From: Proteocatella sphenisci DSM 23131
Lineage (GTDB): Bacteria; Bacillota; Clostridia; Peptostreptococcales; Filifactoraceae
DNA: 64,000 nt
Direction of reading: 5' to 3'
Assembly: GCF_000423525.1 (NCBI RefSeq)
Contig: NZ_AUID01000017.1
Span: 1 to 64,000 of the forward strand
Of this stretch, positions 1-64,000 are shown piece by piece. Under the pieces are notes generated by a model. It was not told the DNA's origin. It did not search any database and saw nothing but the letters and a program-made list of their open reading frames with translations. Position 1 is the stretch's first letter, and every line of letters starts with the position of its first letter. The translations under genes were made by a program, and so were the position numbers.

Positions 1-16
1 CTAGTTTGAAAATTTG

Positions 17-35
17 TATAAAAAAACCCATAGTG
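17..35 (+). repeat. IS30 left terminal inverted repeat
   Basis: This arm matches the reverse complement of 1191-1209 at 16 of 19 positions, with a shared TATAAA and AAACCCA core. It precedes the transposase gene as expected for the left end. Confidence 0.6.
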
Positions 36-92
36 ATCATTTCTGTGTTACGATAATTTCACCACAAAACATCGTCAGAAAGGATAATCACT

Positions 93-1142
93 ATGGACTA
101 TACTAACTATAACACAGATTTTCGCAAGCATAAACACTTAAATGACTTCGAACGACATTCGATACAAATTCGACTTACAGAGGGCTGGTCTCCTTACAAA
201 ATTGCAAAATCGCTCGATAGAGCTCAAAATACAATCCTCAATGAAATACGTAAAGGGACTGTATCACAGTTAAAACACGGCAAAAAAATTGAACTGTATT
301 TTTCAGATGCTGGTAAATCTATATACGAAAAAAATAGAAGGAATTGTGGACCAAAATTCCGACGTCTAATATGCAGTGATTTCATTGATTATGTCTGCGA
401 AAAAATCAAAAATGATTCTTGGTCTGTTGACGCTTGTGTTGGTGAAGCTAAGTTAAATTCGAAGTTTCATAGGTCTAAGATGGTTTGTACAAAGACCTTG
501 TATAACTATATTGATTTGGGTTTGCTTACCTTGAAAAATATAGATCTGCCAATGAAGTTAAGACTAAGTACAAAGAAAAAACGTGTTCGTGCTAACAAAA
601 GAAATCTTGGCAGAAGTATATCTGAGCGCCCTGAACATATCGCTAATCGCGAAGAATTTGGCCACTGGGAAATTGATACTGTTATTGGCTCAAAAACAAA
701 TGATGACGATGTACTTCTAACTATCGCGGAGCGAAAGACTAGAAAATTCATCATTTTTAAAATTCCAAGCAAAACATCTACTTCAGTCAATTCAGGTATT
801 CACAATATAAAACTTATGTTTGGAGAAAAATTTAATGATGTTTTCAAAACCATTACCAGTGATAATGGTCAAGAATTTTCAGCCCTTTCAAATCTAGAAG
901 AAAATAATGGTCCTAAAATATACTTTACTCATCCGTACTCATCGTTTGAGAGGGGTACGAATGAACGTCATAATGGACTTATTCGAAGATTTATACAAAA
1001 AGGCGAAAGAATTGATTCTTTTAGCACGAATTACATTGAATTTATTGAAGATTGGAGCAACAGTCTCCCACGTAAAATACTTGGTTACAAGTCTCCAGAT
1101 GAACTTTTTGAAGATCATCTAGACATCATATATGCAGTTTAA
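93..1142 (+). CDS. IS30-family transposase
   Basis: A DDE transposase of 349 residues that would cut and join the ends of the surrounding element. An N-terminal helix-turn-helix (about residues 30-55, GWSPYKIAKSLDR) probably binds the terminal repeats. The catalytic triad is visible as D195 in HWEIDTVIG, D257 in TSDNGQEF and E291 in GTNERHNG. The 33-residue gap between the last two is the IS30 DD(33)E spacing. The length is normal for the family and the frame is intact, so it may be active. The ATG follows an AGAAAGGA ribosome binding site. It is the only transposase in the window. Confidence 0.93.
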   Translation: MDYTNYNTDFRKHKHLNDFERHSIQIRLTEGWSPYKIAKSLDRAQNTILNEIRKGTVSQLKHGKKIELYFSDAGKSIYEKNRRNCGPKFRRLICSDFIDYVCEKIKNDSWSVDACVGEAKLNSKFHRSKMVCTKTLYNYIDLGLLTLKNIDLPMKLRLSTKKKRVRANKRNLGRSISERPEHIANREEFGHWEIDTVIGSKTNDDDVLLTIAERKTRKFIIFKIPSKTSTSVNSGIHNIKLMFGEKFNDVFKTITSDNGQEFSALSNLEENNGPKIYFTHPYSSFERGTNERHNGLIRRFIQKGERIDSFSTNYIEFIEDWSNSLPRKILGYKSPDELFEDHLDIIYAV

Positions 1143-1190
1143 TTAACTTAACAGAAAATCGCTGAAGTTAACTAGTTCAATTTAATATTG

Positions 1191-1209
1191 CAATTTGGGT
1201 TTATTTATA
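1191..1209 (-). repeat. IS30 right terminal inverted repeat
   Basis: Partner of the left repeat at 17-35, with 16 of 19 positions matching after reverse complementing. It ends about 5 bp before the stop codon of the convergent degV gene. Confidence 0.6.
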
Positions 1210-1214
1210 TTATT

Positions 1215-2051
1215 TTAAATTACAGATAAAAGCACAGCACCTTCAGCAGTATAGGTACCTATAATAGGCCCAATTTCCCCAATAACTATTTCTTCAAAAT
1301 CATGTTTTTCAATCATCATACTCTTTACAATTTCAGCTTTCTCAGGATCATTTGAGTGTGCAATTGCTAGTATAGTAACTTTTTTGTTATATTTTAAAAT
1401 ATCATTTTCTACAAGCTCTACCATCTTTTTTAAACTATTTCTGGTTCCCCTGCCTTTATCCACAACAAATACTGTATTCTCTATTTTCACTATAGGCTTC
1501 AGGTTAAGTGCATTTACTACAAATCCTTTGGTTTTGCTTATCCTACCACCTTTTACAGCATTTTCAATAGTCTCCAAAGTTCCGTAATGGATGAGTTCAG
1601 TAACAGCTTTGTTTGCATACTTCATTATTGAATCCAGGTCCTTGCCCTCTTCTACAAGTTTTGCAATCTTTATTACAAGAAGAGCCGATCCAATTGAGCC
1701 GTTTGTCGAATCAATAATTGTCACCTTTTTTTCTGGGCTTTCGGTCATATACATTTCTCTGGCCAAAGTTGCAGAACCATATGTCCCAGAAAGAGCATCC
1801 GATAAAGTAATAACTATTATATCCATATCCCCTCTCTTATATTCTTCTATAAATGCATCTGGCGAAGGACATGATGTTTTAGGTAAAACTGGAGATAATT
1901 TCATTTTCTCATAAAACTCTTTATTAGAAATATCATTTGCAAGTTCATCTGCGAAAGTAACATTAAGATTTATAACTTTAATACCGTATCTTTCAACGAT
2001 ATGCTCTGGTATATCAAGTGCCTGGTCTACAACTATTCTTGTTTTTTTCAA
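1215..2051 (-). CDS. DegV family fatty-acid-binding protein
   Basis: A 278-residue member of the DegV family, whose members hold a fatty acid between two alpha/beta domains and serve as the binding subunit of fatty acid kinase (FakB type). Family features are the TSCPSP segment near residue 59, SDALSGTYGSA near residue 84 that contacts the carboxylate, and the C-terminal GPIIGTYTAEGA. The start is a TTG preceded by AAAGGA at good distance; the nearby ATG is out of frame. No FakA-like kinase is in the window. The IS30 element sits directly after the stop codon, so any native terminator was displaced or lost. Confidence 0.88.
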   Translation of the reverse strand: MKKTRIVVDQALDIPEHIVERYGIKVINLNVTFADELANDISNKEFYEKMKLSPVLPKTSCPSPDAFIEEYKRGDMDIIVITLSDALSGTYGSATLAREMYMTESPEKKVTIIDSTNGSIGSALLVIKIAKLVEEGKDLDSIMKYANKAVTELIHYGTLETIENAVKGGRISKTKGFVVNALNLKPIVKIENTVFVVDKGRGTRNSLKKMVELVENDILKYNKKVTILAIAHSNDPEKAEIVKSMMIEKHDFEEIVIGEIGPIIGTYTAEGAVLLSVI

Positions 2052-2101
2052 GTCATGTTTCCTTTCAATAAATGTTAAATTTCATATTTCATATTATTTT
2101 T

Positions 2102-2130
2102 AAGATACAATATAAAGCCCCCCTTGTCAA
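2102..2130 (-). promoter_or_regulatory. Sigma-A-type promoter for degV
   Basis: Reading leftwards, TTGACA (2125-2130) is separated by 17 bp from TATCTT (2102-2107). It lies about 50 bp upstream of the degV start and nearly abuts the divergent promoter of the aldo/keto reductase. Confidence 0.6.
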
Positions 2131-2143
2131 TAATTTAATTGAT

Positions 2144-2172
2144 TTGCCCAGGACAGATTTGTTTGATATAAT
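2144..2172 (+). promoter_or_regulatory. Promoter for the ferredoxin-type aldo/keto reductase
   Basis: A perfect TATAAT (2167-2172) lies 17 bp downstream of a weaker -35 TTGCCC (2144-2149). The gene starts 35 bp later behind an AAGGAGG ribosome binding site. Confidence 0.55.
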
Positions 2173-2206
2173 AAAAGAGCTATATACATAATTCAAGGAG
2201 GAAAAT

Positions 2207-3349
2207 ATGAAATATATAAAATATCCAGGCACAGATAAAATGGTTTCAGTAGTTGGTTTTGGAGGCCTTAGATTTGATCTTGATAAAACTGATGAAGAAA
2301 ATGCAGAGTTGGTCCTTTACGCATATGAAAAAGGAATTAATTATTTTGATACAGCTCCGGGCTATTGCGATGACAGAAGTGAAATAATTCTTGGTGTAGC
2401 TTTTAAAAAATTAATCGCACAAGGAAAAACTGACTTTTTCGTGTCCACAAAAAGTAAACCTAAAGTATGTCCTAGCAAAGAACTTGTAATTGAGTCTGTT
2501 AAAAAATCTATTGAAAGGCTCGGTGTAGAAAAAATTGATTTTTATCATGTATGGTGCGTTAGAAATATGGACCACTACGAGTTGTCTATGCAAAAAGATG
2601 GCCAGTACGAAGGCCTTGTCTGGTGCAAAGAGAATGGACTTATTGATAATATTTGTTTTTCTTCTCATCAACCAGGGAATGAAGTTGTAGATGTTTTAAA
2701 AAGCGGTAATTTTACTGGAGTAACAATGGGCATAAATTTACTAAATTTCCCTTACAGATGGGAAGGCGCAAATTATGCATATGAAAACGGTTACGGAGTA
2801 GTCGCTATGAACCCTCTAAGCGGAGGAACTATTCCAAATCACGAAAAAGAACTTGCTTTTCTTGCTGCACCAGGAGAAACTGTGACCCAGGCTGCTCTTA
2901 GATTTAATATATCCACTCCTGAAATAACAGTTTCACTAGTCGGCTTCAGTAGCAACTCAGACATAGAGGAAGCGTGTATAATTGCAGACAGTGCGACTTC
3001 TTTTACAAAAGAAGACCTTAAGATAATAGAAGAAAGATTTAACGGAAACTCTAATTCAATATGTACGGGATGCGGATACTGCAGAGTATGCCCTAAAGAC
3101 ATAAACATACCTGCATACATGCTTCTTTATAATGAGAAACATCTGTTTAATAAGACCGATGAAGAAATGATAGATATGGTATATGGCCTTGAATACTATA
3201 ACTATACCGCAAACACAGTAGGCAGAGCAAATGACTGTATTGAATGCGGAAAATGTGAAAAAGAATGCACACAACATCTATCTATTATAAACAGGCTCAA
3301 GGAATGCAGCGCCTGGGAATCAAAGACGACAGATCATATAACTGTATAA
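2207..3349 (+). CDS. Aldo/keto reductase with C-terminal [4Fe-4S] cysteine motifs
   Basis: A 380-residue COG1453-type protein. Residues 1-270 form an aldo/keto reductase barrel: YFDTAPGY carries the catalytic Asp and Tyr, STKSKP the Lys, and FYHVW the His. The tail has two cysteine clusters, CTGCGYCRVCP and CIECGKCEKEC, which should bind iron-sulfur clusters and let the enzyme couple to ferredoxin-like electron carriers. The substrate is not predictable. It is monocistronic, with its own promoter and a strong terminator after the stop. A shorter relative lies at 34672-35622. Confidence 0.85.
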   Translation: MKYIKYPGTDKMVSVVGFGGLRFDLDKTDEENAELVLYAYEKGINYFDTAPGYCDDRSEIILGVAFKKLIAQGKTDFFVSTKSKPKVCPSKELVIESVKKSIERLGVEKIDFYHVWCVRNMDHYELSMQKDGQYEGLVWCKENGLIDNICFSSHQPGNEVVDVLKSGNFTGVTMGINLLNFPYRWEGANYAYENGYGVVAMNPLSGGTIPNHEKELAFLAAPGETVTQAALRFNISTPEITVSLVGFSSNSDIEEACIIADSATSFTKEDLKIIEERFNGNSNSICTGCGYCRVCPKDINIPAYMLLYNEKHLFNKTDEEMIDMVYGLEYYNYTANTVGRANDCIECGKCEKECTQHLSIINRLKECSAWESKTTDHITV

Positions 3350-3374
3350 GATTATTAAATTAAATATATTTGAC

Positions 3375-3413
3375 AAAAACGCATCTAAGATTATCCTCAG
3401 ATGCGTTTTTTTA
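3375..3413. terminator. Rho-independent terminator, probably bidirectional
   Basis: AAACGCATCT pairs with AGATGCGTTT around a 12-nt loop, with T runs on both sides. It lies between two convergent genes and can serve both. Confidence 0.85.
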
Positions 3414-3428
3414 TTCAGTATTTTTTTG

Positions 3429-4088
3429 TTAATTAGCACTTTTAGGCATAAGTCCTAATATTATTCCAAGAGCAACTGAAAGGTATGCTGCCATTATTAT
3501 CTGATATTCCGGAGGCAGCATAAAGGTTATAGTATGCGCCGGTATCCAGAAAAATGGAATTGTTTTCATAATAGTAAAATTTATAAAACCAGGCCAGTCG
3601 ATTTGCCTTGATATTTCAGATATGGATATAGATTTAAGTCCCTTAGACTTCAACTCAATATTTTTATCAGTCATTTTATGGAATCCCATCATGACAATAC
3701 CAAAACTGCAATTCATTATCAAGCTGGTATAAAAGGCTTTTAAAAATCTAGATTCTCCACCTGGAAGTATGTTGTTTTCCATTGTGTAAGCAATCCCCAT
3801 GCTGTAAATCTTAAGTATCAAAGCCAAAACCGCTCCTATTAATCCCCATATAACTGCTCTCTCCACGATTCTGTTAGGTAATATCCAGTGCTTTTTAGTT
3901 AATCTTGTTGCTATACACTCACCCACCGTAGCAAGAAGTGCAAATTTTATAAATCCCATTATGTACATGTGTCCCGTCGAAAGAACCTTAAATACTTCTC
4001 TGCTTCCCGGTAATATTATTACCGCCGAAAATCCAATTAATATCATCGCGCATATCAAAGGAATAGTCTTATTGTCTTTACTTGTCAT
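3429..4088 (-). CDS. Multi-pass membrane protein, Mpv17/PMP22-like
   Basis: A 219-residue hydrophobic protein with about five membrane segments (near residues 8-28, 38-58, 78-100, 120-140 and 165-215). The C-terminal stretch, DWPGFINFTIMKTIPFFW followed after about 25 residues by YLSVALG, resembles the WP..NF...P...W...LS signature of the Mpv17/PMP22 family. That family was first described in eukaryotic peroxisomes and mitochondria but also occurs in clostridia. The molecular function is unknown. It appears to be transcribed alone, ending at the shared terminator. The family call is from memory of the motif only. Confidence 0.5.
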   Translation of the reverse strand: MTSKDNKTIPLICAMILIGFSAVIILPGSREVFKVLSTGHMYIMGFIKFALLATVGECIATRLTKKHWILPNRIVERAVIWGLIGAVLALILKIYSMGIAYTMENNILPGGESRFLKAFYTSLIMNCSFGIVMMGFHKMTDKNIELKSKGLKSISISEISRQIDWPGFINFTIMKTIPFFWIPAHTITFMLPPEYQIIMAAYLSVALGIILGLMPKSAN

Positions 4089-4157
4089 TTTGCCTCCAAA
4101 TTTTATTATTTACTATAAATATATCATTTTATGTATACTATGTAAATAATTATAATA

Positions 4158-4205
4158 AAAGAGTTTCTGTAAATACAAGATACATATCTACAGAAACTCT
4201 TTCTT
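4158..4205. terminator. Rho-independent terminator
   Basis: A perfect 14-bp stem (4158-4171 with 4189-4202) and a loop of about 17 nt. It lies just downstream of the stalk-domain protein gene on the minus strand. Confidence 0.7.
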
Positions 4206-4237
4206 ATTGATATAAATTTATAATTTTTAAATTAATA

Positions 4238-5542
4238 CTACCACATAGCGGTAAGAATACCTTTATCAAAGTAATATACAGAATCTATATACTGACCCTC
4301 ATATACCCATAATTCATACTCCGAAAGTTGGGTAGTGATTTTTGAAACTTTACTCGGCTTTGCAAGTCTTTGTACAGCAATCATATCACCTGTCATACCA
4401 ATCCATGGTTTTTCACCTTTTAGTCTGTTCCATACGTCATCATCCCAATTAAACATATATTTAGGATCAGATTGTAGTATGGCATAGCTTTGTTCTTTAT
4501 TAATATTTAGAATCGGCGAAATAAGTGAATCCAAACTAATTACTGCATCATATCTGTCATTTACTGTAACTTTAAAAAGGGTATCGTGACTTGGAATTAC
4601 CCTCCCCTTAACAAGTTCAGGATTATTAATAGTTGACAGAGCACGATCTTTTGAATCATCAACTGAATTCCATATCGATAAGTCAAAGAAATGGTCATTA
4701 ATTTTTAACTTTATATAATTACCTGCATGTGCCGATTCTTCTAGAGTTCTCATACTCATTACAGTAAGTCCATTGTTATCATAAAGCCTGCTGTTAGCAT
4801 ATGGTCCTTTTAGCATATCTATATCAACCCAATATGTGTTCCCAACAAAAGGAGATTGTGTCCTCCAACCAGTTCCATAATTAGGTATGTTGAATTCTGG
4901 AACATCTGGAACAACTCTACCATCAGCGCTAAACAAATTATAGAACTTTACATCATGATTTTTCCCATTATATCTGACTTCCTGAGTTTTCACTCCGTTA
5001 ATATATTTGGTTTCGAATTCCTTGTAAGGAGCTACTTGTTCATAGCCACTGTATCTCCATTCTAAAATCGTATTTTCACTCATTAACAGAATATTAGAAC
5101 CTTGTACCCAAACTATGTTATATCCCATACTTTCTGATAAAAATCTTACCGGAACCATTGTTTTTCCATTAATGGCCATCGCTGGTACATCAAGATATCT
5201 TTCCTGATTATCCACCATTGCCGTTTTACTTCCTATTACAAATGAAATGTTTGTTTCATTATTCCAGGCATTAACAGTTTTTGTGGCAGAATCCCAACTT
5301 ACATTGATACCAAGATGTTTAAATATTCCGCTTACCGGAACCATAATTCGTCCATTAATAGCCTGTGGCCTGTAATCAAATTCAAGTTCATTCCCATTAT
5401 AAAAAACTCTTATATATGACGTTTTGTTATAGTTTATGTTCTCAAAAGTCTGCATATTCTGAGAATTTGTTTCTCCATATGAAACATAGCTACCGCCTAA
5501 AGTAAGGAAAACCGCAAGAAAAACGCTTAGTATTTTGTTCAT
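4238..5542 (-). CDS. Secreted protein with copper amine oxidase N-terminal-like (stalk) domain
   Basis: A 434-residue exported protein. A signal peptide (MNKILSVFLAVFLTLGGSYVSYG) is followed by a region (about residues 40-155) with two repeats of the form GRIMVPVSGIF and KTMVPVRFLSESMGY. These are typical of the copper amine oxidase N-terminal-like domain, PF07833, common in Firmicute cell-surface proteins. The remaining roughly 280 residues have no motif I recognise. The family name does not imply oxidase activity. I chose the ATG at 5542 because GGGAGGT sits 7 nt before it; an in-frame GTG lies three codons upstream. It lies 32 bp behind the CBS-ACT gene and is probably cotranscribed with it. 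Confidence 0.7.
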   Translation of the reverse strand: MNKILSVFLAVFLTLGGSYVSYGETNSQNMQTFENINYNKTSYIRVFYNGNELEFDYRPQAINGRIMVPVSGIFKHLGINVSWDSATKTVNAWNNETNISFVIGSKTAMVDNQERYLDVPAMAINGKTMVPVRFLSESMGYNIVWVQGSNILLMSENTILEWRYSGYEQVAPYKEFETKYINGVKTQEVRYNGKNHDVKFYNLFSADGRVVPDVPEFNIPNYGTGWRTQSPFVGNTYWVDIDMLKGPYANSRLYDNNGLTVMSMRTLEESAHAGNYIKLKINDHFFDLSIWNSVDDSKDRALSTINNPELVKGRVIPSHDTLFKVTVNDRYDAVISLDSLISPILNINKEQSYAILQSDPKYMFNWDDDVWNRLKGEKPWIGMTGDMIAVQRLAKPSKVSKITTQLSEYELWVYEGQYIDSVYYFDKGILTAMW

Positions 5543-5574
5543 AAAACCCACCTCCCGTTTAAATAAAAATAAGT

Positions 5575-6207
5575 TTATTTTGCTGGTATAAACTCTCGAA
5601 CATTAATGTTGCTCGATTTAAGTTTATCAACAAGTTTTTCTAAATTCTTACCCTCTAACCTTATTGATATTTCTTGTATACCCATTACTCCAGTATCCAT
5701 TTGCACAATATTAGTAATATTTGCTCCTTGCTTGTGTATGATTTCAGCAATTTTTGCTATTACACCAGAAAAATCACTTGATAATATGACGATTTTTGCA
5801 TCTTGTAAACCAAATATTTTTAATATAACTTCAAACAAAGCTTTTTGTGTCAGTATCCCCACAAATTTATCATTACTATCAACTACTGGAAGAAATCTTA
5901 CTTTTGATTTAAAAAATATCTCTGCTGCTTCCTCAACATGTATATTGTCCTTAACAGTTTCCTGAGGTGAAGTAATGAAATCAGAAACAGGTTTTTGAAA
6001 AAAACTGTTAACACCAGGCGAGCCTGATTTAAAAAATTGATCATAAATAAATTGTTTCGAAAGAAATCCAAAAAAGTTGTTATCCTTAAATACTGGTAGG
6101 GATAAAAATCCATTGTTTTCAATTATTTCGATAGCTTTTTCTGCGGTGTCTTCTGTAGACAATTTTATAAGAATGTTTGCCGGCGTTATTAAAGATTTTA
6201 TTAGCAT
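5575..6207 (-). CDS. CBS-pair and ACT domain protein (AcuB-like)
   Basis: A 210-residue cytosolic protein. Two CBS motifs (about residues 1-60 and 70-130, with paired phrases FLSLPVFKDN and FLPVVDSN) normally form an adenine-nucleotide-binding module. A C-terminal ACT domain (about residues 138-207, AKIAEIIHKQGANITNI) usually senses an amino acid or small ligand. This order is that of AcuB-type proteins. No acuA or acuC is nearby; it leads a two-gene unit with the secreted stalk-domain protein. The ATG follows a CAGGAGG site. The ligands are unknown. Confidence 0.8.
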   Translation of the reverse strand: MLIKSLITPANILIKLSTEDTAEKAIEIIENNGFLSLPVFKDNNFFGFLSKQFIYDQFFKSGSPGVNSFFQKPVSDFITSPQETVKDNIHVEEAAEIFFKSKVRFLPVVDSNDKFVGILTQKALFEVILKIFGLQDAKIVILSSDFSGVIAKIAEIIHKQGANITNIVQMDTGVMGIQEISIRLEGKNLEKLVDKLKSSNINVREFIPAK

Positions 6208-6298
6208 AGTTTCCTCCTGGTAAATTCATTAATTGTTATCTAACATTAATACCCGTAAATCGATTAGTTTACACAACCAATTTGTTCAAATAATATTT

Positions 6299-6340
6299 AA
6301 AAGGCTCATTAATATAAAATAACTTAATGAGCCTTTTCTT
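6299..6340 (-). terminator. Rho-independent terminator
   Basis: A perfect 13-bp stem (6299-6311 with 6325-6337) containing GGCTCATTA. It lies about 30 bp beyond the stop of the 85-residue gene and ends the regulator unit. Confidence 0.85.
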
Positions 6341-6366
6341 ATTTCATATGATTTTTGCTTTAAAAT

Positions 6367-6624
6367 TTAATCTTTACATGTTTCAGTTAATTCATAGAGT
6401 AAGGTTTCTGTCGCAGCAATGCTAGCTTGATTCTTAACTAAAAACAAGTCTCCACGACCAATCCAATCCAGACCTTGGAAGTCAGCCAGGTTCTTAATCG
6501 TGCTTTTTAATGTTAAAATATCTTCTTCTGTGTTTTGCGTTAACCCTGACTTCATAAATCTATATGTTTTTTCAAATTGTTCATTATAAATTCCATCTGT
6601 ATCAAAAAAATCCAATTTAATCAC
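6367..6624 (-). CDS. Small protein of unknown function, coupled to the B12-binding regulator
   Basis: An 85-residue acidic, soluble protein with no motif I recognise. It has no signal peptide or membrane segment. Most of it is predicted helical (NTEEDILTLKSTIKNLADF; ASIAATETLLYELTE), and the middle DWIGRGDLFLVKNQ may form a turn or strand. It starts with GTG inside the last codons of the regulator gene, an 8-bp overlap that implies translational coupling and matched amounts. The pair ends at a shared terminator. It could be a partner or modulator of the regulator, but that is inference from position alone. Confidence 0.65.
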   Translation of the reverse strand: MIKLDFFDTDGIYNEQFEKTYRFMKSGLTQNTEEDILTLKSTIKNLADFQGLDWIGRGDLFLVKNQASIAATETLLYELTETCKD

Positions 6625-7480
6625 CTCTATTCCATTTTTTCAGTTCTTCTATTTTTTTTATTATGTGCACCTTATCCATTTCACTAAAATTCACATCATC
6701 TATACCTTGTCCTCCCACTAATATATCTATATTTGAAAATGAATCAATTTCTCGTATAAGCTTAATTATATTTACAAGAGAATCTTGATGACTCTTGAGT
6801 GTTACCGACAAAGCCAGGATTTTTGGTTTTTCTTTTTTTATAATTGCAATTAATTCGTTTGCTGGCAAATTATTACCCATATATATTGACCGATACCCAA
6901 TTATATCTAAATATGAAGCAACCATTTTTATGCCTAGCGTGTGTTGTTCAGAAGAAATCGACATGCTTATAGCGCACTGGTCCTTATTTTCACCTTTGAT
7001 TTCTTGAACTGCCAGCCAATCCACTATACGACTAATCATTTCAGTAGATGCATGCTCATCTGCAACAGATATTTTACCATTTTCCCAAAGCTCACCTATT
7101 TTATACATAGCTGGTGTTATAATATCTGTAAATATATGCAAAATATTATTTTTTTCTTTATAATAGTTTTGGACGGCTTTGACCAATTTATATTCCTCTT
7201 TTAAAAGCAAATGATTAGTAATCGAGTCAATTAATTCCTCTTTACTAAAACTCGTACTGTCACTTTTTTTTATGCATTTTTTTTTATAACCTAATAATTC
7301 ATCCACTGAAATATTTAAAGACTCTGCTATCTTAATCAAAACTTCCACAGTAGGCATTCTATTTCCACTTTCGTAGTTTGCAATTGTTCCTTGTGTAAGG
7401 CCAACTCTATTCGCCAGAGCTAATTGATTTATACAATTTATTTTTCTATATTTTTTAAGATTACTTCCAAATTTAACCAT
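6617..7480 (-). CDS. XRE-type transcription regulator with cobalamin-binding domains
   Basis: A 287-residue fusion. Residues 3-60 form an XRE/HTH_3 DNA-binding domain (LANRVGLTQGTIANYESG). Residues about 85-160 form the helical B12-binding cap domain, and residues about 168-275 the Rossmann B12-binding domain. W132, E142 and H143 reproduce the W-x9-EH motif of adenosylcobalamin sensors such as CarH. E178-Q-H180-T-L-G183 is the ExHxxG motif whose His replaces dimethylbenzimidazole as lower ligand. CarH-type sensors normally carry a MerR-type DNA-binding domain, so an XRE domain is different. Cobalamin binding is well supported; the signal (corrinoid level, redox or light) is not. I took the ATG at 7480 because GGGTTGGTG precedes it; a GTG lies five codons upstream. 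It has its own promoter and dyad. Confidence 0.85.
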   Translation of the reverse strand: MVKFGSNLKKYRKINCINQLALANRVGLTQGTIANYESGNRMPTVEVLIKIAESLNISVDELLGYKKKCIKKSDSTSFSKEELIDSITNHLLLKEEYKLVKAVQNYYKEKNNILHIFTDIITPAMYKIGELWENGKISVADEHASTEMISRIVDWLAVQEIKGENKDQCAISMSISSEQHTLGIKMVASYLDIIGYRSIYMGNNLPANELIAIIKKEKPKILALSVTLKSHQDSLVNIIKLIREIDSFSNIDILVGGQGIDDVNFSEMDKVHIIKKIEELKKWNRGD

Positions 7481-7511
7481 AGACACCAACCCCACTCATA
7501 TATATCTTTCT

Positions 7512-7529
7512 ATAATCATTAGTGATTAT
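7512..7529. promoter_or_regulatory. 18-bp dyad, candidate autoregulatory operator
   Basis: ATAATCA and TGATTAT are perfect inverted arms around TTAG. The dyad lies about 10 bp downstream of the -10 box and upstream of the regulator's start, so it covers the first transcribed bases. This is where a dimeric XRE protein would block its own transcription. That the regulator binds here is inference. Confidence 0.5.
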
Positions 7530-7538
7530 TTTATTTAT

Positions 7539-7567
7539 ATTATATTGCTATTTGTTATATTTGTCAA
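7539..7567 (-). promoter_or_regulatory. Consensus sigma-A promoter of the XRE-B12 regulator
   Basis: TTGACA (7562-7567) and TATAAT (7539-7544) are both perfect, separated by 17 bp. Such a strong promoter in front of a regulator suggests that repression is needed. Confidence 0.8.
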
Positions 7568-7595
7568 TATGTTGTATATTAATATTTCAATTAGA

Positions 7596-7647
7596 AATAA
7601 AAACTATCTTTTCAGGTTATAATAATCCCCAAAAGATAGTTTTTATT
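7596..7647 (-). terminator. Rho-independent terminator of the acid-sugar operon
   Basis: A 17-bp perfect stem (7596-7612 with 7631-7647) with A/T-rich outer ends. It sits just after the GntP permease stop and isolates the operon from the XRE-B12 regulator downstream. Confidence 0.88.
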
Positions 7648-7650
7648 GTT

Positions 7651-9021
7651 TTAGAATATAGCACTTAATATTAATAATTCTACCAGTCCTACAGCCCATA
7701 TAATAGTCGTAGTAACTGACCATACCTGCATCTGCTCTTTTGCATCCTTTATCCCAAGCATACGGTTTACAACCCAAAAATAGCTATCATTAAAGTAGGA
7801 ATATACTAATGATCCTGTACAAGCTGCCAGTACTGCAAATATCGGATTTACATTAAGATTTGCAATTATTGGTGCGGTTATTGAAGCTGCCGTAATCATT
7901 GCAACCGTACCACTGCCTTGAATAAGTCTTACTATTGACGCGATTACAAATGGTAAAAGAATAGGCGGAATTGATGTTTGCGCTATTATATTTGCTATAT
8001 AATCTCCCGCTCCACTGTCACGAAGTACCATACCCAGTGCTCCTCCACCACCTGTAACAAGGATTATTATTCCTGCCGATTTGATACCTCTTTCCATATG
8101 TTCTATGGTCTCTTCTCTGGTATACTTTCCGGCTAATGCGTAGATTGCTACTATAAGTCCAATACCTACTGCAATAACTGGCGAACCTAAGAATCCTATT
8201 GCCGGCATAAAAGATCCTTCTAATTTCATGGCCGCTGTTATGGTGTTTATTAGTATAAGTATTATTGGAACCGCAATTGGTGCAAATGCTCTAAATACTG
8301 AAGGCAGATTGTCATCTCCTTCACTGTCAATTAAGTCATACACTGGTTCTTGATATTGTGGCCTTTCCCATCCTTCTCCATCTTCTGATGGAATCTGGTA
8401 TATCTTTTTACCAATGTATTTTGCATAAATTATTGCTGCAGTTGTCATAGGTATTGCCATGACAATTCCCCATAAAATTAAAGACCCAACATTCACTCCA
8501 AACAATCCAGCAACCCCAACTGGACCAGGTGTAGGCGGAACCAGTGAGTGTGTGATTACAAGACCTGCTGCAAGGGATATTCCAAGTGTAACCGTTGATT
8601 TCTTGGTTTTCTTGGAAATAGCTTTTGTAAGAGGTGCCAGAATAACAAATCCAGAATCACAAAAAATCGGAATAGATACTAAGAATCCAGTAATGGCAAG
8701 GGCTATTTCTTCCCTTCCTTTTCCAAGTTTTTTGATGAATGTCTGTGCCATTCTTTCAGCCGCTCCTGATGCTTCAAATATCTCACCCATCATAACTCCA
8801 AATCCGATAATTATACCTATGCTGCTAAGAGTACCACCGAATCCTTTAGATATTGCATCCAGCACTGCATTTGGAGGCATTCCTCCAATTATTCCCGTTG
8901 TTGCCGCCGCAATGATAAGCGCCAGAAATGTGTGAATCTTTGTTTTCAAAATAAGGATGATTAGTAGCGAAATCCCAACCACGAGACCTGCAATCATCTG
9001 ATTACCTGCAACCCCTACCAT
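7651..9021 (-). CDS. GntP family sugar-acid permease
   Basis: A 456-residue proton-coupled transporter of the gluconate permease family with about 12 hydrophobic segments. Recognisable stretches are SIPIFCDSGFVIL, THSLVPPTPGPVGVAG, the central GGGGALGMVLRDSGAG, and YSYFNDSYFWVV near the end. Relatives import gluconate, glycerate and other hydroxy acids. Here it is the last gene of a DeoR-DUF1537 kinase-PdxA2 operon, so a four-carbon sugar acid such as D-threonate is the likely substrate (inference). AAGGGAG precedes the ATG. Confidence 0.9.
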   Translation of the reverse strand: MVGVAGNQMIAGLVVGISLLIILILKTKIHTFLALIIAAATTGIIGGMPPNAVLDAISKGFGGTLSSIGIIIGFGVMMGEIFEASGAAERMAQTFIKKLGKGREEIALAITGFLVSIPIFCDSGFVILAPLTKAISKKTKKSTVTLGISLAAGLVITHSLVPPTPGPVGVAGLFGVNVGSLILWGIVMAIPMTTAAIIYAKYIGKKIYQIPSEDGEGWERPQYQEPVYDLIDSEGDDNLPSVFRAFAPIAVPIILILINTITAAMKLEGSFMPAIGFLGSPVIAVGIGLIVAIYALAGKYTREETIEHMERGIKSAGIIILVTGGGGALGMVLRDSGAGDYIANIIAQTSIPPILLPFVIASIVRLIQGSGTVAMITAASITAPIIANLNVNPIFAVLAACTGSLVYSYFNDSYFWVVNRMLGIKDAKEQMQVWSVTTTIIWAVGLVELLILSAIF

Positions 9022-9041
9022 AGTAAATGTCTCCCTTCTAA

Positions 9042-10040
9042 CTATTTATTAAAATTCTTCGCATATAAAGCTGCCAGTTTTATGGCTTCAACCATACTCA
9101 CATCAGACACAACGCCAGTTCCTGCAATATCAAATGCAGTTCCATGGTCTACTGATGTTCTTAAGAATGGCATATTATTCGTAATTGAAATAGTTCTTTC
9201 AAAGTCTACCATCTTTGTAGCAATATGCCCTTGATCATGGTATAAGGACAATACTGCATCGTATTTACCTTTTAATCCAAAATGAAATACAGAATCTGCT
9301 GGAACTGGTCCTACAACATCTATGCCTTGTTCTCTGGCCCTTTTTATAGCCGGTACTATTTCATTCACTTCTTCATATCCAAATAAACCATTTTCTCCAC
9401 TGTGAGGATTCAGTCCTGCAACCGCCAACCGAGGGCTGTTCACACCTAATACCCTAAGTGCCTCTTTGCATCTAAGAATAAATTCGTATACCGATTCTTC
9501 TTTAACAAGTTCACAGGCTTGTCTTAACGATACATGTCTTGTAAGAAAGAATACTCTTAAGTCATAAACCTGGAACATAGTAAGAGGATTATCCGTATTT
9601 GTTAAATCTTCAAGTATTTCTGTATGACCAATATATGGTACTCCAGCGGATTTTAATGATTCTTTATTGATTGGAGTTGTGGCTATAGCATCAACTTTCT
9701 TTTCAAGAGCCAAATCAATTATAGTTTTTATATATTCAAAAGCTGCCTTGCCGCCTTCCGCCTGTACCTTACCCATTTGGAATGTACCGATATCTATATT
9801 ATTTAAGTCTATCAGGTCTATTGTCCCCTTAGTATATAGACCATCTTTGGGATCCTCTATTAGATTTATTGCAAGATTGATATTACAAAACCTCATAGCC
9901 TGCTCTATTATTCCCTTGTCTCCAACAACTACCGGTTTACATATTTCATATATTTCATCATAACTTAAAGATTTTACTACTATTTCTGGGCCTACTCCTG
10001 CAGGGTCTCCAAGTGGTATTCCTATTATTGGTCTCTTCAT
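9042..10040 (-). CDS. pdxA2: PdxA2-type 4-phospho-threonate dehydrogenase
   Basis: A 332-residue PdxA-family, metal-dependent NAD+ oxidoreductase with [14 protein letters not shown] at the N-terminus, YHDQGH as metal ligand region, and [12 protein letters not shown] at the C-terminus. True PdxA makes pyridoxal phosphate. Paralogues paired with DUF1537 kinases instead oxidise and decarboxylate D-threonate 4-phosphate to dihydroxyacetone phosphate. The adjacent kinase, 26 bp upstream, and the lack of other vitamin B6 genes favour the catabolic role. GGAGAG precedes the ATG. Erythronate or another C4 acid remains possible. Confidence 0.83.
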
Positions 10041-10066
10041 CTGTAATCTCTCCTTATTTTAAATTT

Positions 10067-11395
10067 TTATATTCTTGTCTCTTTAATGTGATATTCATTG
10101 GATAGTTTTGTCAACAGGTAATCTACACATTTTATTATTGCTTTATCATCACCAATCAATCCACCCTTGGTAATTATAGGCATATTATCATAAACTCCTT
10201 TTATTATCCTTCCATAAACAGCAAGCGGTAAAACTTCATCTTTTACTTCAATTCCTGCTGATCCAAGAGCCTTGCATACAGCCACCGTTACATCCCCACC
10301 AGATGTGAAAAGTCCACCAATTAAAGAATCTGTTTTTTTAAGGATTTCTATGGTTATATCTGCTAATCCATCAGAAATCCTTTGGGATACTTCATCTTCA
10401 GATATCTCAAGTTCATTTGCTATATCCTTAAGATTTAAGACTTCATCTTCTTTACTTGTCGTTATTACCCCTATTACATCATAATCCGATACATCTTCCA
10501 AAATCTTTTCTACTACCTTGTCTATTTCATCTTTGCGAGTTTCATCATAGATAAGATTAGAAGCAGATACCCTTACAAAAAGAGGTGAATATCTTAATTT
10601 CACTTCATCTAACTGTGTTCTTGTCAGATTTGATACACTTCCTACCGTTAGCATGACTTTTTTTCCAGGTTCGCCGGCCGGAATTTCTAGCAATTCTTCT
10701 GCAAGTGCAGCTGTGAATGGTCCTGGATCTACAGATATAACCTTAATTCCAGTGCACTTAACTGCTTTTGCTATTTTTAGTATATCATCATCAGTTGTAG
10801 CATCTATTACTATAACCCTGGACCCTTTTTCTTTCTCATCAATTATTGCATTTTTAATTGATTCTATTCCCTTTAACACCTTGTCCAGCTCAATAAATCC
10901 CAACTTATCTTGTGTCTGTGATCCTATCAACTTCACTACAGACGATGTGAAAATCGGAGTCTTTGGATCTTTTGCAACGTCTGTCTTCTCAAGAGGAGTT
11001 TGGTTTACCATCAAATATCCACCAATGCATATCCTCCCCGATGTCGGAAAGGAGGGGACCATAATTGCTAATGTATCATCAGTTAAATTATCAAGTATAG
11101 CTGAAATTTCCGATCCGATATTTCCTCTCAATGTACTGTCAATCCTCTTTGCAAAGAGTTTTATATCTTCATCTTTAAAAAAATTAACGACATTTCCAAC
11201 TCTGTTATAAGCTTCATTACTGTCTATACCTCTGCTGTCAGTACTTATTGATATAATATCAAGGTCCTTATGATCTTCTCCATTATACTTATCCAGGTTT
11301 AAAAATGTAGTCGCCTTAAATCCTCGCCTCGCAAGAAGTACGGATGTAGCATTTGCACCTGTTAGGTCGTCTGCTATAATTACTATCTTTTCCAT
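10067..11395 (-). CDS. dtnK: Four-carbon acid sugar kinase (DUF1537; D-threonate kinase type)
   Basis: A 442-residue two-domain ATP-dependent kinase. The N-terminal domain starts with IIADDLTGANATSVLLARRG, the acid-sugar-binding signature. The C-terminal nucleotide-binding domain carries GGLFTSGGDVTVAVCKALG and ends with a TKGGLIGD motif. It would phosphorylate a C4 sugar acid at O-4 to feed the PdxA2 enzyme encoded next. The start has a clear TAGGAGG site. The family is well established for D-threonate, L-threonate and D-erythronate; the exact substrate here is inferred from the neighbour only. Confidence 0.87.
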   Translation of the reverse strand: MEKIVIIADDLTGANATSVLLARRGFKATTFLNLDKYNGEDHKDLDIISISTDSRGIDSNEAYNRVGNVVNFFKDEDIKLFAKRIDSTLRGNIGSEISAILDNLTDDTLAIMVPSFPTSGRICIGGYLMVNQTPLEKTDVAKDPKTPIFTSSVVKLIGSQTQDKLGFIELDKVLKGIESIKNAIIDEKEKGSRVIVIDATTDDDILKIAKAVKCTGIKVISVDPGPFTAALAEELLEIPAGEPGKKVMLTVGSVSNLTRTQLDEVKLRYSPLFVRVSASNLIYDETRKDEIDKVVEKILEDVSDYDVIGVITTSKEDEVLNLKDIANELEISEDEVSQRISDGLADITIEILKKTDSLIGGLFTSGGDVTVAVCKALGSAGIEVKDEVLPLAVYGRIIKGVYDNMPIITKGGLIGDDKAIIKCVDYLLTKLSNEYHIKETRI

Positions 11396-11411
11396 ACAAA
11401 ACCTCCTATAT

Positions 11412-12173
11412 TTAAACTAACTTGATATTTACACTTTTACTGTTTAATATTTCATATGTTTTTTTATTTAAACCAATATCAGTTATTATCAAATCAAATT
11501 CATCCACATTACAAATCTTGGCAAAACTTTCCTTTCCAAATTTACTGTTATCTACAACTAATATTGATTTCTTTGCCGATTTTATTGCTTGTTTTTTAAC
11601 ATCTGATTTTTCAAAAGTTGGCGTACTTACCCCATTTTCCAAAGTAATAGAACTAGTTCCAATAAAACTTATATCTACATTTATCCCTTTTAAAAATTCA
11701 ATAGTGTGTGAACCTAAACACGTACCTGTAGAGTTTTGAACTAATCCGCCAGTACACAAAATCTTAAAGTTTGTTGAAAAAGAAAGGAATCCCGCAATTT
11801 TGATGTCAGTTGTTACTATTGTCAGATTTTGTTTAGATTTAAGCAACTTTGCAATTTCCATATTGGTGGTGCCTGAATCCAGGAAAATTATTTGTCCGTT
11901 TTGAACAAGAGAAGCCGCGTATTTTGCGATTTTTTTCTTTTCATCCCTATTACTTATGATTTTATTTTTATATGGAATTTCTGAAGTGAGTCCTGATTTT
12001 AATATAGCTCCACCAAAGGTTCTAGATGCTATATTGTTATCTTCCAAATATTGGAGGTCTCTCCTTACTGTCATTGGAGTGACATTTAGTTTTTTAGCAA
12101 GTTCTTCAACTTTAGCACTTCCAAATTCTTCAAGATATTCTACAATCATATTTCGCCTATCTATCAGTAACAT
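11412..12173 (-). CDS. DeoR family transcription regulator of the acid-sugar operon
   Basis: A 253-residue repressor. Residues 1-57 hold the DeoR winged helix-turn-helix (LAKKLNVTPMTVRRDLQYLE). Residues about 75-230 form the sugar-phosphate-sensing domain with FLDSGTTNMEIAKLL and the C-terminal DNSKFGKESFAKI. Such regulators usually respond to a phosphorylated pathway intermediate. It is the first gene of its own operon, 17 bp before the kinase, so it is likely autoregulated. GTT repeats phased at 10 bp overlap its promoter. Confidence 0.9.
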   Translation of the reverse strand: MLLIDRRNMIVEYLEEFGSAKVEELAKKLNVTPMTVRRDLQYLEDNNIASRTFGGAILKSGLTSEIPYKNKIISNRDEKKKIAKYAASLVQNGQIIFLDSGTTNMEIAKLLKSKQNLTIVTTDIKIAGFLSFSTNFKILCTGGLVQNSTGTCLGSHTIEFLKGINVDISFIGTSSITLENGVSTPTFEKSDVKKQAIKSAKKSILVVDNSKFGKESFAKICNVDEFDLIITDIGLNKKTYEILNSKSVNIKLV

Positions 12174-12200
12174 TTCTTATTCCCTCCATATGTAAGATGT

Positions 12201-12233
12201 GTTAATATTTGTTCATATTTGTTGCTTTATGTT
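12201..12233. promoter_or_regulatory. Candidate DeoR operator: GTT repeats at 10-bp spacing
   Basis: GTT occurs at 12201, 12211, 12221 and 12231, exactly one helical turn apart. The central units ATATTTGTTC and ATATTTGTTG (12205-12224) are a 9-of-10 tandem repeat. The array sits at the transcription start of the deoR-dtnK-pdxA2-gntP operon. Binding by the encoded DeoR protein is inferred. Confidence 0.5.
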
Positions 12234-12234
12234 T

Positions 12235-12264
12235 ATGGTATCACAGCATAATCTGAAATGTCAA
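12235..12264 (-). promoter_or_regulatory. Promoter of the deoR-dtnK-pdxA2-gntP operon
   Basis: A perfect TTGACA (12259-12264) is followed after 18 bp by a weak TACCAT (12235-12240). A poor -10 with a good -35 is common for regulated catabolic promoters. The -10 choice is uncertain by one or two bases. Confidence 0.5.
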
Positions 12265-12314
12265 TATTTTTTGTTATTTTAAAAGTTACTTTATTATTCT
12301 TGTTTTCGGACACA

Positions 12315-12341
12315 AAAAAGCCCTGACATTCAAGGGCTTTA
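12315..12341 (-). terminator. Rho-independent terminator after the SOUL gene
   Basis: AAAGCCCT pairs with AGGGCTTT around an 8-nt loop. The minus-strand transcript then runs into a T tract. It lies 20 bp beyond the SOUL gene stop. Confidence 0.8.
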
Positions 12342-12359
12342 AGATGCTTCAAAATATTA

Positions 12360-12866
12360 CTATTTTTCGATACGAACCATTATTTCATTTTGTCTAAACA
12401 TGGGTGGTGTAAAAGGAGGATTGTAAAAAGCCAGCATATAATTGGCAACCACTTTATAAGCTTTGGAATCAACCCACTGTGAAAGTTCTTTTTTCATGAT
12501 TTTTTCTTTGTTTTTATTTGATCGTCCGTTGTAATTTATCACTGCAAACAGACCACTTTCGAATTTTTTAACCGAAAGCCACTTGCTATCTGGTTTAGGG
12601 ACATTCTCCCAATAATCTTTGGGAACAACAAATGCCATTTTCATCTGATTCCCCTCTATTTCTTGAATAACCGGAACTGTCATACTGATTTTTTGTTTTT
12701 CCTTATTTTCGCTTGAGATGTAACGAAACAGTGTTCCAAAACCATTAACAATTTCCGGGTCAGCCTCATTATTATACTCAACAATAACGAATTCTTCATA
12801 CTGTCTTAATTCAAAAGGGGGTTGTGACAATATCACCTTATATTCCGGTCGTTCGTATTTAGCCAT
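12360..12866 (-). CDS. SOUL-family heme-binding-like protein
   Basis: A 168-residue soluble protein of the SOUL/HBP family. It opens with YERPEYKVILSQPPFELRQY, typical of the family (often written 'YEVR.Y'), and carries KISMTVPVIQE and AFVVPKDYWENVPKP, the stretches around the hydrophobic heme- or porphyrin-binding groove. Bacterial members have no settled role. The ATG at 12866 follows GAGAGGT and is preferred over a TTG nine codons upstream. It is divergent from msrAB, so the two could share control under oxidative stress (inference). Confidence 0.83.
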   Translation of the reverse strand: MAKYERPEYKVILSQPPFELRQYEEFVIVEYNNEADPEIVNGFGTLFRYISSENKEKQKISMTVPVIQEIEGNQMKMAFVVPKDYWENVPKPDSKWLSVKKFESGLFAVINYNGRSNKNKEKIMKKELSQWVDSKAYKVVANYMLAFYNPPFTPPMFRQNEIMVRIEK

Positions 12867-12997
12867 ACTATTACCTCTCACATGAAATAACACTAATAAT
12901 ATAATTTATACATTATTTATACTATCTATCTACCATATATTCAAACGGATTAATCGTGAACACGATATATATTTCGCGTCGATGTTGTGTTGTGCTG

Positions 12998-13006
12998 TGG
13001 TATAAT
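12998..13006 (+). promoter_or_regulatory. Extended -10 promoter for msrAB
   Basis: TGGTATAAT, an extended -10 element, lies 57 bp before the msrAB start. No good -35 is visible, which the extended -10 can compensate for. Confidence 0.5.
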
Positions 13007-13062
13007 ATAATAAAGTTGATGTTAGTTTTGCTTTGCTTTTCCAATATAGAAAGAGGTGTAAT

Positions 13063-14154
13063 ATGAAATCAAAGTATATCATAATTGTTGTTATCACCTT
13101 AGTAACATTTTTAGCACTTAGAACTATGAATTTTGAAAATAAGTCCCGTGTAAATTCAAACAGCAGTCTTACTAAGGATTACAGCGAACAAGATGTGAAC
13201 ACTATTTATTTAGCCGGTGGATGCTTTTGGGGCGTTGAGGAGTATTTTCAAAGGATAAATGGAGTTGTTGATGTAGTTTCAGGATATGCAAACGGAAACA
13301 CTGAAAATCCAACGTATGAAGACGTAATTAATAAAGACACAGGTTTTGCTGAAACTGTCGAAATAAAGTATGATTCCAATAAGATAGACCTGACTGATAT
13401 ACTTCTTTATTATTTTAAAGTTGTTGACCCTACTTCGATAAACAAGCAGGGAAATGATGTAGGTGACCAGTATAGAAGTGGTATTTACTATGTTGACCAA
13501 AGCCAAGTAGAAGAGATCAAAAAAGTAATAGAAGTAGAACAAAGGAAATATGAAAAAGACATAGTTGTAGAAGTTATTCCAATGAAAAACTTTTATAAGG
13601 CCGAAGATTATCATCAGGATTATCTAAAGAAAAACAAAAATGGATATTGCCACATAGATCTTAGCGAAGCCGAAACCGGAATTGAAAGAGATCAATCACT
13701 TGGTAATACAAATCCTTATTCAAAGCCTCCCGATGAAGAACTAAGACAAAAATTAAGCCAAGAAGAATATGATGTTACTCAAAATGCTAGCACTGAAAGA
13801 CCTTTCAGTCATGAGTATGATAAACTTGAAGAAAAAGGAATCTATGTTGATATAGTTACTGGGGAACCACTTTTTTCATCAGATGACAAATATGACGCAG
13901 GATGTGGATGGCCAAGTTTTACAAAACCAATTGAACAAGGAAATATTAAAGAGTTAGAGGATAATTCTCTTGGGATGAGCAGAACAGAAGTAAAGAGTAA
14001 CAGTGGAGAGTCTCACCTTGGACACGTATTTAATGACGGTCCCATAGAAGACGGAGGGCTTAGATATTGCATAAATGGCAGTTCTCTTAGATTTGTACCC
14101 TATGAAAATATGGAAAAAGAAGGATATAAAGATTTAATGGATATCTTTAAATAA
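13063..14154 (+). CDS. msrAB: Membrane-anchored peptide methionine sulfoxide reductase MsrA-MsrB fusion
   Basis: A 363-residue bifunctional repair enzyme reducing both S- and R-methionine sulfoxide. An uncleaved-looking hydrophobic anchor (residues 5-20) places it outside the membrane. MsrA follows with catalytic C54 in GGCFWGVEE and resolving Cys in NGYCHIDL. MsrB comes last with [17 protein letters not shown] and catalytic C336 in [11 protein letters not shown]. The zinc-binding CxxC pairs seen in many MsrB proteins are missing. The ATG at 13063 follows AGAGGTG; a TTG ten codons upstream has no such site. The gene is monocistronic with a strong terminator. Confidence 0.92.
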
Positions 14155-14155
14155 G

Positions 14156-14206
14156 AATAACCATGCAGATGAGGCCTTTATGTTCATCTGCATGGTTATT
14201 TTTAAA
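14156..14206 (+). terminator. Rho-independent terminator of msrAB
   Basis: A long stem, AATAACCATGCAGATGA with its complement TCATCTGCATGGTTATT, around about 11 nt and followed by TTTT. It starts 2 bp after the stop codon. Confidence 0.9.
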
Positions 14207-14254
14207 TATTAAAATTTCTTTCACTGACTATGCTGCAATTATTGATAATTTCTA

Positions 14255-15136
14255 TCAATTAATTTTTCTATTTATTTCAGAGTTGTAAATTTCACATCGA
14301 TTTCTTCCAGTTTCTTTAACATGGTACATGGCACTGTCAGCGTTATGAATAAGAGTATCTATCTGTACTCCATCATACGGATATACTGCAAGCCCAATAC
14401 TAATTGTAAGAATTTCAAAATTACAATAAGATTTAATTACATCAGAGCTGCAAACTTTTAATCGAATTTTTTCAGCGATATCAAACCCTTCTTCGCCAGA
14501 ACAATTCTCTAATAGAATTACGAATTCTTCTCCACCATATCTAAAAACACCTTCATTTCCATTAGTAGATTCACGAATAATTTTTGCAACTTCCTGCAGC
14601 ACTAAATCACCTTTAATATGTCCATAAGTATCATTTATTCTCTTAAAGTGGTCAATGTCACAAAATAATATAGTCATTAAACTGGTTTTTTCTGAAATTT
14701 TTTTTTCAAAATATTCATACAGATATTTGTGGTTATAGGTAGAAGTTAAACAATCCGTAATTGAAAGATGCAAAAGATGCTCACTTTGACTTTCCATAAG
14801 CGCTGCATACTTGTTAATCAGTTCTTTAAAATCACTTTTCATGTTTAATATTAAATCATTGTCTTTTTCTTCATTAATTATATCCTCTACCCCTAATTTA
14901 TCCGAAAGAGTAATTTTGTAATGATTTTCTATCTTTAATAAAATAGTTTTTACTATGTAAAAGCTAAAAAGTCCTACTATATAACCAGCCAAAAGACAAC
15001 TGATGCAAAATGCTAATTTTCTTTCAGGTATCCATGTAATAAAAAAACCTGCGAATACAGGGAATATTGCGCCCATGACTAATCCAAATGTGCATAAAAT
15101 AGTCTTAACCATTTTCATCGGCTTTATATCTATCAC
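14255..15136 (-). CDS. Membrane-bound GGDEF domain protein (probable diguanylate cyclase)
   Basis: A 293-residue protein. Two hydrophobic segments (about residues 10-32 and 40-65) anchor it, a short helical linker follows (about 70-125), and the GGDEF domain covers about residues 125-288. The active-site signature is RYGGEEF, an accepted active variant, and FCDIDHFKRINDTYGH supplies the metal and nucleotide residues. The position expected for the RxxD inhibitory site reads NGNE, so product feedback is probably lost. It should make cyclic di-GMP. It starts at GTG behind AAAGGGGG. Confidence 0.85.
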   Translation of the reverse strand: MIDIKPMKMVKTILCTFGLVMGAIFPVFAGFFITWIPERKLAFCISCLLAGYIVGLFSFYIVKTILLKIENHYKITLSDKLGVEDIINEEKDNDLILNMKSDFKELINKYAALMESQSEHLLHLSITDCLTSTYNHKYLYEYFEKKISEKTSLMTILFCDIDHFKRINDTYGHIKGDLVLQEVAKIIRESTNGNEGVFRYGGEEFVILLENCSGEEGFDIAEKIRLKVCSSDVIKSYCNFEILTISIGLAVYPYDGVQIDTLIHNADSAMYHVKETGRNRCEIYNSEINRKIN

Positions 15137-15238
15137 AAAATAGACCCCCTTTGTATAATATAGCTAAGCTCCACATAAAATAATTAATTTTAAACAAAAC
15201 CATTATGATAATTTATTAACTAATATGTTTATGAGTAA

Positions 15239-15267
15239 ATTATATCACTTAATCTTTAATATGTCTT
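15239..15267 (-). promoter_or_regulatory. Possible promoter of the GGDEF gene
   Basis: TATAAT (15239-15244) lies 17 bp from AAGACA (15262-15267). It sits about 100 bp upstream of the GTG start, and the rest of the interval holds nothing else I can identify. Confidence 0.4.
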
Positions 15268-15303
15268 AATTTTTTCAAATTATACATATTTTTATTTCCA
15301 GGC

Positions 15304-15337
15304 AACAAAAAAGCCCTTAATTTCAGGACTTTTTTGT
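15304..15337 (-). terminator. Rho-independent terminator after exoA
   Basis: AACAAAAAAG and CTTTTTTGTT form the outer stem and a GC-containing core (AGTCCT with AGGGCT) allows one G-U pair. It lies about 63 bp beyond the exoA stop. Confidence 0.65.
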
Positions 15338-15399
15338 TTGTCTTAATACTATTTGTTTTCTTAGTACATAGCGCGTATTTATATAATCCGTTTTTCTAC

Positions 15400-16227
15400 C
15401 TAAATATCTATTTCCAACAAAATCGGTGCATGATCTTGTCTTTCACCAGAATCTATCATCTCAGATTTAACAACTTTGTCAGACAATCTGTCACTAACTA
15501 ACCAGTAATCAATCCTCCAGCCCGAGTTATTAATTTTACTTGTTTTCACCCTTTGTGCCCACCAGGTATAGGCACCTGTCACATCACCATGAATGTGTCT
15601 GAAAGTGTCTGTAAATCCTTTGTTTAATATATTTGTAAATCCTTTACGCTCTTCATCTGTAAAACCTGCAGACATATGATTATTTTGTGGATTTGCCAAA
15701 TCTATCTCTTTATGGGCTACATTATAATCTCCTGTCGCTAAAACTGGTTTTTCTTTATCTAGACTCTGAATATATTCACTATACTTTTCGTCCCAAACTT
15801 GCCTTTCTTCCAGTCTTTTTAGACCATCTCCTGCGTTAGGAGTATATACCTGAGTAAGATAAAATTCTCCAAAATCCAAAGTAATAATTCTTCCTTCTAA
15901 ATCCATAGTATCTGGGGCCTGAATCTCAGGATAAAAAACTTCTGGAGAATACTTATCTTTGTATAAAAACATAGTCCCCGCATAGCTTTTTCTAGCTGGT
16001 TCTTGAGAACTTCTCCATACATATGAGTATCCTTTGAAACACTCCGCTAAATGCTCCATATGCTTCTTACTTGGACCCGTGGCTGTTAATTTAGTTTCTT
16101 GCAAAGCAATTACATCGGGGTCGTTCTCAACAATTGTATCAAGTACTTTTCTTGTAAGAACTGCCCTGATAGAATCACTTGTCAATGCTGCATTTAATGA
16201 ATCGATGTTCCATGAAATAAATCTCAA
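15400..16227 (-). CDS. exoA: Exodeoxyribonuclease III (AP endonuclease)
   Basis: A 275-residue Mg-dependent DNA repair nuclease acting at abasic sites in base-excision repair. Family features in order are SWNIDSLNA at the start, ALQETKL with the metal-binding Glu, the catalytic segment around VYTPNAG, ATGDYNVAHKEIDLANP, and the C-terminal RIDYWLVSDRL plus QDHAPILLEI with the catalytic Asp-His. The length is normal. It is monocistronic between two terminators, the upstream one belonging to the tRNA-Leu gene. Confidence 0.93.
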   Translation of the reverse strand: MRFISWNIDSLNAALTSDSIRAVLTRKVLDTIVENDPDVIALQETKLTATGPSKKHMEHLAECFKGYSYVWRSSQEPARKSYAGTMFLYKDKYSPEVFYPEIQAPDTMDLEGRIITLDFGEFYLTQVYTPNAGDGLKRLEERQVWDEKYSEYIQSLDKEKPVLATGDYNVAHKEIDLANPQNNHMSAGFTDEERKGFTNILNKGFTDTFRHIHGDVTGAYTWWAQRVKTSKINNSGWRIDYWLVSDRLSDKVVKSEMIDSGERQDHAPILLEIDI

Positions 16228-16301
16228 ATTATTCCTCCTTTTTAATTTTCAACTGATATTTTGTATATTTTCTTCTATAATATATATATTTTTTCACCTG
16301 C

Positions 16302-16333
16302 AACAAAACCCCTTGAAATCAAGAGGTTTTGTT
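16302..16333 (-). terminator. Rho-independent terminator of tRNA-Leu
   Basis: AACAAAACC and GGTTTTGTT form a stem around a CTTGA/TCAAG core. It lies 25 bp past the tRNA 3' end and before exoA. Confidence 0.65.
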
Positions 16334-16357
16334 TGTATCAATACTCTACTTCTTTAT

Positions 16358-16443
16358 TGGTGCCGATGGTGGGACTCGAACCCACACGCTTTTGAGGGCG
16401 ACGGATTTTGAGTCCGTTGCGTCTGCCATTCCGCCACATCGGC
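16358..16443 (-). tRNA. tRNA-Leu (anticodon CAA)
   Basis: An 86-nt class II tRNA including an encoded CCA. The acceptor stem is GCCGATG with CATCGGC, the discriminator is A, the anticodon stem ACGGA/TCCGT encloses CTCAAAA with anticodon CAA (reads UUG), a long variable arm follows, and the T arm contains GGTTCGAGTCC. The structure folds fully. It is transcribed from its own promoter and ended by its own terminator. Confidence 0.96.
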
Positions 16444-16445
16444 AT

Positions 16446-16481
16446 GTTGGAATATCTTTATTAGCACTTAGATATTCTAAC
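16446..16481. repeat. Inverted repeat just upstream of tRNA-Leu
   Basis: GTTGGAATATCT (16446-16457) and AGATATTCTAAC (16470-16481) pair at 11 of 12 positions around 12 nt. It begins 3 bp before the tRNA and overlaps the tRNA promoter -10. It could slow read-through from the glutamine synthetase gene or serve as an operator; it has no T tract. Confidence 0.5.
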
Positions 16482-16502
16482 ATAAGGTTTAATAAAAATC
16501 AA
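16474..16502 (-). promoter_or_regulatory. Promoter of tRNA-Leu
   Basis: TTGATT (16497-16502), 17 bp, TAGAAT (16474-16479), about 30 bp before the mature tRNA 5' end. It starts right behind the glutamine synthetase stop codon. Confidence 0.6.
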
Positions 16503-16505
16503 GCT

Positions 16506-18419
16506 TTAGAATAAATTTTTCTTATATTTGTTATATAAGCATTTAAGTTCTGATACTTTTTCATTCATTTCCAGCTGTAATTCTGATGTTCTTTCATAAT
16601 CTCCGTTATCGATAGCTTCTTTAATCATTGTAAATACAGAAGTATTATCAATGCTGTCTTTCATAAGTGACCATCTTAGAGAGTTAACTTTTGTCCAGTT
16701 TACTATATCTAAGTCTGAAATTTCATTTTCGTTATGAACTTTCATACTTTCTCTTACAATTTCCATATTGTCTTCAATAATTCTGTAGTTAAGCTGATTT
16801 ATCCATTTTTCCTCTACAAACATCTTGTATGAATTTAATATTGCATCTGTAAATATGTTTTCTTCTTTCAAAACCTCAAGTTTTTCTGGATATACTTCGA
16901 GTGCTTTTATATTCTCAAAAACTGTTGCTGGAGGGGTTCCAAATCTTTGGTTTCTTTCTTCTTGTGAAAAGTAATCAAAGACGTTTTCTTCGCTTCGGTA
17001 TTGTCTGTACTTATCCAGATATTTTCCGTCTGTTCCGTAATCTTTTGAAAATTCTTCGATAAGTTCGTCTAAGGTCATTTTCATACCGGCATTTATAAGC
17101 CCATCAAGCATAGCCTGATAACAAGCTGCCAGTATAAGATACACGTTGCAATGTGGATTTGGAGCTCTAAGCTCAAATCTTGTGGCAAACGGAGATTCTA
17201 AATCTTTTATGAGTCCTATCAGTATGGATCTGTTTCTCGATGGTGTTTCCACTGATTTTCCAAGTGAGGACACTATACATATTGGTGCTTCAAAATGAGG
17301 TTTAAGTCTGTTGAGTGAATCTATGCTGTTTGCTACAAAGGGATTTATCACTTCATAATTTTTTAGTATTCCCATCAGAGTTGAAATAGCGAAACTGCTT
17401 GCATAGTTCCCTTTATGGTCGGCATGCGTAAATAAATTTATTCTTCTGCCTGAATCGAGCTTTGCAGCAACTCCTATATGTGTGTGTTTTCCGCTTCCGG
17501 CAACGCCTTCAATAGGTTTTGCTCTAAATGTTACTTCAAGTTCGTATTTATGGAAAATATCTTTTATCAAGTGCCTTACTATAACTTCTATATCTGCAGC
17601 ATGCATTTCGGTGCTGTATTTCCAGTCGATTTCGAGTTGCTCCATTACGTGGTTTAATTTACCAGTTACGCTGATTTTGGATTTTATACCGCCTACTTCT
17701 TTATGGCCCATTTCTGGTTCAAATCCATAGTATTCCATTATTTCAAGCGTTTTTTCAAGTGCACTTCTTACACTGCCGTCGGTTCTTTTCCAGTATTGTT
17801 CTTTAAGCATCTGTGATGCGGAAAGTTTTTCTTCATCGGCTTTGTCTTCTGGAGTTTTTACCCAAAATTCAAGTTCTGTAGCTGAGGTAAGCACTATTTC
17901 TTCTATGTTTTCATTTTCATGAATACCAACCTCTTCTTTAAATCCCGGTTTCAAATTTACATATTTTATGGCTTCGCGCTTAAATCGCTCTGCTGATTTT
18001 TTTAATAACGATCTTGAACATACCATTTTATTGTCGTGTATCAGAAATGATGGGATTATAAGTGTTCCAACAAATTTACCGTTATGATGCATATTATTGT
18101 AGTTGTAATCGATATACCAGTCTACGTCTCTGTCTGGAAGTATTATAACTTTGGCATTGTTCAAAGTTGCTATTCCATGCAAAACTACACTGGATCCGTC
18201 TGTCTGAACTCCAAGTTTTAGCTGTTTGTCCATATCTCCAAGAAATAAACTTACAGGAATTCTCTCATCTGTTCCATTTCCACCAAAATCAACTCCTACA
18301 TAAGATACAAATTGAATTTCTGGGTGACTTTTTAATATTTCTGTAACGGTTTCGACTGAACGACCTTTTTTTTCAATTTTAAAAACAAGCCCGCTTAAAT
18401 TCACTTTTTCTAAATTCAT
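16506..18419 (-). CDS. Glutamine synthetase family protein, long variant
   Basis: A 637-residue protein with a glutamine synthetase catalytic domain and extra N- and C-terminal regions; classical GlnA has about 445 residues. Active-site stretches are TSATELEFWV (Glu metal ligands), EGVAGSGKHTHIGVA (equivalent of the ammonia/ATP-site GSGxHxH), NRLKPHFEAP, SRNRSILIGLI and FELRAPNPHCN. About 150 residues precede the catalytic core and about 150 follow it. It should condense glutamate and ammonia, though other gamma-glutamyl acceptors cannot be excluded. The ATG at 18419 follows AGAAAGGG; an upstream TTG has none. It lies 35 bp behind the YnbB-like gene. Confidence 0.78.
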   Translation of the reverse strand: MNLEKVNLSGLVFKIEKKGRSVETVTEILKSHPEIQFVSYVGVDFGGNGTDERIPVSLFLGDMDKQLKLGVQTDGSSVVLHGIATLNNAKVIILPDRDVDWYIDYNYNNMHHNGKFVGTLIIPSFLIHDNKMVCSRSLLKKSAERFKREAIKYVNLKPGFKEEVGIHENENIEEIVLTSATELEFWVKTPEDKADEEKLSASQMLKEQYWKRTDGSVRSALEKTLEIMEYYGFEPEMGHKEVGGIKSKISVTGKLNHVMEQLEIDWKYSTEMHAADIEVIVRHLIKDIFHKYELEVTFRAKPIEGVAGSGKHTHIGVAAKLDSGRRINLFTHADHKGNYASSFAISTLMGILKNYEVINPFVANSIDSLNRLKPHFEAPICIVSSLGKSVETPSRNRSILIGLIKDLESPFATRFELRAPNPHCNVYLILAACYQAMLDGLINAGMKMTLDELIEEFSKDYGTDGKYLDKYRQYRSEENVFDYFSQEERNQRFGTPPATVFENIKALEVYPEKLEVLKEENIFTDAILNSYKMFVEEKWINQLNYRIIEDNMEIVRESMKVHNENEISDLDIVNWTKVNSLRWSLMKDSIDNTSVFTMIKEAIDNGDYERTSELQLEMNEKVSELKCLYNKYKKNLF

Positions 18420-18454
18420 AAATAACCCTTTCTGAACTTTATCGACCAATAATA

Positions 18455-19732
18455 CTATTTTAATATTTCATTTAGTGCCATTTGAGCACCTATTTTTGAA
18501 TGTTCGTATGTGAGACCACCTTGAAAATATACTGTATATGGCTCTTTAATAGGAGCATCTGCGCTCAGTTCTATTGAAGACCCTTGAATAAAGGCACCTG
18601 CTGCCATAATTACTTCTGAATCATAACCTGGCATTGCCCAGGGCTCTGGGGTGACAAAAGAATCAACTGGAGCTGCTTTTTGTATTCCTTTGCAAAAATT
18701 CACTATTTCTTCTTTGCTCTTAAGTCCTACTGACTGGATTATATCGCTTCTTTCATCTGAAAATAGTGGAAACGTATCGTAACCATAATGTTCAAACAGT
18801 TTTGCACAAAAAACTGCTCCTTTTTTTGCATTTGAAACGATCATTGGCGCCAGAAACAATCCTTGCAAGAGTGTTCTTGTAGTTCCAAAAGTAAGTCCGC
18901 ATTCTTTGCCAATTCCGGGTGAAGTCATTCTTTGTGCAATTATATCAATCAAATCTCTTCGCCCACATATATAGCCGCCTGCAATAGCAAGGCCGCCTCC
19001 TGGGTTTTTGATTAAAGAACCTGCTATTACATCTGCTCCTGCTTCGATTGGTTCTCTGGTTTCAATAAATTCACCATAGCAGTTATCCACCATAACTATG
19101 GCTTCTGGATCTATGGATTTTACAAATTTCACTACTTTTTCAATGTCATCTATCATAATGGACTTACGTCTGCTATATCCTTTTGAACGCTGTATATAGA
19201 CCATTTTTTTCAATTTGGATGATTTTATGGCCTCTTCAATTTGAGGGTAGTCAAAATCTCCATTTTCAAGCAAATCTATCTGCTTGTATATAACACCCTG
19301 ACCTTTAAGTGAATGGTAAGAATCTGATATGCCAATTACCTGGTCTAATGTATCATAAGGCTTTGATGAAATTGAAATTAATTCAAATCCGCTTTTGAGA
19401 ATTCCCTGAAGGCAAAGTGTAAGGGCATGTGTCCCATTGACAATGGTTGGCCTTACTATTGAATCTTCGGATTTGAATATATTAGTAAATATTTCTTCTG
19501 TCTTTTCTCTTCCTGCATCGTTGTATCCGTATCCTGTGTTCCAGGAAAAATGAGTATCGCTTAATCTTGATTTTCTCATTGCATCAAGCACTTTTAAACT
19601 GTTGTATTCTTTTATTTTATCGATTTGCAAAAATATTGGATTTAATTCATCTTCAATCTTATTTGTTTCATCTATAATATCTTTTCTTATATCGAAACTA
19701 TTTTGTAAAAATTCATCTAAAATGTTCTGCAT
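18455..19732 (-). CDS. PLP-dependent methionine gamma-lyase family protein (YnbB/'aluminium resistance' type)
   Basis: A 425-residue fold-type I PLP enzyme of the group often annotated as aluminium resistance protein or methionine gamma-lyase family. Key segments are NGTHALTLCLQG (cofactor phosphate loop), MVDNCYGEF (the Asp contacting the PLP ring) and GSLIKNPGGGLA with the Schiff-base Lys. The natural substrate is unsettled. It is cotranscribed with the glutamine synthetase. In Bacillus subtilis ynbB also neighbours glnR-glnA, so the link with nitrogen metabolism may be old. GGAGGAG precedes the ATG. Confidence 0.83.
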   Translation of the reverse strand: MQNILDEFLQNSFDIRKDIIDETNKIEDELNPIFLQIDKIKEYNSLKVLDAMRKSRLSDTHFSWNTGYGYNDAGREKTEEIFTNIFKSEDSIVRPTIVNGTHALTLCLQGILKSGFELISISSKPYDTLDQVIGISDSYHSLKGQGVIYKQIDLLENGDFDYPQIEEAIKSSKLKKMVYIQRSKGYSRRKSIMIDDIEKVVKFVKSIDPEAIVMVDNCYGEFIETREPIEAGADVIAGSLIKNPGGGLAIAGGYICGRRDLIDIIAQRMTSPGIGKECGLTFGTTRTLLQGLFLAPMIVSNAKKGAVFCAKLFEHYGYDTFPLFSDERSDIIQSVGLKSKEEIVNFCKGIQKAAPVDSFVTPEPWAMPGYDSEVIMAAGAFIQGSSIELSADAPIKEPYTVYFQGGLTYEHSKIGAQMALNEILK

Positions 19733-19839
19733 TTCTCCTCCACGAATTAATTCTAAATCATTATACTACATATCTTACAAGAATTAAATATCTTTTTATG
19801 ATTTATTATTTTTTTTTATACTTCGATTTAACCCGAACA

Positions 19840-21114
19840 TTACAGGGAATAAAAGTGTTTAAATAGTTTTATTATATCAAAGTGGTCTTTGGTTCCTGCC
19901 AATTCTCTTATTGAGTGCATTGAAAGCATAGGATTTCCTATATCTACTGAATCTATTGGGAAATGCGTAGATGAAATCGGTCCAATAGTTGATCCGCCGG
20001 CTTGATCTGAGCGATTAGCAAAAATCTGATAATCTATATCTATATCTTTACATAAGGAAATTATAACTCCTGTTCCTTTTGAATCTGATGTGTATTTTTT
20101 ATTTGCACTTTGCTTTATTGTTATACCCTTGTTCATTTTAGGTTTGTTTGTCAAATCACTTTTTTCGCTGAAATTAGGATGAACACTGTGTGCCATATCT
20201 GCTGATATAATGAATGATTTCTCTATTGACTGTAAAAAATCTTCTCTTCCTCTTCCAAATGAAAGTAGGATTCTTTCTCCTATATTACTTAGTATGTCTG
20301 AATCTGCCCCATTTTGAGTTGAACTTCCTATTTCTTCGCCGTCAAATCCAGCAACTATTTTGATTCCTTTTCCTGTTTTACTTTCAACCAGGGCTTTTAG
20401 TGAGGCTTGAAGCATTGAAATATTGTCTATTTTCTTAGATGAAATCATTTCTTCATTAATCCCAACCAGACTGGCTTTTTGTGTGTCATATAAATTTAGG
20501 TCATAAGATAATATTTGGTCTTTTTCAATCTTTAAATTTGCAGCTATGGAACTTAGCAGGCTCTCTTTGTCTACTTCTTGACCGCTTAGTCCCATTATTG
20601 GAAGCATATGGATCTGCTTGTCAATTTTAACTCCGTTATTCACTTCACGGTTCATATGAATTGCAAGGTTTGGTATTATGCATACATCTTTTTCAAAATC
20701 TAATAATCTCATTTCTGGCTCCATTGGATTACCGGTCTTGACATGCACACATCCGGCAAGTGAAAGTGGTCTGTCAAACCATGTGGCCAAAATAGGTCCT
20801 CCATATATTTCTGTGTTTAGTTTTATATAATCATCTTGATTTATTACGGCATTATTTTTTATAGATATTGAAGGTGAGTCGGTATGAGAACCTATGATTT
20901 TAAAACCATCATCTATAGAATCTATTCTGAAGGCAAATATGGATCCTTTTTTACAGAAAAAATATCTGCCTCCTGTTTTTAAATCCAGTTTTTTATTGAG
21001 GTCTATTTCTTCAAATGAGTTTTCTAAAAGATAGTTTTTTGAATATTGCGCAACGTGGTATATAGATTTCGCATTATCCAGAAATTTGAACAAATCTTTA
21101 ATATCACTTTTCAT
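19840..21114 (-). CDS. M18 family aminopeptidase
   Basis: A 424-residue dinuclear-zinc aminopeptidase of the aspartyl/leucyl aminopeptidase I family, cytosolic and working in peptide turnover. Metal-site motifs are visible: GSHTDSPSIS with the first His, FDGEEIGSSTQNGADSD with the catalytic Glu pair, SADMAHSVHPN with the metal Asp, and MLSMHSIRELAG with the last His. The length is standard. It follows pcrA by 18 bp and probably shares its transcript. Confidence 0.92.
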   Translation of the reverse strand: MKSDIKDLFKFLDNAKSIYHVAQYSKNYLLENSFEEIDLNKKLDLKTGGRYFFCKKGSIFAFRIDSIDDGFKIIGSHTDSPSISIKNNAVINQDDYIKLNTEIYGGPILATWFDRPLSLAGCVHVKTGNPMEPEMRLLDFEKDVCIIPNLAIHMNREVNNGVKIDKQIHMLPIMGLSGQEVDKESLLSSIAANLKIEKDQILSYDLNLYDTQKASLVGINEEMISSKKIDNISMLQASLKALVESKTGKGIKIVAGFDGEEIGSSTQNGADSDILSNIGERILLSFGRGREDFLQSIEKSFIISADMAHSVHPNFSEKSDLTNKPKMNKGITIKQSANKKYTSDSKGTGVIISLCKDIDIDYQIFANRSDQAGGSTIGPISSTHFPIDSVDIGNPMLSMHSIRELAGTKDHFDIIKLFKHFYSL

Positions 21115-21132
21115 AAATTTTCTCCATTTATC

Positions 21133-23310
21133 TTAGTTTATTTTTTTTAATTTTTTGAAGCTGGTATCTATTTTCTTTAATCCTACTCCATCAAAAACAA
21201 TTGTATACACACCATTGTTTTTTGCTACTATTTTCCCACTTCCAAAAACAGGATGTTTTACCTTAGTTGCTATATCAAATTCTTCTACCGGTTCTTCGGG
21301 AGCTTTTAAAGACTCTGCTTTTTCGAGTCTATATTTTTCTTTGTATTTGTTGTATAGAGAAAATCCTTCAAATTCCTTGTTTCTTGAAGCTTCTAATTTT
21401 CCGTTCAAGAGTTTTGATGGTATATCTTCAAGAAATCTTGAGGCTCTCTGATTTGTAGTCTTACCAAAAATAGTTCTCTCTGTTGCATAAGTTACATAGA
21501 GCAGTTCTTCTGCTCTGGTCATTCCTACATAACACAGTCTTCTTTCTTCTTCTAACTGTGACTCATTTATTAAAGACCTGTTTATAGGAAAAACGCCTTC
21601 TTCCATTCCAATCATAAATACTACTGGAAACTCTAATCCTTTTGCACTGTGAATTGTCATAAGTGTAACTGTGTTTTCGCTATCATTCATATTATCTATA
21701 TCTGTACTTAGGGATATTTCTGTCAAAAAATCCGAAAGTTTTTTATCGGTATTATTTTTTTCGTATTCCTGGGCAACTGCCATCAGTTCTTGAATATTTT
21801 CAAATCTTGTCTGATACTCGATGTCTCCCTCATCCTCGAGTTCTTTTAAGTAATTTGTATTTTCAATGACTTTTTTTATAAGTTCTGATATGGTCACTAT
21901 TTCAGACATGCTCCTGAAGGAATTTATTAAAATAACAAAATTACGCATTGTATTTTTTATTTTTGATGAAAACTCATCATTTTCAAGGTCTATCATTGCG
22001 CTGTATATAGCTTCTCCTGTTATATTGGCTTTGGCTTCAAGTTTTTCAACAGAGCGAGCGCCTACACCTCTTTTGGGGACATTTATGATTCTTTTGAGGG
22101 CAATGTTGTCCGAAGGGTTACTGATTAGTTTCAGGTATGCCAGAACGTCTTTTATCTCTTTACGATCGTAGAATTTCAAGCCTCCATATATGGTATATGG
22201 GAGAGTCTTTTTTAGGAGATTTTCTTCTATGAGTCTGGATTGTACGTTTGTTCTGTACAAAATTGCAATATCACTGAAATTGTATTTTCTTAAAGCCTCT
22301 AGCTTCTTGATTTCTTGTGCAACGTAGACTGCCTCATCTTTGTCACTATAGTTTTTCTTTATTTCAATCTTCACATCGCTATTTTTGTCTGTCCAGAGTT
22401 TTTTATTTTTTCTACCTGTATTTTTTTCTATTACTGCATTTGCCGCATCGAGTATAGTATCTGTTGATCTGTAGTTTCTCTCGAGTTTTATTATTTTTGC
22501 ATCACTGTAATCTTTTTCGAATTCAAGTATATTTCTTATGTCTGCACCTCTCCAGCCATATATGGACTGGTCGTCGTCTCCAACAACGCAAAGGTTTCTG
22601 TACTTTTTTGCAAGCAGGTTTATAAGTATATATTGGGCATGGTTTGAATCCTGGTACTCGTCTACTAGAATATGTTTAAATTTGTTCTGATAGTATTCCA
22701 ATATTTCTGGATTTTCTTTTAAAAGTTTTATTGAGAGCACTATGATGTCATCAAAATCGACTGCATTATTCTTTTTTAATTTTTTCTGATATAACCCATA
22801 CACTTTTGATGCGAATTTTGTCTTTACATCTATAGCATATTTTTCTTCATATTCACGTGGAGTTATTAGCTCGTCTTTAGCATTAGAAATAATTGAAGAA
22901 AAATATGACGGTTTCATAGTATCAGAAATAACGTTAGCTTCTTTAATGCATTCTTTGATTAAAGTGCCTTGGTCATAACTATCATAAATTACAAAATTAC
23001 TGCTATATCCTATTTTGTCTATATCTCTTCTTAATATTCTAAGACACATAGAGTGGAAAGTACCTATCCACATGCTATTAACATCACAGCTCAGTATTTC
23101 TGATAGTCTTATTTTCATTTCCTTTGCTGCTTTATTTGTAAATGTAAGTGCTAATATTTCTCCAGGATATATTCCATTATCTATAAGATTTGAAATCCTG
23201 TAGGTTATTACTCTTGTTTTCCCCGAGCCTGCTCCCGCCAGGATCTGCACTGGACCATTAAGCGTTTCTACAGCTTTTCGCTGATCTTCGTTTAATAAGT
23301 TTAGATTCAT
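21133..23310 (-). CDS. pcrA: ATP-dependent DNA helicase PcrA/UvrD
   Basis: A 725-residue superfamily 1 3'-5' helicase for nucleotide-excision repair and replication restart. Motifs in order are AGAGSGKTRVITYRI (Walker A), LALTFTNKAAKEM, VDEYQDSN (Walker B), VVGDDDQSIYGWRGA, LERNYRS, TIHSAKGLEFPVV and LCYVGMTRAEELL. The C-terminal tail (residues about 675-725, VKHPVFGSGKIV) matches the RNA polymerase-binding tail of PcrA. CAGGAGG precedes the ATG. A terminator separates it from the upstream operon. Confidence 0.95.
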   Translation of the reverse strand: MNLNLLNEDQRKAVETLNGPVQILAGAGSGKTRVITYRISNLIDNGIYPGEILALTFTNKAAKEMKIRLSEILSCDVNSMWIGTFHSMCLRILRRDIDKIGYSSNFVIYDSYDQGTLIKECIKEANVISDTMKPSYFSSIISNAKDELITPREYEEKYAIDVKTKFASKVYGLYQKKLKKNNAVDFDDIIVLSIKLLKENPEILEYYQNKFKHILVDEYQDSNHAQYILINLLAKKYRNLCVVGDDDQSIYGWRGADIRNILEFEKDYSDAKIIKLERNYRSTDTILDAANAVIEKNTGRKNKKLWTDKNSDVKIEIKKNYSDKDEAVYVAQEIKKLEALRKYNFSDIAILYRTNVQSRLIEENLLKKTLPYTIYGGLKFYDRKEIKDVLAYLKLISNPSDNIALKRIINVPKRGVGARSVEKLEAKANITGEAIYSAMIDLENDEFSSKIKNTMRNFVILINSFRSMSEIVTISELIKKVIENTNYLKELEDEGDIEYQTRFENIQELMAVAQEYEKNNTDKKLSDFLTEISLSTDIDNMNDSENTVTLMTIHSAKGLEFPVVFMIGMEEGVFPINRSLINESQLEEERRLCYVGMTRAEELLYVTYATERTIFGKTTNQRASRFLEDIPSKLLNGKLEASRNKEFEGFSLYNKYKEKYRLEKAESLKAPEEPVEEFDIATKVKHPVFGSGKIVAKNNGVYTIVFDGVGLKKIDTSFKKLKKIN

Positions 23311-23324
23311 TATACCTCCTGTAT

Positions 23325-23346
23325 AAAAAAAGGGACCTTTAGTCCC
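23325..23346 (-). terminator. Rho-independent terminator of the rnjA-nitroreductase operon
   Basis: GGGAC/GTCCC hairpin with a seven-T tract on the minus-strand transcript. It lies 7 bp after the nitroreductase stop and 15 bp before the pcrA start. Confidence 0.8.
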
Positions 23347-23352
23347 TGTTAT

Positions 23353-24159
23353 TTAAAAATAGAATTTAATTTTTATTTCCTGTGTGTCTGGTACTTTGAT
23401 ACCATCTGCTATATCAAAGGCCTTCATATTTATTTTGATGCCTTTTGCTTCTGCAGCCTTTATAAAATAAAGTGCTATAATTCCTGTTTCTAAATCAAGG
23501 TCACCTTCACCGGTTTTTTCCATTACCAGATATACTTCTTTTTCTGCAACAATAAAGCTCCAAGGCTGCTTATTTCCCCATGAAGGTGCAAATTTTGTAA
23601 GATAGAATACTTCTTCAAGCCCCATTTGTGATAATTTTTCCCATGTTATAAGATTGCAAAATTCATTATCATATACAAATTCTACTGGCCCTTTTCTTTC
23701 TGCTTTTTTATCTGTATTCTTTTTGAAAACTCCACCGTATTCATATCCTAATCCTATACATGCTATAAGTGTTTCGTCAGCGTTAATATTGAATGTTTCA
23801 CTGTAATCAACTCCTGCGGTTGCACTTATCCAGCAGCTGCCAAGATCATTATCATGAAGTCTGAATCTCATCCATTCTGTCATGTATCCGGCCTTGAATT
23901 TTGTGTTTTCGTCATTTTTACCAAATATTAATATATACTTAGGTGCTTTTATAAGTTTCCCAAAATACCCAATTTTTCCATCATAGTCGTTAAAGAATTT
24001 TTCTCCATCTTCTATAACTGATAACTTTACATCACTATTGTTTATACTGTCTATCTGCTCTGTTTCTTTAATTATAAGAGATAGTAAATTTGAATCAACT
24101 GCCTGTTTCTTAAATTCCCTTACGGATTTAATTTCTGTCATTATTTTTTCGTAATTCAT
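23353..24159 (-). CDS. Nitroreductase family protein (TM1586-like domain)
   Basis: A 268-residue FMN-type nitroreductase-fold protein with two tandem halves, as in the putative TM-nitroreductase family. The first half contains SVREFKKQAVD and WMRFRLHDNDLGSCWI; the second contains LTKFAPSWGNKQPWSFIV, the usual FMN-contact phrase. The electron acceptor is unknown. It lies 24 bp behind the HPr-like gene and is the last gene before the terminator at 23325-23346. Confidence 0.78.
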   Translation of the reverse strand: MNYEKIMTEIKSVREFKKQAVDSNLLSLIIKETEQIDSINNSDVKLSVIEDGEKFFNDYDGKIGYFGKLIKAPKYILIFGKNDENTKFKAGYMTEWMRFRLHDNDLGSCWISATAGVDYSETFNINADETLIACIGLGYEYGGVFKKNTDKKAERKGPVEFVYDNEFCNLITWEKLSQMGLEEVFYLTKFAPSWGNKQPWSFIVAEKEVYLVMEKTGEGDLDLETGIIALYFIKAAEAKGIKINMKAFDIADGIKVPDTQEIKIKFYF

Positions 24160-24183
24160 AACTATTCCTCCCTAAATATAAAT

Positions 24184-24441
24184 CTAATAGTTGTTTTCAA
24201 TAAACTTTACAAGTTCGTTTACCACTTTTTCTTCATCAGGCCCCATTGCATATATGGCAATTTCGCTTTGTTTTGGTATGGCTGCTGCAAGCAATCCTAC
24301 CACACTTTTTGCATTTATCGGTCTACCCATGTATTCAAGAAAAACTGCAGATTTATAATTTGCAGCAATTTTTACGAATTCAGACACTGACCTTGCATGA
24401 AATCCTATTTCATTCACTATTTTTGTTTCTAATCTGTACAT
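24184..24441 (-). CDS. HPr-like phosphocarrier protein
   Basis: An 85-residue HPr-fold protein. From the ATG at 24441, which follows AAGGGGC, His is residue 15 and Ser residue 46, exactly as in HPr of the sugar phosphotransferase system. This numbering supports the start over an upstream in-frame ATG. The active-site sequence is GFHARSVSEF, so the conserved Pro18 after HAR is Ser. NAKSVVGLL around Ser46 fits the HPr kinase target. It could be a working HPr, or a regulatory HPr such as Crh, but Crh lacks His15. No enzyme I or PTS permease is nearby; it follows asnA by 16 bp. Confidence 0.82.
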   Translation of the reverse strand: MYRLETKIVNEIGFHARSVSEFVKIAANYKSAVFLEYMGRPINAKSVVGLLAAAIPKQSEIAIYAMGPDEEKVVNELVKFIENNY

Positions 24442-24457
24442 TTCTGCCCCTTGATTC

Positions 24458-25471
24458 TTATAATAAGTTAATTCCATTATCTTCGCATTTAATTATCATC
24501 TCTTCATCCCAAACTGAAGCCTGGACTTCGCCTATATGAGCTTTTTGAAGAAAAAACATACATATTCTGGATTGTCCAATTCCTCCACCTATGGTAAAAG
24601 GAACTTTCTCTTCAATTATACTCTTTTGAAATTCAAATTCAAGCTTATTTTCTTGTTTTCTTATCTTACATTGTTCTATAAGGGCATCTGAATCAACTCT
24701 AATTCCCATAGATGACAACTCAAGTGCTATATCAAGCACTGGGTAGTAAAATATTATATCACCATTTAAATTCCAGTCATCGTAGTCTGCTGCTCTTCCA
24801 TCATGCATTTCCCCATTAGAAAGCTTGCATCCAATTTGCATTATAAATACTGCTTTGTGCTTTTTGGCAATTTCATATTCTCTTTCTTTGGCCGTTTTGT
24901 CTGGATAAAGCTCTAACAGTTCCTGTGATGTTATAAAATGTATTTCATCTGGGAGTTCAGTCTTAATCTGAGGAAACTCGTAATTCATCTGATGAGCTGT
25001 AACCTTAAACACCTCATATATATCATGTACTATAGATTTTAGAGTTTCAAGATTTCTGTCAGCTCTATTGATTACTTTCTCCCAGTCCCACTGATCTACA
25101 TAAATCGAGTGGATATTGTCAAGTTCTTCATCACGTCTTATTGCATTCATGTCTGTATAAAGCCCTGTTCCTGGCTCAAACCCATATTTAGAAAGAGCCA
25201 TTCTCTTCCACTTAGCAAGAGACTGGACAATCTCAACATCATGTCCTGTTTCAAGCATGTCAAATCCTACAGGTCTTTCTATTCCGTTAAGGTCATCATT
25301 AAGTCCGGTTGATTTTTTCACAAAAAGTGGAGCTGATACTCTCGTAAGATTTAACTTCTTAGCCAACTCTTTTTCAAATTTATCTTTTAAGATTTTTATA
25401 GCTACTTCAGTTTCCATAATATCGAGCTTACTTTTGTAGCCTTCGGGTATTATTAATTGTTCAACTCCCAT
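24458..25471 (-). CDS. asnA: Aspartate-ammonia ligase
   Basis: A 337-residue ammonia-dependent asparagine synthetase, related in fold to class II aminoacyl-tRNA synthetases. It makes asparagine from aspartate, ammonia and ATP. Typical phrases are VSAPLFVKKSTGLNDDLNG, VGFDMLETGHDVEIVQSLAKWKR (read in two parts), YTDMNAIRRDE, DQWDWEKVI and GGGIGQSRICMFFLQK. The ATG at 25471 follows AAGGAG and gives the normal length; a longer reading would overlap rng. It is separated by only 16 bp from each neighbour, inside the long rnjA operon. Confidence 0.94.
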   Translation of the reverse strand: MGVEQLIIPEGYKSKLDIMETEVAIKILKDKFEKELAKKLNLTRVSAPLFVKKSTGLNDDLNGIERPVGFDMLETGHDVEIVQSLAKWKRMALSKYGFEPGTGLYTDMNAIRRDEELDNIHSIYVDQWDWEKVINRADRNLETLKSIVHDIYEVFKVTAHQMNYEFPQIKTELPDEIHFITSQELLELYPDKTAKEREYEIAKKHKAVFIMQIGCKLSNGEMHDGRAADYDDWNLNGDIIFYYPVLDIALELSSMGIRVDSDALIEQCKIRKQENKLEFEFQKSIIEEKVPFTIGGGIGQSRICMFFLQKAHIGEVQASVWDEEMIIKCEDNGINLL

Positions 25472-25487
25472 TTTTGTTCTCCTTAGG

Positions 25488-26813
25488 TTATTTGATTTTG
25501 ATTTCATGTAAAATATCATCTGAATGTTCATAATAAAATATACATTCATGGAGATTTTCTAATTGTTTGAGCTTCAGTCTTATATTATCATATCTGTAAG
25601 CAGGGACTAATACTGTGTATTGTTTCTTATCTGTATTATTAATCTTATTCTTGAGTGTAATTTCAAATTCGTCAAGTAAATATTCATCACTGTAAAGCAG
25701 ACCGCTGCCCTGACATAAATGACATTTTTGGGTTAATTTTTCAGTTAAACTCATACTGGATTTTTGACAAATTATTTCTAAAAGACTATTCTTAGTAATT
25801 TTCGATTGCTTCATGTGTCTTTTTTGTTTTTTAACTAAGCCTGATACATAATCATCGAGCATTTCTCTTAAGTCTTGAGAAACGTTTATTAAGTCGATCA
25901 GGATTATTCCTCCTATGTCAAGAAGCGTTATCAGTTCTATTGATTTTGAAATTGCACTTTTATTTATTTCAAAAAATTTGCTTTCTTTGAGCCTGCTGTT
26001 ATCCATATATCCTGAATCAACATCAATTACAGTCATTGCTTCTGTTTTATCCATCTGAATACTAAAATCATTAAATTCAAATTTTTGTTTTATGAGGCTA
26101 TTTATATTTACACCGTTGTGATTAAAGCAATAGTCTTGTACATACCTTATTTGTAAATTCATATTTATGAACTTTTTCTTATTCATTATATAATAGTTTT
26201 GGTCATTTGTTAATACATCGTTTATATCATATTTGTCTATTAGCTGATCAACTTTGTTTTCTATATCGTTTTGAGATAGTTTCTCGCCATGAGTTTTCTT
26301 AGATACAAATGATTCGTATTTTTGAATGAGAGTATCTATCTCAGCTCTAACATCGGGGTAAGGAGCTTCGAGGGATTTAGTTCTTAGAATCATCCCAATT
26401 TCAGGGTAATCTAATTTTAATTTCTCTATTATATTTTCACCTTCAAGTTTTTTTGCCTTAGGAGCTTTAATTGTTTTTTCATTTGGAAGCAGAACAATAT
26501 ATTTACCCCTCAGGGTAATATCTTGTGTAAGCTTGGGTTTTTTTGATATATTACCTTCTTTTATTACTTGTACAATTATCTTATCGCCATTTACAACCTT
26601 GTCGTTTTTTAGTGGCAAAAACCCTGTGTTATCCCCAATGTTTACAAATGCAGCATTAAGACCATTAACAACTTTTACCGTTTCTCCAATAAAGATATCA
26701 TCTAGTTTCACATCATTATTTTTTTCAACTACATCAATAAATAATAAACTATTATTATCATCAACAACTGCATATTTATTAAAAAACAAAGTATTCTCAA
26801 TTAGTAATTTCAT
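25488..26813 (-). CDS. rng: Ribonuclease E/G family endoribonuclease
   Basis: A 441-residue RNase G-type enzyme cutting single-stranded RNA. An S1-like RNA-binding domain covers about residues 35-100 (VNGLNAAFVNIGDNTGFLP). The catalytic DNase I-like part has MTVIDVDSGYM and IGGIILIDLINV, carrying the two metal-binding Asp. The C-terminal zinc-link is CHLCQGSG. The protein is a little shorter than E. coli RNase G. It follows the DUF2344/TIGR03960 pair by 12 bp, an arrangement common in clostridia. Confidence 0.92.
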   Translation of the reverse strand: MKLLIENTLFFNKYAVVDDNNSLLFIDVVEKNNDVKLDDIFIGETVKVVNGLNAAFVNIGDNTGFLPLKNDKVVNGDKIIVQVIKEGNISKKPKLTQDITLRGKYIVLLPNEKTIKAPKAKKLEGENIIEKLKLDYPEIGMILRTKSLEAPYPDVRAEIDTLIQKYESFVSKKTHGEKLSQNDIENKVDQLIDKYDINDVLTNDQNYYIMNKKKFINMNLQIRYVQDYCFNHNGVNINSLIKQKFEFNDFSIQMDKTEAMTVIDVDSGYMDNSRLKESKFFEINKSAISKSIELITLLDIGGIILIDLINVSQDLREMLDDYVSGLVKKQKRHMKQSKITKNSLLEIICQKSSMSLTEKLTQKCHLCQGSGLLYSDEYLLDEFEITLKNKINNTDKKQYTVLVPAYRYDNIRLKLKQLENLHECIFYYEHSDDILHEIKIK

Positions 26814-26825
26814 ATTTTTCCCTGT

Positions 26826-27491
26826 CTATATGATATTTATACTATCTTCTTTCACCATCATTGAAGCTATTTTTACAATCCTATATGGAGAAATATTCTC
26901 ATCATATCTTTCATTTATTGCTTTAAGCATGTCTGTCGGTTTTAATGCGCCTTCAGGTGAATTCATCAGTATTGCTCTGATTTTATTTTTGTCAGCATCA
27001 AATTCTAATGAATATATTCTTTCTCTTATATCCACATCTTTGATTTGCTTTTTCTTGTTTTTCTTTTTAACAATAAATTCCTCTTTTGACATCACATCTT
27101 TTATAATCTCTGAAATGCCAGTAGTTTCAACATCAAAGTCAAACTCGTATAGGCTATGGCTCATCAATTTGGTCAGCGGTTCTGATTTCTCTATAACCTT
27201 ACATTCAACTATATCTATTCCTTCGGGAAGAGAATCATTCATCCTCTGCACAAAAGAAGCCCTGTCATCCTCATTTTTTATATCTATATCCATAAATTCA
27301 GCATAACTTTGTATACCCAGGCTCAGTGCTGAAGAAGAACTGATTTTAGGGTGAGGATGAAATCCTTCGCTGTAGTAAACTTCTATATTGGATCTTCTCA
27401 GCGCTCTAATGAAAATTTTCAGTAAATCCAGATGTGATATATATGCAATATCACCTAATTTTGTAAATCTGCATCTTAGAATCATTAACAA
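26826..27491 (-). CDS. DUF2344 / TIGR03936 radical-SAM-associated protein
   Basis: A 221-residue protein of the TIGR03936 family. It begins RCRFTKLGDIAYISHLDLLKIFIRALRR and contains FHPHPKISSSSALSLGI, both hallmarks. The family is a companion of TIGR03960 radical SAM proteins and in some genomes is fused to them. Here the two genes overlap by 7 bp, consistent with coupled translation. The biochemical role is undefined; location beside RNase G suggests RNA or ribosome-related modification, which is inference. Confidence 0.88.
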   Translation of the reverse strand: MLMILRCRFTKLGDIAYISHLDLLKIFIRALRRSNIEVYYSEGFHPHPKISSSSALSLGIQSYAEFMDIDIKNEDDRASFVQRMNDSLPEGIDIVECKVIEKSEPLTKLMSHSLYEFDFDVETTGISEIIKDVMSKEEFIVKKKNKKKQIKDVDIRERIYSLEFDADKNKIRAILMNSPEGALKPTDMLKAINERYDENISPYRIVKIASMMVKEDSINII

Positions 27492-29326
27492 AGTCCCTTC
27501 CCAATATCTGTATTTATATCACAACCAAGACAATTTTCTCTGCAGTCTCCAGTTGTATTTTCTTTCAGCGCTTCATTCCATTCCCTGATAAGAAATGCTT
27601 TTGAAACTCCTGTATCTATATGATCCCAAGCTAGTGGTTGATCTGTATCCCAGTTTCCATTTGCGATATCAAATGGGTTTATATTATTTTCTTCAAAAGC
27701 TTCCATCCATAAGTCATATTTAAAATGTTCGCGCCAGCTATCAAATTTACAGCCTTTTTTAAATGCACTGTGTATAACTGATGATAGCCTCCTGTCTCCT
27801 CTTGCCATTGTAGCTTCAAGGAAACTTACATCGTAATCATGGTAATCATATGAAATATTCTTATGTCTGAGTTTTTCTTTCAGATATCGCTGTTTTTCTT
27901 TCATTGTTTCTTGAGTGTCTTGTGAAAACCATTGAAACGGAGTATTAGGTTTTGGAACAAAAACCGCGGTTCCTACTGTAACCTTAAATCTCGGAGACAG
28001 TCTTCCATTGTTAACTTCACGATTTGCATCAATTACTGAATAAACAAGATCTGCTATTCCGTCTAAATCTTCATACGTTTCCGTAGGTAAACCGGTCATG
28101 AAATAAAGTTTAAGACTTGACCATCCACTTTCGAATGCTTTTTTTGAAGTTTTTATTAAATCTTCTTTTGTTACACCCTTATTTATAACGTCTCTGAGCC
28201 TTTGAGTACCTGCTTCTGGCGCAAAGGTAAGGCTTGATCGTCTGGCTTTTTGAACTTTTTGTGCCATATCTAAAGAAAAGTTATCCAGCCTTAGTGAAGG
28301 CAAAGACAAGCTTAAGTTTTCACATGAATACTTTTGGTCGAGTTCTTCAAGCAATTCTTCTATCTGAGTATAATCACTACTGCTCAGAGATGTTAATGAA
28401 ATTTCTTCATGACCGGTGGATCTTATAAGCGTTTCTGCAATTTCAAGAAGCTTTTCTTTACTTCTTTCTCTTATTGGTCTGTATATAATTCCAGCCTGGC
28501 AGAATCTGCAACCTCTTGTACAGCCTCTGAATAATTCAAGCATTATTCTTGAATGAACTACATCTATATTAGGAACAAGCAGCTTTTGTGGAAAATAAAC
28601 TTCATCCATGTTTCTTATTATACGTTTTTGTATTTTTGGTGGAACGCCTTCATATATAGGTTTGATTTCTTTAAATTTCCCATCTGTATCATAGTGCGCT
28701 TCATAAAAAGCAGGGATATAGGCTCCTTTTACATTTCTTGCCACTTCTAAAAGAAAATCTTTTTTTCTTCCTGGGTAAGCTTTTTCTTTATATTTTGAAA
28801 ATATATTCATCACTTCTGGAAGTGTTTCTTCTCCTTCACCGATCATAACTATATCAGCAAAATCAGCGATTGGTTCTACATTGTAAGCGCATGGTCCGCC
28901 AAACATTATTATTGGATCTTCTTCTCCTCTGTCTTTAGAAAACAAAGGTATATCTGAAATTTCCATTATATTAAGGATATTTGTGTAAGACATTTCATAT
29001 TGAAGCGTGAAGCCCACAAAATCCAGTTCTTTCAAAGGGGTTTTACTCTCAAGAGTAAATATTGGAATTGATTTTTCTCGCATTTTTTCTTCCATGTCTG
29101 CGCCCACTGCAAAAGCTCTTTCGCACCAGACATTTTCAAGTTCGTTAAGAGCACCGTGAAGTATGTGTAGTCCCAAGTGGCTCATACCGATTTCATAGAC
29201 ATCAGGAAAAATAAAACCGTATCTTATCATTTTTTCATGAGGTTCTTTTTTTATAATATTAAGTTCACTTCCAATGTATCTGCCGGGCTTTTCTACATCA
29301 CCCAGAAAACTGTATATTTCTTTCAT
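27485..29326 (-). CDS. B12-binding-type radical SAM protein, TIGR03960 family
   Basis: A 613-residue protein. The N-terminal part (about residues 1-190) has a Rossmann cobalamin-binding-like fold with VGFTLQYEMSYTNIL and MFGGPCAYNVEPIADFAD. The radical SAM domain follows with the cluster motif RGCTRGCRFCQAG, EISLTSLSSSDYTQIEEL and LRLDNFSLDMAQ. It should cleave S-adenosylmethionine to modify an unknown substrate. It is paired with the overlapping DUF2344 gene downstream. GGAGG precedes the ATG. Confidence 0.9.
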   Translation of the reverse strand: MKEIYSFLGDVEKPGRYIGSELNIIKKEPHEKMIRYGFIFPDVYEIGMSHLGLHILHGALNELENVWCERAFAVGADMEEKMREKSIPIFTLESKTPLKELDFVGFTLQYEMSYTNILNIMEISDIPLFSKDRGEEDPIIMFGGPCAYNVEPIADFADIVMIGEGEETLPEVMNIFSKYKEKAYPGRKKDFLLEVARNVKGAYIPAFYEAHYDTDGKFKEIKPIYEGVPPKIQKRIIRNMDEVYFPQKLLVPNIDVVHSRIMLELFRGCTRGCRFCQAGIIYRPIRERSKEKLLEIAETLIRSTGHEEISLTSLSSSDYTQIEELLEELDQKYSCENLSLSLPSLRLDNFSLDMAQKVQKARRSSLTFAPEAGTQRLRDVINKGVTKEDLIKTSKKAFESGWSSLKLYFMTGLPTETYEDLDGIADLVYSVIDANREVNNGRLSPRFKVTVGTAVFVPKPNTPFQWFSQDTQETMKEKQRYLKEKLRHKNISYDYHDYDVSFLEATMARGDRRLSSVIHSAFKKGCKFDSWREHFKYDLWMEAFEENNINPFDIANGNWDTDQPLAWDHIDTGVSKAFLIREWNEALKENTTGDCRENCLGCDINTDIGKGLC

Positions 29327-29343
29327 TTTTCCTCCAAATATTT

Positions 29344-29832
29344 CTATTTAAAAATCGTGCTCTCCAGATATGACAATTGCTCAAACCTGGGGTCATATTT
29401 TTCTTTAAGACGCAACGTATGATAAATCGTCCTGGCTTTTTCTTTGTCTCCAAGGTTATAATTTGACACAATGATACAAGCAAGCATTTTTTCATAAGGA
29501 ACTTTTGATTTTTTAATATATCCCCATACTTGATCAAAATACTCGACAGCTTTTTTGTAATCTTTTTTAAAATGATATTGTATTCCAATCTGAAATAAAG
29601 CCGCATTTTTTTCTTCTGCATTCAAATCCAGATTTTTTAGAGCCCTGTTCATTACCTCTATTGATTTATTTCTAGCTCTGAAATAGGTAAAGTAATGAGC
29701 AGATCTTTTCTGGTAGTCATCAAAAGTTTCAAGTTTTGTAAAAAACGCTATTTTTACCGCTCTAAATAGCAGATATGCAGAAAAAACATATATTGCTACT
29801 AATACATAACTTCCAGTCACATCATTCCCCAT
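29344..29832 (-). CDS. Membrane-anchored TPR-like protein of unknown function
   Basis: A 162-residue protein. A single N-terminal transmembrane helix (about residues 8-30, YVLVAIYVFSAYLLF) is followed by helical repeats resembling tetratricopeptide units (about residues 60-150, for example ALFQIGIQYHFKKDYKKAVEYFDQV). TPR domains bind proteins, so it may be a scaffold on the inner face of the membrane. It overlaps the end of scpB by 11 bp and precedes TIGR03960 by 17 bp. No specific function can be assigned. Confidence 0.6.
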   Translation of the reverse strand: MGNDVTGSYVLVAIYVFSAYLLFRAVKIAFFTKLETFDDYQKRSAHYFTYFRARNKSIEVMNRALKNLDLNAEEKNAALFQIGIQYHFKKDYKKAVEYFDQVWGYIKKSKVPYEKMLACIIVSNYNLGDKEKARTIYHTLRLKEKYDPRFEQLSYLESTIFK

Positions 29833-30397
29833 ATTTTTCTCCTATATTTATCTGCGTTGGATATGAGCTTTCTTCAAAATGTTCTGGCAGCTCACCTAAA
29901 TTATTTATACCAAATTCAATTAAAAACTTTTCTGTAGTGCTATATAGTATTGGTTTCCCAATTTTATCGAGCCTTCCGCTTTCATATATCAGTCCATTGT
30001 CTGTCAGATTAGAAATTACACTGTCTGATTTCACTCCTCTTATTTCATCAATTTCTACTTTTGTCACTGGCTGCTTGTATGCGACAATGCTTAAAACTTC
30101 CAGAGCCGCCTGAGAAAGTGATTTCTTTTTTATTTTTATAAGAATTTTTTCCACATAATAATTATTATCTGTTTTAGATATTATGCTGTAGTAATCCTGA
30201 GCAGAAATTAATTCTAAGCCCGAATCTTCTTTTAAATATTTAGCTTGTAAATTTTTAATCGCTTTTAGTATGTCTGACATGCTTACGTCTTTTTCTCCCG
30301 ATTCAAGGAATACACTTTGAATATCTTTAATGTCCATTGATTCTGAAGATACAAAAAGCACAGATTCTATTATACCGCTTATTTTTTCTGTTGTCAT
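29822..30397 (-). CDS. scpB: Segregation and condensation protein B
   Basis: A 191-residue winged-helix protein forming the SMC-ScpA-ScpB condensin complex. Family phrases are IIESVLFVSSESMDIKDI, LSQAALEVLSIVAYKQPVTK, EIDEIRGVKSDSVI and LIYESGRLDKIGKPILYSTT. The length is usual. It overlaps scpA by 4 bp, the standard order in Firmicutes. Confidence 0.94.
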   Translation of the reverse strand: MTTEKISGIIESVLFVSSESMDIKDIQSVFLESGEKDVSMSDILKAIKNLQAKYLKEDSGLELISAQDYYSIISKTDNNYYVEKILIKIKKKSLSQAALEVLSIVAYKQPVTKVEIDEIRGVKSDSVISNLTDNGLIYESGRLDKIGKPILYSTTEKFLIEFGINNLGELPEHFEESSYPTQINIGEKYGE

Positions 30398-31089
30398 ATA
30401 GAATACAGCCTTTCTATTAATATTTCTTCAAATATTTTTTTTTGATGTATATCTACTTTTTGATCTTTTGCCATCTCCAATACTCCAAGAAGTGATGCTA
30501 CCACCTCATCTTTTTCATCTGTATTTAGGATTCTTTCAAAGTATACTTTGGCATTTTTTTCCAAAATTTCTTGAATCTCTCTTATTTTATCATCTACTGA
30601 TATTTTTTTAAAGCTTATAATCTGTGGTCTTGGGATGGCGGTCTGCCTGTTGATACCTGTGAAAGATTTATAGATATCATTAACGGTATATTTTGAGAGA
30701 TCAAGATGTTTCTCAGTGAAAACCTCATATCCTTTATTTGTATAAGACCATGGCGTATTTTCATACATTTCTTTCATCATATACGCTCTGTCTTTGAAAT
30801 ATTTATACGTTTCAAGTATATCTATTAGTTCTTTACCTGGATCTTCGGATTCTTGGTCATTTATAAAAATAAGGTATCTTGATTTGATTTCCATAAGCGA
30901 AGCTGCCATAACAATAAACTCAGAGGCGATTTCAAGTTGCGACGAAGTCATATCTTTAATAACTTCTAAATATTGGTTTATGATATTTATTATCAATACA
31001 TCTTTTATCTCGTATTTATTCTTTTTGATCAGCTCCAAAAGTAAATCCAAAGGTCCTGTAAAGTCTATATTTTGTAGAGATATTTGCAT
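30394..31089 (-). CDS. scpA: Segregation and condensation protein A
   Basis: A 231-residue kleisin subunit of condensin that bridges the SMC heads. The N-terminal signature is FTGPLDLLLELIKKNKYEI, followed by IASEFIVMAASLMEIKSRYL, and the C-terminal winged helix contains VVASLLGVLEMAKDQKV. The length is usual for the family. It lies 10 bp after an M50 protease gene, as in many clostridia. Confidence 0.93.
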   Translation of the reverse strand: MQISLQNIDFTGPLDLLLELIKKNKYEIKDVLIINIINQYLEVIKDMTSSQLEIASEFIVMAASLMEIKSRYLIFINDQESEDPGKELIDILETYKYFKDRAYMMKEMYENTPWSYTNKGYEVFTEKHLDLSKYTVNDIYKSFTGINRQTAIPRPQIISFKKISVDDKIREIQEILEKNAKVYFERILNTDEKDEVVASLLGVLEMAKDQKVDIHQKKIFEEILIERLYSI

Positions 31090-31099
31090 GCAGCTACTC

Positions 31100-31723
31100 C
31101 TATAACAGAATATTTACAACTGAATTTATAAAAGTAATAATTATGTTTACTATGGGATTTAAAACCATTCCCAGAGTACCGGTAACTATTAAGAGTATAA
31201 GTATCAGCGTACCGTAATTTTCATATTTATATACAATGAATCTGTATTTAACTGGAATAACCGAAAGCAAAAGTTTAGATCCATCCAAAGGCGGAATAGG
31301 CAAAAGATTGAAAGCTGCAAACGATATGTTTATACCTACTACACTATACATGACATTATAGTAGGCCGGGCTGGTAAAAATATTACTTGTATAGTGTAAA
31401 AATATATAAGTCACTATTGCAATTACAATATTCATGCTAATCCCAGCTATAGAAACAAGGAAATTACCAAGCTTCCTGTTTTTAAAATTATTCTCATTAA
31501 CCGGTATAGGCTTTGCCCAACCAAATCTTGCTATAATAAGCATAAGGAACCCTATAGGGTCAATATGACTCATAGGGTTTATGCTCATTCTTCCATTGTT
31601 TTTTGCAGTAGAGTCTCCCATTGCGTAGGCAACAGCTGCATGTGCAAATTCATGAAAGGATATGGCAATAATTATACCAGGTAATATAACAAGAAAATTA
31701 TAAATATAGTTTTCTAACATCAC
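31100..31723 (-). CDS. Site-2-protease family (M50) membrane metalloprotease
   Basis: A 207-residue short rhomboid-like zinc protease of the YwhC/M50 type. The metal motif HEFAHA (HExxH) is in the first membrane region (about residues 24-29). A GRMSINPMSHIDPIGFL loop and the third ligand motif NLLPIPPLDGSKLL (NxxPxxxLDG) follow. About five hydrophobic segments are seen. The substrate is unknown. It sits 10 bp from scpA and 9 bp behind rnjA. Confidence 0.9.
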   Translation of the reverse strand: MMLENYIYNFLVILPGIIIAISFHEFAHAAVAYAMGDSTAKNNGRMSINPMSHIDPIGFLMLIIARFGWAKPIPVNENNFKNRKLGNFLVSIAGISMNIVIAIVTYIFLHYTSNIFTSPAYYNVMYSVVGINISFAAFNLLPIPPLDGSKLLLSVIPVKYRFIVYKYENYGTLILILLIVTGTLGMVLNPIVNIIITFINSVVNILL

Positions 31724-31732
31724 TTCTCCTTT

Positions 31733-33400
31733 TTATACTTCCATTATTATTGGAAGAATCATAGGATTTCTTTTCGTTTTTTCAAAAAGGAATTTTTTCA
31801 AATCTTCTCTGATCATGTTTTTTATATATGACCATTCTCTGATATTTTTATCTTCACATCTGATCAGACATTTTTTAACTATCACTCTGCATTCTTCGAT
31901 AAGCTCCTCAGCTTCTCTTACATACACAAATCCTCTTGAAATTATATCTGGACCAGAAACCACACTTCCATCTTCACCTGACATAGAAACTACTACTACT
32001 ATTAGCCCGTCTTCTGAAAGGTGTTTTCTATCTCTTAATACTATATTTCCAACGTCCCCAACTCCAAGTCCATCAACAAGTATATTGCCTGAAGGTACTC
32101 TTCCTCCTATGGCACACGACTTTTTGTCTAGCTCTAAAGTCTGTCCATTTGACATCATGAAAATATCTTCTTCAGGCATCCCTAATTCCATAGCAAGCCT
32201 TGCATGTTGTTTTAAGTGTCTGTATTCACCATGTACTGGCATAAAAAATCTAGGTTTTATAAGTCTGTGTACCAGCTTCAATTCTTCTCTGCATGCGTGT
32301 CCTGAAACGTGGATTTCTTGAAGGCTTTCATATATTACTTCAGCTCCATTTTCAAACAACTGATTTATTACTTTAGATACGCCTTTTTCATTTCCTGGTA
32401 TAGGATGAGATGACATTATTACAACGTCACCTTTTTTAATTACAATTTTTTTATGTTCTTTAGCAGCTATTCTTGAAAGAGCAGCCATGGGTTCTCCCTG
32501 TGATCCAGTAGTCAGGATAACAAGCTCATGATCCCCGTATCTATTCATTTCGTTTATATCTATCAATGTCCCATTTGGAATATTAATATAACCAAGCGAT
32601 TGGGCAATACCAATAGTATTGAGCATGGATCTTCCTGAAATTACAACTTTTCTATTATACTTTGCCGCTGAATCAATAATTTGCTGCACTCTGTGCACAT
32701 TTGATGAGAATGTTGCAACAAAAATCCTATTTTTCTTTATGTCTGCAAAAAGACTGTCAAATGTCTTTCCTACAACTTTTTCAGAAACTGTATGGCCTTC
32801 TCTCTCGGCATTTGTACTTTCACACATCATAAGTGTTACTCCAGCCTTACCTAGCTCTGCAAGTTTTTGAAAATCCATTACATTGCCATCAATCGGAGTG
32901 TAGTCAATTTTAAAATCTCCTGAGTGAAATATTATTCCAGCTCCTGAGTGAATCGCTAATGCACAAGCATCGGGTATACTATGGTTGACTCTTATAAAGT
33001 CAACTCCAAAGCTTCCTACTTTAACATTTGAACCTATTTCTACTTCGTTCAATTCCGCGTTGGTTATGCGATGCTCTTTAAGTTTGTTAGCTATTAATCC
33101 CAACGTTAATTTCGATCCATATATTGGTACATTTAATTTTTTCAAAAGATAAGGTATGCCACCAATATGATCCTCATGACCATGCGTTACTACCAAGCCT
33201 TTTATGATAGCCGCATTTTTTGTTAAATATGTTATATCTGGTATGACTATGTCAATTCCCAGCATCTCGTCTTCTGGAAAACCCATGCCTCCGTCAATTA
33301 TGAGTATCTCGTTTTTATACTCTATTGCGGTCATGTTCTTTCCAATTTCTTGCATTCCACCTAAAGGTATAACTTTAAGTTTCGCAGTTTTCTTTGCCAT
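31733..33400 (-). CDS. rnjA: Ribonuclease J
   Basis: A 555-residue metallo-beta-lactamase/beta-CASP RNase with endonuclease and 5' exonuclease activity, central to mRNA turnover in Firmicutes. The zinc motif THGHEDHIGG is near residue 75, HSGDFKIDYTP supplies further ligands, and SGHACREEL and MPVHGEYRHLKQHA mark the beta-CASP part. The C-terminal domain is present. The ATG at 33400 follows AGGAGG and gives exactly the length of B. subtilis RNase J1. It heads a run of 11 closely spaced genes. A terminator-like hairpin sits in its leader. Confidence 0.94.
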   Translation of the reverse strand: MAKKTAKLKVIPLGGMQEIGKNMTAIEYKNEILIIDGGMGFPEDEMLGIDIVIPDITYLTKNAAIIKGLVVTHGHEDHIGGIPYLLKKLNVPIYGSKLTLGLIANKLKEHRITNAELNEVEIGSNVKVGSFGVDFIRVNHSIPDACALAIHSGAGIIFHSGDFKIDYTPIDGNVMDFQKLAELGKAGVTLMMCESTNAEREGHTVSEKVVGKTFDSLFADIKKNRIFVATFSSNVHRVQQIIDSAAKYNRKVVISGRSMLNTIGIAQSLGYINIPNGTLIDINEMNRYGDHELVILTTGSQGEPMAALSRIAAKEHKKIVIKKGDVVIMSSHPIPGNEKGVSKVINQLFENGAEVIYESLQEIHVSGHACREELKLVHRLIKPRFFMPVHGEYRHLKQHARLAMELGMPEEDIFMMSNGQTLELDKKSCAIGGRVPSGNILVDGLGVGDVGNIVLRDRKHLSEDGLIVVVVSMSGEDGSVVSGPDIISRGFVYVREAEELIEECRVIVKKCLIRCEDKNIREWSYIKNMIREDLKKFLFEKTKRNPMILPIIMEV

Positions 33401-33417
33401 TAATTTCCTCCTGTATT

Positions 33418-33461
33418 CTAAAAAATCACTAATCACCTAAACTATAATCGGTAATTAGTGA
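33418..33461 (-). terminator. Rho-independent terminator between fur and rnjA
   Basis: TCACTAATTACC and GGTGATTAGTGA (minus-strand reading) form a 12-bp stem with one mismatch, followed by TTTTTT. It begins 17 bp after fur and ends about 18 bp before the rnjA start, so it lies inside the rnjA leader. Confidence 0.75.
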
Positions 33462-33477
33462 CATATTCCTTTTATGT

Positions 33478-33921
33478 TTATTCTAAATTCTTACATTTGC
33501 TGCATATGCCAAAAAATTTCAGGTCATGGTCCACAATTTTGAAATCATAGTTTTTTTCAATATTATTTTCAAGGTCTTCTAGTAAATCAACCCGGACCTC
33601 TGCTACATTTCCACATATTTTGCAAATCAAATGATGATGGTTATGCGTTTCATCATTAAGGTTTAACTCATATCTCACGTATCCATCATCAAGATTAAGT
33701 TTATTTATTTTTTTTGTACTCTCAAGTATCTGTAAGGTTCTATAAACTGTAGCTATCCCCATTTCTGGACATGCTTTTTTGACAGTCTCATATATTTCAT
33801 CACATGTTAAGTGTTCCCCACTCGAAGAAATCAACACTTTTAATATTTCTTTTCTTTGCGGAGTAAGTTTATAACCATGGTTCTTCATACTATCAAGTAA
33901 AGTTTTTAATTCATTATCCAT
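33478..33921 (-). CDS. Fur family metal-responsive regulator
   Basis: A 147-residue Fur/PerR/Zur-type repressor. The winged helix (LTPQRKEILKVL, GIATVYRTLQIL) is followed by the dimer and metal domain with the HNHHHLICKICG segment and a second CSKCK pair, so a structural zinc is expected. Whether it senses iron, peroxide or zinc cannot be told. I chose the ATG at 33921 because TTGGTG precedes it; an ATG six codons upstream has no ribosome binding site. It is the last gene of the alaS operon. Confidence 0.87.
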   Translation of the reverse strand: MDNELKTLLDSMKNHGYKLTPQRKEILKVLISSSGEHLTCDEIYETVKKACPEMGIATVYRTLQILESTKKINKLNLDDGYVRYELNLNDETHNHHHLICKICGNVAEVRVDLLEDLENNIEKNYDFKIVDHDLKFFGICSKCKNLE

Positions 33922-33973
33922 TTTGCACCAACTGTCCATTATTACTGCAAATATTTTTAATCAGACATAAATA

Positions 33974-34234
33974 TTATTCTTCTTCTACAAGCGTTTCGTA
34001 AACCGCTACAACCATCTCGTATTCTTCATCGTCATCTATTGCCTCTAAAACCATTTCTCCATTTTCATCTTCTTCTATCCTGAAAATATAAGCTTCGTCC
34101 TCATCATCAGTTTCTTCAATAGGCGCAAGTATAGCGTAATTGTTGTCATTTGCCTCAATACTCATTATAAGCTCAAACTCTATTTCTTTTCCCTCTTCAT
34201 CCAACAAGGTTATTATTTCTTCAAAATTTTCCAT
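33974..34234 (-). CDS. DUF1292 family acidic protein
   Basis: An 86-residue, strongly acidic protein (many Glu/Asp) of the DUF1292/YrzB group. The family is found throughout Firmicutes between ruvX and fur-like genes, exactly the order seen here. The central NNYAILAPIEETDDEDEAY phrase is typical. Function unknown. It starts 1 bp after ruvX ends, behind AAAGAGG. Confidence 0.88.
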   Translation of the reverse strand: MENFEEIITLLDEEGKEIEFELIMSIEANDNNYAILAPIEETDDEDEAYIFRIEEDENGEMVLEAIDDDEEYEMVVAVYETLVEEE

Positions 34235-34235
34235 C

Positions 34236-34658
34236 TTATCCTCTTTCCATGTTCTTTTTATTTAGATATGTTTCAAGTATTACTACTGCCGCTATAGTAT
34301 CTACAAGATTTTTTTTATTCTTTTGTTTAACTTCGTTTTCGATCATTATTTTTCTCGCTGAAATAGTAGTCATTCTTTCGTCCCACATTAAAACAGGTAT
34401 ATCTGTCTTTTCCTTTAAAATTTCTGCAAATTTTAAAGTTTTTTCTCCCTGGAAACCAGTAGTTCCGTCCATGTTTTTGGGTAGCCCAACTACAACTTCT
34501 TCAACATTTTTTTCTTTTATTATATTTATAATTTCTTCAATATCTTTTTCAATCCCTTTTCTGTGGATTGTATATAAGGGTTGTGCAAGAATTTGGAGAT
34601 CATCACTTAAAGCGACTCCTATTCTTTTGTTTCCTACATCGAGTGCCATTAATTTCAA
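34236..34658 (-). CDS. ruvX: Holliday junction resolvase-like protein RuvX (YqgF)
   Basis: A 140-residue RNase H-fold nuclease. Acidic catalytic residues occur in MALDVGNKRIGVALSD, in VEEVVVGLPKNMDGT and in DERMTT, followed by DTIAAVVILETYL at the end. Members take part in recombination and in 16S rRNA end processing. The start is a TTG with AGGTGAT just upstream; an ATG three codons on is spaced too far. It is part of the alaS-ireB-AKR-ruvX-DUF1292-fur operon. Confidence 0.92.
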   Translation of the reverse strand: MKLMALDVGNKRIGVALSDDLQILAQPLYTIHRKGIEKDIEEIINIIKEKNVEEVVVGLPKNMDGTTGFQGEKTLKFAEILKEKTDIPVLMWDERMTTISARKIMIENEVKQKNKKNLVDTIAAVVILETYLNKKNMERG

Positions 34659-34671
34659 ATTATCACCTATC

Positions 34672-35622
34672 CTAAATTACTTTTATACAAAAATCTGCGC
34701 ATTCTTTTGCACAATACGTGCATAGGATACATTTATCATGATCTACTACTGCTTTATTCTCAATTAGTTTAATTGCACCATAATTGCATCTTTTTACGCA
34801 CTTTCCACATCCAATGCACCAGTCATTTATAAGAAGTTTTCTATTTACATTTTTTAAATTTTCCTTTAAAGAAGCATCCACATAGCCCCTATCAAACATC
34901 TGTACATTGGCAAGAATTTCTTCTTTGGATTGCATCCCAATCGCAATAGAGTCAATGTATTGCTTTTCAAGCACATATTTTAGTGATTCTTCGTAGGTGT
35001 CAATTAAATTTCCACCTCCCAAAGGTTTCATCGAATATACACCCAATCCTTTATTTTTAGCTTCAATAATAGCTTGATACATTTCTTCTTTTTCTCCGTC
35101 ACCAATACCAATTGAGGCTTTATTAAAAAGCGGGTGCACTACATCTACATAGCCCGACTTTATTGCACCCTTAACGCCAGCAATATTATGTGTCGAAATA
35201 CCAAAAGATCTTATATATCCTTTTTCTTTCATCTTTAAAAAATATTCTGTTGCCTCATAGTGACCCCTGAGTGTATGTTCACTCTCTTGTTCATGAAGCA
35301 AAAATCCATCTATATAATCTATTCCAATTTCATCGAAAGCTTGTTTCAAAGCTTCTTCAGCCAGCTTTTTCGTATATGCATAGGTTTTTGTAAATATTAC
35401 AAATTTTGATCGTTCTATTTTTTTTAAGGATTCTCTTATATATTTGTAAGTACCATAACTTTGGGCTGTATCAATAAAGTTAACCCCCTGGTCAAAGGCA
35501 TTACAAATAAGTTCGCTTCCTTTATCCAATGACATATCGGTTTGCATGGGCCCCAGCGTGAGGGACCCATAACAAAGCTTTGAAACTTCAATTCCTGTCT
35601 TGCCCAAATTATTATATAACAT
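34672..35622 (-). CDS. Aldo/keto reductase with C-terminal 2[4Fe-4S] ferredoxin domain
   Basis: A 316-residue protein. The reductase barrel (residues 1-255) carries NFIDTAQSYGTYKYI, FTKTYAY and GFLLHEQES, giving the Asp, Tyr, Lys and His of the active site. The tail is a bacterial ferredoxin with CIGCGKCVKRCNYGAI and CILCTYCAKECADFC. It may pass electrons between ferredoxin and a carbonyl substrate. It overlaps ireB by one base, inside a translation and DNA-repair operon where its metabolic role is not obvious. Confidence 0.87.
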   Translation of the reverse strand: MLYNNLGKTGIEVSKLCYGSLTLGPMQTDMSLDKGSELICNAFDQGVNFIDTAQSYGTYKYIRESLKKIERSKFVIFTKTYAYTKKLAEEALKQAFDEIGIDYIDGFLLHEQESEHTLRGHYEATEYFLKMKEKGYIRSFGISTHNIAGVKGAIKSGYVDVVHPLFNKASIGIGDGEKEEMYQAIIEAKNKGLGVYSMKPLGGGNLIDTYEESLKYVLEKQYIDSIAIGMQSKEEILANVQMFDRGYVDASLKENLKNVNRKLLINDWCIGCGKCVKRCNYGAIKLIENKAVVDHDKCILCTYCAKECADFCIKVI

Positions 35623-35882
35623 TATTTTCCTTCAACGTATGCTCTTATAATTTCTTCGAGTAGTTCGTCTCTTTCGAATTTTCTTATTAAACTTCTGGCA
35701 TTGTTGTGGCTTGTGATGTAGCTTGGGTCTCCTGAAAGAAAATATCCAACCAATTGGTTTACAGGATTATAACCTTTTTCAGTCAACGCCTTGTAAACTT
35801 TTTCTACTATTTCTCTCTCTGAAAATTCATTTTCTTTTTGTGCTTCGAATTTCATAGTGAAATCCATATTGTTATTATCCAT
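35622..35882 (-). CDS. ireB: IreB family regulatory phosphoprotein
   Basis: An 86-residue member of UPF0297/IreB. In Enterococcus it is phosphorylated on Thr by the kinase IreK and tunes cell-wall stress resistance. The signature [20 protein letters not shown] and [20 protein letters not shown] is intact. It lies between alaS and ruvX as in most Firmicutes, 11 bp after alaS. Confidence 0.93.
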
Positions 35883-35893
35883 AAAAATACCTC

Positions 35894-38530
35894 CTAATCG
35901 GCAATGAGTGCACTTGCAATATCTAAAACCGAATTCATTGAATCTTCAAGTTTTTCAGAGTTTTTACCTCCAGCTTGGGCAAAATTCGGCTTTCCGCCAC
36001 CGCCGCCACCGGCTATGGCAGCAACTTCTTTAACAATTTTACCTGCATGAGCTCCACGAGATTGAGCCATTTTTCCTGCTGCACAAACAAAATTAATCTT
36101 TCCTTCTGATTCACTGGCTAATAAAACAACCATATTATCATCTCTATCTATAAGCAATTCAGCAGTATTTCTCAAATCTTCGGCTGACATATCTTTAAAA
36201 GATTTTCTTACCAGTTTGATTCCTTTGAATTTTTCTGCTGTATTAATTAAATCCGCCATTTGAGATATAGCAATATCTTTCTTTAATTTCTCGATTTCTT
36301 TTTTATAATTTCTGTTTTCTTCAACTATTTGTTCAAGTCTGGAAATCACTGTTATCTCTTTACATTTTAGTATATCAGTGATAGCGTTTAATTTCAATTC
36401 TTTTTCTTTAAGATAATCCATGACACCTTTTCCAGTAACAGCCTCTATCCTTCTTGTTCCAGCTGCTACACCGTTTTCTGACAGTATTTTGAATCCCATT
36501 ATTTCTGAAGTATTGTCAACATGGGTTCCTCCACAAAGCTCCATAGAAAAATCTCCCATGCTTACAACTCTGACTTCGTTGCCATATTTTTCATCAAACT
36601 GCGCGGTAGCACCTGCCTTTTTCGCATCTTTAATAGACATATGCTCTTGTTTCACTTTATATGATTTTAATATGGCATTATTTACAATTTCAGATATACT
36701 ATCCAGTTCCTGCTCTGTAAGCGCCTCAAAATGGGTGAAATCAAACCTTAACCTGTTGTCATTAACATAAGACCCCGCTTGCGCCACGTGCTCTCCCAGG
36801 ACCATTTTTAGTGCTCTGTGGAGCAAGTGCGTCGCACTGTGGTTGGCCTGAATACTTTTTCTCTTAACTTCTTCAATTTGAGCTTTGAGCGAATCTCCCA
36901 CTTTAAGTTGTCCACGATTTACTTCAACCTTATGAATAACAACTGTGCCCGTACTTTTTTGTGTGTCCACAATACATGCATCGACTTCACTTGAGGACAA
37001 CTTACCTTTATCTCCTACCTGACCTCCACCTTCTGCATAAAAAGGTGTTTTATCAAATATCACAATTCCTTTTTCTCCAGCTTTCACAACGTCTGATCCA
37101 TCACTTGCATTGTTTATATACAAAACTTTAACATCTGCCTGTGTAGATTCATACCCAACGAATTCTGTAGTTATGTCTGAAGGTATGTCAAGATTGTCTT
37201 TTTTCCATCCTTCATTCTCTTGATTTAATCTTGCAGTCCTTGCTTTTTCTCTTTGTCCATCCATAAGTCTTTCAAACTCTTCTCGGTCTACCCTTTTAGA
37301 ATTTTCTTGTAGTATTTCCTCAGTCATTTCGATTGGGAACCCAAATGTATCATATAATTTAAAGGCATCTTCTCCTGAAAGTACTTCGAATTTATTATTA
37401 TCAAGATTTTTCATTAAATCTTCAAGTATAGTAAGGCCTTGATCTATGGTTTCAATAAATTTTTGTTCTTCAATTAAGATTATCTTTTTAATATATTCTT
37501 TCTTCTCAGCAAGTTCAGGGTACGCCTCTTCAAATTCAGCAATTACAACGTCGCACAAGTCACAAAGGAATTCTTGATTTATGCCAAGCAGTTTCCCATG
37601 TCTTGCAGCTCTTCTTAAAAGCCTTCTCAAAATGTAACCTCTTCCTTCGTTTGATGGAAGTATACCATCGCAGAGCATAAAAGTGACCGCTCTTACGTGG
37701 TCAGTAACAATTCTGATAGATATGTCATTTTGAGGATTTTTATTATATTCTTTGCCTGATATTAAACAGACCTGGTCTCTTATGCTTTTCATTGTGTCTA
37801 TATCAAAAATACTATCTACGCCTTGCATTATGCACGCAATTCTTTCAAGACCCATGCCAGTATCAATATTGGGGTTTTCCAGTCTGTTATAATTTCCCTG
37901 TTCGTCTTTGTCAAATTGGGTAAAGACAAGATTCCAAAACTCAAGAAATCTGTCACATTCACATCCTGGCTTGCATGAATCTGAACCACATCCGTACTTT
38001 TCGCCTCTGTCAATATATATCTCTGAGCAAGGGCCACAAGGTCCAGTCCCAGTTCCAATCTCCCAAAAGTTATCTTCTTTACCAAGTTTTACTATGCGGT
38101 CTCTGGAAACTCCAATTTTTTGCGCCCATATCTCCAGAGCTTCATCATCTTCTTCGTATACAGTAACCCAAAGTAGCTCTGGATTTAGCTTAAGGTGTTC
38201 AGTAACAAACTCCCAGGCCCACTTTGTCGCTTCATCCTTGAAATAATCACCAAAAGAAAAATTTCCAAGCATTTCAAAAAATGTAGCATGCCTTGCTGTT
38301 ATCCCAACGTTTTCAATGTCTCCTGTTCTTATACATTTTTGGCAGCTTACTATTCTTTTGCTTGGCGGTGTCTCTGTTCCAATAAAATAATTTTTCATTG
38401 GAGCCATTCCTGCATTTATAAGTAGTAAACTTTTGTCATTTATTGGAACGAGCGGAAAACTCTCCTGTAAATAGTGCTCTTTTTCTTTAAAAAAATCAAG
38501 AAATGCCGATCTGATTTCATTTACTTTCAT
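35894..38530 (-). CDS. alaS: Alanine-tRNA ligase
   Basis: An 878-residue class II synthetase charging tRNA-Ala. The catalytic core includes PTEC-like N-terminal sequence [13 protein letters not shown] and [11 protein letters not shown]. The editing domain has the zinc ligands HSATHLLH and [12 protein letters not shown]. The C-terminal glycine-rich [15 protein letters not shown] and DALA domain are present. The length is full. It is controlled by the T-box leader at 38553-38788 and heads a six-gene operon. An ACAGGAGG-like site precedes the ATG. Confidence 0.96.
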
Positions 38531-38552
38531 AACTTACCTCCTGTGTATATGT

Positions 38553-38788
38553 TAAAAAGCCCCTATGAGAATAATCTCATAAGGGCGAAATTTCGCGGTA
38601 CCACCTTATTTGTTCAAATGAACATCTCCAGATTATAACGTCATCAACGCATTGCTTTCACAACGAAACTCCAAGGTAGCTTCATAATATTACTGTAGAG
38701 ATTCTCATCACCCATCTCTTTTCTGTAATCAGCGAATAAAATTACTGGTCCTCTTCATAGTAGCATAATATATTATTATTTACTTATA
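38553..38788 (-). promoter_or_regulatory. T-box riboswitch leader of alaS
   Basis: A T-box element AAGGTGGTACCGCG (38594-38607) lies before a strong terminator hairpin (about 38555-38586) with a T tract. Its UGGU bulge pairs with a tRNA 3' end having discriminator A. Upstream, GATTAC/GTAAT and AGAGAT/ATCTCT arms form Stem I. A GCT (Ala) triplet at 38678-38680 on the 3' side is the likely specifier. Uncharged tRNA-Ala should favour antitermination. The leader fills the 308-bp gap between alaS and iscU. Confidence 0.92.
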
Positions 38789-38794
38789 ATATAT

Positions 38795-38821
38795 ATTATA
38801 ACATCTTTATTGATTTTTCAA
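38795..38821 (-). promoter_or_regulatory. Possible promoter of the alaS operon
   Basis: TATAAT (38795-38800) with TTGAAA (38816-38821) only 15 bp upstream. It is placed correctly to start the T-box leader, but the short spacing lowers confidence. Confidence 0.45.
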
Positions 38822-38838
38822 TAGGAATTTTTGAATAA

Positions 38839-39276
38839 TTAGTCTTCTTCTTCTTCGCCATGATCATGGTCTTCTACTATTTCAACATCAGTAAGCCCCG
38901 GTATTACTTTATTGTTTTTTATAGCGTAATCTCTTATTGCTTTTTTAATTGCCTGTTCGGCAAGTACTGAACAGTGCATCTTGACTGGTGGCAGTCCTCC
39001 CAAAGCATTAGCTACTTCTTTATTTGTAAGATCAAGAGCTTCATAAATAGTTTTGCCTTTAATCATCTCCGTTGACATGCTTGAGCTTGCTATAGCAGAT
39101 CCGCATCCAAAAGTTTTGAATTTAACATCTAATATAACGTCATTTTCAATTCTCAGATATATCTTCATTATATCCCCACATCTTGGGTTTCCAACCTCGC
39201 CAACCCCATCCGCATTCTCAATATCTCCTACATTACGTGGATTCGAAAAGTGATCCATTACTTCTTTTGTATACAT
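38839..39276 (-). CDS. iscU: Iron-sulfur cluster scaffold protein IscU/NifU-like
   Basis: A 145-residue scaffold on which [2Fe-2S] and [4Fe-4S] clusters are assembled. The three ligand cysteines are in NPRCGDIMK, FGCGSAIASSS and KMHCSVLAEQAI. The C-terminal tail ends in a His- and Glu-rich stretch (DHDHGEEEED). It directly follows iscS, overlapping its end, and is the last gene of the iscR-iscS-iscU operon. No HscA, HscB or ferredoxin gene follows, as is usual in clostridia. Confidence 0.94.
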   Translation of the reverse strand: MYTKEVMDHFSNPRNVGDIENADGVGEVGNPRCGDIMKIYLRIENDVILDVKFKTFGCGSAIASSSMSTEMIKGKTIYEALDLTNKEVANALGGLPPVKMHCSVLAEQAIKKAIRDYAIKNNKVIPGLTDVEIVEDHDHGEEEED

Positions 39277-40466
39277 TATTTATTTTCTCCCTTCTGAAAC
39301 GCCTCATATAAAGGTGACATTGATCTTAATCTTTCTACAATCACCGGTAATTTTTCCAGTACATACTCTATGTCCTCATCAGTTGTGAAATCTGACAAAC
39401 TTAATCTCAATGATCCATGTGCAATTTCATGAGTTAGTCCTAAAGACATAAGGACGTGAGAAGGATCCAAGGCTCCTGATGTACATGCCGAACCGCTTGA
39501 ACCTGCAATCCCTACCATATCCAAACTTAGTAAAAGAGCTTCTCCTTCTATGAATCTGAAACAAAAACTTGCAATTGTAGATAGTCTTTGTTCTCTATCT
39601 CCAGTGACTATAGTATGAGGAATCTTCTCTAATACACCCTTTATGAGTTTATCCCTAAGTTCTGTTATACGCTTTGTATGATCGTTTAAATTCTCAAATG
39701 CCAGTTCACAGGCCTTTCCAATAGCAGCTATCCCTGCCGTGTTTTCCGTTCCTGCTCTAAGTTTTCTTTCTTGTGCTCCACCATGTATAAGATTGTGTAT
39801 TTTTATTCCTTTTTTAATGTAAAGCGCTCCAACACCCTTAGGTGCATAAATTTTATGCCCTGAAAGTGAAAGCATATCTATATTCATTTCATTTACGTCT
39901 ATTTCTATATTTCCAACAGCCTGCACAGCATCAGTATGGAACAATATTTTATTTTCTCTTGATATTTCACCTATTTGTTTTATTGGTTGAATAGTCCCTA
40001 TCTCATTATTTGCAAACATAATGGAAATTAATATTGTCGTAGGTCTAATTGATGATTTTAGCTCATCAATATTTATCATTCCTTTATCGTTTACATCCAG
40101 ATAAGTAACTTCAAATCCATGAAATTTTTCAAGATATTCACATGTATGAAGTACAGCATGATGTTCTATCTTTGATGTTATTATATGATTTCCTTTATTC
40201 TTTAAAGCAAATGCAGTCCCTTTTATAGCCCAGTTGTCTGCTTCAGAACCACCTGCTGTAAAATATACTTCATTAGATTGTGCTCCTATGAGTTTTGCTA
40301 CACTTTGTCTGGATTTTTCTACCAGAGGTTTTACATCTTGTCCAAACTGGTGGATGCTGGATGGATTTCCATGGTAATTTTTTAAAACATCTACCATTTC
40401 ATTTATTACTTCATCTTTTACTGGAGTAGTGGCAGAATTATCCAAATATACTCTTCTAAATTCCAT
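39276..40466 (-). CDS. iscS: Cysteine desulfurase
   Basis: A 396-residue PLP enzyme supplying sulfur for iron-sulfur clusters. YLDNSATTP opens the protein, HHAVLH carries the cofactor-stacking His, SLSGHKIYAPKGVGAL holds the Schiff-base Lys, and GSSGSACTSG has the persulfide-forming Cys. The ATG at 40466 follows AAGGAG; a longer reading would overlap iscR. It lies between iscR and iscU. Confidence 0.94.
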   Translation of the reverse strand: MEFRRVYLDNSATTPVKDEVINEMVDVLKNYHGNPSSIHQFGQDVKPLVEKSRQSVAKLIGAQSNEVYFTAGGSEADNWAIKGTAFALKNKGNHIITSKIEHHAVLHTCEYLEKFHGFEVTYLDVNDKGMINIDELKSSIRPTTILISIMFANNEIGTIQPIKQIGEISRENKILFHTDAVQAVGNIEIDVNEMNIDMLSLSGHKIYAPKGVGALYIKKGIKIHNLIHGGAQERKLRAGTENTAGIAAIGKACELAFENLNDHTKRITELRDKLIKGVLEKIPHTIVTGDREQRLSTIASFCFRFIEGEALLLSLDMVGIAGSSGSACTSGALDPSHVLMSLGLTHEIAHGSLRLSLSDFTTDEDIEYVLEKLPVIVERLRSMSPLYEAFQKGENK

Positions 40467-40491
40467 ATCTTTGTCTCCTTTATAGTTAAAA

Positions 40492-40908
40492 TTATATATT
40501 TTTATCAAGCATATCTTGAAGTGTTATAGAGTCTACACACTGGTCTATACTGGTTTTCATTTTTTCCCATACAACTTTCGTGACACAGTCTTCAGCATTT
40601 AAACAAGCTGAGTCAGAGTCTTCTAAAACACAATTCGATGGAGCAAAAGATCCTTCAAGGCTTCTTAGTACATTTCCAACCGTTATTTCATCTGGGTGTT
40701 TAGCCAAAAAATAACCGCCTTGGGCCCCCCTTACACTCTTTATAAGACCATGCTTTTTAAGTACTGAGAATATTTGTTCAAGATATAATTCTGATACACC
40801 TATTTTTTCAGCAACAAACTTTACAGGCATAGGAGAGTTTTCATCAGCTAACATAGCCAGTTGATGCATTGCTTTTAATCCGTACCTACCTTTGGTGGAT
40901 AATTTCAA
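40492..40908 (-). CDS. iscR: Rrf2 family regulator, IscR-like
   Basis: A 138-residue Rrf2 winged-helix protein. The DNA-binding part (LSTKGRYGLKAMHQLA, SELYLEQIFSVLKKHGLI, RGAQGGYFLAK) is followed by C93, C102 and C108, placed like the [2Fe-2S] ligands of IscR. It should sense cluster supply and repress its own isc operon. The start is a TTG with AAAGGGG upstream. A perfect palindrome overlaps its transcription start. Confidence 0.88.
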   Translation of the reverse strand: MKLSTKGRYGLKAMHQLAMLADENSPMPVKFVAEKIGVSELYLEQIFSVLKKHGLIKSVRGAQGGYFLAKHPDEITVGNVLRSLEGSFAPSNCVLEDSDSACLNAEDCVTKVVWEKMKTSIDQCVDSITLQDMLDKNI

Positions 40909-40938
40909 TTAAATCCCCCTTTCGGTTATAATTAATTC

Positions 40939-40953
40939 ATAGTAATTTACTAT
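40939..40953. promoter_or_regulatory. Palindromic operator of the isc operon
   Basis: ATAGTAA-T-TTACTAT, a perfect 7-1-7 palindrome, lies 6 bp downstream of the -10 box. Rrf2 regulators of Firmicutes recognise ATAGTA-type dyads. A further half-site TACTAT is at 40975-40980 in the promoter spacer. Confidence 0.7.
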
Positions 40954-40959
40954 ACTTTA

Positions 40960-40989
40960 ATTATAATACAATTTTACTATCAAAGTCAA
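40960..40989 (-). promoter_or_regulatory. Promoter of iscR-iscS-iscU
   Basis: TTGACT (40984-40989), 18 bp, TATAAT (40960-40965). The transcription start would fall at the edge of the ATAGTAA palindrome. Confidence 0.7.
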
Positions 40990-40996
40990 TATGTCA

Positions 40997-41506
40997 TTAT
41001 GAAAAATTTTTATATTTTAATCTCTCTATTATATATTTAGAAGTATAGCCCACCAATATTCCCGTTCCAAGCGATATGTACATAAGTACTGGCAAGTAAA
41101 CAAATATAGATATGTTTTTAATAACAAGTGCAGAAACTATGAGTTGTCCTATATTGAAAAATACAGCTCCTACAATACTTACTCCTACAATACTTACTCC
41201 TGGAAAATTTATTTTTTTCATAACGAACATTGCCATCATACTAAGAATTCCACCCGAAATACTGTACATGAACGCAGACATTCCACCACCAAAAATTGAT
41301 GACATTATAATTCTTATCACGAGAATAAAAAATGCGTCATTTATATTGGTCATATATAATAGAGAAAGTGTAATAATATTTGTAAGTCCTAATTTTGCGC
41401 CTGGTGCTATAAAGTAAAGTCCAGGCAACATGGACTCTATAAAATAAAGTATAAGAGAATAGGCTACCATTAGCGCCATAAAAGTAATTTTTCTCGTCTT
41501 TTTCAT
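40997..41506 (-). CDS. Gx transporter family / heptaprenyl diphosphate synthase component I-like membrane protein
   Basis: A 169-residue integral membrane protein with about five helices. YFIAPGAKLGLTNIITLSLLY and the glycine-rich FGGGMSAFMYSISGGILSMMAMF are typical of the PF07456 family, now called Gx transporters and related to ECF-type substrate components. The substrate is unknown. It follows the NusG domain II gene by 8 bp; the two are often neighbours in clostridia and near flavin or quinone genes. Confidence 0.78.
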   Translation of the reverse strand: MKKTRKITFMALMVAYSLILYFIESMLPGLYFIAPGAKLGLTNIITLSLLYMTNINDAFFILVIRIIMSSIFGGGMSAFMYSISGGILSMMAMFVMKKINFPGVSIVGVSIVGAVFFNIGQLIVSALVIKNISIFVYLPVLMYISLGTGILVGYTSKYIIERLKYKNFS

Positions 41507-41514
41507 ATTATCTC

Positions 41515-41901
41515 CTAACTTGCGACAGCATCAATCTCGTTCTCTGAATCCCCTGATTCTGAATCATTTTCAATTTTTACGTATAATTTGTGAGGCAAAC
41601 ATACTATCATTTCTCCACCCCTTGATATTTCATGAGATTTTATACATAATTCATCATGGCAGTTGGCTTCTATCATGCTCACCTTACTATTTTTTATATT
41701 TATTATGTTTATTTCACCTTCTTTTTCTATTCTTATTGTTTTTTCATAATTTTCATCAATTTTATATCTGTGTATTTCTTTACCATCTTGAACTATGATT
41801 ACAGTTTTTGTGTCATCCAGTTTTCCGGTACTGACATAATGACCAAATATTATTGCCATCATAAAGACAATGATAATAATTATTATATCTCCTTTTTTCA
41901 T
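41515..41901 (-). CDS. NusG domain II-containing membrane-anchored protein
   Basis: A 128-residue protein. One N-terminal transmembrane helix (residues 5-22) is followed by an extracytoplasmic NusG domain II-like beta domain with GKEIHRYKID, ANCHDELCIKSHEISRGGE and MIVCLPHKLYVKIE. The two conserved Cys pairs in CHDELC and the CLPHKL phrase are typical. It is not the transcription factor NusG. Role unknown; coupled to the Gx transporter gene. Confidence 0.83.
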   Translation of the reverse strand: MKKGDIIIIIIVFMMAIIFGHYVSTGKLDDTKTVIIVQDGKEIHRYKIDENYEKTIRIEKEGEINIINIKNSKVSMIEANCHDELCIKSHEISRGGEMIVCLPHKLYVKIENDSESGDSENEIDAVAS

Positions 41902-41935
41902 TTTATACCTTTCCTAAGTAAAATAATAATACTAA

Positions 41936-41960
41936 AGCTGAAGTTTTATTCACTTCAGCT
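41936..41960 (-). terminator. Weak terminator-like hairpin
   Basis: AGCTGAAG and CTTCAGCT pair around 9 nt, 15 bp beyond the Na/Pi cotransporter stop. The following T content is modest, so termination may be partial. Confidence 0.5.
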
Positions 41961-41974
41961 CAGTATTTTTATAT

Positions 41975-43588
41975 TTATACTATTGAATTAACAACAGAAT
42001 CTGCAATATTAGTTGCATGGTCGGAAATTCTTTCCAGGTTGCTTATTACATCAAGGAACATTATTCCAGACTCAGGATTACACATATTATTATTCAGTCT
42101 GTATATATGACCAGCTCTACATGATTTCTCCATTATATCAACTTGTTCTTCTAATTCTCTTACTCTTTTAGCTATTTCAAGATCACCTGTTCTCATAGCG
42201 TCGAGAGAAGATTCAACTGCATAAAGCACTTTATCAACCATATCTAAAAGTTCATCTTTTGATTCTGATGAATAAGGTAAGTTGTTCTCAATTGAGTTTT
42301 CTGCCAACTCTGCAATATTTTCAGCGTGGTCACCTATTCTTTCAAGGTCATTTACTGTATTAAACAGCCCATCTACCACTACGCGATCTTCTAGTGATAT
42401 TTCTGCATTAGAAAGATGTATCAGATAGTCTATAATTTCTCTTTCCATCTTATTTATGTCTTTTTCGTATTTAAAAACACTTTCAACTTTTGCTGCATCT
42501 TTTTCTATAAAACCTTCTACTGCTATCTGGACACTGTTTTTTGCAAGAATTCCCATATTTATACATTCTTTAAAGGCACTTTCAAGTGCGATTGAAGGAG
42601 TCTCAAGCATACGTTTATCTAAGTGTGTAACCATTCCAACAACCTCATCCTCACCACTTGGTATAACGAATTCAGCAAATTTAACAATAAAATTAGCAAT
42701 TGGGAACTGTATAATTACGTTTATTATATTAAACAGTGTATGGGCATTTGCAATTTGTCTTGTTACATCAGTGGGATTAAGCTGAGTTACAATATAGGTT
42801 ATGGGAACATTTAGGACAAATGCGAATATCAGGGTTCCAATAACATTGAACGTCAAGTGCATTACTGCTGCTCTTCGAGCATTCTTACTTGCCCCAATAC
42901 TGGATATAAGAGCCGTTGTACAAGTTCCTATATTATCTCCATAAAGAATAGGCAGCGCAGCCGAAAGCGGAAGTAGGCCTTGTGCCGCCAAAGCTATAAG
43001 AATACCTATAGACGCCGAGGAACTCTGAAGTAACAAAGTAAGACCAAAACCCATTAGTATTCCAAGGACTGGATTGCTGCCAAAGTTAACCAGCATATCT
43101 TTAAATGCGGCAATTTCTCTTAATGGCCTCACCGCATCTTTCATATATATCATACCAACAAAGAGAATACCAAAACCAATTAATATATCTGCATAATTCT
43201 TGGATTTGGTTCCTTTCTTGACTATCTGCATTACTATCCCGATTCCAACAGCTACCGGAGCTATATTTTCAAGATTAAAAGATACTAGCTGAGCCGTAAC
43301 AGTAGTACCTACGTTGGCACCCATTATTACTCCTATAGCCTGGCTAAGCTGCATTATTCCTGCATTTACAAAACCAACTACCATGACCGTAGTCGCGGAA
43401 GAACTTTGAATTATAGCGGTAACAAACATACCTACAAAAACAGCAATAAATCTATTTTTTGTAAGCAATCCAATAATTGATTTTAATTTTTCTCCTGCAG
43501 CTCTTTGCAGTCCCGATCCCATCAAGTTCATTCCATAAAGAAACAAACCTAGTCCGGCAACCACTTCCAAAAAGATTGTAAAGTACAT
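41975..43588 (-). CDS. Na+/phosphate cotransporter family protein with PhoU-like domain
   Basis: A 537-residue protein. Two inverted NptA-type repeats carry IIQSSSATTVMVVGFVNAG and LLLQSSSASIGILIALAAQG, the QSSS motifs of the substrate site, within about 8-10 membrane segments. From about residue 340 a cytoplasmic PhoU-like helical domain follows (NDLERIGDHAENIAELAE and LERISDHATNIADSVV). It would import phosphate with sodium. The ATG at 43588 sits behind TTGGAGG. No pst or pho genes are nearby. Confidence 0.9.
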   Translation of the reverse strand: MYFTIFLEVVAGLGLFLYGMNLMGSGLQRAAGEKLKSIIGLLTKNRFIAVFVGMFVTAIIQSSSATTVMVVGFVNAGIMQLSQAIGVIMGANVGTTVTAQLVSFNLENIAPVAVGIGIVMQIVKKGTKSKNYADILIGFGILFVGMIYMKDAVRPLREIAAFKDMLVNFGSNPVLGILMGFGLTLLLQSSSASIGILIALAAQGLLPLSAALPILYGDNIGTCTTALISSIGASKNARRAAVMHLTFNVIGTLIFAFVLNVPITYIVTQLNPTDVTRQIANAHTLFNIINVIIQFPIANFIVKFAEFVIPSGEDEVVGMVTHLDKRMLETPSIALESAFKECINMGILAKNSVQIAVEGFIEKDAAKVESVFKYEKDINKMEREIIDYLIHLSNAEISLEDRVVVDGLFNTVNDLERIGDHAENIAELAENSIENNLPYSSESKDELLDMVDKVLYAVESSLDAMRTGDLEIAKRVRELEEQVDIMEKSCRAGHIYRLNNNMCNPESGIMFLDVISNLERISDHATNIADSVVNSIV

Positions 43589-43708
43589 TATGACCTCCAA
43601 AAATTTTATAATTAAAATACCTTGTCCATTTTAACAAAAAAAGTAAATTAAAGATACAACAATTTGAAAAAATTCGAAAATTTATTAATATCGTTTTTAT
43701 GTCATTTT

Positions 43709-45280
43709 TTAGGTATTAAATTCTTTAATTATAAATTCCGCTGTTTTTAAGCCATCAACAGCTGCACTTACAATGCCTCCCGCATAACCTGATCCTTCTC
43801 CGGATGGGTATAATCCTTTTATATTTACTGATTCATTATTTTCATTTCTCAATATTCTAATCGGTGAAGAACTTCTTGTTTCAACTCCAGTAAGCACTGC
43901 GCCTTCCATGTCAAAACCCTTAATCCTCTTCCCCATATCAACTATTGCTTCGGCAATCGATTTCGTGATAAAATCAGGATATATCTGATCTAATCTTGCA
44001 AATTTATAACCAGGCTCATAGCTGGGTTTGACTTCTCCTATAGAGGTGCTTTCTTTTCTTTGTATAAAGTCTCTTACCAGCTGCACTGGAGCATAATAGT
44101 TGCTTCCACCTAAATCATATGCTTTTTCTTCTATGCTTCTTTGAAAATCTATACCACCAAGGATATCATCACCAAAATCATCGGTTGTAACACTGCAAAG
44201 TATGGCGCTGTTAGCATTTTCAAGGTCTCTGGCATTATAACTCATGCCATTCACCACAAGCATATTTTCTTCAGACGATGAGCCAATAACTTTCCCACCA
44301 GGACACATACAAAAAGTATAGCATGATCTTCCTGTCGAACTTTTATGAGTCAGATGATACTCGGCCGCTCTAAGCTTGGGATGATTGTAAAGTTCCTTAT
44401 ATTGACTCTTGTCTATGATTATCTGAGGATGTTCAATTCTGAACCCAACTGCAAACGGTTTTGAAACCATCGACACTCCAGTTTTATATAATTCTTCAAA
44501 AGTATCTCTTGCGCTGTGCCCAATACATAATACCACAGCATTTGATTCAAATTCACTGCCATTTACTATAAGTCCTGCCAGTTGGTCATTTTCAATCTTT
44601 AAACGCTCTACCTTGGAATCAAATCTAATTTCTCCACCTAATGAGATTATTTCTTCTCGAATTTTCTTAACTACGCCTATTAGGACATCTGTACCTATGT
44701 GTGGTTTATTGGCAAATAAGATTTCTTCGCCCGCTCCAAAATTATGCAAATCTTTTAATATGAGTTGCACTCTTTTATCTTTTATTCTTGTAGTAAGCTT
44801 CCCATCAGAAAAAGTTCCCGCACCACCTTCACCAAATTGAACATTTGATTCAGTATTCAGATTCCCATTTTTCCAAAAATCTTCCACATCAAGTTTTCTT
44901 TGAGATACATCTTTGCCACGTTCAAACACCACTGGATTATAACCGTTTCTTGCAAGTTCAAGCGCCGCAAACAAACCGGCAGGTCCCAGCCCTACAACGG
45001 CAACTCTTCCCTTTATATCAGCATTTCCTTTTATTATATCTTCTTTTACGTATTCTTCAACTTTGGTCAAAGTAGGATATTTTTTTAGTATATTATCTTC
45101 ATTTTCAGTTTCTACATATACCTGATATACCAGTTTTATAGGTTTTTTTCTGGCATCAATTGATTCTTTGGTTATTCTGTAGCTAAAAGATTGTGTAGAA
45201 ATAATGCTCTCTATCTGTTTTCTTATTGCAAGGTCTCTTTCATCGTCGAGACCTATCTTTATATTCGATATTTGTATCAT
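43709..45280 (-). CDS. FAD-dependent dehydrogenase (COG2509 type)
   Basis: A 523-residue flavoprotein. About 90 residues precede the FAD-binding motif VAVVGLGPAGLFAALELARNG. FGEGGAGTFSDGKLTTR, YTFCMCPGGKVIGSSSEE and the C-terminal YPSGEGSGYAGGIVSAAVDG are typical of this uncharacterised family, common in Firmicutes. The MCPGG phrase and SGEGSGYAGG loop lie near the flavin. Substrate unknown. It starts immediately after the small gene at 45281. Confidence 0.87.
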   Translation of the reverse strand: MIQISNIKIGLDDERDLAIRKQIESIISTQSFSYRITKESIDARKKPIKLVYQVYVETENEDNILKKYPTLTKVEEYVKEDIIKGNADIKGRVAVVGLGPAGLFAALELARNGYNPVVFERGKDVSQRKLDVEDFWKNGNLNTESNVQFGEGGAGTFSDGKLTTRIKDKRVQLILKDLHNFGAGEEILFANKPHIGTDVLIGVVKKIREEIISLGGEIRFDSKVERLKIENDQLAGLIVNGSEFESNAVVLCIGHSARDTFEELYKTGVSMVSKPFAVGFRIEHPQIIIDKSQYKELYNHPKLRAAEYHLTHKSSTGRSCYTFCMCPGGKVIGSSSEENMLVVNGMSYNARDLENANSAILCSVTTDDFGDDILGGIDFQRSIEEKAYDLGGSNYYAPVQLVRDFIQRKESTSIGEVKPSYEPGYKFARLDQIYPDFITKSIAEAIVDMGKRIKGFDMEGAVLTGVETRSSSPIRILRNENNESVNIKGLYPSGEGSGYAGGIVSAAVDGLKTAEFIIKEFNT

Positions 45281-45589
45281 CTAACCCTCTATAATCTTTA
45301 TATCAATATTGGCCTTATCGGTAATTCCAAATTCATATAATTCCATAATTAAATTTTTGTTAACATTTTCTAATATTTCATTTCTTGAAAAATTCAATTC
45401 ATCCATAATTTGATTTTTAGTAAACAAAACAACATCTAGTCTGTTTGTAAATGACTGGTGGTTGCTTACAAGAAGGTAAGCTTTTATATCGAACTTCTTA
45501 TTACTGTAATTTACTTCAATATCATTCAAAAAGACTTCAAATTCAAAATAGTTATCATAGGGAGTTATCTTCTCTAATAAAACAAACAT
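45281..45589 (-). CDS. Small protein of unknown function
   Basis: A 102-residue protein I do not recognise. It has no signal peptide or membrane segment; the first half looks beta-rich (FEFEVFLNDIEVNYSNKKFDIKAYLL) and the second helical (MDELNFSRNEILENVNKNL). It lies without any gap between the DUF881 gene and the flavoprotein, so it is clearly part of that transcript and very likely real. Confidence 0.6.
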   Translation of the reverse strand: MFVLLEKITPYDNYFEFEVFLNDIEVNYSNKKFDIKAYLLVSNHQSFTNRLDVVLFTKNQIMDELNFSRNEILENVNKNLIMELYEFGITDKANIDIKIIEG

Positions 45590-45590
45590 A

Positions 45591-46292
45591 CTATTCTCCT
45601 TCTTTTATATAATCTACATCTTTTTGTACTCTAAGTGATGGTATAATCACCTTTCTTGTTTTTAACACATCCGCTTTGATTCCATAGTCAGATTCCCAGC
45701 TTTTGAGCATAATATCTTTTTCTGTCAAAGACCTGTAGAGTGTCTTTTCATTTCCTATGACTTTTATTTCATATGGAGGACTTATTGGCACATTATTAAT
45801 ATTGATATGATTCCCTGCTAAAGTAATTTCTGTGTTTCCAGTGATTATCTGATTATTTATAGATATTGCCTCTCCGCCTGATATTTTAAGATTATTAACG
45901 AATTTTAGTAATAACCTGTTAGTTTCTGTGTCAAAAGCAATGTTTTTAGCATCCACTGATTCCAACTTTATTTCAATACCTTCTCCAGCGAGCTTTTCTA
46001 ATCCTAATATCATCCTGTAATTATAGTACTTTTCTTTATCATTTTTAGAAAGCCCCAGGTTTTGGTTTTCATATTCTGATTGTAATTTTTTATACTGTTT
46101 ATTTGAAGAATTTAATTTTTCTTCAAGAAGATTCATTTCTGATTTTTCCTTATTAATTTGAGAAACAAGTTCTCTGGAAACGCTGGATGTATAAGGACTA
46201 TACTGCAAGGGACTATTTGTTTGTACAACAATCAAGACCCCTAAAATCAGAGCGAGTATAAAATATTCCAAAGAAATTTTTCTTTTATCCAT
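45591..46292 (-). CDS. DUF881 family membrane-anchored protein
   Basis: A 233-residue protein. A transmembrane helix (residues 9-27) is followed by a coiled coil (about residues 43-90, rich in Lys and Glu) and the DUF881 domain with ILGLEKLAGEGIEI, LLLKFVNNLKISGGEAISIN and YEIKVIGNEKTLYRSL. Members often neighbour cell-division genes. Function unknown. GGGAGGG precedes the ATG. It lies 42 bp after engB. Confidence 0.83.
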   Translation of the reverse strand: MDKRKISLEYFILALILGVLIVVQTNSPLQYSPYTSSVSRELVSQINKEKSEMNLLEEKLNSSNKQYKKLQSEYENQNLGLSKNDKEKYYNYRMILGLEKLAGEGIEIKLESVDAKNIAFDTETNRLLLKFVNNLKISGGEAISINNQIITGNTEITLAGNHININNVPISPPYEIKVIGNEKTLYRSLTEKDIMLKSWESDYGIKADVLKTRKVIIPSLRVQKDVDYIKEGE

Positions 46293-46333
46293 AATATACC
46301 CTCCCTGAAATTTTGATCTTATATGAAAAAATA

Positions 46334-46939
46334 CTATTCAGTGATTTCATAACCGTTGTCTTTGTATATATCCACTACGTGGCTCCATATTTCATCAACT
46401 CCAGTTTTTTTAAGTGCACTTATTGGAAGTATTTTTTCTCCCGCAAGGTTTAGTTTTTTTGCTATCGTTCTTTTTGAGTTTGCCGCATCATTTCTTGTTA
46501 CTTTATCTGATTTTGTAGCTATAATAGAAACAGGTATACCATAGTGTCTTATGAATTCAAGCATTAGTACGTCATCTTCTTTAGGTTCATGCCTTATATC
46601 AACAAGTATAAATACATGGACAAGGTTTTTTGAATTTACAAAATACTCTTCCATGACCTTACCCCATGAAGATTTTAATTCTTTTGACAATTTAGCATAG
46701 CCATAGCCTGGTAAATCTACAAAATAAAATTCGCTGTTTATTTTATAAAAATTTATTGTCCTTGTTTTCCCGGGTGTCTGACTCACGCGGGCTATACGCT
46801 TTCTGTTTAGCAATGTGTTTATTGATGATGATTTTCCAACATTGGACCTTCCTACAAAGGCAATTTGTGGCAAGTCATCATCTGGATACTGTTCTTTCCT
46901 TACCGCACTCATATCCATTCTTATTTCTTTTATCTTCAT
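46334..46939 (-). CDS. engB: Ribosome biogenesis GTPase YsxC/EngB
   Basis: A 201-residue GTPase for late 50S subunit assembly. G motifs in order are GRSNVGKSSSINTLL (G1), KTRTINFY (G2 region), DLPGYGYAKL (G3), ATKSDKVTRND (G4) and PISALKKTGVDEI (G5). It shares one base with the end of lon; lon-engB is a classic pair in Firmicutes. Confidence 0.95.
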   Translation of the reverse strand: MKIKEIRMDMSAVRKEQYPDDDLPQIAFVGRSNVGKSSSINTLLNRKRIARVSQTPGKTRTINFYKINSEFYFVDLPGYGYAKLSKELKSSWGKVMEEYFVNSKNLVHVFILVDIRHEPKEDDVLMLEFIRHYGIPVSIIATKSDKVTRNDAANSKRTIAKKLNLAGEKILPISALKKTGVDEIWSHVVDIYKDNGYEITE

Positions 46940-49275
46940 TAATCTCTCTTTTCTAACGCTAATTCTAAAACTTCTTCCATACGAGATACAAAGTGGAATT
47001 TAATGTTATTTCTTACCTCTTCAGGTATGTCAATATAATCAGGCTCACAGTCTTTAGGCATTATTATTGTATCTACTCCGGCACGGTATGCCGCAAGAAC
47101 TTTTTCTTTTATTCCACCGACAGCCAAAACCTTTCCTGTTAAAGTTACCTCCCCAGTCATTGCTATATTAGATTTTACTGGAATACCAGTAAGTGCAGAA
47201 AGAACAGCTGTCACCATTGTAATTCCAGCTGAAGGACCATCTTTTGGTATAGCACCTTCAGGTATATGGATGTGTATATCTTTTTTTGTATAGAATTCTG
47301 GTGAAAGGTTGAAATCTTTTGCAACAGTTCGTATATATGTTATTCCCGCTTTTGCAGACTCTTTCATAACATCGCCAAGCTTTCCTGTAAGTTCAATCTT
47401 TCCACTTCCATCCATTACAGATACTTCTATATTCAAGGTTTCTCCGCCGACTTGCGTCCATGCCATCCCTGTAACTTCACCTATTTTACTTTCATTTGAA
47501 ACTTTATCTCGCCTTATTATTTCTTTACCCAAATATTCTTTAATATGTTCTTTGCTTATAACAAAGTTTTCCAGCTGTGGATTTTTGACTTTTTGAACTG
47601 CAACTTTTCTGCATATTTTCCCTATTTGTCTTTCGAGTCTTCTTACTCCTGATTCTCTCGTGTAACTGTTTATAATATACTTGAGTACATCATCTTCTAT
47701 TGTTATAAATTCTGGAGTTAAGCCATTCTCATCAAGTTGCTTTTTTATCAGGTATTTCTTTGCAATTTCAAGTTTTTCAAGTTCCGTATAACCGGATATC
47801 TCAATTACTTCCATTCTGTCTAAAAGCGGGCCAGGAATGGTGCTTAATGTGTTTGCAGTGGTTATAAACATGACTTTAGACAAATCAAAAGGAACTTCAA
47901 GATAATGATCTACAAAATCATTGTTTTGCTCAGGATCTAGAACCTCTAGCAGGGCTGAAGCTGGGTCTCCTTTAAAATCAGAAGCCATCTTGTCGATTTC
48001 ATCAAACAAAAACACTGGATTGGCAACTTTTATATCTTTTATAGAGTTAATTATTCTGCCCGGTATTGCTCCTACGTATGTCCTTCTATGTCCTCTTATT
48101 TCTGCCTCATCCCTAAGCCCCCCCAAGGATATTCTGACGAATTTTCTGTCCATAGCATTTGCAAGTGATTTGGCAATAGAAGTTTTTCCAACACCTGGAG
48201 GACCTACAAGACATATAATTGGCGATTTCATTTTTTCACTGAGCTGTCTCACTGCTAGAAACTCGACTATTCTTTCTTTTACTTTTTCTAATCCAAAATG
48301 ATCGGCTTCGAGAATTTCTATCGATTTATTTAAATCCTTGTTATCTTCAGTCCTTATGTTCCAGGGTAAATCAAGTATAGTCTCAATATAGTTTCTTGTT
48401 ACGCTGTAATCAGACGATGATGAATTCATTCTCCCCAGTTTTTCTATTTCTTTTCCTACTTTTTTTGTAACTGTTTCTGATAAATTCAGCTCTATCAGTC
48501 TATCTTTGAAATTTTCAACATCTTCTTGAATATCTTCATCTTCTCCCAGTTCTTTTTGAATTGCTTTTATTTGCTCTCTGAGATAATAATCTTTTTGAAT
48601 TTTTGAAACTTGATTTTTCACTCTTTTATCTACCTTTTTTCTAATTTCGGCAGTCTCAAGTTCTTCTTTTATGTTTAAATATAGAACGCTTAATCGTTTT
48701 TCTATATCAAGTTGCTCAATCAAGCTTTGTATTTGGTCAGGCTTTAGTTCCATATAACTAGCCACAGTGTCTGCAAACACTGATGGTTGATCTAAATCTG
48801 ATAATTGATCAAATATCACCTGCGAATTTTTTCCATTTTCTTTCATAAGTTCATCAAAAGCTTCAAAAATCATATCCATCAAAGCATATACTTTTTTTTC
48901 ACTTTTTATTGCTCTGTCATACAAGCCTTCAATTTTTCCAGAAAAAAAAGGTTCACTTTCTTCAAGTTCCGTAATTTTACCTCTGCTTAATCCTTCAACC
49001 AGAACTCTTACATTGCTTCCTGGTATTTTAAGCATTTGCTTTATTTTACATATGGTTCCTACTTTGTGAAAGTCTTCTTCTGTCGGCAATTCAATTTCTA
49101 CATTTTTTTGAGTTGTAAGAAAAATTACCTGATCATTTTGCATAGCTTCTTCAAGAGCTTTTATAGATTTGTCTCGTGCAACTTCAAAGTGCGTTATAGT
49201 TGATGGGAATATCGCTAATCCTCTTAATGGTAAAATTGGTAGTTTGTATATTTCTTTTTTTCTTCTGGCTGCCAT
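46939..49275 (-). CDS. lon: ATP-dependent protease Lon
   Basis: A 778-residue LonA protease. The N-terminal substrate domain (residues 10-200) is followed by a coiled coil, the AAA+ module with GPPGVGKTSIAKSLA and VFLFDEIDKM, and the protease domain with the catalytic Ser in PKDGPSAGITMVTA and Lys in GGIKEKVLAAYRAG. The length is normal. It has a strong promoter of its own and leads into engB. Confidence 0.96.
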   Translation of the reverse strand: MAARRKKEIYKLPILPLRGLAIFPSTITHFEVARDKSIKALEEAMQNDQVIFLTTQKNVEIELPTEEDFHKVGTICKIKQMLKIPGSNVRVLVEGLSRGKITELEESEPFFSGKIEGLYDRAIKSEKKVYALMDMIFEAFDELMKENGKNSQVIFDQLSDLDQPSVFADTVASYMELKPDQIQSLIEQLDIEKRLSVLYLNIKEELETAEIRKKVDKRVKNQVSKIQKDYYLREQIKAIQKELGEDEDIQEDVENFKDRLIELNLSETVTKKVGKEIEKLGRMNSSSSDYSVTRNYIETILDLPWNIRTEDNKDLNKSIEILEADHFGLEKVKERIVEFLAVRQLSEKMKSPIICLVGPPGVGKTSIAKSLANAMDRKFVRISLGGLRDEAEIRGHRRTYVGAIPGRIINSIKDIKVANPVFLFDEIDKMASDFKGDPASALLEVLDPEQNNDFVDHYLEVPFDLSKVMFITTANTLSTIPGPLLDRMEVIEISGYTELEKLEIAKKYLIKKQLDENGLTPEFITIEDDVLKYIINSYTRESGVRRLERQIGKICRKVAVQKVKNPQLENFVISKEHIKEYLGKEIIRRDKVSNESKIGEVTGMAWTQVGGETLNIEVSVMDGSGKIELTGKLGDVMKESAKAGITYIRTVAKDFNLSPEFYTKKDIHIHIPEGAIPKDGPSAGITMVTAVLSALTGIPVKSNIAMTGEVTLTGKVLAVGGIKEKVLAAYRAGVDTIIMPKDCEPDYIDIPEEVRNNIKFHFVSRMEEVLELALEKRD

Positions 49276-49305
49276 ATCATTTTCCTTTCTCGTTTCCTCT
49301 GTATA

Positions 49306-49334
49306 ATTATAATGTATAATTTAATCTGCTTCAA
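49306..49334 (-). promoter_or_regulatory. Sigma-A promoter of lon
   Basis: TTGAAG (49329-49334), 17 bp, TATAAT (49306-49311), ending about 30 bp before the ATG. I saw no CIRCE or CtsR-type repeat beside it. Confidence 0.75.
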
Positions 49335-49354
49335 GAACTTTGAGGAAACTTTAA

Positions 49355-49395
49355 AAAAATATAAACCTTGATCATCAATTAAGGTTTATATTTTA
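49355..49395 (-). terminator. Rho-independent terminator of tig-clpP-clpX
   Basis: AAATATAAACCTT pairs with AAGGTTTATATTT around 11 nt, with a T tract on the minus-strand side. It lies 16 bp past the clpX stop. Confidence 0.85.
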
Positions 49396-49410
49396 TGATA
49401 TTATTTATTT

Positions 49411-50676
49411 TTAAGCTATTTCATCTGTAAGTTCTATAAGATTTCCTTCTGCAGTTATTATTTTTGGTGCTTCATTATCGTCTATGCACGCTTTTGTAAC
49501 AATAACCTTTTTTATGTCTTTTCTCGATGGAGTTTCAAACATCACATCCAGCATGACTTTTTCAAGAATGCTCCTTAAACCTCTGGCTCCAGTTTTTCTT
49601 TTCATAGCTTTCGTTGCAACAGATATTAGAGCATCGTGTTCGATTTCAAGCTCCACACCATCTATTTCAAAAAGCCTTATATATTGCTTAACCAGGGCAT
49701 TTTTAGGTTCTTTGAGTATTCTTACAAGTGCTTCTTCATCTAATTGTTTTAATGAAACTACAATCGGAACACGGCTTACAAATTCTGGTATTATCCCATA
49801 TTTAATAAGGTCTTGCGTTTCAATTTTCTCAAATAGATTCATGTTTTCAATGTCTTTGGCTGAAGAAATCTTGGCTCCAAAACCAAGTGTTTTGTCACCC
49901 ATTCTTCTTTTGATTATTTCTTCCATTCCATCAAAAGCTCCGCCTAGTATAAAGAGTATATTCGTTGTATCTATTTGTATAAATTCCTGATGAGGGTGTT
50001 TTCTACCGCCTTGAGGAGGCACATTCGCTTTTGTCGATTCGATTATTTTCAGAAGGGCCTGTTGCACGCCTTCGCCTGAAACATCACGAGTAATCGATGT
50101 GTTTTCAGATTTTCTTGCTATCTTGTCTATCTCATCGATATAAATTATACCTTTTTGAGCTTTTTCTACGTCATAATTAGCCGCTTGTATAAGTTTAAGC
50201 AGTATGTTCTCAACGTCTTCTCCGACATATCCTGCTTCGGTAAGCGCTGTTGCATCCGCTATTGCAAAAGGTACATTTAATATTTTAGCTAGAGTTTGAG
50301 CAAGGAGGGTCTTTCCAGATCCCGTAGGTCCAAGCATCAGAACATTACTTTTCTGTAATTCAACATCACCTATGGAACTAGTTGAATTTATTCTTTTATA
50401 GTGATTATAAACTGCTACAGAAAGTGTTCTTTTTGCCTCATTTTGTCCAATTACATATTCATCAAGAATTTTTTTTATTTCCTGTGGTTTTGGCAGATCT
50501 GAAAAATCTTCTACTTCTTCAACTCTGATTTCTTCACTTATGATAGAATCACACAGTTTAATGCATTCATCGCATATAAATATATCGTTTGGACCAGCAA
50601 CAAGTCTTTTTACCTGATCTTGCGTCTTCCCACAAAACGAACATTTTACTGATGATTTGTCGTCATTTGGTTTCAT
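49411..50676 (-). CDS. clpX: ClpX, ATPase subunit of the ClpXP protease
   Basis: A 421-residue AAA+ unfoldase. The N-terminal zinc finger ([19 protein letters not shown]) binds substrates and adaptors. Walker A is [15 protein letters not shown], Walker [14 protein letters not shown], the pore loop YVGEDVEN, and the ClpP-contact loop lies near FILGGAF. The length is normal. It lies 12 bp after clpP. Confidence 0.96.
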
Positions 50677-50688
50677 TATATTCTCCTT

Positions 50689-51273
50689 TTATAGCCTTGT
50701 TTCCATTATTTCATCTATCAAACCATACTCTTTTGCTTCGCTTGCTGACATAAAGGTGTCTCTGTCTGTGTCTCTTTCGATTACCTCTAGTGGCTGTCCC
50801 GTTTTTTCAGATAAAATTTTATTTAAGACTTCTTTCATCTTTAAAATTCTACTCGCCTGAATTTTAATGTCTGTAGCCTGGCCTTGCGTTCCTCCACTTG
50901 GCTGATGAATCATAATTTCAGCATTTGGAAGAGCAAACCTTTTACCTTTAGCTCCGGCACTTAACAAAAATGCTCCCATAGAAGCTGCTGATCCTACACA
51001 TATAGTGGAAACGTCAGGCCTGATGTATTGCATTGTATCATATATTCCCATTCCTGCCGTTACTGAACCACCAGGACTATTTATATAAAAATGTATATCT
51101 TTGTCTGGATCTTCTGCTTCTAAGAAAAGTAACTGTGCCACAACCAGCGATGCAGTTACGTCATTAACTTGATCACTTAAAAATATTATTCTGTCTTTCA
51201 ATAATCTGGAATAGATGTCGTAACTTCTTTCGCCTCTGCTTGTTTGTTCAACCACAACTGGTATATAAGACAT
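50689..51273 (-). CDS. clpP: ClpP, proteolytic subunit of Clp proteases
   Basis: A 194-residue serine protease forming the tetradecameric chamber. The catalytic Ser is in [14 protein letters not shown], His in [12 protein letters not shown] and Asp in the segment before [16 protein letters not shown]. The N-terminal [20 protein letters not shown] loop contacts the ATPase. It is second in tig-clpP-clpX, separated from tig by a perfect hairpin. Confidence 0.96.
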
Positions 51274-51297
51274 AATTTTCTCCTTTCATTTTTCATA

Positions 51298-51340
51298 GTT
51301 ATTCAAAATACAGTAGCATCGCTACTGTATTTTGAATAAC
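51298..51340. repeat. 20-bp perfect inverted repeat between tig and clpP
   Basis: GTTATTCAAAATACAGTAGC and its exact complement surround the loop ATC. It begins 2 bp after the tig stop and ends 24 bp before the clpP start. No T tract follows in the direction of transcription, so it is not an ordinary terminator; an mRNA-processing or stability hairpin, or a protein-binding dyad, is possible. Confidence 0.85.
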
Positions 51341-51342
51341 GT

Positions 51343-52626
51343 TTATACTAATTTCGCATTTGCTAATATTAAGTCAACAGTTTTTCTTGCTACGATAGTG
51401 CTCTTAATAGCATCATCTTGTGAATTTTGGAATATTTCTTTTATTTTTTCCACTTCCAGCTTGTAAATTTCTGCCATCTTTACATATTCTGCTTCCATAT
51501 CCTCTTCAGTTGCTTCTACACCTTCTACTTTTGAAACTGCGTCAACAGCTAAACTTATTTTTACTCTTTTTTCTGCATCGTCTTTCATTTGCTCTTCAAG
51601 AATCTCTTTTGAAGTTTCTGTATATTGATAATAAGTGTTTAAATCCATCCCTTGATATCTTAAATTATTTTCAAAATCCTTTAACATACTGTCGATTTCA
51701 TTTTTTATCATTACTTCAGGAATTTCTACTTCAATATTTTCAGCAAGTTTTTCAACAACTTCATTTTTCATCGTATCTTCTGATTGCTTTTTCTTGCTTT
51801 CAGCCATTTTTGATTTAATATCACTCTTTAATTCTTCAATATTTTCAAATTCTGTTGTATCTTTTACAAACTCGTCATCTATTTCTGGGAGTTGTTTTTC
51901 TTTTATTTCATTTACAACAACAGCGAACACTGCTTCTTTACCCTTCAATTCTTCAGAGTTATAATCTTCAGGGAAAGTTACTACTATATCTTTGCTTTCT
52001 CCAGCTTTCATTCCTATAAGCTGCTCTTCAAAGCCTGGAATGAAAGTGTTTGATCCAACAACAAGGCTATAGTTCTCAGCTTTTCCACCTTCGAATTCAA
52101 CTCCATCCACGCTACCGCAGAAATCAAAAAGTAGGTTATCCTGATCTGCAACTGGTCTGTCTTCAACTGTAACCATTCTTGCACTCTGTTCCTGCATCCT
52201 TTTTAATTCAGCTTCAACATCTTCATCAGTAACTGCAGTGTCTACTGCTTTGACTTCAAGGCCTTTATATTCGCCCAATTTAACTTCAGGTTTAACTGCA
52301 ACATTAATGACCATTACAAGATCTTTATCTTTTCCTATTTCTTCAATATCAAGTGCGGGTCTGTCAATTACTTCAAGGTTTAATTCTTCAACTGCATTCT
52401 TGTATGCCTCTGGAAAAATCAAGTCTATGGCATCTTCATAAAATGCTCCCTCTCCATACATCTTTTCAATTACCGATCTTGTTGCTTTTCCTTTTCTGAA
52501 TCCCGGAATATTGAATTTTCCTTTGTTTTTGTTGTATGCCTGCTTGCAAGCATTTTCAAAAGCTTCGTTCCCTACTGTAATTTTCAGTGTAGCTATGTTC
52601 TTTTCTTGTTTTAAAATCTGGTTCAT
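51343..52626 (-). CDS. tig: Trigger factor
   Basis: A 427-residue ribosome-bound chaperone and prolyl isomerase. The ribosome-binding signature FNIPGFRKGKATRSVIEKMYG is near residue 37. The FKBP-like domain covers about residues 150-240 (DFCGSVDGVEFEGGKAENY, IPGFEEQLIGMKAGE), then the long helical C-domain. Length is normal. It heads tig-clpP-clpX from a strong promoter. Confidence 0.96.
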   Translation of the reverse strand: MNQILKQEKNIATLKITVGNEAFENACKQAYNKNKGKFNIPGFRKGKATRSVIEKMYGEGAFYEDAIDLIFPEAYKNAVEELNLEVIDRPALDIEEIGKDKDLVMVINVAVKPEVKLGEYKGLEVKAVDTAVTDEDVEAELKRMQEQSARMVTVEDRPVADQDNLLFDFCGSVDGVEFEGGKAENYSLVVGSNTFIPGFEEQLIGMKAGESKDIVVTFPEDYNSEELKGKEAVFAVVVNEIKEKQLPEIDDEFVKDTTEFENIEELKSDIKSKMAESKKKQSEDTMKNEVVEKLAENIEVEIPEVMIKNEIDSMLKDFENNLRYQGMDLNTYYQYTETSKEILEEQMKDDAEKRVKISLAVDAVSKVEGVEATEEDMEAEYVKMAEIYKLEVEKIKEIFQNSQDDAIKSTIVARKTVDLILANAKLV

Positions 52627-52686
52627 TTTTCCTCCTAATATATATATTATTTTATTTATCTCGTTTCTATATAATTCAACTTTTTC

Positions 52687-52715
52687 ATTATATCATATTG
52701 AACATCTATTTTCAA
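52687..52715 (-). promoter_or_regulatory. Sigma-A promoter of tig-clpP-clpX
   Basis: TTGAAA (52710-52715), 17 bp, TATAAT (52687-52692), about 60 bp before the tig start. Confidence 0.78.
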
Positions 52716-52761
52716 AGTTATTTTAAAGTAAATTTAATATAAAAAAACCTTATAAACAATA

Positions 52762-53568
52762 TTAATCCATTAAAACATCAATTATATCTTTGCATTTGTT
52801 AAACTCAATGAAATAAGGGCTTGTAGCGATTAATACAATCGACGCATTTTTTATAAGTTTTTTAATTATCTTTATTTTTTCTAATTTACATATATAATCC
52901 ATTTCATTCGAAAAAAAATCAAGATCCAGGTCTAAAATATAATTGTTTGATATATTGTATTTATCAATTTCGTCAAGCGAATACTGTGAATCAACACAAT
53001 AAAAATCATTTATTATTCCCATATTCATTAATGGTTTTATAAAATTCCCAACGTTAAGAGTTGTATTTGTATATAAAAAAGCAAGAGTAGTGTCATTATC
53101 TTTTCTATCAAACTCTTCCTTTATAATCTTTTCGCTTTTTATACCTATTTTATTCATTTCATCTCTAAAAGCATCGTAAGAACGCCTTACAAGTTGAATG
53201 TATTCTTCAAAATACAAGTCCGGTTCTCTTAAATCCTTATGTTGGTCTATATGAATAAAATCAAATTTTATTTTATTTTCTTTATAATGCTCATATGTGA
53301 AATAGAATGTATGGTTATGATTATCAAATATATACATCTTTTTATCTTCTTGTTTTTGCAAAATCATATTTTTGACTCCAAGACACTTGATTTCATTATT
53401 GTTTTCATCAATTTCAATGAATGAAAATTCATCTCCCTTTTTTACTTCTTTTATCAATCCTTCAATTATATTTGGTATCACTATTTTTTTAAATTTTCTT
53501 TTTTCAAAAGAAAATTTATTATTTGATATCGGGATATCAATATAGAATTTGTCCCCGTAAGCTTTCAT
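52762..53568 (-). CDS. UPF0489 family protein
   Basis: A 268-residue protein resembling UPF0489 (C5orf22-like). It has IHIDQHKDLREP near residue 107 and YILDLDLDFFSNEMD near residue 208. These metal-site-like HxDxHxD and DxDxDFF motifs suggest an arginase-like alpha/beta fold. The middle HNHTFYFTYEHYKENKIKF is also typical of the group. Enzymatic activity has not been assigned. It stands alone between the tig promoter and the divergent cold-shock gene. Confidence 0.75.
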   Translation of the reverse strand: MKAYGDKFYIDIPISNNKFSFEKRKFKKIVIPNIIEGLIKEVKKGDEFSFIEIDENNNEIKCLGVKNMILQKQEDKKMYIFDNHNHTFYFTYEHYKENKIKFDFIHIDQHKDLREPDLYFEEYIQLVRRSYDAFRDEMNKIGIKSEKIIKEEFDRKDNDTTLAFLYTNTTLNVGNFIKPLMNMGIINDFYCVDSQYSLDEIDKYNISNNYILDLDLDFFSNEMDYICKLEKIKIIKKLIKNASIVLIATSPYFIEFNKCKDIIDVLMD

Positions 53569-53707
53569 TTTCCCTCCCTACGTTTAAATCAATTACATAA
53601 ACATATAAATACTACGTTTGATTTATTTGGAAATGTTTAACTATTTGAATAAAAAATATTTCATTATTTTTTTCTTGTTCTGGATAGTTAAATAACAGCT
53701 AAATCCA

Positions 53708-53736
53708 TTGACATTGAACGCTATAAATGTTATCAT
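53708..53736 (+). promoter_or_regulatory. Promoter of the cold-shock gene
   Basis: TTGACA (53708-53713), 17 bp, TATCAT (53731-53736). A 53-nt leader follows, containing the dyad AGTAGA-TAT-TCTACT at 53743-53757. Confidence 0.7.
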
Positions 53737-53795
53737 AAATTCAGTAGATATTCTACTAGATTACACATTTTTAATAGATTTTTGGAGGAAAAAAG

Positions 53796-53996
53796 ATGAA
53801 ACAAGGTATCGTGAAATGGTTTAACGCAGAAAAAGGATTTGGATTTATTTCAGTAGAAGGTGAAAATGATATATTCGTTCACTTTTCATCAATTCAGACA
53901 GATGGATTTAAAAGTTTAGACGAAGGACAAGCTGTAGAATTTGAAATTGTTCAAGGCGAAAGAGGCCCTCAAGCCGCTAACGTTACAAAAATCTAG
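53796..53996 (+). CDS. Cold-shock protein (CspA/CspB family)
   Basis: A 66-residue single-domain nucleic-acid chaperone. RNP1 is [10 protein letters not shown] and RNP2 DIFVHFSSI; the opening [12 protein letters not shown] is canonical. It binds single-stranded RNA and DNA and prevents mRNA folding at low temperature. The ribosome binding site is a strong TTGGAGG. It is the only plus-strand gene in the right three quarters of the window. Confidence 0.96.
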
Positions 53997-54124
53997 TTGT
54001 CCATTTATCTGGTTCTTTTAATATATACCAAAAGTTTTAAGCTTCGAAAATTTATTGTAAAATTTACATAGCTGTTTATAATTGCGAATTATAAAATTAA
54101 CTTAGTATAAATTAATTAGCAGAT

Positions 54125-54154
54125 CGAAAAAGAGGGATTAATCCCTCTTTTTCG
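54125..54154. terminator. Bidirectional Rho-independent terminator
   Basis: A fully palindromic 30-bp element, CGAAAAAGAGGGATT and its complement, with T runs in both readings. It separates the cold-shock gene from the convergent FloA-operon tail. Confidence 0.85.
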
Positions 54155-54159
54155 TTTAC

Positions 54160-54558
54160 CTATTTATTTATACTTTTTGGTTTTCCAAGTATTTCTGACA
54201 TAATGACTGCTCTTCTTATACTGTCTTTATTTTTAAATAAATTTACTGTTCCTTTGTCAGTCTTAGATTCAAGTTCAAATCCAGGTTCATTTTCAAATGA
54301 AATTCTTGTTTTTTTGCTTATATCTGGCTTTGTTTCAAAATCTAATTCTTTCTTTTTACTATGAAAATCGTTTGCCTTACTTTGATAATTTTGTTCTTCG
54401 GCCTTTAATGGTAAAGTGTTGTCTTGCACTTGTTTAGATTTCATATTCTTATTTAACTTCATATTAATAAATGGGCTCTGCTCATGAGACGAAGTTTTCT
54501 TTTGCTTTGAAATTCTTGAAAAAATATAAGATATGACAATTAAAATTATACCTTCCAT
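54160..54558 (-). CDS. Membrane-anchored hypothetical protein, third gene of the NfeD-FloA operon
   Basis: A 132-residue protein I do not recognise. It has one short N-terminal hydrophobic helix (residues 2-15, EGIILIVISYIFS) and a long, charged, low-complexity tail rich in Lys, Glu and Ser, predicted disordered. The end (SIRRAVIMSEILGKPKSI) may be a short helix. It lies 10 bp behind floA and before the shared terminator, so it is probably a real gene and a possible flotillin partner. Confidence 0.55.
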   Translation of the reverse strand: MEGIILIVISYIFSRISKQKKTSSHEQSPFINMKLNKNMKSKQVQDNTLPLKAEEQNYQSKANDFHSKKKELDFETKPDISKKTRISFENEPGFELESKTDKGTVNLFKNKDSIRRAVIMSEILGKPKSINK

Positions 54559-54568
54559 GCTTCACCTT

Positions 54569-55534
54569 CTACTTTTCTTCAACCGATGATATGCTTTCAC
54601 GCATTTTTGTATCTGCCATTATATTCTTCATATTATAATAATCCATGATTCCAAGCTTTCCGCTTTCAAAAGCATTCGCAATCGCCTGAGGAATTTTAGA
54701 TTCTGCCTCTACAAGTTTAGATTGCATCTCTACTACTAATGCTTTCATTTCCTGTTCTTGCGCTATCGCCATTGCTCTTCTTTCTTCGGCTTTTGCCTGG
54801 GCAATTTTTTTATCCGCCTCTGCTTGATCTGTCTGAAGTTGCGCTCCTATATTTCTACCAATATCTATGTCTGCAATATCTATTGATAGAATCTCAAATG
54901 CAGTACCAGAATCAAGTCCTTTTGATAATACGACTTTAGATATCATGTCTGGGTTTTCGAGAACGTCTTTATGTTTCACTGCACTACCCACAGTTGTAAC
55001 TACACCTTCTCCAACTCTTGCCAGTATCGTTTCTTCTCCAGCTCCTCCAACTAGTCTCTCTATATTGGCTCTAACTGTTACTTTTGCCTTAACTTTTACT
55101 TCAATACCATCTTTGGCTACTGCTGAAATAATTGGAGTTTCAATTACTTTTGGGTTAACAGAAACTTTTACAGCTTCTAGTACATCTCTTCCTGCAAGAT
55201 CTATAGCTGCTGCCTGTTCAAATTCCAGCATAATATTTGCTCTTTGAGCTGCAATCAGGGCATTTACTACCATGTTTACATCTCCTCCTGCCAGCAAATG
55301 GGCCTCAAGTTTATCTATAGTGAGGTTTAGACCCGCTTTAGTAGCTTTTATCATAGGATTTACTATATTCGTAGGCTTTACTCTTCTTATATTCATACCT
55401 ATAAGAGTAAGTATTGAAATTTTAACACCTGAAAACAAGGCTGTAACCCATAGACCTAAAGGAACAAACCTGAAAAAAGAAACAACTAATATCAATATAA
55501 TCAATATGATTAACACTATCCCTATATCCATCAT
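54569..55534 (-). CDS. floA: Flotillin-like protein FloA
   Basis: A 321-residue membrane scaffold of functional microdomains. An N-terminal membrane hairpin (residues 4-28) is followed by the SPFH/PHB-type domain with [27 protein letters not shown] (read in parts) and [15 protein letters not shown] coiled coil rich in Ala and Glu follows (about residues 225-275, [19 protein letters not shown]). The order nfeD-floA matches the B. subtilis yqeZ-yqfAB unit, where sigma-W controls it. Confidence 0.93.
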
Positions 55535-56001
55535 TATTCTCCTTCAATTTCTCTTACGAGCACCTTAGTGCCGTCAACATAAGTTACTTTTACCATTTTC
55601 CCTTTTTCGATTAACTTGTCTTCTGAAACCACATCCATTATCTTACCTTCAATTTTAGCTTTTCCTGTAGGTCTAAGTGTGCTTTCTGTTATCCCTACTT
55701 TGCCGATATAGAACTGAAGATCTTTACTGGTGCTATAACCTTCACTTCTGTTTAACGATGAGGTTAATATAAGGGTGTTTTTTATCTTTTCTTTTGGAAT
55801 AAGTTTTATCAATATATAAATTGCTATTCCAATAATTATAAAGCTTACTGTTATTGCCAGCATAAGCCCTAAAAAAGTATCTGTCATCAATGATAAGGCC
55901 CACACTACTGTAACTACACCAACAGTTCCTAAAATACCTCCTGGCACAAACAACTCGGCAAATATCAAGGCGATTCCGATACTTAATAATAAATTATTCA
56001 T
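55534..56001 (-). CDS. NfeD-like membrane protein
   Basis: A 155-residue short NfeD (NfeD1b-like). Three hydrophobic segments (about residues 2-20, 24-42 and 46-67) are followed by a C-terminal OB-fold domain (about residues 95-153) with [20 protein letters not shown] and [16 protein letters not shown]. It partners flotillins and overlaps floA by one base. Confidence 0.9.
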
Positions 56002-56083
56002 AGATTGCCCTCCTATTTTATTATTATACCCTATCTTGTAATTAAATAGTTACAATTATGTAAATATTGGAAAAAATTATTAA

Positions 56084-56121
56084 AAAAATCAGCAAAACGT
56101 TTGATGTATTTGCTGATTTTT
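56084..56121 (-). terminator. Rho-independent terminator of the DEAD-box helicase gene
   Basis: AAAAATCAGCAAA and TTTGCTGATTTTT form a perfect 13-bp stem with a T tract. It lies about 30 bp after the helicase stop. Confidence 0.85.
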
Positions 56122-56151
56122 AATAATTATCTGTACTTATTGATTTACACT

Positions 56152-57759
<1,608 letters not shown>

Positions 57760-57790
57760 TTATTATTCCTTTCAAATTTCGGATATTAAA

Positions 57791-58489
57791 TTATATCCAA
57801 ACAATTTCACTTTTCCCTTTTTTCATAAGATATTCATTAACCATCTTAAAATGATTGTTACCTAAAAAACCTTTGTGACATGAAAATGGGCTTGGATGAC
57901 TGGACGTCAAGACATAATGTTTATTTTTGTCTACAATAGACGCTTTTTCTATAGCATATTTTCCCCATAACACAAAAACCAACGGATTTTCCCTTAGATT
58001 AAGACTGTAAATTATCTTATTTGTAAATTTTTCCCAGCCAATATTTTTATGCGAGCCGGGTCTTGATTTTTCAACTGTAAGAATACTGTTCAGAAGCAAA
58101 ACTCCTTGATCAACCCAGTCAGTAAGATCTCCCAAAATGCGGACCTTGCCGAACTCATTTTCAAGTTCTTTAAAAATATTTACCAGAGACGGTGGATTCT
58201 TGACCTTAGAATTCACACTAAAACACATGCCATTTGCCTGATTATCTCCATGATATGGGTCTTGACCAATTAATACAACTTTTACATCATCCATGTCCAC
58301 TCTTTTGAAAATTTCAAATATGTTCTCTTTTGGTGGAAATATGGTGGTGGTTTTATACTCCTTATCAAGATAATTCATCATGTCAGAAAAATATGGTTCA
58401 TTAAATTCTTCATATATGATTTTTTTCCAGACTGGTTTTAAATCATACAATGCAAACGATTCAATTATAGATTTATTCAAATTATCCAT
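57791..58489 (-). CDS. ung: Uracil-DNA glycosylase
   Basis: A 232-residue family 1 UDG removing uracil from DNA. The catalytic motif GQDPYHGDNQANGMCFSV has the activating Asp, and TSSHPSPFS carries the second catalytic His. LLLNSILTVEKSRPGSH is also typical. AGAGGT precedes the ATG. It follows the unknown 263-residue gene directly. Confidence 0.96.
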   Translation of the reverse strand: MDNLNKSIIESFALYDLKPVWKKIIYEEFNEPYFSDMMNYLDKEYKTTTIFPPKENIFEIFKRVDMDDVKVVLIGQDPYHGDNQANGMCFSVNSKVKNPPSLVNIFKELENEFGKVRILGDLTDWVDQGVLLLNSILTVEKSRPGSHKNIGWEKFTNKIIYSLNLRENPLVFVLWGKYAIEKASIVDKNKHYVLTSSHPSPFSCHKGFLGNNHFKMVNEYLMKKGKSEIVWI

Positions 58490-59281
58490 TTAAGAAACCT
58501 CTCTTTTGTCTTTTTTATAGCAAAGTTCGAGTTCTCCCATTTTTGCATTTAGCATAATGATTGTGATTTCATCTATGTTTTTTCTACTTTTAATGCAATA
58601 TTCTCCTATCAGCGGAGAATAATACACTTGATTTAATTCTGAACTAAACAGTTTGCTCATATTGATTTTCTCAATATATGGCTTCTTTTTTATTTGGAAA
58701 AGGCATACTTTTTGAAAGTAAAGTGACATTTTATATAGATAGTCATCTTCATGAATAATATCTTCATTGTTAGATCTTTGAAGTAATTCTAAATTCATAT
58801 CCATCTGCTTTTCATCAAGAAAATCAACAATAGCTTCCTCAATGGAAATTCTATTCAATATAATATCAATTTTAGCTTTTTGAAATTCCACTTGCTCTTT
58901 TTTCGTACTTTGAATCATATTGATTTTTGAAAACTCAACAGTATCATCTTCGAGTGAAAAAACATAATAAACCAGGAGATTTATACCTGTTTTATTCCTA
59001 AGAGTTAGTTTTTTTCTTATAAGCTCATACAAGTCATATGTGTTATTAACAGCCTTTTCATAGACTGAATTGGATAATATCAATGGCATAAGTGCCGATA
59101 TTATACTGCCTTTCCCTTTATGCAAAAAGTATTTGTAAAGCTCAAGCTCATCAGAGAGTCTTGCGGCATCCACTTTTACTTCAAGGTCCTTTTCTATTGG
59201 AAATAGAGATCGTGTAACCAAATATACTATATCCTTATTTCCTAATTCTGCAATATTTTGGTAAATCAATTTCTTATTCAT
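58490..59281 (-). CDS. Protein of unknown function in the argS-ung operon
   Basis: A 263-residue soluble protein I cannot place. It is mostly helical with many Lys and Glu; there is no signal peptide, membrane segment or cysteine motif. The last 60 residues (VYYSPLIGEYCIKSRKNIDEI) look beta-rich. The ATG at 59281 lies two bases after the argS stop, indicating translational coupling, and the gene ends where ung begins. An ORF reading upstream into argS has no better site. It is surely expressed, function open. Confidence 0.6.
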   Translation of the reverse strand: MNKKLIYQNIAELGNKDIVYLVTRSLFPIEKDLEVKVDAARLSDELELYKYFLHKGKGSIISALMPLILSNSVYEKAVNNTYDLYELIRKKLTLRNKTGINLLVYYVFSLEDDTVEFSKINMIQSTKKEQVEFQKAKIDIILNRISIEEAIVDFLDEKQMDMNLELLQRSNNEDIIHEDDYLYKMSLYFQKVCLFQIKKKPYIEKINMSKLFSSELNQVYYSPLIGEYCIKSRKNIDEITIIMLNAKMGELELCYKKDKREVS

Positions 59282-59283
59282 AT

Positions 59284-60984
59284 CTACATTTTTTCCGGAG
59301 CTTCCATTCCTAAAATCCACATTGCATTTTTAATTGCATTTTTAGTAACGTTAACTACCATTACATAAGCTTTTTTGTGGTCTGCATCACTGCTCAGTAT
59401 ATGATTATCATGATAGAACTTGTTAAATGCCTGAGACAAATCAAGTGCAAATCGTGCAACATGATGAGGTTCATTTTTCCCCTGAGCTCTTAATAGAACG
59501 TCTTCAAATGAATCAAGCACTCTTACTATATCGACTACATCCTCATTTTCAGAAAGAATTTCATAATCGATTTCAGAAGTTAAATCCAATCCCGCTTTTT
59601 TTAATATTGAGCAGCATCTTGCATGAGTATATTGAACATATGGCCCTGTTTCACCTTCAAAACTAAGTGTTCTTTCCCATGAAAACTGATAATCCTTGAT
59701 TCTGCTGTTAGATAATTCCTGGAACACTATCGCTCCAACACCTACCTGCTTTGCAACAACTTCAATATCTTCAATATCAGGATTTTTTATATTTATAATT
59801 TCTCTTGTCTTTTCAATCGCTCTGTTTAAAACATCTTCCAGAAAAACAACTCGTCCTTTTCTGCTGGACAAAGTTCCGTCCTCCAGAGACACTGTCCCGA
59901 ATTGAACGTGTATGCAATCTTTTGCCCATTCATTTCCCATTAATTCTATAACTTTTTTCCACTGTCTGAAATGAAGTTCCTGAGGAGTTCCAACTACATA
60001 TATGTTTTTATAGAAATTATAAGTCTCTTTTCTGTATATGGCCGCCGCTATATCTCTGGTTATATAAAGAGTCGAGCCATCTTTTTTCATTACAAGAGCT
60101 GGAGGCATACCATATTTTTCCAGATCAACTATCTTAGCTCCCTGAGAATCTTGCAATATTCCTTTTTCTTCCATCTCTTTTATAACTGTTGGCATCTTGT
60201 CAGAATAAAAACTTTCGCCTGCAAAAGAGTCATACTCTATACCAAGCATCTCATATACTTTGTTAAACTCTTTTAAAGATACATCTCTTATCCATTGCCA
60301 AAGCTCAGTAGCTTCTTGATCTTTATCTTCAAGTTTTTTAAACCACTCTCTGGCCTGATCTTCCATTTCCGGGTTTTCTTCAGCCCTGTCATGAAACTCT
60401 ATATAAAGCTTTAGCAGCTCGTTTATTGGGTCTTTTTCTATGATTTCTCTGTTTCCCCAAGCTTTATATGCTACAATTAATTTTCCAAACTGAGTTCCAT
60501 AATCGCCAAGGTGATTTATGGCAATAGTGTTGAAACCCATGAACTTATATAATCTATGAAGCGAGTGTCCAATAACAGTGGTCCTTATATGTCCTATATG
60601 AAAAGGTTTAGCTATGTTAGGCGATGAATACTCAATTATAGTAGTCCTGTTTTGTCCATAACCTGTTTTACCAAAGTCTTCACCTTGTGTTATACATTTA
60701 CCTATTACGTCTCTAACCCAAACATCTTTGTTTAAAAAAAAGTTTACGTATCCACCAAGATTCTTTATATCTCCAACAAATTCGGGTTTTTCGAGCTTTT
60801 CAGCAAGTTCCTGCGCTATCTGATTGGGTGCTTTTCTGAATTCTTTTGCAAGTCTGAAGCAAGGGAACGCGTAGTCTCCCATATCAACATTTGGCGGAAT
60901 TTCAAGCAATGACAGTATATCTTCCATGCTTAAATTATCTAACTGATTATCTAATATAACTGCTATCTCATTTTTGAAATCCAT
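59284..60984 (-). CDS. argS: Arginine-tRNA ligase
   Basis: A 566-residue class I synthetase charging tRNA-Arg. The HIGH motif is in AKPFHIGHIRTTVIGHSL, the KMSKS equivalent is SSRKGRVVFLEDV, and the C-terminal anticodon-binding helical domain contains GPYVQYTHARCCSIL and the terminal ILGMEAPEKM. The ATG at 60984 follows AGGAGG; a longer reading would extend into the terminator of the leader. A T-box controls it. Confidence 0.95.
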   Translation of the reverse strand: MDFKNEIAVILDNQLDNLSMEDILSLLEIPPNVDMGDYAFPCFRLAKEFRKAPNQIAQELAEKLEKPEFVGDIKNLGGYVNFFLNKDVWVRDVIGKCITQGEDFGKTGYGQNRTTIIEYSSPNIAKPFHIGHIRTTVIGHSLHRLYKFMGFNTIAINHLGDYGTQFGKLIVAYKAWGNREIIEKDPINELLKLYIEFHDRAEENPEMEDQAREWFKKLEDKDQEATELWQWIRDVSLKEFNKVYEMLGIEYDSFAGESFYSDKMPTVIKEMEEKGILQDSQGAKIVDLEKYGMPPALVMKKDGSTLYITRDIAAAIYRKETYNFYKNIYVVGTPQELHFRQWKKVIELMGNEWAKDCIHVQFGTVSLEDGTLSSRKGRVVFLEDVLNRAIEKTREIINIKNPDIEDIEVVAKQVGVGAIVFQELSNSRIKDYQFSWERTLSFEGETGPYVQYTHARCCSILKKAGLDLTSEIDYEILSENEDVVDIVRVLDSFEDVLLRAQGKNEPHHVARFALDLSQAFNKFYHDNHILSSDADHKKAYVMVVNVTKNAIKNAMWILGMEAPEKM

Positions 60985-61016
60985 ATTTACCTCCTTGTGT
61001 TTCCATATTTTATAAA

Positions 61017-61260
61017 CAAAAAACTCGCCCCTTTGTAATAAAGAGACGAGACTTTCCCGTGTTACCACTCTTCTTGGTATTTAATACCCACTCTATATTC
61101 TATAACGTGAATGACTCGTACTTTTCATTTATTTAAAGTATCCTCAAAGACTCTATTCAAAAATTCAATTTTACCAAGCTTCCACCATCCTTGGCTCTCT
61201 ATGAATTAATTCAATTCTCTACTTGTTTCTTTTCACAGGAAAATATTTTATTTTACATAC
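61017..61260 (-). promoter_or_regulatory. T-box riboswitch leader of argS
   Basis: The T-box AGAGTGGTAACACGGG (61056-61071) is followed by the terminator CTCGTCTCTTT/AAAGGGGCGAG with six T (61017-61050). Stem I has CCAAG/CTTGG around GATGG. An AGA (Arg) triplet at 61152-61154 on its 3' side is the likely specifier. The UGGU bulge fits a tRNA with discriminator A. Uncharged tRNA-Arg should allow argS expression. The leader fills the 345-bp gap upstream of argS. Confidence 0.9.
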
Positions 61261-61266
61261 CGACTC

Positions 61267-61295
61267 AGTATATCATATTACCATATTATATACAA
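61267..61295 (-). promoter_or_regulatory. Promoter of argS
   Basis: TTGTAT (61290-61295), 17 bp, TATACT (61267-61272), at the upstream edge of the T-box leader. Confidence 0.6.
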
Positions 61296-61329
61296 TAGAA
61301 TTTTATTGATTATCTCTTTTTTTAAAATT

Positions 61330-63570
61330 TTAATTAGGTTTGAAATTCTTCAATCTCAGTGCATTTGATACTACTGATACCGAGCTAAGGCTCATTGCTG
61401 CTCCTGCAAACATAGGATTCATAAGCGGCCCACCAAATAAATGAAGTATTCCCATAGCTACTGGAATTCCAATCACATTATATCCAAAGGCCCAAAACAG
61501 ATTCTGCTTTATATTTCTTATAGTGCTCTTACTCAGCTGTATTGCAGTTGCAACATCCATAAGATCGCTTCTCATGAGAACTATGTCAGCTGATTCAATT
61601 GCTACATCTGTACCAGATCCTATTGCTATTCCAACATCAGCCTGAGCAAGTGCTGGTGCATCATTTATTCCATCTCCTACCATTGCCACAATACTGCCTT
61701 TTTTCTGCAGTTTTTTTACTTCGTTCGCTTTATCTCCTGGAAGTACCTCTGATAGTATTTTTTCTATTCCCACTTCTTTAGCAATTGCCTTAGCCGTTCC
61801 TTCGTTGTCTCCAGTTATCATTACTACCCTTATTCCCATGTTTTTTAACGTTTCTATCGCCTTTTTGCTGTTTGGCTTTACTGTGTCTGCCACAGAAATC
61901 ACACCCGCCATTTTTTCATCAACAGCAATATACATAGGAGTTTTTCCTTCCATAGCCATTTTTTGAGATATGATATCAGAGCCATTCAAATCCACCTTGT
62001 TATTTCTCATAAGTTTAGCGTTACCCATGAGTATGTTTTTATCTTCAATTTTTGCTTTTATACCGAATCCAGATATAGAATCAAATTCTACAGCGTTTTT
62101 TAATTGGAGATTTTTTTCTTTAGCTTCCTTTATTATAGCTTCAGCCAGGGGATGTTCTGAGCCATATTCTGCCGAAGCCGCAAGCTGTAATATTTCTTCT
62201 TGTGAAAAAGCTCCAAAGCTAACTATATCAGTTACAATTGGTTTCCCTTGGGTAATAGTACCTGTTTTATCCAAAATAACAGTATCAATTTTATGTGCTG
62301 ATTCCAGTGCCTCTCCACTTTTAATAAGAACTCCATTTTCTGCACCTTTTCCAGTTCCGACCATTATAGCTGTCGGTGTAGCAAGTCCTAAAGCACATGG
62401 GCACGCAATCACCAGTACAGATATAAAAATTGTCAAAGAGAACCTTATTCCTTCACCACTTATATACCAGCCTAGACCCGATATTAAGGCTATAGCCATA
62501 ACTATAGGTACAAAATAACCAGATATTATATCCGCAAGTCTTGCTATAGGAGCTTTAGATCCCTGAGCTTCTTCGACAAGCTTTATTATCTGAGAAATAG
62601 CAGTATCTTGCCCAACCCTTGTTGCTCTGTATTTTATGAATCCATTTTTATTTATGCTTGCGCCGTAGAGTTTGTCTCCAAAACTTTTTTCAACTGGTAT
62701 ACTTTCACCTGTAAGCATAGATTCATCCACTGATGTTTTTCCTTCAACAACTTCACCATCAACAGGAAATCTTTCTCCAGGTCTTACCAGGACTATATCC
62801 TCTTGTCTCACATCTTTTACCGAAACCTCCGTTTCGTTCCCATTCACAATTATTCTTGCGGTTTTCGGAGTGAGTCCAACAAGTTTTTTAATTGCCTCAG
62901 AAGTTTTTCCTTTTGAAACATTTTCGAAATATTTCCCCAGAGTAATTAAAGTCAGAATAACCGCTGCGGATTCAAAGTACAGACTATGAACATAATGATC
63001 TTCACCACTGTATATCATCCACGTTGCATAGATCCCATATAGAAATGCGGATGAAGTTCCGATTGCAATAAGAGAATCCATATTGGGATTTCCTTTTACC
63101 AGCGATCTTAATCCTACGACATAAAAATCATGCCCAGATATAACAACTGGCAGCGTCAGCAAAAGTTGAATCATCGCAAAATTAAGAGGATGACTTGACG
63201 GAGAAATAAGATTTGGAACAGGCATTCCAAACATGGAACCCATAGATATATATAATAAAGGAATAGAAAATATTGCCGATATTATAAACTTTTTCCAAAT
63301 CAGTCTTATTTCATCATTTTTTTTCTTTAAAAATTCGTCTTCGTTTGTGTGTCTTTCTTCTTCATATGAAGCTTTAAATCCTAATTTTCCTACAGTAGCA
63401 ATTATAGCATCTCTATCTAATACTTTTTCGTCATAATCTATATTGAGATATTCTGTTGCAAAATTTACATTGGACTTGTACACACCCGAAAGTTTCCCAG
63501 TTGCCTTTTCAATCGATTGTGCACAAGCTGCACAATGCATTCCTTCTAGTTTAAGCATTTCTCTTTTCAT
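61330..63570 (-). CDS. copA: Copper-exporting P1B-type ATPase
   Basis: A 746-residue P-type ATPase pumping Cu+ out of the cell. One heavy-metal-associated domain at the N-terminus carries GMHCAAC (C13 and C16). Eight membrane segments follow, with [10 protein letters not shown] as the translocation motif, [10 protein letters not shown] and [12 protein letters not shown] as further copper ligands (the PIB-1 set). [11 protein letters not shown] contains the phosphorylated Asp, SEHPLAEAI the HP motif and [12 protein letters not shown] the hinge. It is transcribed after csoR, 23 bp downstream. Confidence 0.95.
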
Positions 63571-63593
63571 TTGTTAAATCCTCCTTAATCCTC

Positions 63594-63860
63594 TTATTTG
63601 TCTATAAGTTTCGAAAGTATCATCATTACTTCATCGAGCTTTTCTTTTCCATCGCCTTCGTTAAACGCTTCTGTCACGCAATGCTGCATATGTTGCCTTA
63701 ATATCTGTATATTAGCTTTTTTAAGCAATGACTGAGCAGCAATAATTTGATTTGAGACATCCACGCAATATCTTTCGTCTTCTATCATTTTGATAGTTCC
63801 CTCTATTTGGCCTTTAGCTATCTTAAGCGTCTTCATAGCTTCTATCTTTCCATTATTCAT
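63594..63860 (-). CDS. csoR: CsoR family copper-sensing repressor
   Basis: An 88-residue all-helical repressor. C32, H57 and C61 have the exact spacing of the Cu+ ligands of CsoR (25 and 4 residues apart). They lie in YCVDVSNQI and QHMQHCVTE. Binding of copper releases it from DNA, inducing csoR-copA. A GC-rich palindrome over the promoter is the probable operator. AGGATG-like sequence precedes the ATG. Confidence 0.93.
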   Translation of the reverse strand: MNNGKIEAMKTLKIAKGQIEGTIKMIEDERYCVDVSNQIIAAQSLLKKANIQILRQHMQHCVTEAFNEGDGKEKLDEVMMILSKLIDK

Positions 63861-63876
63861 CTATCATCCTCCATCG

Positions 63877-63893
63877 TACCCCCCAGGGGGGTA
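63877..63893. promoter_or_regulatory. CsoR operator
   Basis: TACCCCCC-A-GGGGGGTA, a 17-bp palindrome with C/G tracts as in known CsoR/RcnR sites, placed at the transcription start of csoR-copA. It stands out strongly in this AT-rich DNA. Confidence 0.8.
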
Positions 63894-63903
63894 TTGTACT
63901 TAT

Positions 63904-63931
63904 ATAATATCATATTTTTTTATCATGTCAA
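63904..63931 (-). promoter_or_regulatory. Promoter of csoR-copA
   Basis: TTGACA (63926-63931), 16 bp, TATTAT (63904-63909). The operator begins 10 bp downstream. Confidence 0.7.
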
Positions 63932-63935
63932 TAAA

Positions 63936-63984
63936 AAATCTGCAATTAATTGATTGACTATGCCTTTCAATTAATGCAGATTTT
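63936..63984. terminator. Terminator-like inverted repeat upstream of csoR
   Basis: AAAATCTGCAATTAATTGA pairs with TCAATTAATGCAGATTTT with one bulge, around about 13 nt, with T/A tails in both readings. It probably ends a gene lying beyond the window's right edge. Confidence 0.65.
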
Positions 63985-64000
63985 ACAATCTATATTTCAT

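Follow-up and report, generated by a model that had tools for sequence, protein, structure and literature searches.

The stretch of DNA analysed here (hereafter, the window) comprises 64,000 nucleotides from Proteocatella sphenisci DSM 23131. Its minus strand carries a unit of two genes, a regulator followed by a small partner, with the following features:

7480..6617, minus strand: gene of a 287-aa regulator with XRE (HTH_3/HTH_19), B12-binding_2 and B12-binding domains (open reading frame, Pfam, alignment)
6615..6367, minus strand: partner gene, 82 aa from a likely TTG start (start choice read from the sequence)
7567-7562, minus strand: -35 hexamer TTGACA (consensus scan)
7544-7539, minus strand: -10 hexamer TATAAT, after a 17-nt spacer (consensus scan)
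7512-7529, no strand assigned: dyad with perfect 7-bp arms just 3' of the -10 box, a candidate operator by position only
7583..7599, no strand assigned: weak family-operator match of 8.2 bits upstream of the -35 box (operator motif scan)
about 6300-6342, minus strand: hairpin with a short U-run 3' of the partner gene, a possible terminator (folding)

An earlier note on this DNA read the regulator as an XRE helix-turn-helix fused to cap and Rossmann B12-binding domains. Pfam bore this out with all domains above their gathering scores: HTH_19 (9e-14) and HTH_3 (1.7e-13) at the head, B12-binding_2 (4e-14) over residues 85-156 and B12-binding (6.8e-11) over residues 174-259. No MerR-type DNA-binding domain was present among the 11 Pfam matches of the regulator. 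Both motifs pointed out in the note, W132-x9-E142-H143 and E178-x-H180-x-x-G183, are intact at exactly these residues. The regulator starts with ATG, and a GTG at 7495 would lengthen it by 5 aa.

The strong consensus promoter claimed for the unit was also confirmed (TTGACA-17-TATAAT, 12/12), the other 14 matches within 6200-7700 scoring 9/12. The dyad at 7512-7529 fared less well: it is present with its perfect arms, but as the proposed operator it lacks the sequence shared by the family (see below), and when the 160-bp region was shuffled 1000 times by mononucleotide, a dyad as good turned up in 28.6% of the shuffles. In a scan of the P. sphenisci genome, the dyad pattern ATAATCANNNNTGATTAT was unique at zero mismatch, and by eye no neighbour of the three one-mismatch sites was recognised as light-related. 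Two mismatches gave 71 matches vs. 13 for the reversed pattern, a doubtful control in AT-rich DNA. The hairpin behind the partner gene folds at -20.2 kcal/mol (z -4.5) and was not called a terminator by the consensus scan.

As for the partner, the note described 85 residues overlapping the regulator gene, which corresponds to a start at GTG 6624 (6624..6367). The small open reading frame is there; the overlap is doubtful. GTG 6624 has no spaced Shine-Dalgarno sequence, while TTG 6615 is preceded at proper spacing by AGAGGTGAT and gives the protein an N-terminus of the same length as in its homologues. TTG 6615 thus seems the likelier start, and with it the partner would begin 1 nt past the regulator TAA.

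Several other features of the window deserve a brief description. Upstream of the unit, positions 7651-12173 encode a GntP permease, a PdxA-like dehydrogenase, a D-threonate-kinase-like protein (below its NCBIfam cut-off) and a DeoR regulator, a cluster resembling four-carbon acid catabolism. On the other side, a minus-strand gene at 5575-6207 encodes a CBS-CBS-ACT protein that stays below the NCBIfam cut-offs and is only distantly related to CbpA and CbpB, which bind c-di-AMP. Rfam detected two T-box leaders (RF00230) on the minus strand, at 38578-38767 and 61039-61245, and no cobalamin riboswitch in the window.

The XRE-B12 family and its sensing module

Relatives of the regulator were sought in 148 related genomes, in 297 genomes of the order and in named species genomes. 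Across the order, matches spanning the HTH and B12 domains were found in 29 of the 297 genomes (E up to 7e-63, one match running only to profile position 240); because the search scored about seven candidates in each genome, some carriers may be missed. Of the 87 loci that passed in the named species genomes, we retained 80; judged by match length, 67 of these (L125-L191) are XRE-B12 loci, and the other 13 match the HTH or little more. The loci compared gave 106 profile matches, 96 of them full length and 71 distinct, that is, 70 relatives and the window regulator. Therefore, the architecture is not peculiar to this protein, as had been supposed, and represents a large family. The window regulator is a member, having the XRE, cap and Rossmann domains over its full length. 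In the tree it sits on a long branch (1.61) and groups with Petrocella-type proteins in a set of six rows supported at 99/84, its own fork having 93/44, and it alone among the 71 has Gly at position 31, in the recognition helix.

Hosts of XRE-B12 loci include Clostridium, Natronincola, Alkaliphilus, Fusibacter, Proteiniclasticum, Acidaminobacter and Spirochaetes; we take most of the host genera to be anaerobes. We considered and rejected two mobile sources of the regulator. A viral-contig scan gave six loci whose matches cover the HTH, one of them reaching residue 126, while of the 30 matching plasmid records one covers 80% and is annotated as a B12-binding-domain protein.

The sensing motifs are maintained throughout the family, with W132, E142 and H143 each found in 70/71 members and H180 in 71/71; G202 (71/71) and P206 (64/71) are conserved as well. 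The SignatureFinder study (PMC11796333) describes helix-turn-helix outputs in combination with light-responsive cobalamin domains and gives the light signature of these domains as GxxW, EH, GxxH and GxxxP. The strict signature is complete in 31/71 family members and, once the glycine of GxxH is waived with His180 kept, in 63/71. The window regulator belongs to the latter kind: GxxW (as GELW), EH and GxxxP (as GNNLP) are present, and GxxH is replaced by SEQH, without that glycine. Thermus thermophilus CarH (TtCarH) has His132 directly behind the Trp; at this position the family has Glu in 49/71 proteins, Glu133 of the window regulator being the equivalent, and His in none.

An AlphaFold2 model of the regulator, built from a 21-sequence alignment, reached a mean pLDDT of 87.8. 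Foldseek placed full-length CarH in its top rows (E 3e-11). With residues ~73 to 287, VIA-align ranked a photocobilin first (8j2w, Z 24.5, rmsd 2.1, 204 aligned), followed by the CtMerR light-sensor domain (Z 22.9), methionine synthase 1bmt (21.0) and CarH (about 20). Judging by the model, these matches show the B12 module and leave light sensors and enzymes unseparated. The NCBIfam CarH model gave 53.5 bits against a cut-off of 400, and MtaC, MtbC, MtgC and pyl_corrinoid gave 22-52 bits against cut-offs of 215-450. We rejected a role as a corrinoid-methyltransferase component, since these cut-offs were missed and no such gene was seen by eye among the recurrent neighbours.

The regulator shares traits with several known B12 systems and differs from each of them in others. 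With CarH and class I LitR proteins it shares the cap and Rossmann module, the equivalents of W131, E141-H142 and H177, an N-terminal DNA-binding domain and, near some members, light-repair or carotenoid genes; it differs in its XRE head, that of CarH being MerR, and XRE-B12 regulators have no equivalent of His132, the upper ligand in the CarH light state. The cobalamin-binding domain of CtMerR from Chloracidobacterium thermophilum (8JBS/8JBT) also lacks this histidine, having Arg there (PMC11796333, as far as available), although CtMerR is a MerR-type regulator of 15-16% identity. The photocobilins SasPcob (8J2W) and AbDPcob (8J2Y, Z 22.2), which top the structural matches of the B12 module, carry a biliverdin-binding domain where the regulator has its DNA-binding head. 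MtaC, MtbC, MtgC and the B12 domain of MetH have the same two-domain fold with a lower His ligand, but the regulator adds a DNA-binding head and the W/EH cap residues. Since the B12 module is common to corrinoid proteins and methionine synthase, one might suppose that the regulator has no light role and reports the supply of AdoCbl or MeCbl, controlling export and envelope genes; the retention of the cap W and EH in nearly all relatives speaks against this, and its neighbour genes are weighed below.

Another scenario is an alarm that light as such would not trigger and that needs oxygen at the same time, a combination dangerous for an anaerobe, and most host genera presumably are anaerobes. 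By the available part of one report, CarH combines light and oxygen through His132, and TtCarH requires oxygen for full conversion to the light state (PMC10442372), which would suit such an alarm. However, the accessible text on CtMerR describes adenosyl loss under anaerobic conditions also, though without monomerisation (PMC11796333). Besides, no oxygen-linked gene stood out by eye among the recurrent neighbours, and we consider this scenario rather improbable.

A shared operator and a probable link to light

A palindromic motif search over 64 non-redundant regulator upstreams returned TAtCACAtaaTGTGaTA with an LLR of 275.8; four mononucleotide shuffles searched at the same width (30 seeds vs. 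60) gave an LLR of 33-37. The operator reaches at least 9 bits in 47/64 upstreams and stays below 9 bits in 17/64, the window's included, in some cases because it precedes an upstream gene of the unit. Sites of at least 13 bits numbered 100 in 233 kb between ORFs (of at least 100 aa) vs. 17 in 1.34 Mb inside them, each site being counted once; these counts take in the upstreams used for motif training, and both rates are lowered because duplicate loci stay in the kb lengths. Sites before fasciclin genes and before partner genes lie outside the training set, and the family operator was indeed found before fasciclin genes. A separate 18-bp motif from 14 mainly fasciclin-linked regulator upstreams was discarded, since it fell mostly at one position about 210 bp upstream and was read as coding sequence of the preceding gene. 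In L043 (9018-10986), and by eye in L121 and L169, genes for a fasciclin-domain protein and for a sortase diverge from a stretch with two or three strong operators.

Distances between sites of at least 8 bits (35 distances) cluster at 20, 30, 40 and 50 bp. A period of 10 gave R 0.70 (Rayleigh p about 4e-8, related sequences being counted apart), while periods of 10.5, 9 and 8 gave R 0.60, 0.60 and 0.23. In locus L042, four half-sites, forming two palindromes, fit into 37 bp. Such phasing would fit a dimer of dimers on one face of the DNA, as a CarH-like tetramer would need. Near the window promoter, the family operator was not found, the best site being the 8.2-bit match at 7583-7599. Its relaxed form showed no enrichment in the P. 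sphenisci genome either (31 matches vs. 35 for the reversed control), and the sole exact match lies inside an ORF.

A class II photolyase gene lies no more than four genes from the regulator in 7 of the 62 named loci with a called regulator (L131, L155, L161, L162, L165, L176 and L180), three of which come from one genus, so that the seven are not independent cases. L162 and L165 were called by BLAST and the other five by profile; the latter exceed the PF00875 cut-off, and their best NCBIfam model, TIGR00591 phr2, gave 467-526 bits against a cut-off of 550. In six of the seven loci, the operator precedes the photolyase-containing unit: in L155, the photolyase gene overlaps the regulator stop downstream of two operator sites, and in L161, L162, L165, L176 and L180 it is part of a divergent unit, separated from the regulator gene by a region with an operator of 13.7-20.8 bits. 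L131 is the exception, its photolyase gene being convergent and not placed behind the operator. On the tree, the photolyase label requires five changes, the label set taking in L160, a short contig without photolyase that is near-identical to L162.

Two further loci, each 1 of the 62, have operators in the adjoining intergenic stretch. In Marinisporobacter (L031/L125), the regulator is followed by UvdE (TIGR00629, above cut-off) and a 2-thiouracil-desulfurase/DUF1722 protein; in Alkaliphilus serpentinus (L047/L139), a gene divergent from the regulator encodes a desaturase of the crtI family (TIGR02734, above cut-off). According to the accessible part of one study, LitR proteins of Pseudomonas control the light-inducible phrB (PMC9758184), and thus this type of regulon is already familiar.

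Over the whole order, photolyase (PF00875) is present in 36/297 genomes, namely 18/29 XRE-B12 carriers vs. 18/268 others (p 5e-12); counted by genus, which corrects for kinship to genus level only, the figures are 11/18 vs. 7/117 (p 1.5e-7). This co-occurrence may reflect a shared lit habitat only, since none of 17 stretches around regulator-unlinked photolyases, that of P. sphenisci included, has an operator of at least 13 bits. Three of them (L245, L248, L251) contain 9.7-10.2-bit sites, none upstream of the photolyase. The P. sphenisci genome itself encodes a class II photolyase on C4 (TIGR00591, 510 bits vs. a cut-off of 550) and a PduO-type adenosyltransferase on C2, and therefore has both the cofactor supply and the light-repair enzyme; a PF02572-type adenosyltransferase was not found in it.

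Commoner neighbours than photolyase in the 62 loci are ABC exporter ATPases (21), RND pumps (10), chemoreceptor-like genes (9, by eye) and fasciclin proteins (9). This prevalence of exporters and envelope genes would agree with a plain sensor of corrinoid supply, as would the stand-alone B12-binding protein adjoining the regulator in six loci. However, no gene for B12 synthesis, B12 uptake or corrinoid methyltransferase was noticed by eye among the neighbour families present in at least three loci, and the photolyase, UvdE and CrtI neighbours together with photolyase co-occurrence point to light. Overall, a corrinoid sensor with no part in light sensing appears unlikely to us. The earlier suggestion of a light or corrinoid switch remains probable, and the light reading is strengthened because the signature is near-invariant and because of these neighbours and this co-occurrence.

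The stand-alone B12-binding proteins are themselves worth a comment. In the six loci (L161 7126-7794, L162, L165, L172, L175, L182), a protein of ~220-240 aa is encoded divergently from the regulator and precedes an ABC exporter (LolCE/MacB-like in L161), and three of these units run into photolyase. In G016, G027, G038, G047, G055 and G063, all from one family, a B12-domain match in a 220-260-aa frame lies ~4-5 kb from photolyase on the same contig.

The small partner and a proposed light switch

The partner represents a real family, being detected by profile in 9/297 genomes of the order. In eight aligned members, G51, W54, G56 and R57 of a G-x-x-W-x-G-R motif are invariant, and in the ninth (G021) Leu replaces the Trp. 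Pfam, NCBIfam (asked with the window's member only), PHROG and PDB gave no convincing match. Structure prediction gave a bundle of three helices (pLDDT 84.9), for which the Foldseek (best E 2.3) and VIA-align (best Z 9.4) results were left unused, as they fall in the range of unrelated helical bundles. Among 398 genomes of the phylum, the profile matched P. sphenisci and, weakly, a 42-residue stretch broken by stops; the viral-contig scan and phage records contained no relatives.

The partner goes along with the regulator: XRE-B12 regulators occur in 8/9 partner genomes vs. 21/288 others (p 2.6e-8; by genus 6/7, p 1.6e-5; p 2.4e-7 without the window's genome, the total being left at 297). Adjacency, which the note had asked about, is not the rule. 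The two genes adjoin in 2 of the 8 genomes with both (P. sphenisci and G080), and in the remaining six they lie on different contigs. Within 400 bp upstream of the partner, the family operator was found in G080 (15.6 and 10.6 bits), G037 (16.8 and 8.9) and G125 (13.7), and no site of at least 7 bits in G198, G139, G043, G072 and G021. Three of eight partner upstreams thus have 13-bit sites, against about 0.2 expected (0.07 per kb in the fetched loci). In G080 and G037, the partner is divergent from UvdE and shares the operator region with it. G125 has no such site before its own regulator. Photolyase is present in 6/9 partner genomes, and G037 and G080, which lack it, are those with UvdE beside the partner.

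The note left open whether the partner modifies sensing or is an output. Because it lies away from the regulator in six of eight genomes and has the operator upstream in three, the partner is most likely a member of the regulon rather than a sensor subunit; modulation is possible. It might serve in the response to light or UV stress. One might argue instead that the window regulator drifted to a private, autoregulatory role with the partner as its anti-repressor or co-sensor, since the two genes form a unit with its own promoter and a hairpin behind and the regulator combines a long branch, the unique Gly31 and no clear family operator. The dispersed partner genes and the operators before three of them oppose this idea, to which we attach a low probability.

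Overall, because most relatives share one DNA target and some adjoin repair genes for sunlight damage, the window regulator is probably a light switch, and we think it reasonably likely that it acts as an XRE-type repressor which responds to light by means of B12. In the dark, it would bind its predicted cofactor, adenosylcobalamin, through His180 under the W132/E142-H143 cap and would assemble as a dimer of dimers on operators, phased pairs in most relatives; the window's own operator can be predicted by position only. Light would break the Co-C bond, the assembly would loosen, and target genes, the partner co-expressed as an output among them, would then be expressed. The bis-His light form of CarH is impossible for this regulator, because His132 is absent, and its light state is expected to resemble more closely that of CtMerR or of the photocobilins. 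In short, the family couples the sensing module of CarH to an XRE head and comes with a shared operator and ties to photoprotection genes. Our search of the open-access literature, with subscription papers and preprints outside its scope, found no description of an XRE-B12 photoreceptor; the word XRE is absent from the available main text of the SignatureFinder paper (PMC11796333), and the xre of PMC8123684 is, in the part available, an operon gene of unknown function.

More tentatively, it is tempting to speculate that XRE-B12 photoreceptors let anaerobes sense light without His132 by means of phased operator pairs, commanding a photoprotection regulon of class II photolyase, UvdE, carotenoid desaturase, exporters and a three-helix light or UV stress protein clearly found in one order only. 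Being uniformly without His132 and mostly from anaerobes, these presumed photoreceptors offer a natural test of B12 signalling without His132 or oxygen. With the shared operator as a guide, much of the regulon can be predicted from sequence, and the operator also provides a ready reporter; the small partner gains a testable context. The family could lead to light switches working in anaerobes, and it raises the question of why such organisms watch for light.

Finally, the P. sphenisci genome encodes on C21 (L051 7900-8973) a second protein with B12-binding_2 and B12-binding domains, of 357 aa and with an unassigned N-terminal region. A GGDEF protein (L051 8988-10040) follows directly, and the pair might represent a B12-based light input to c-di-GMP.
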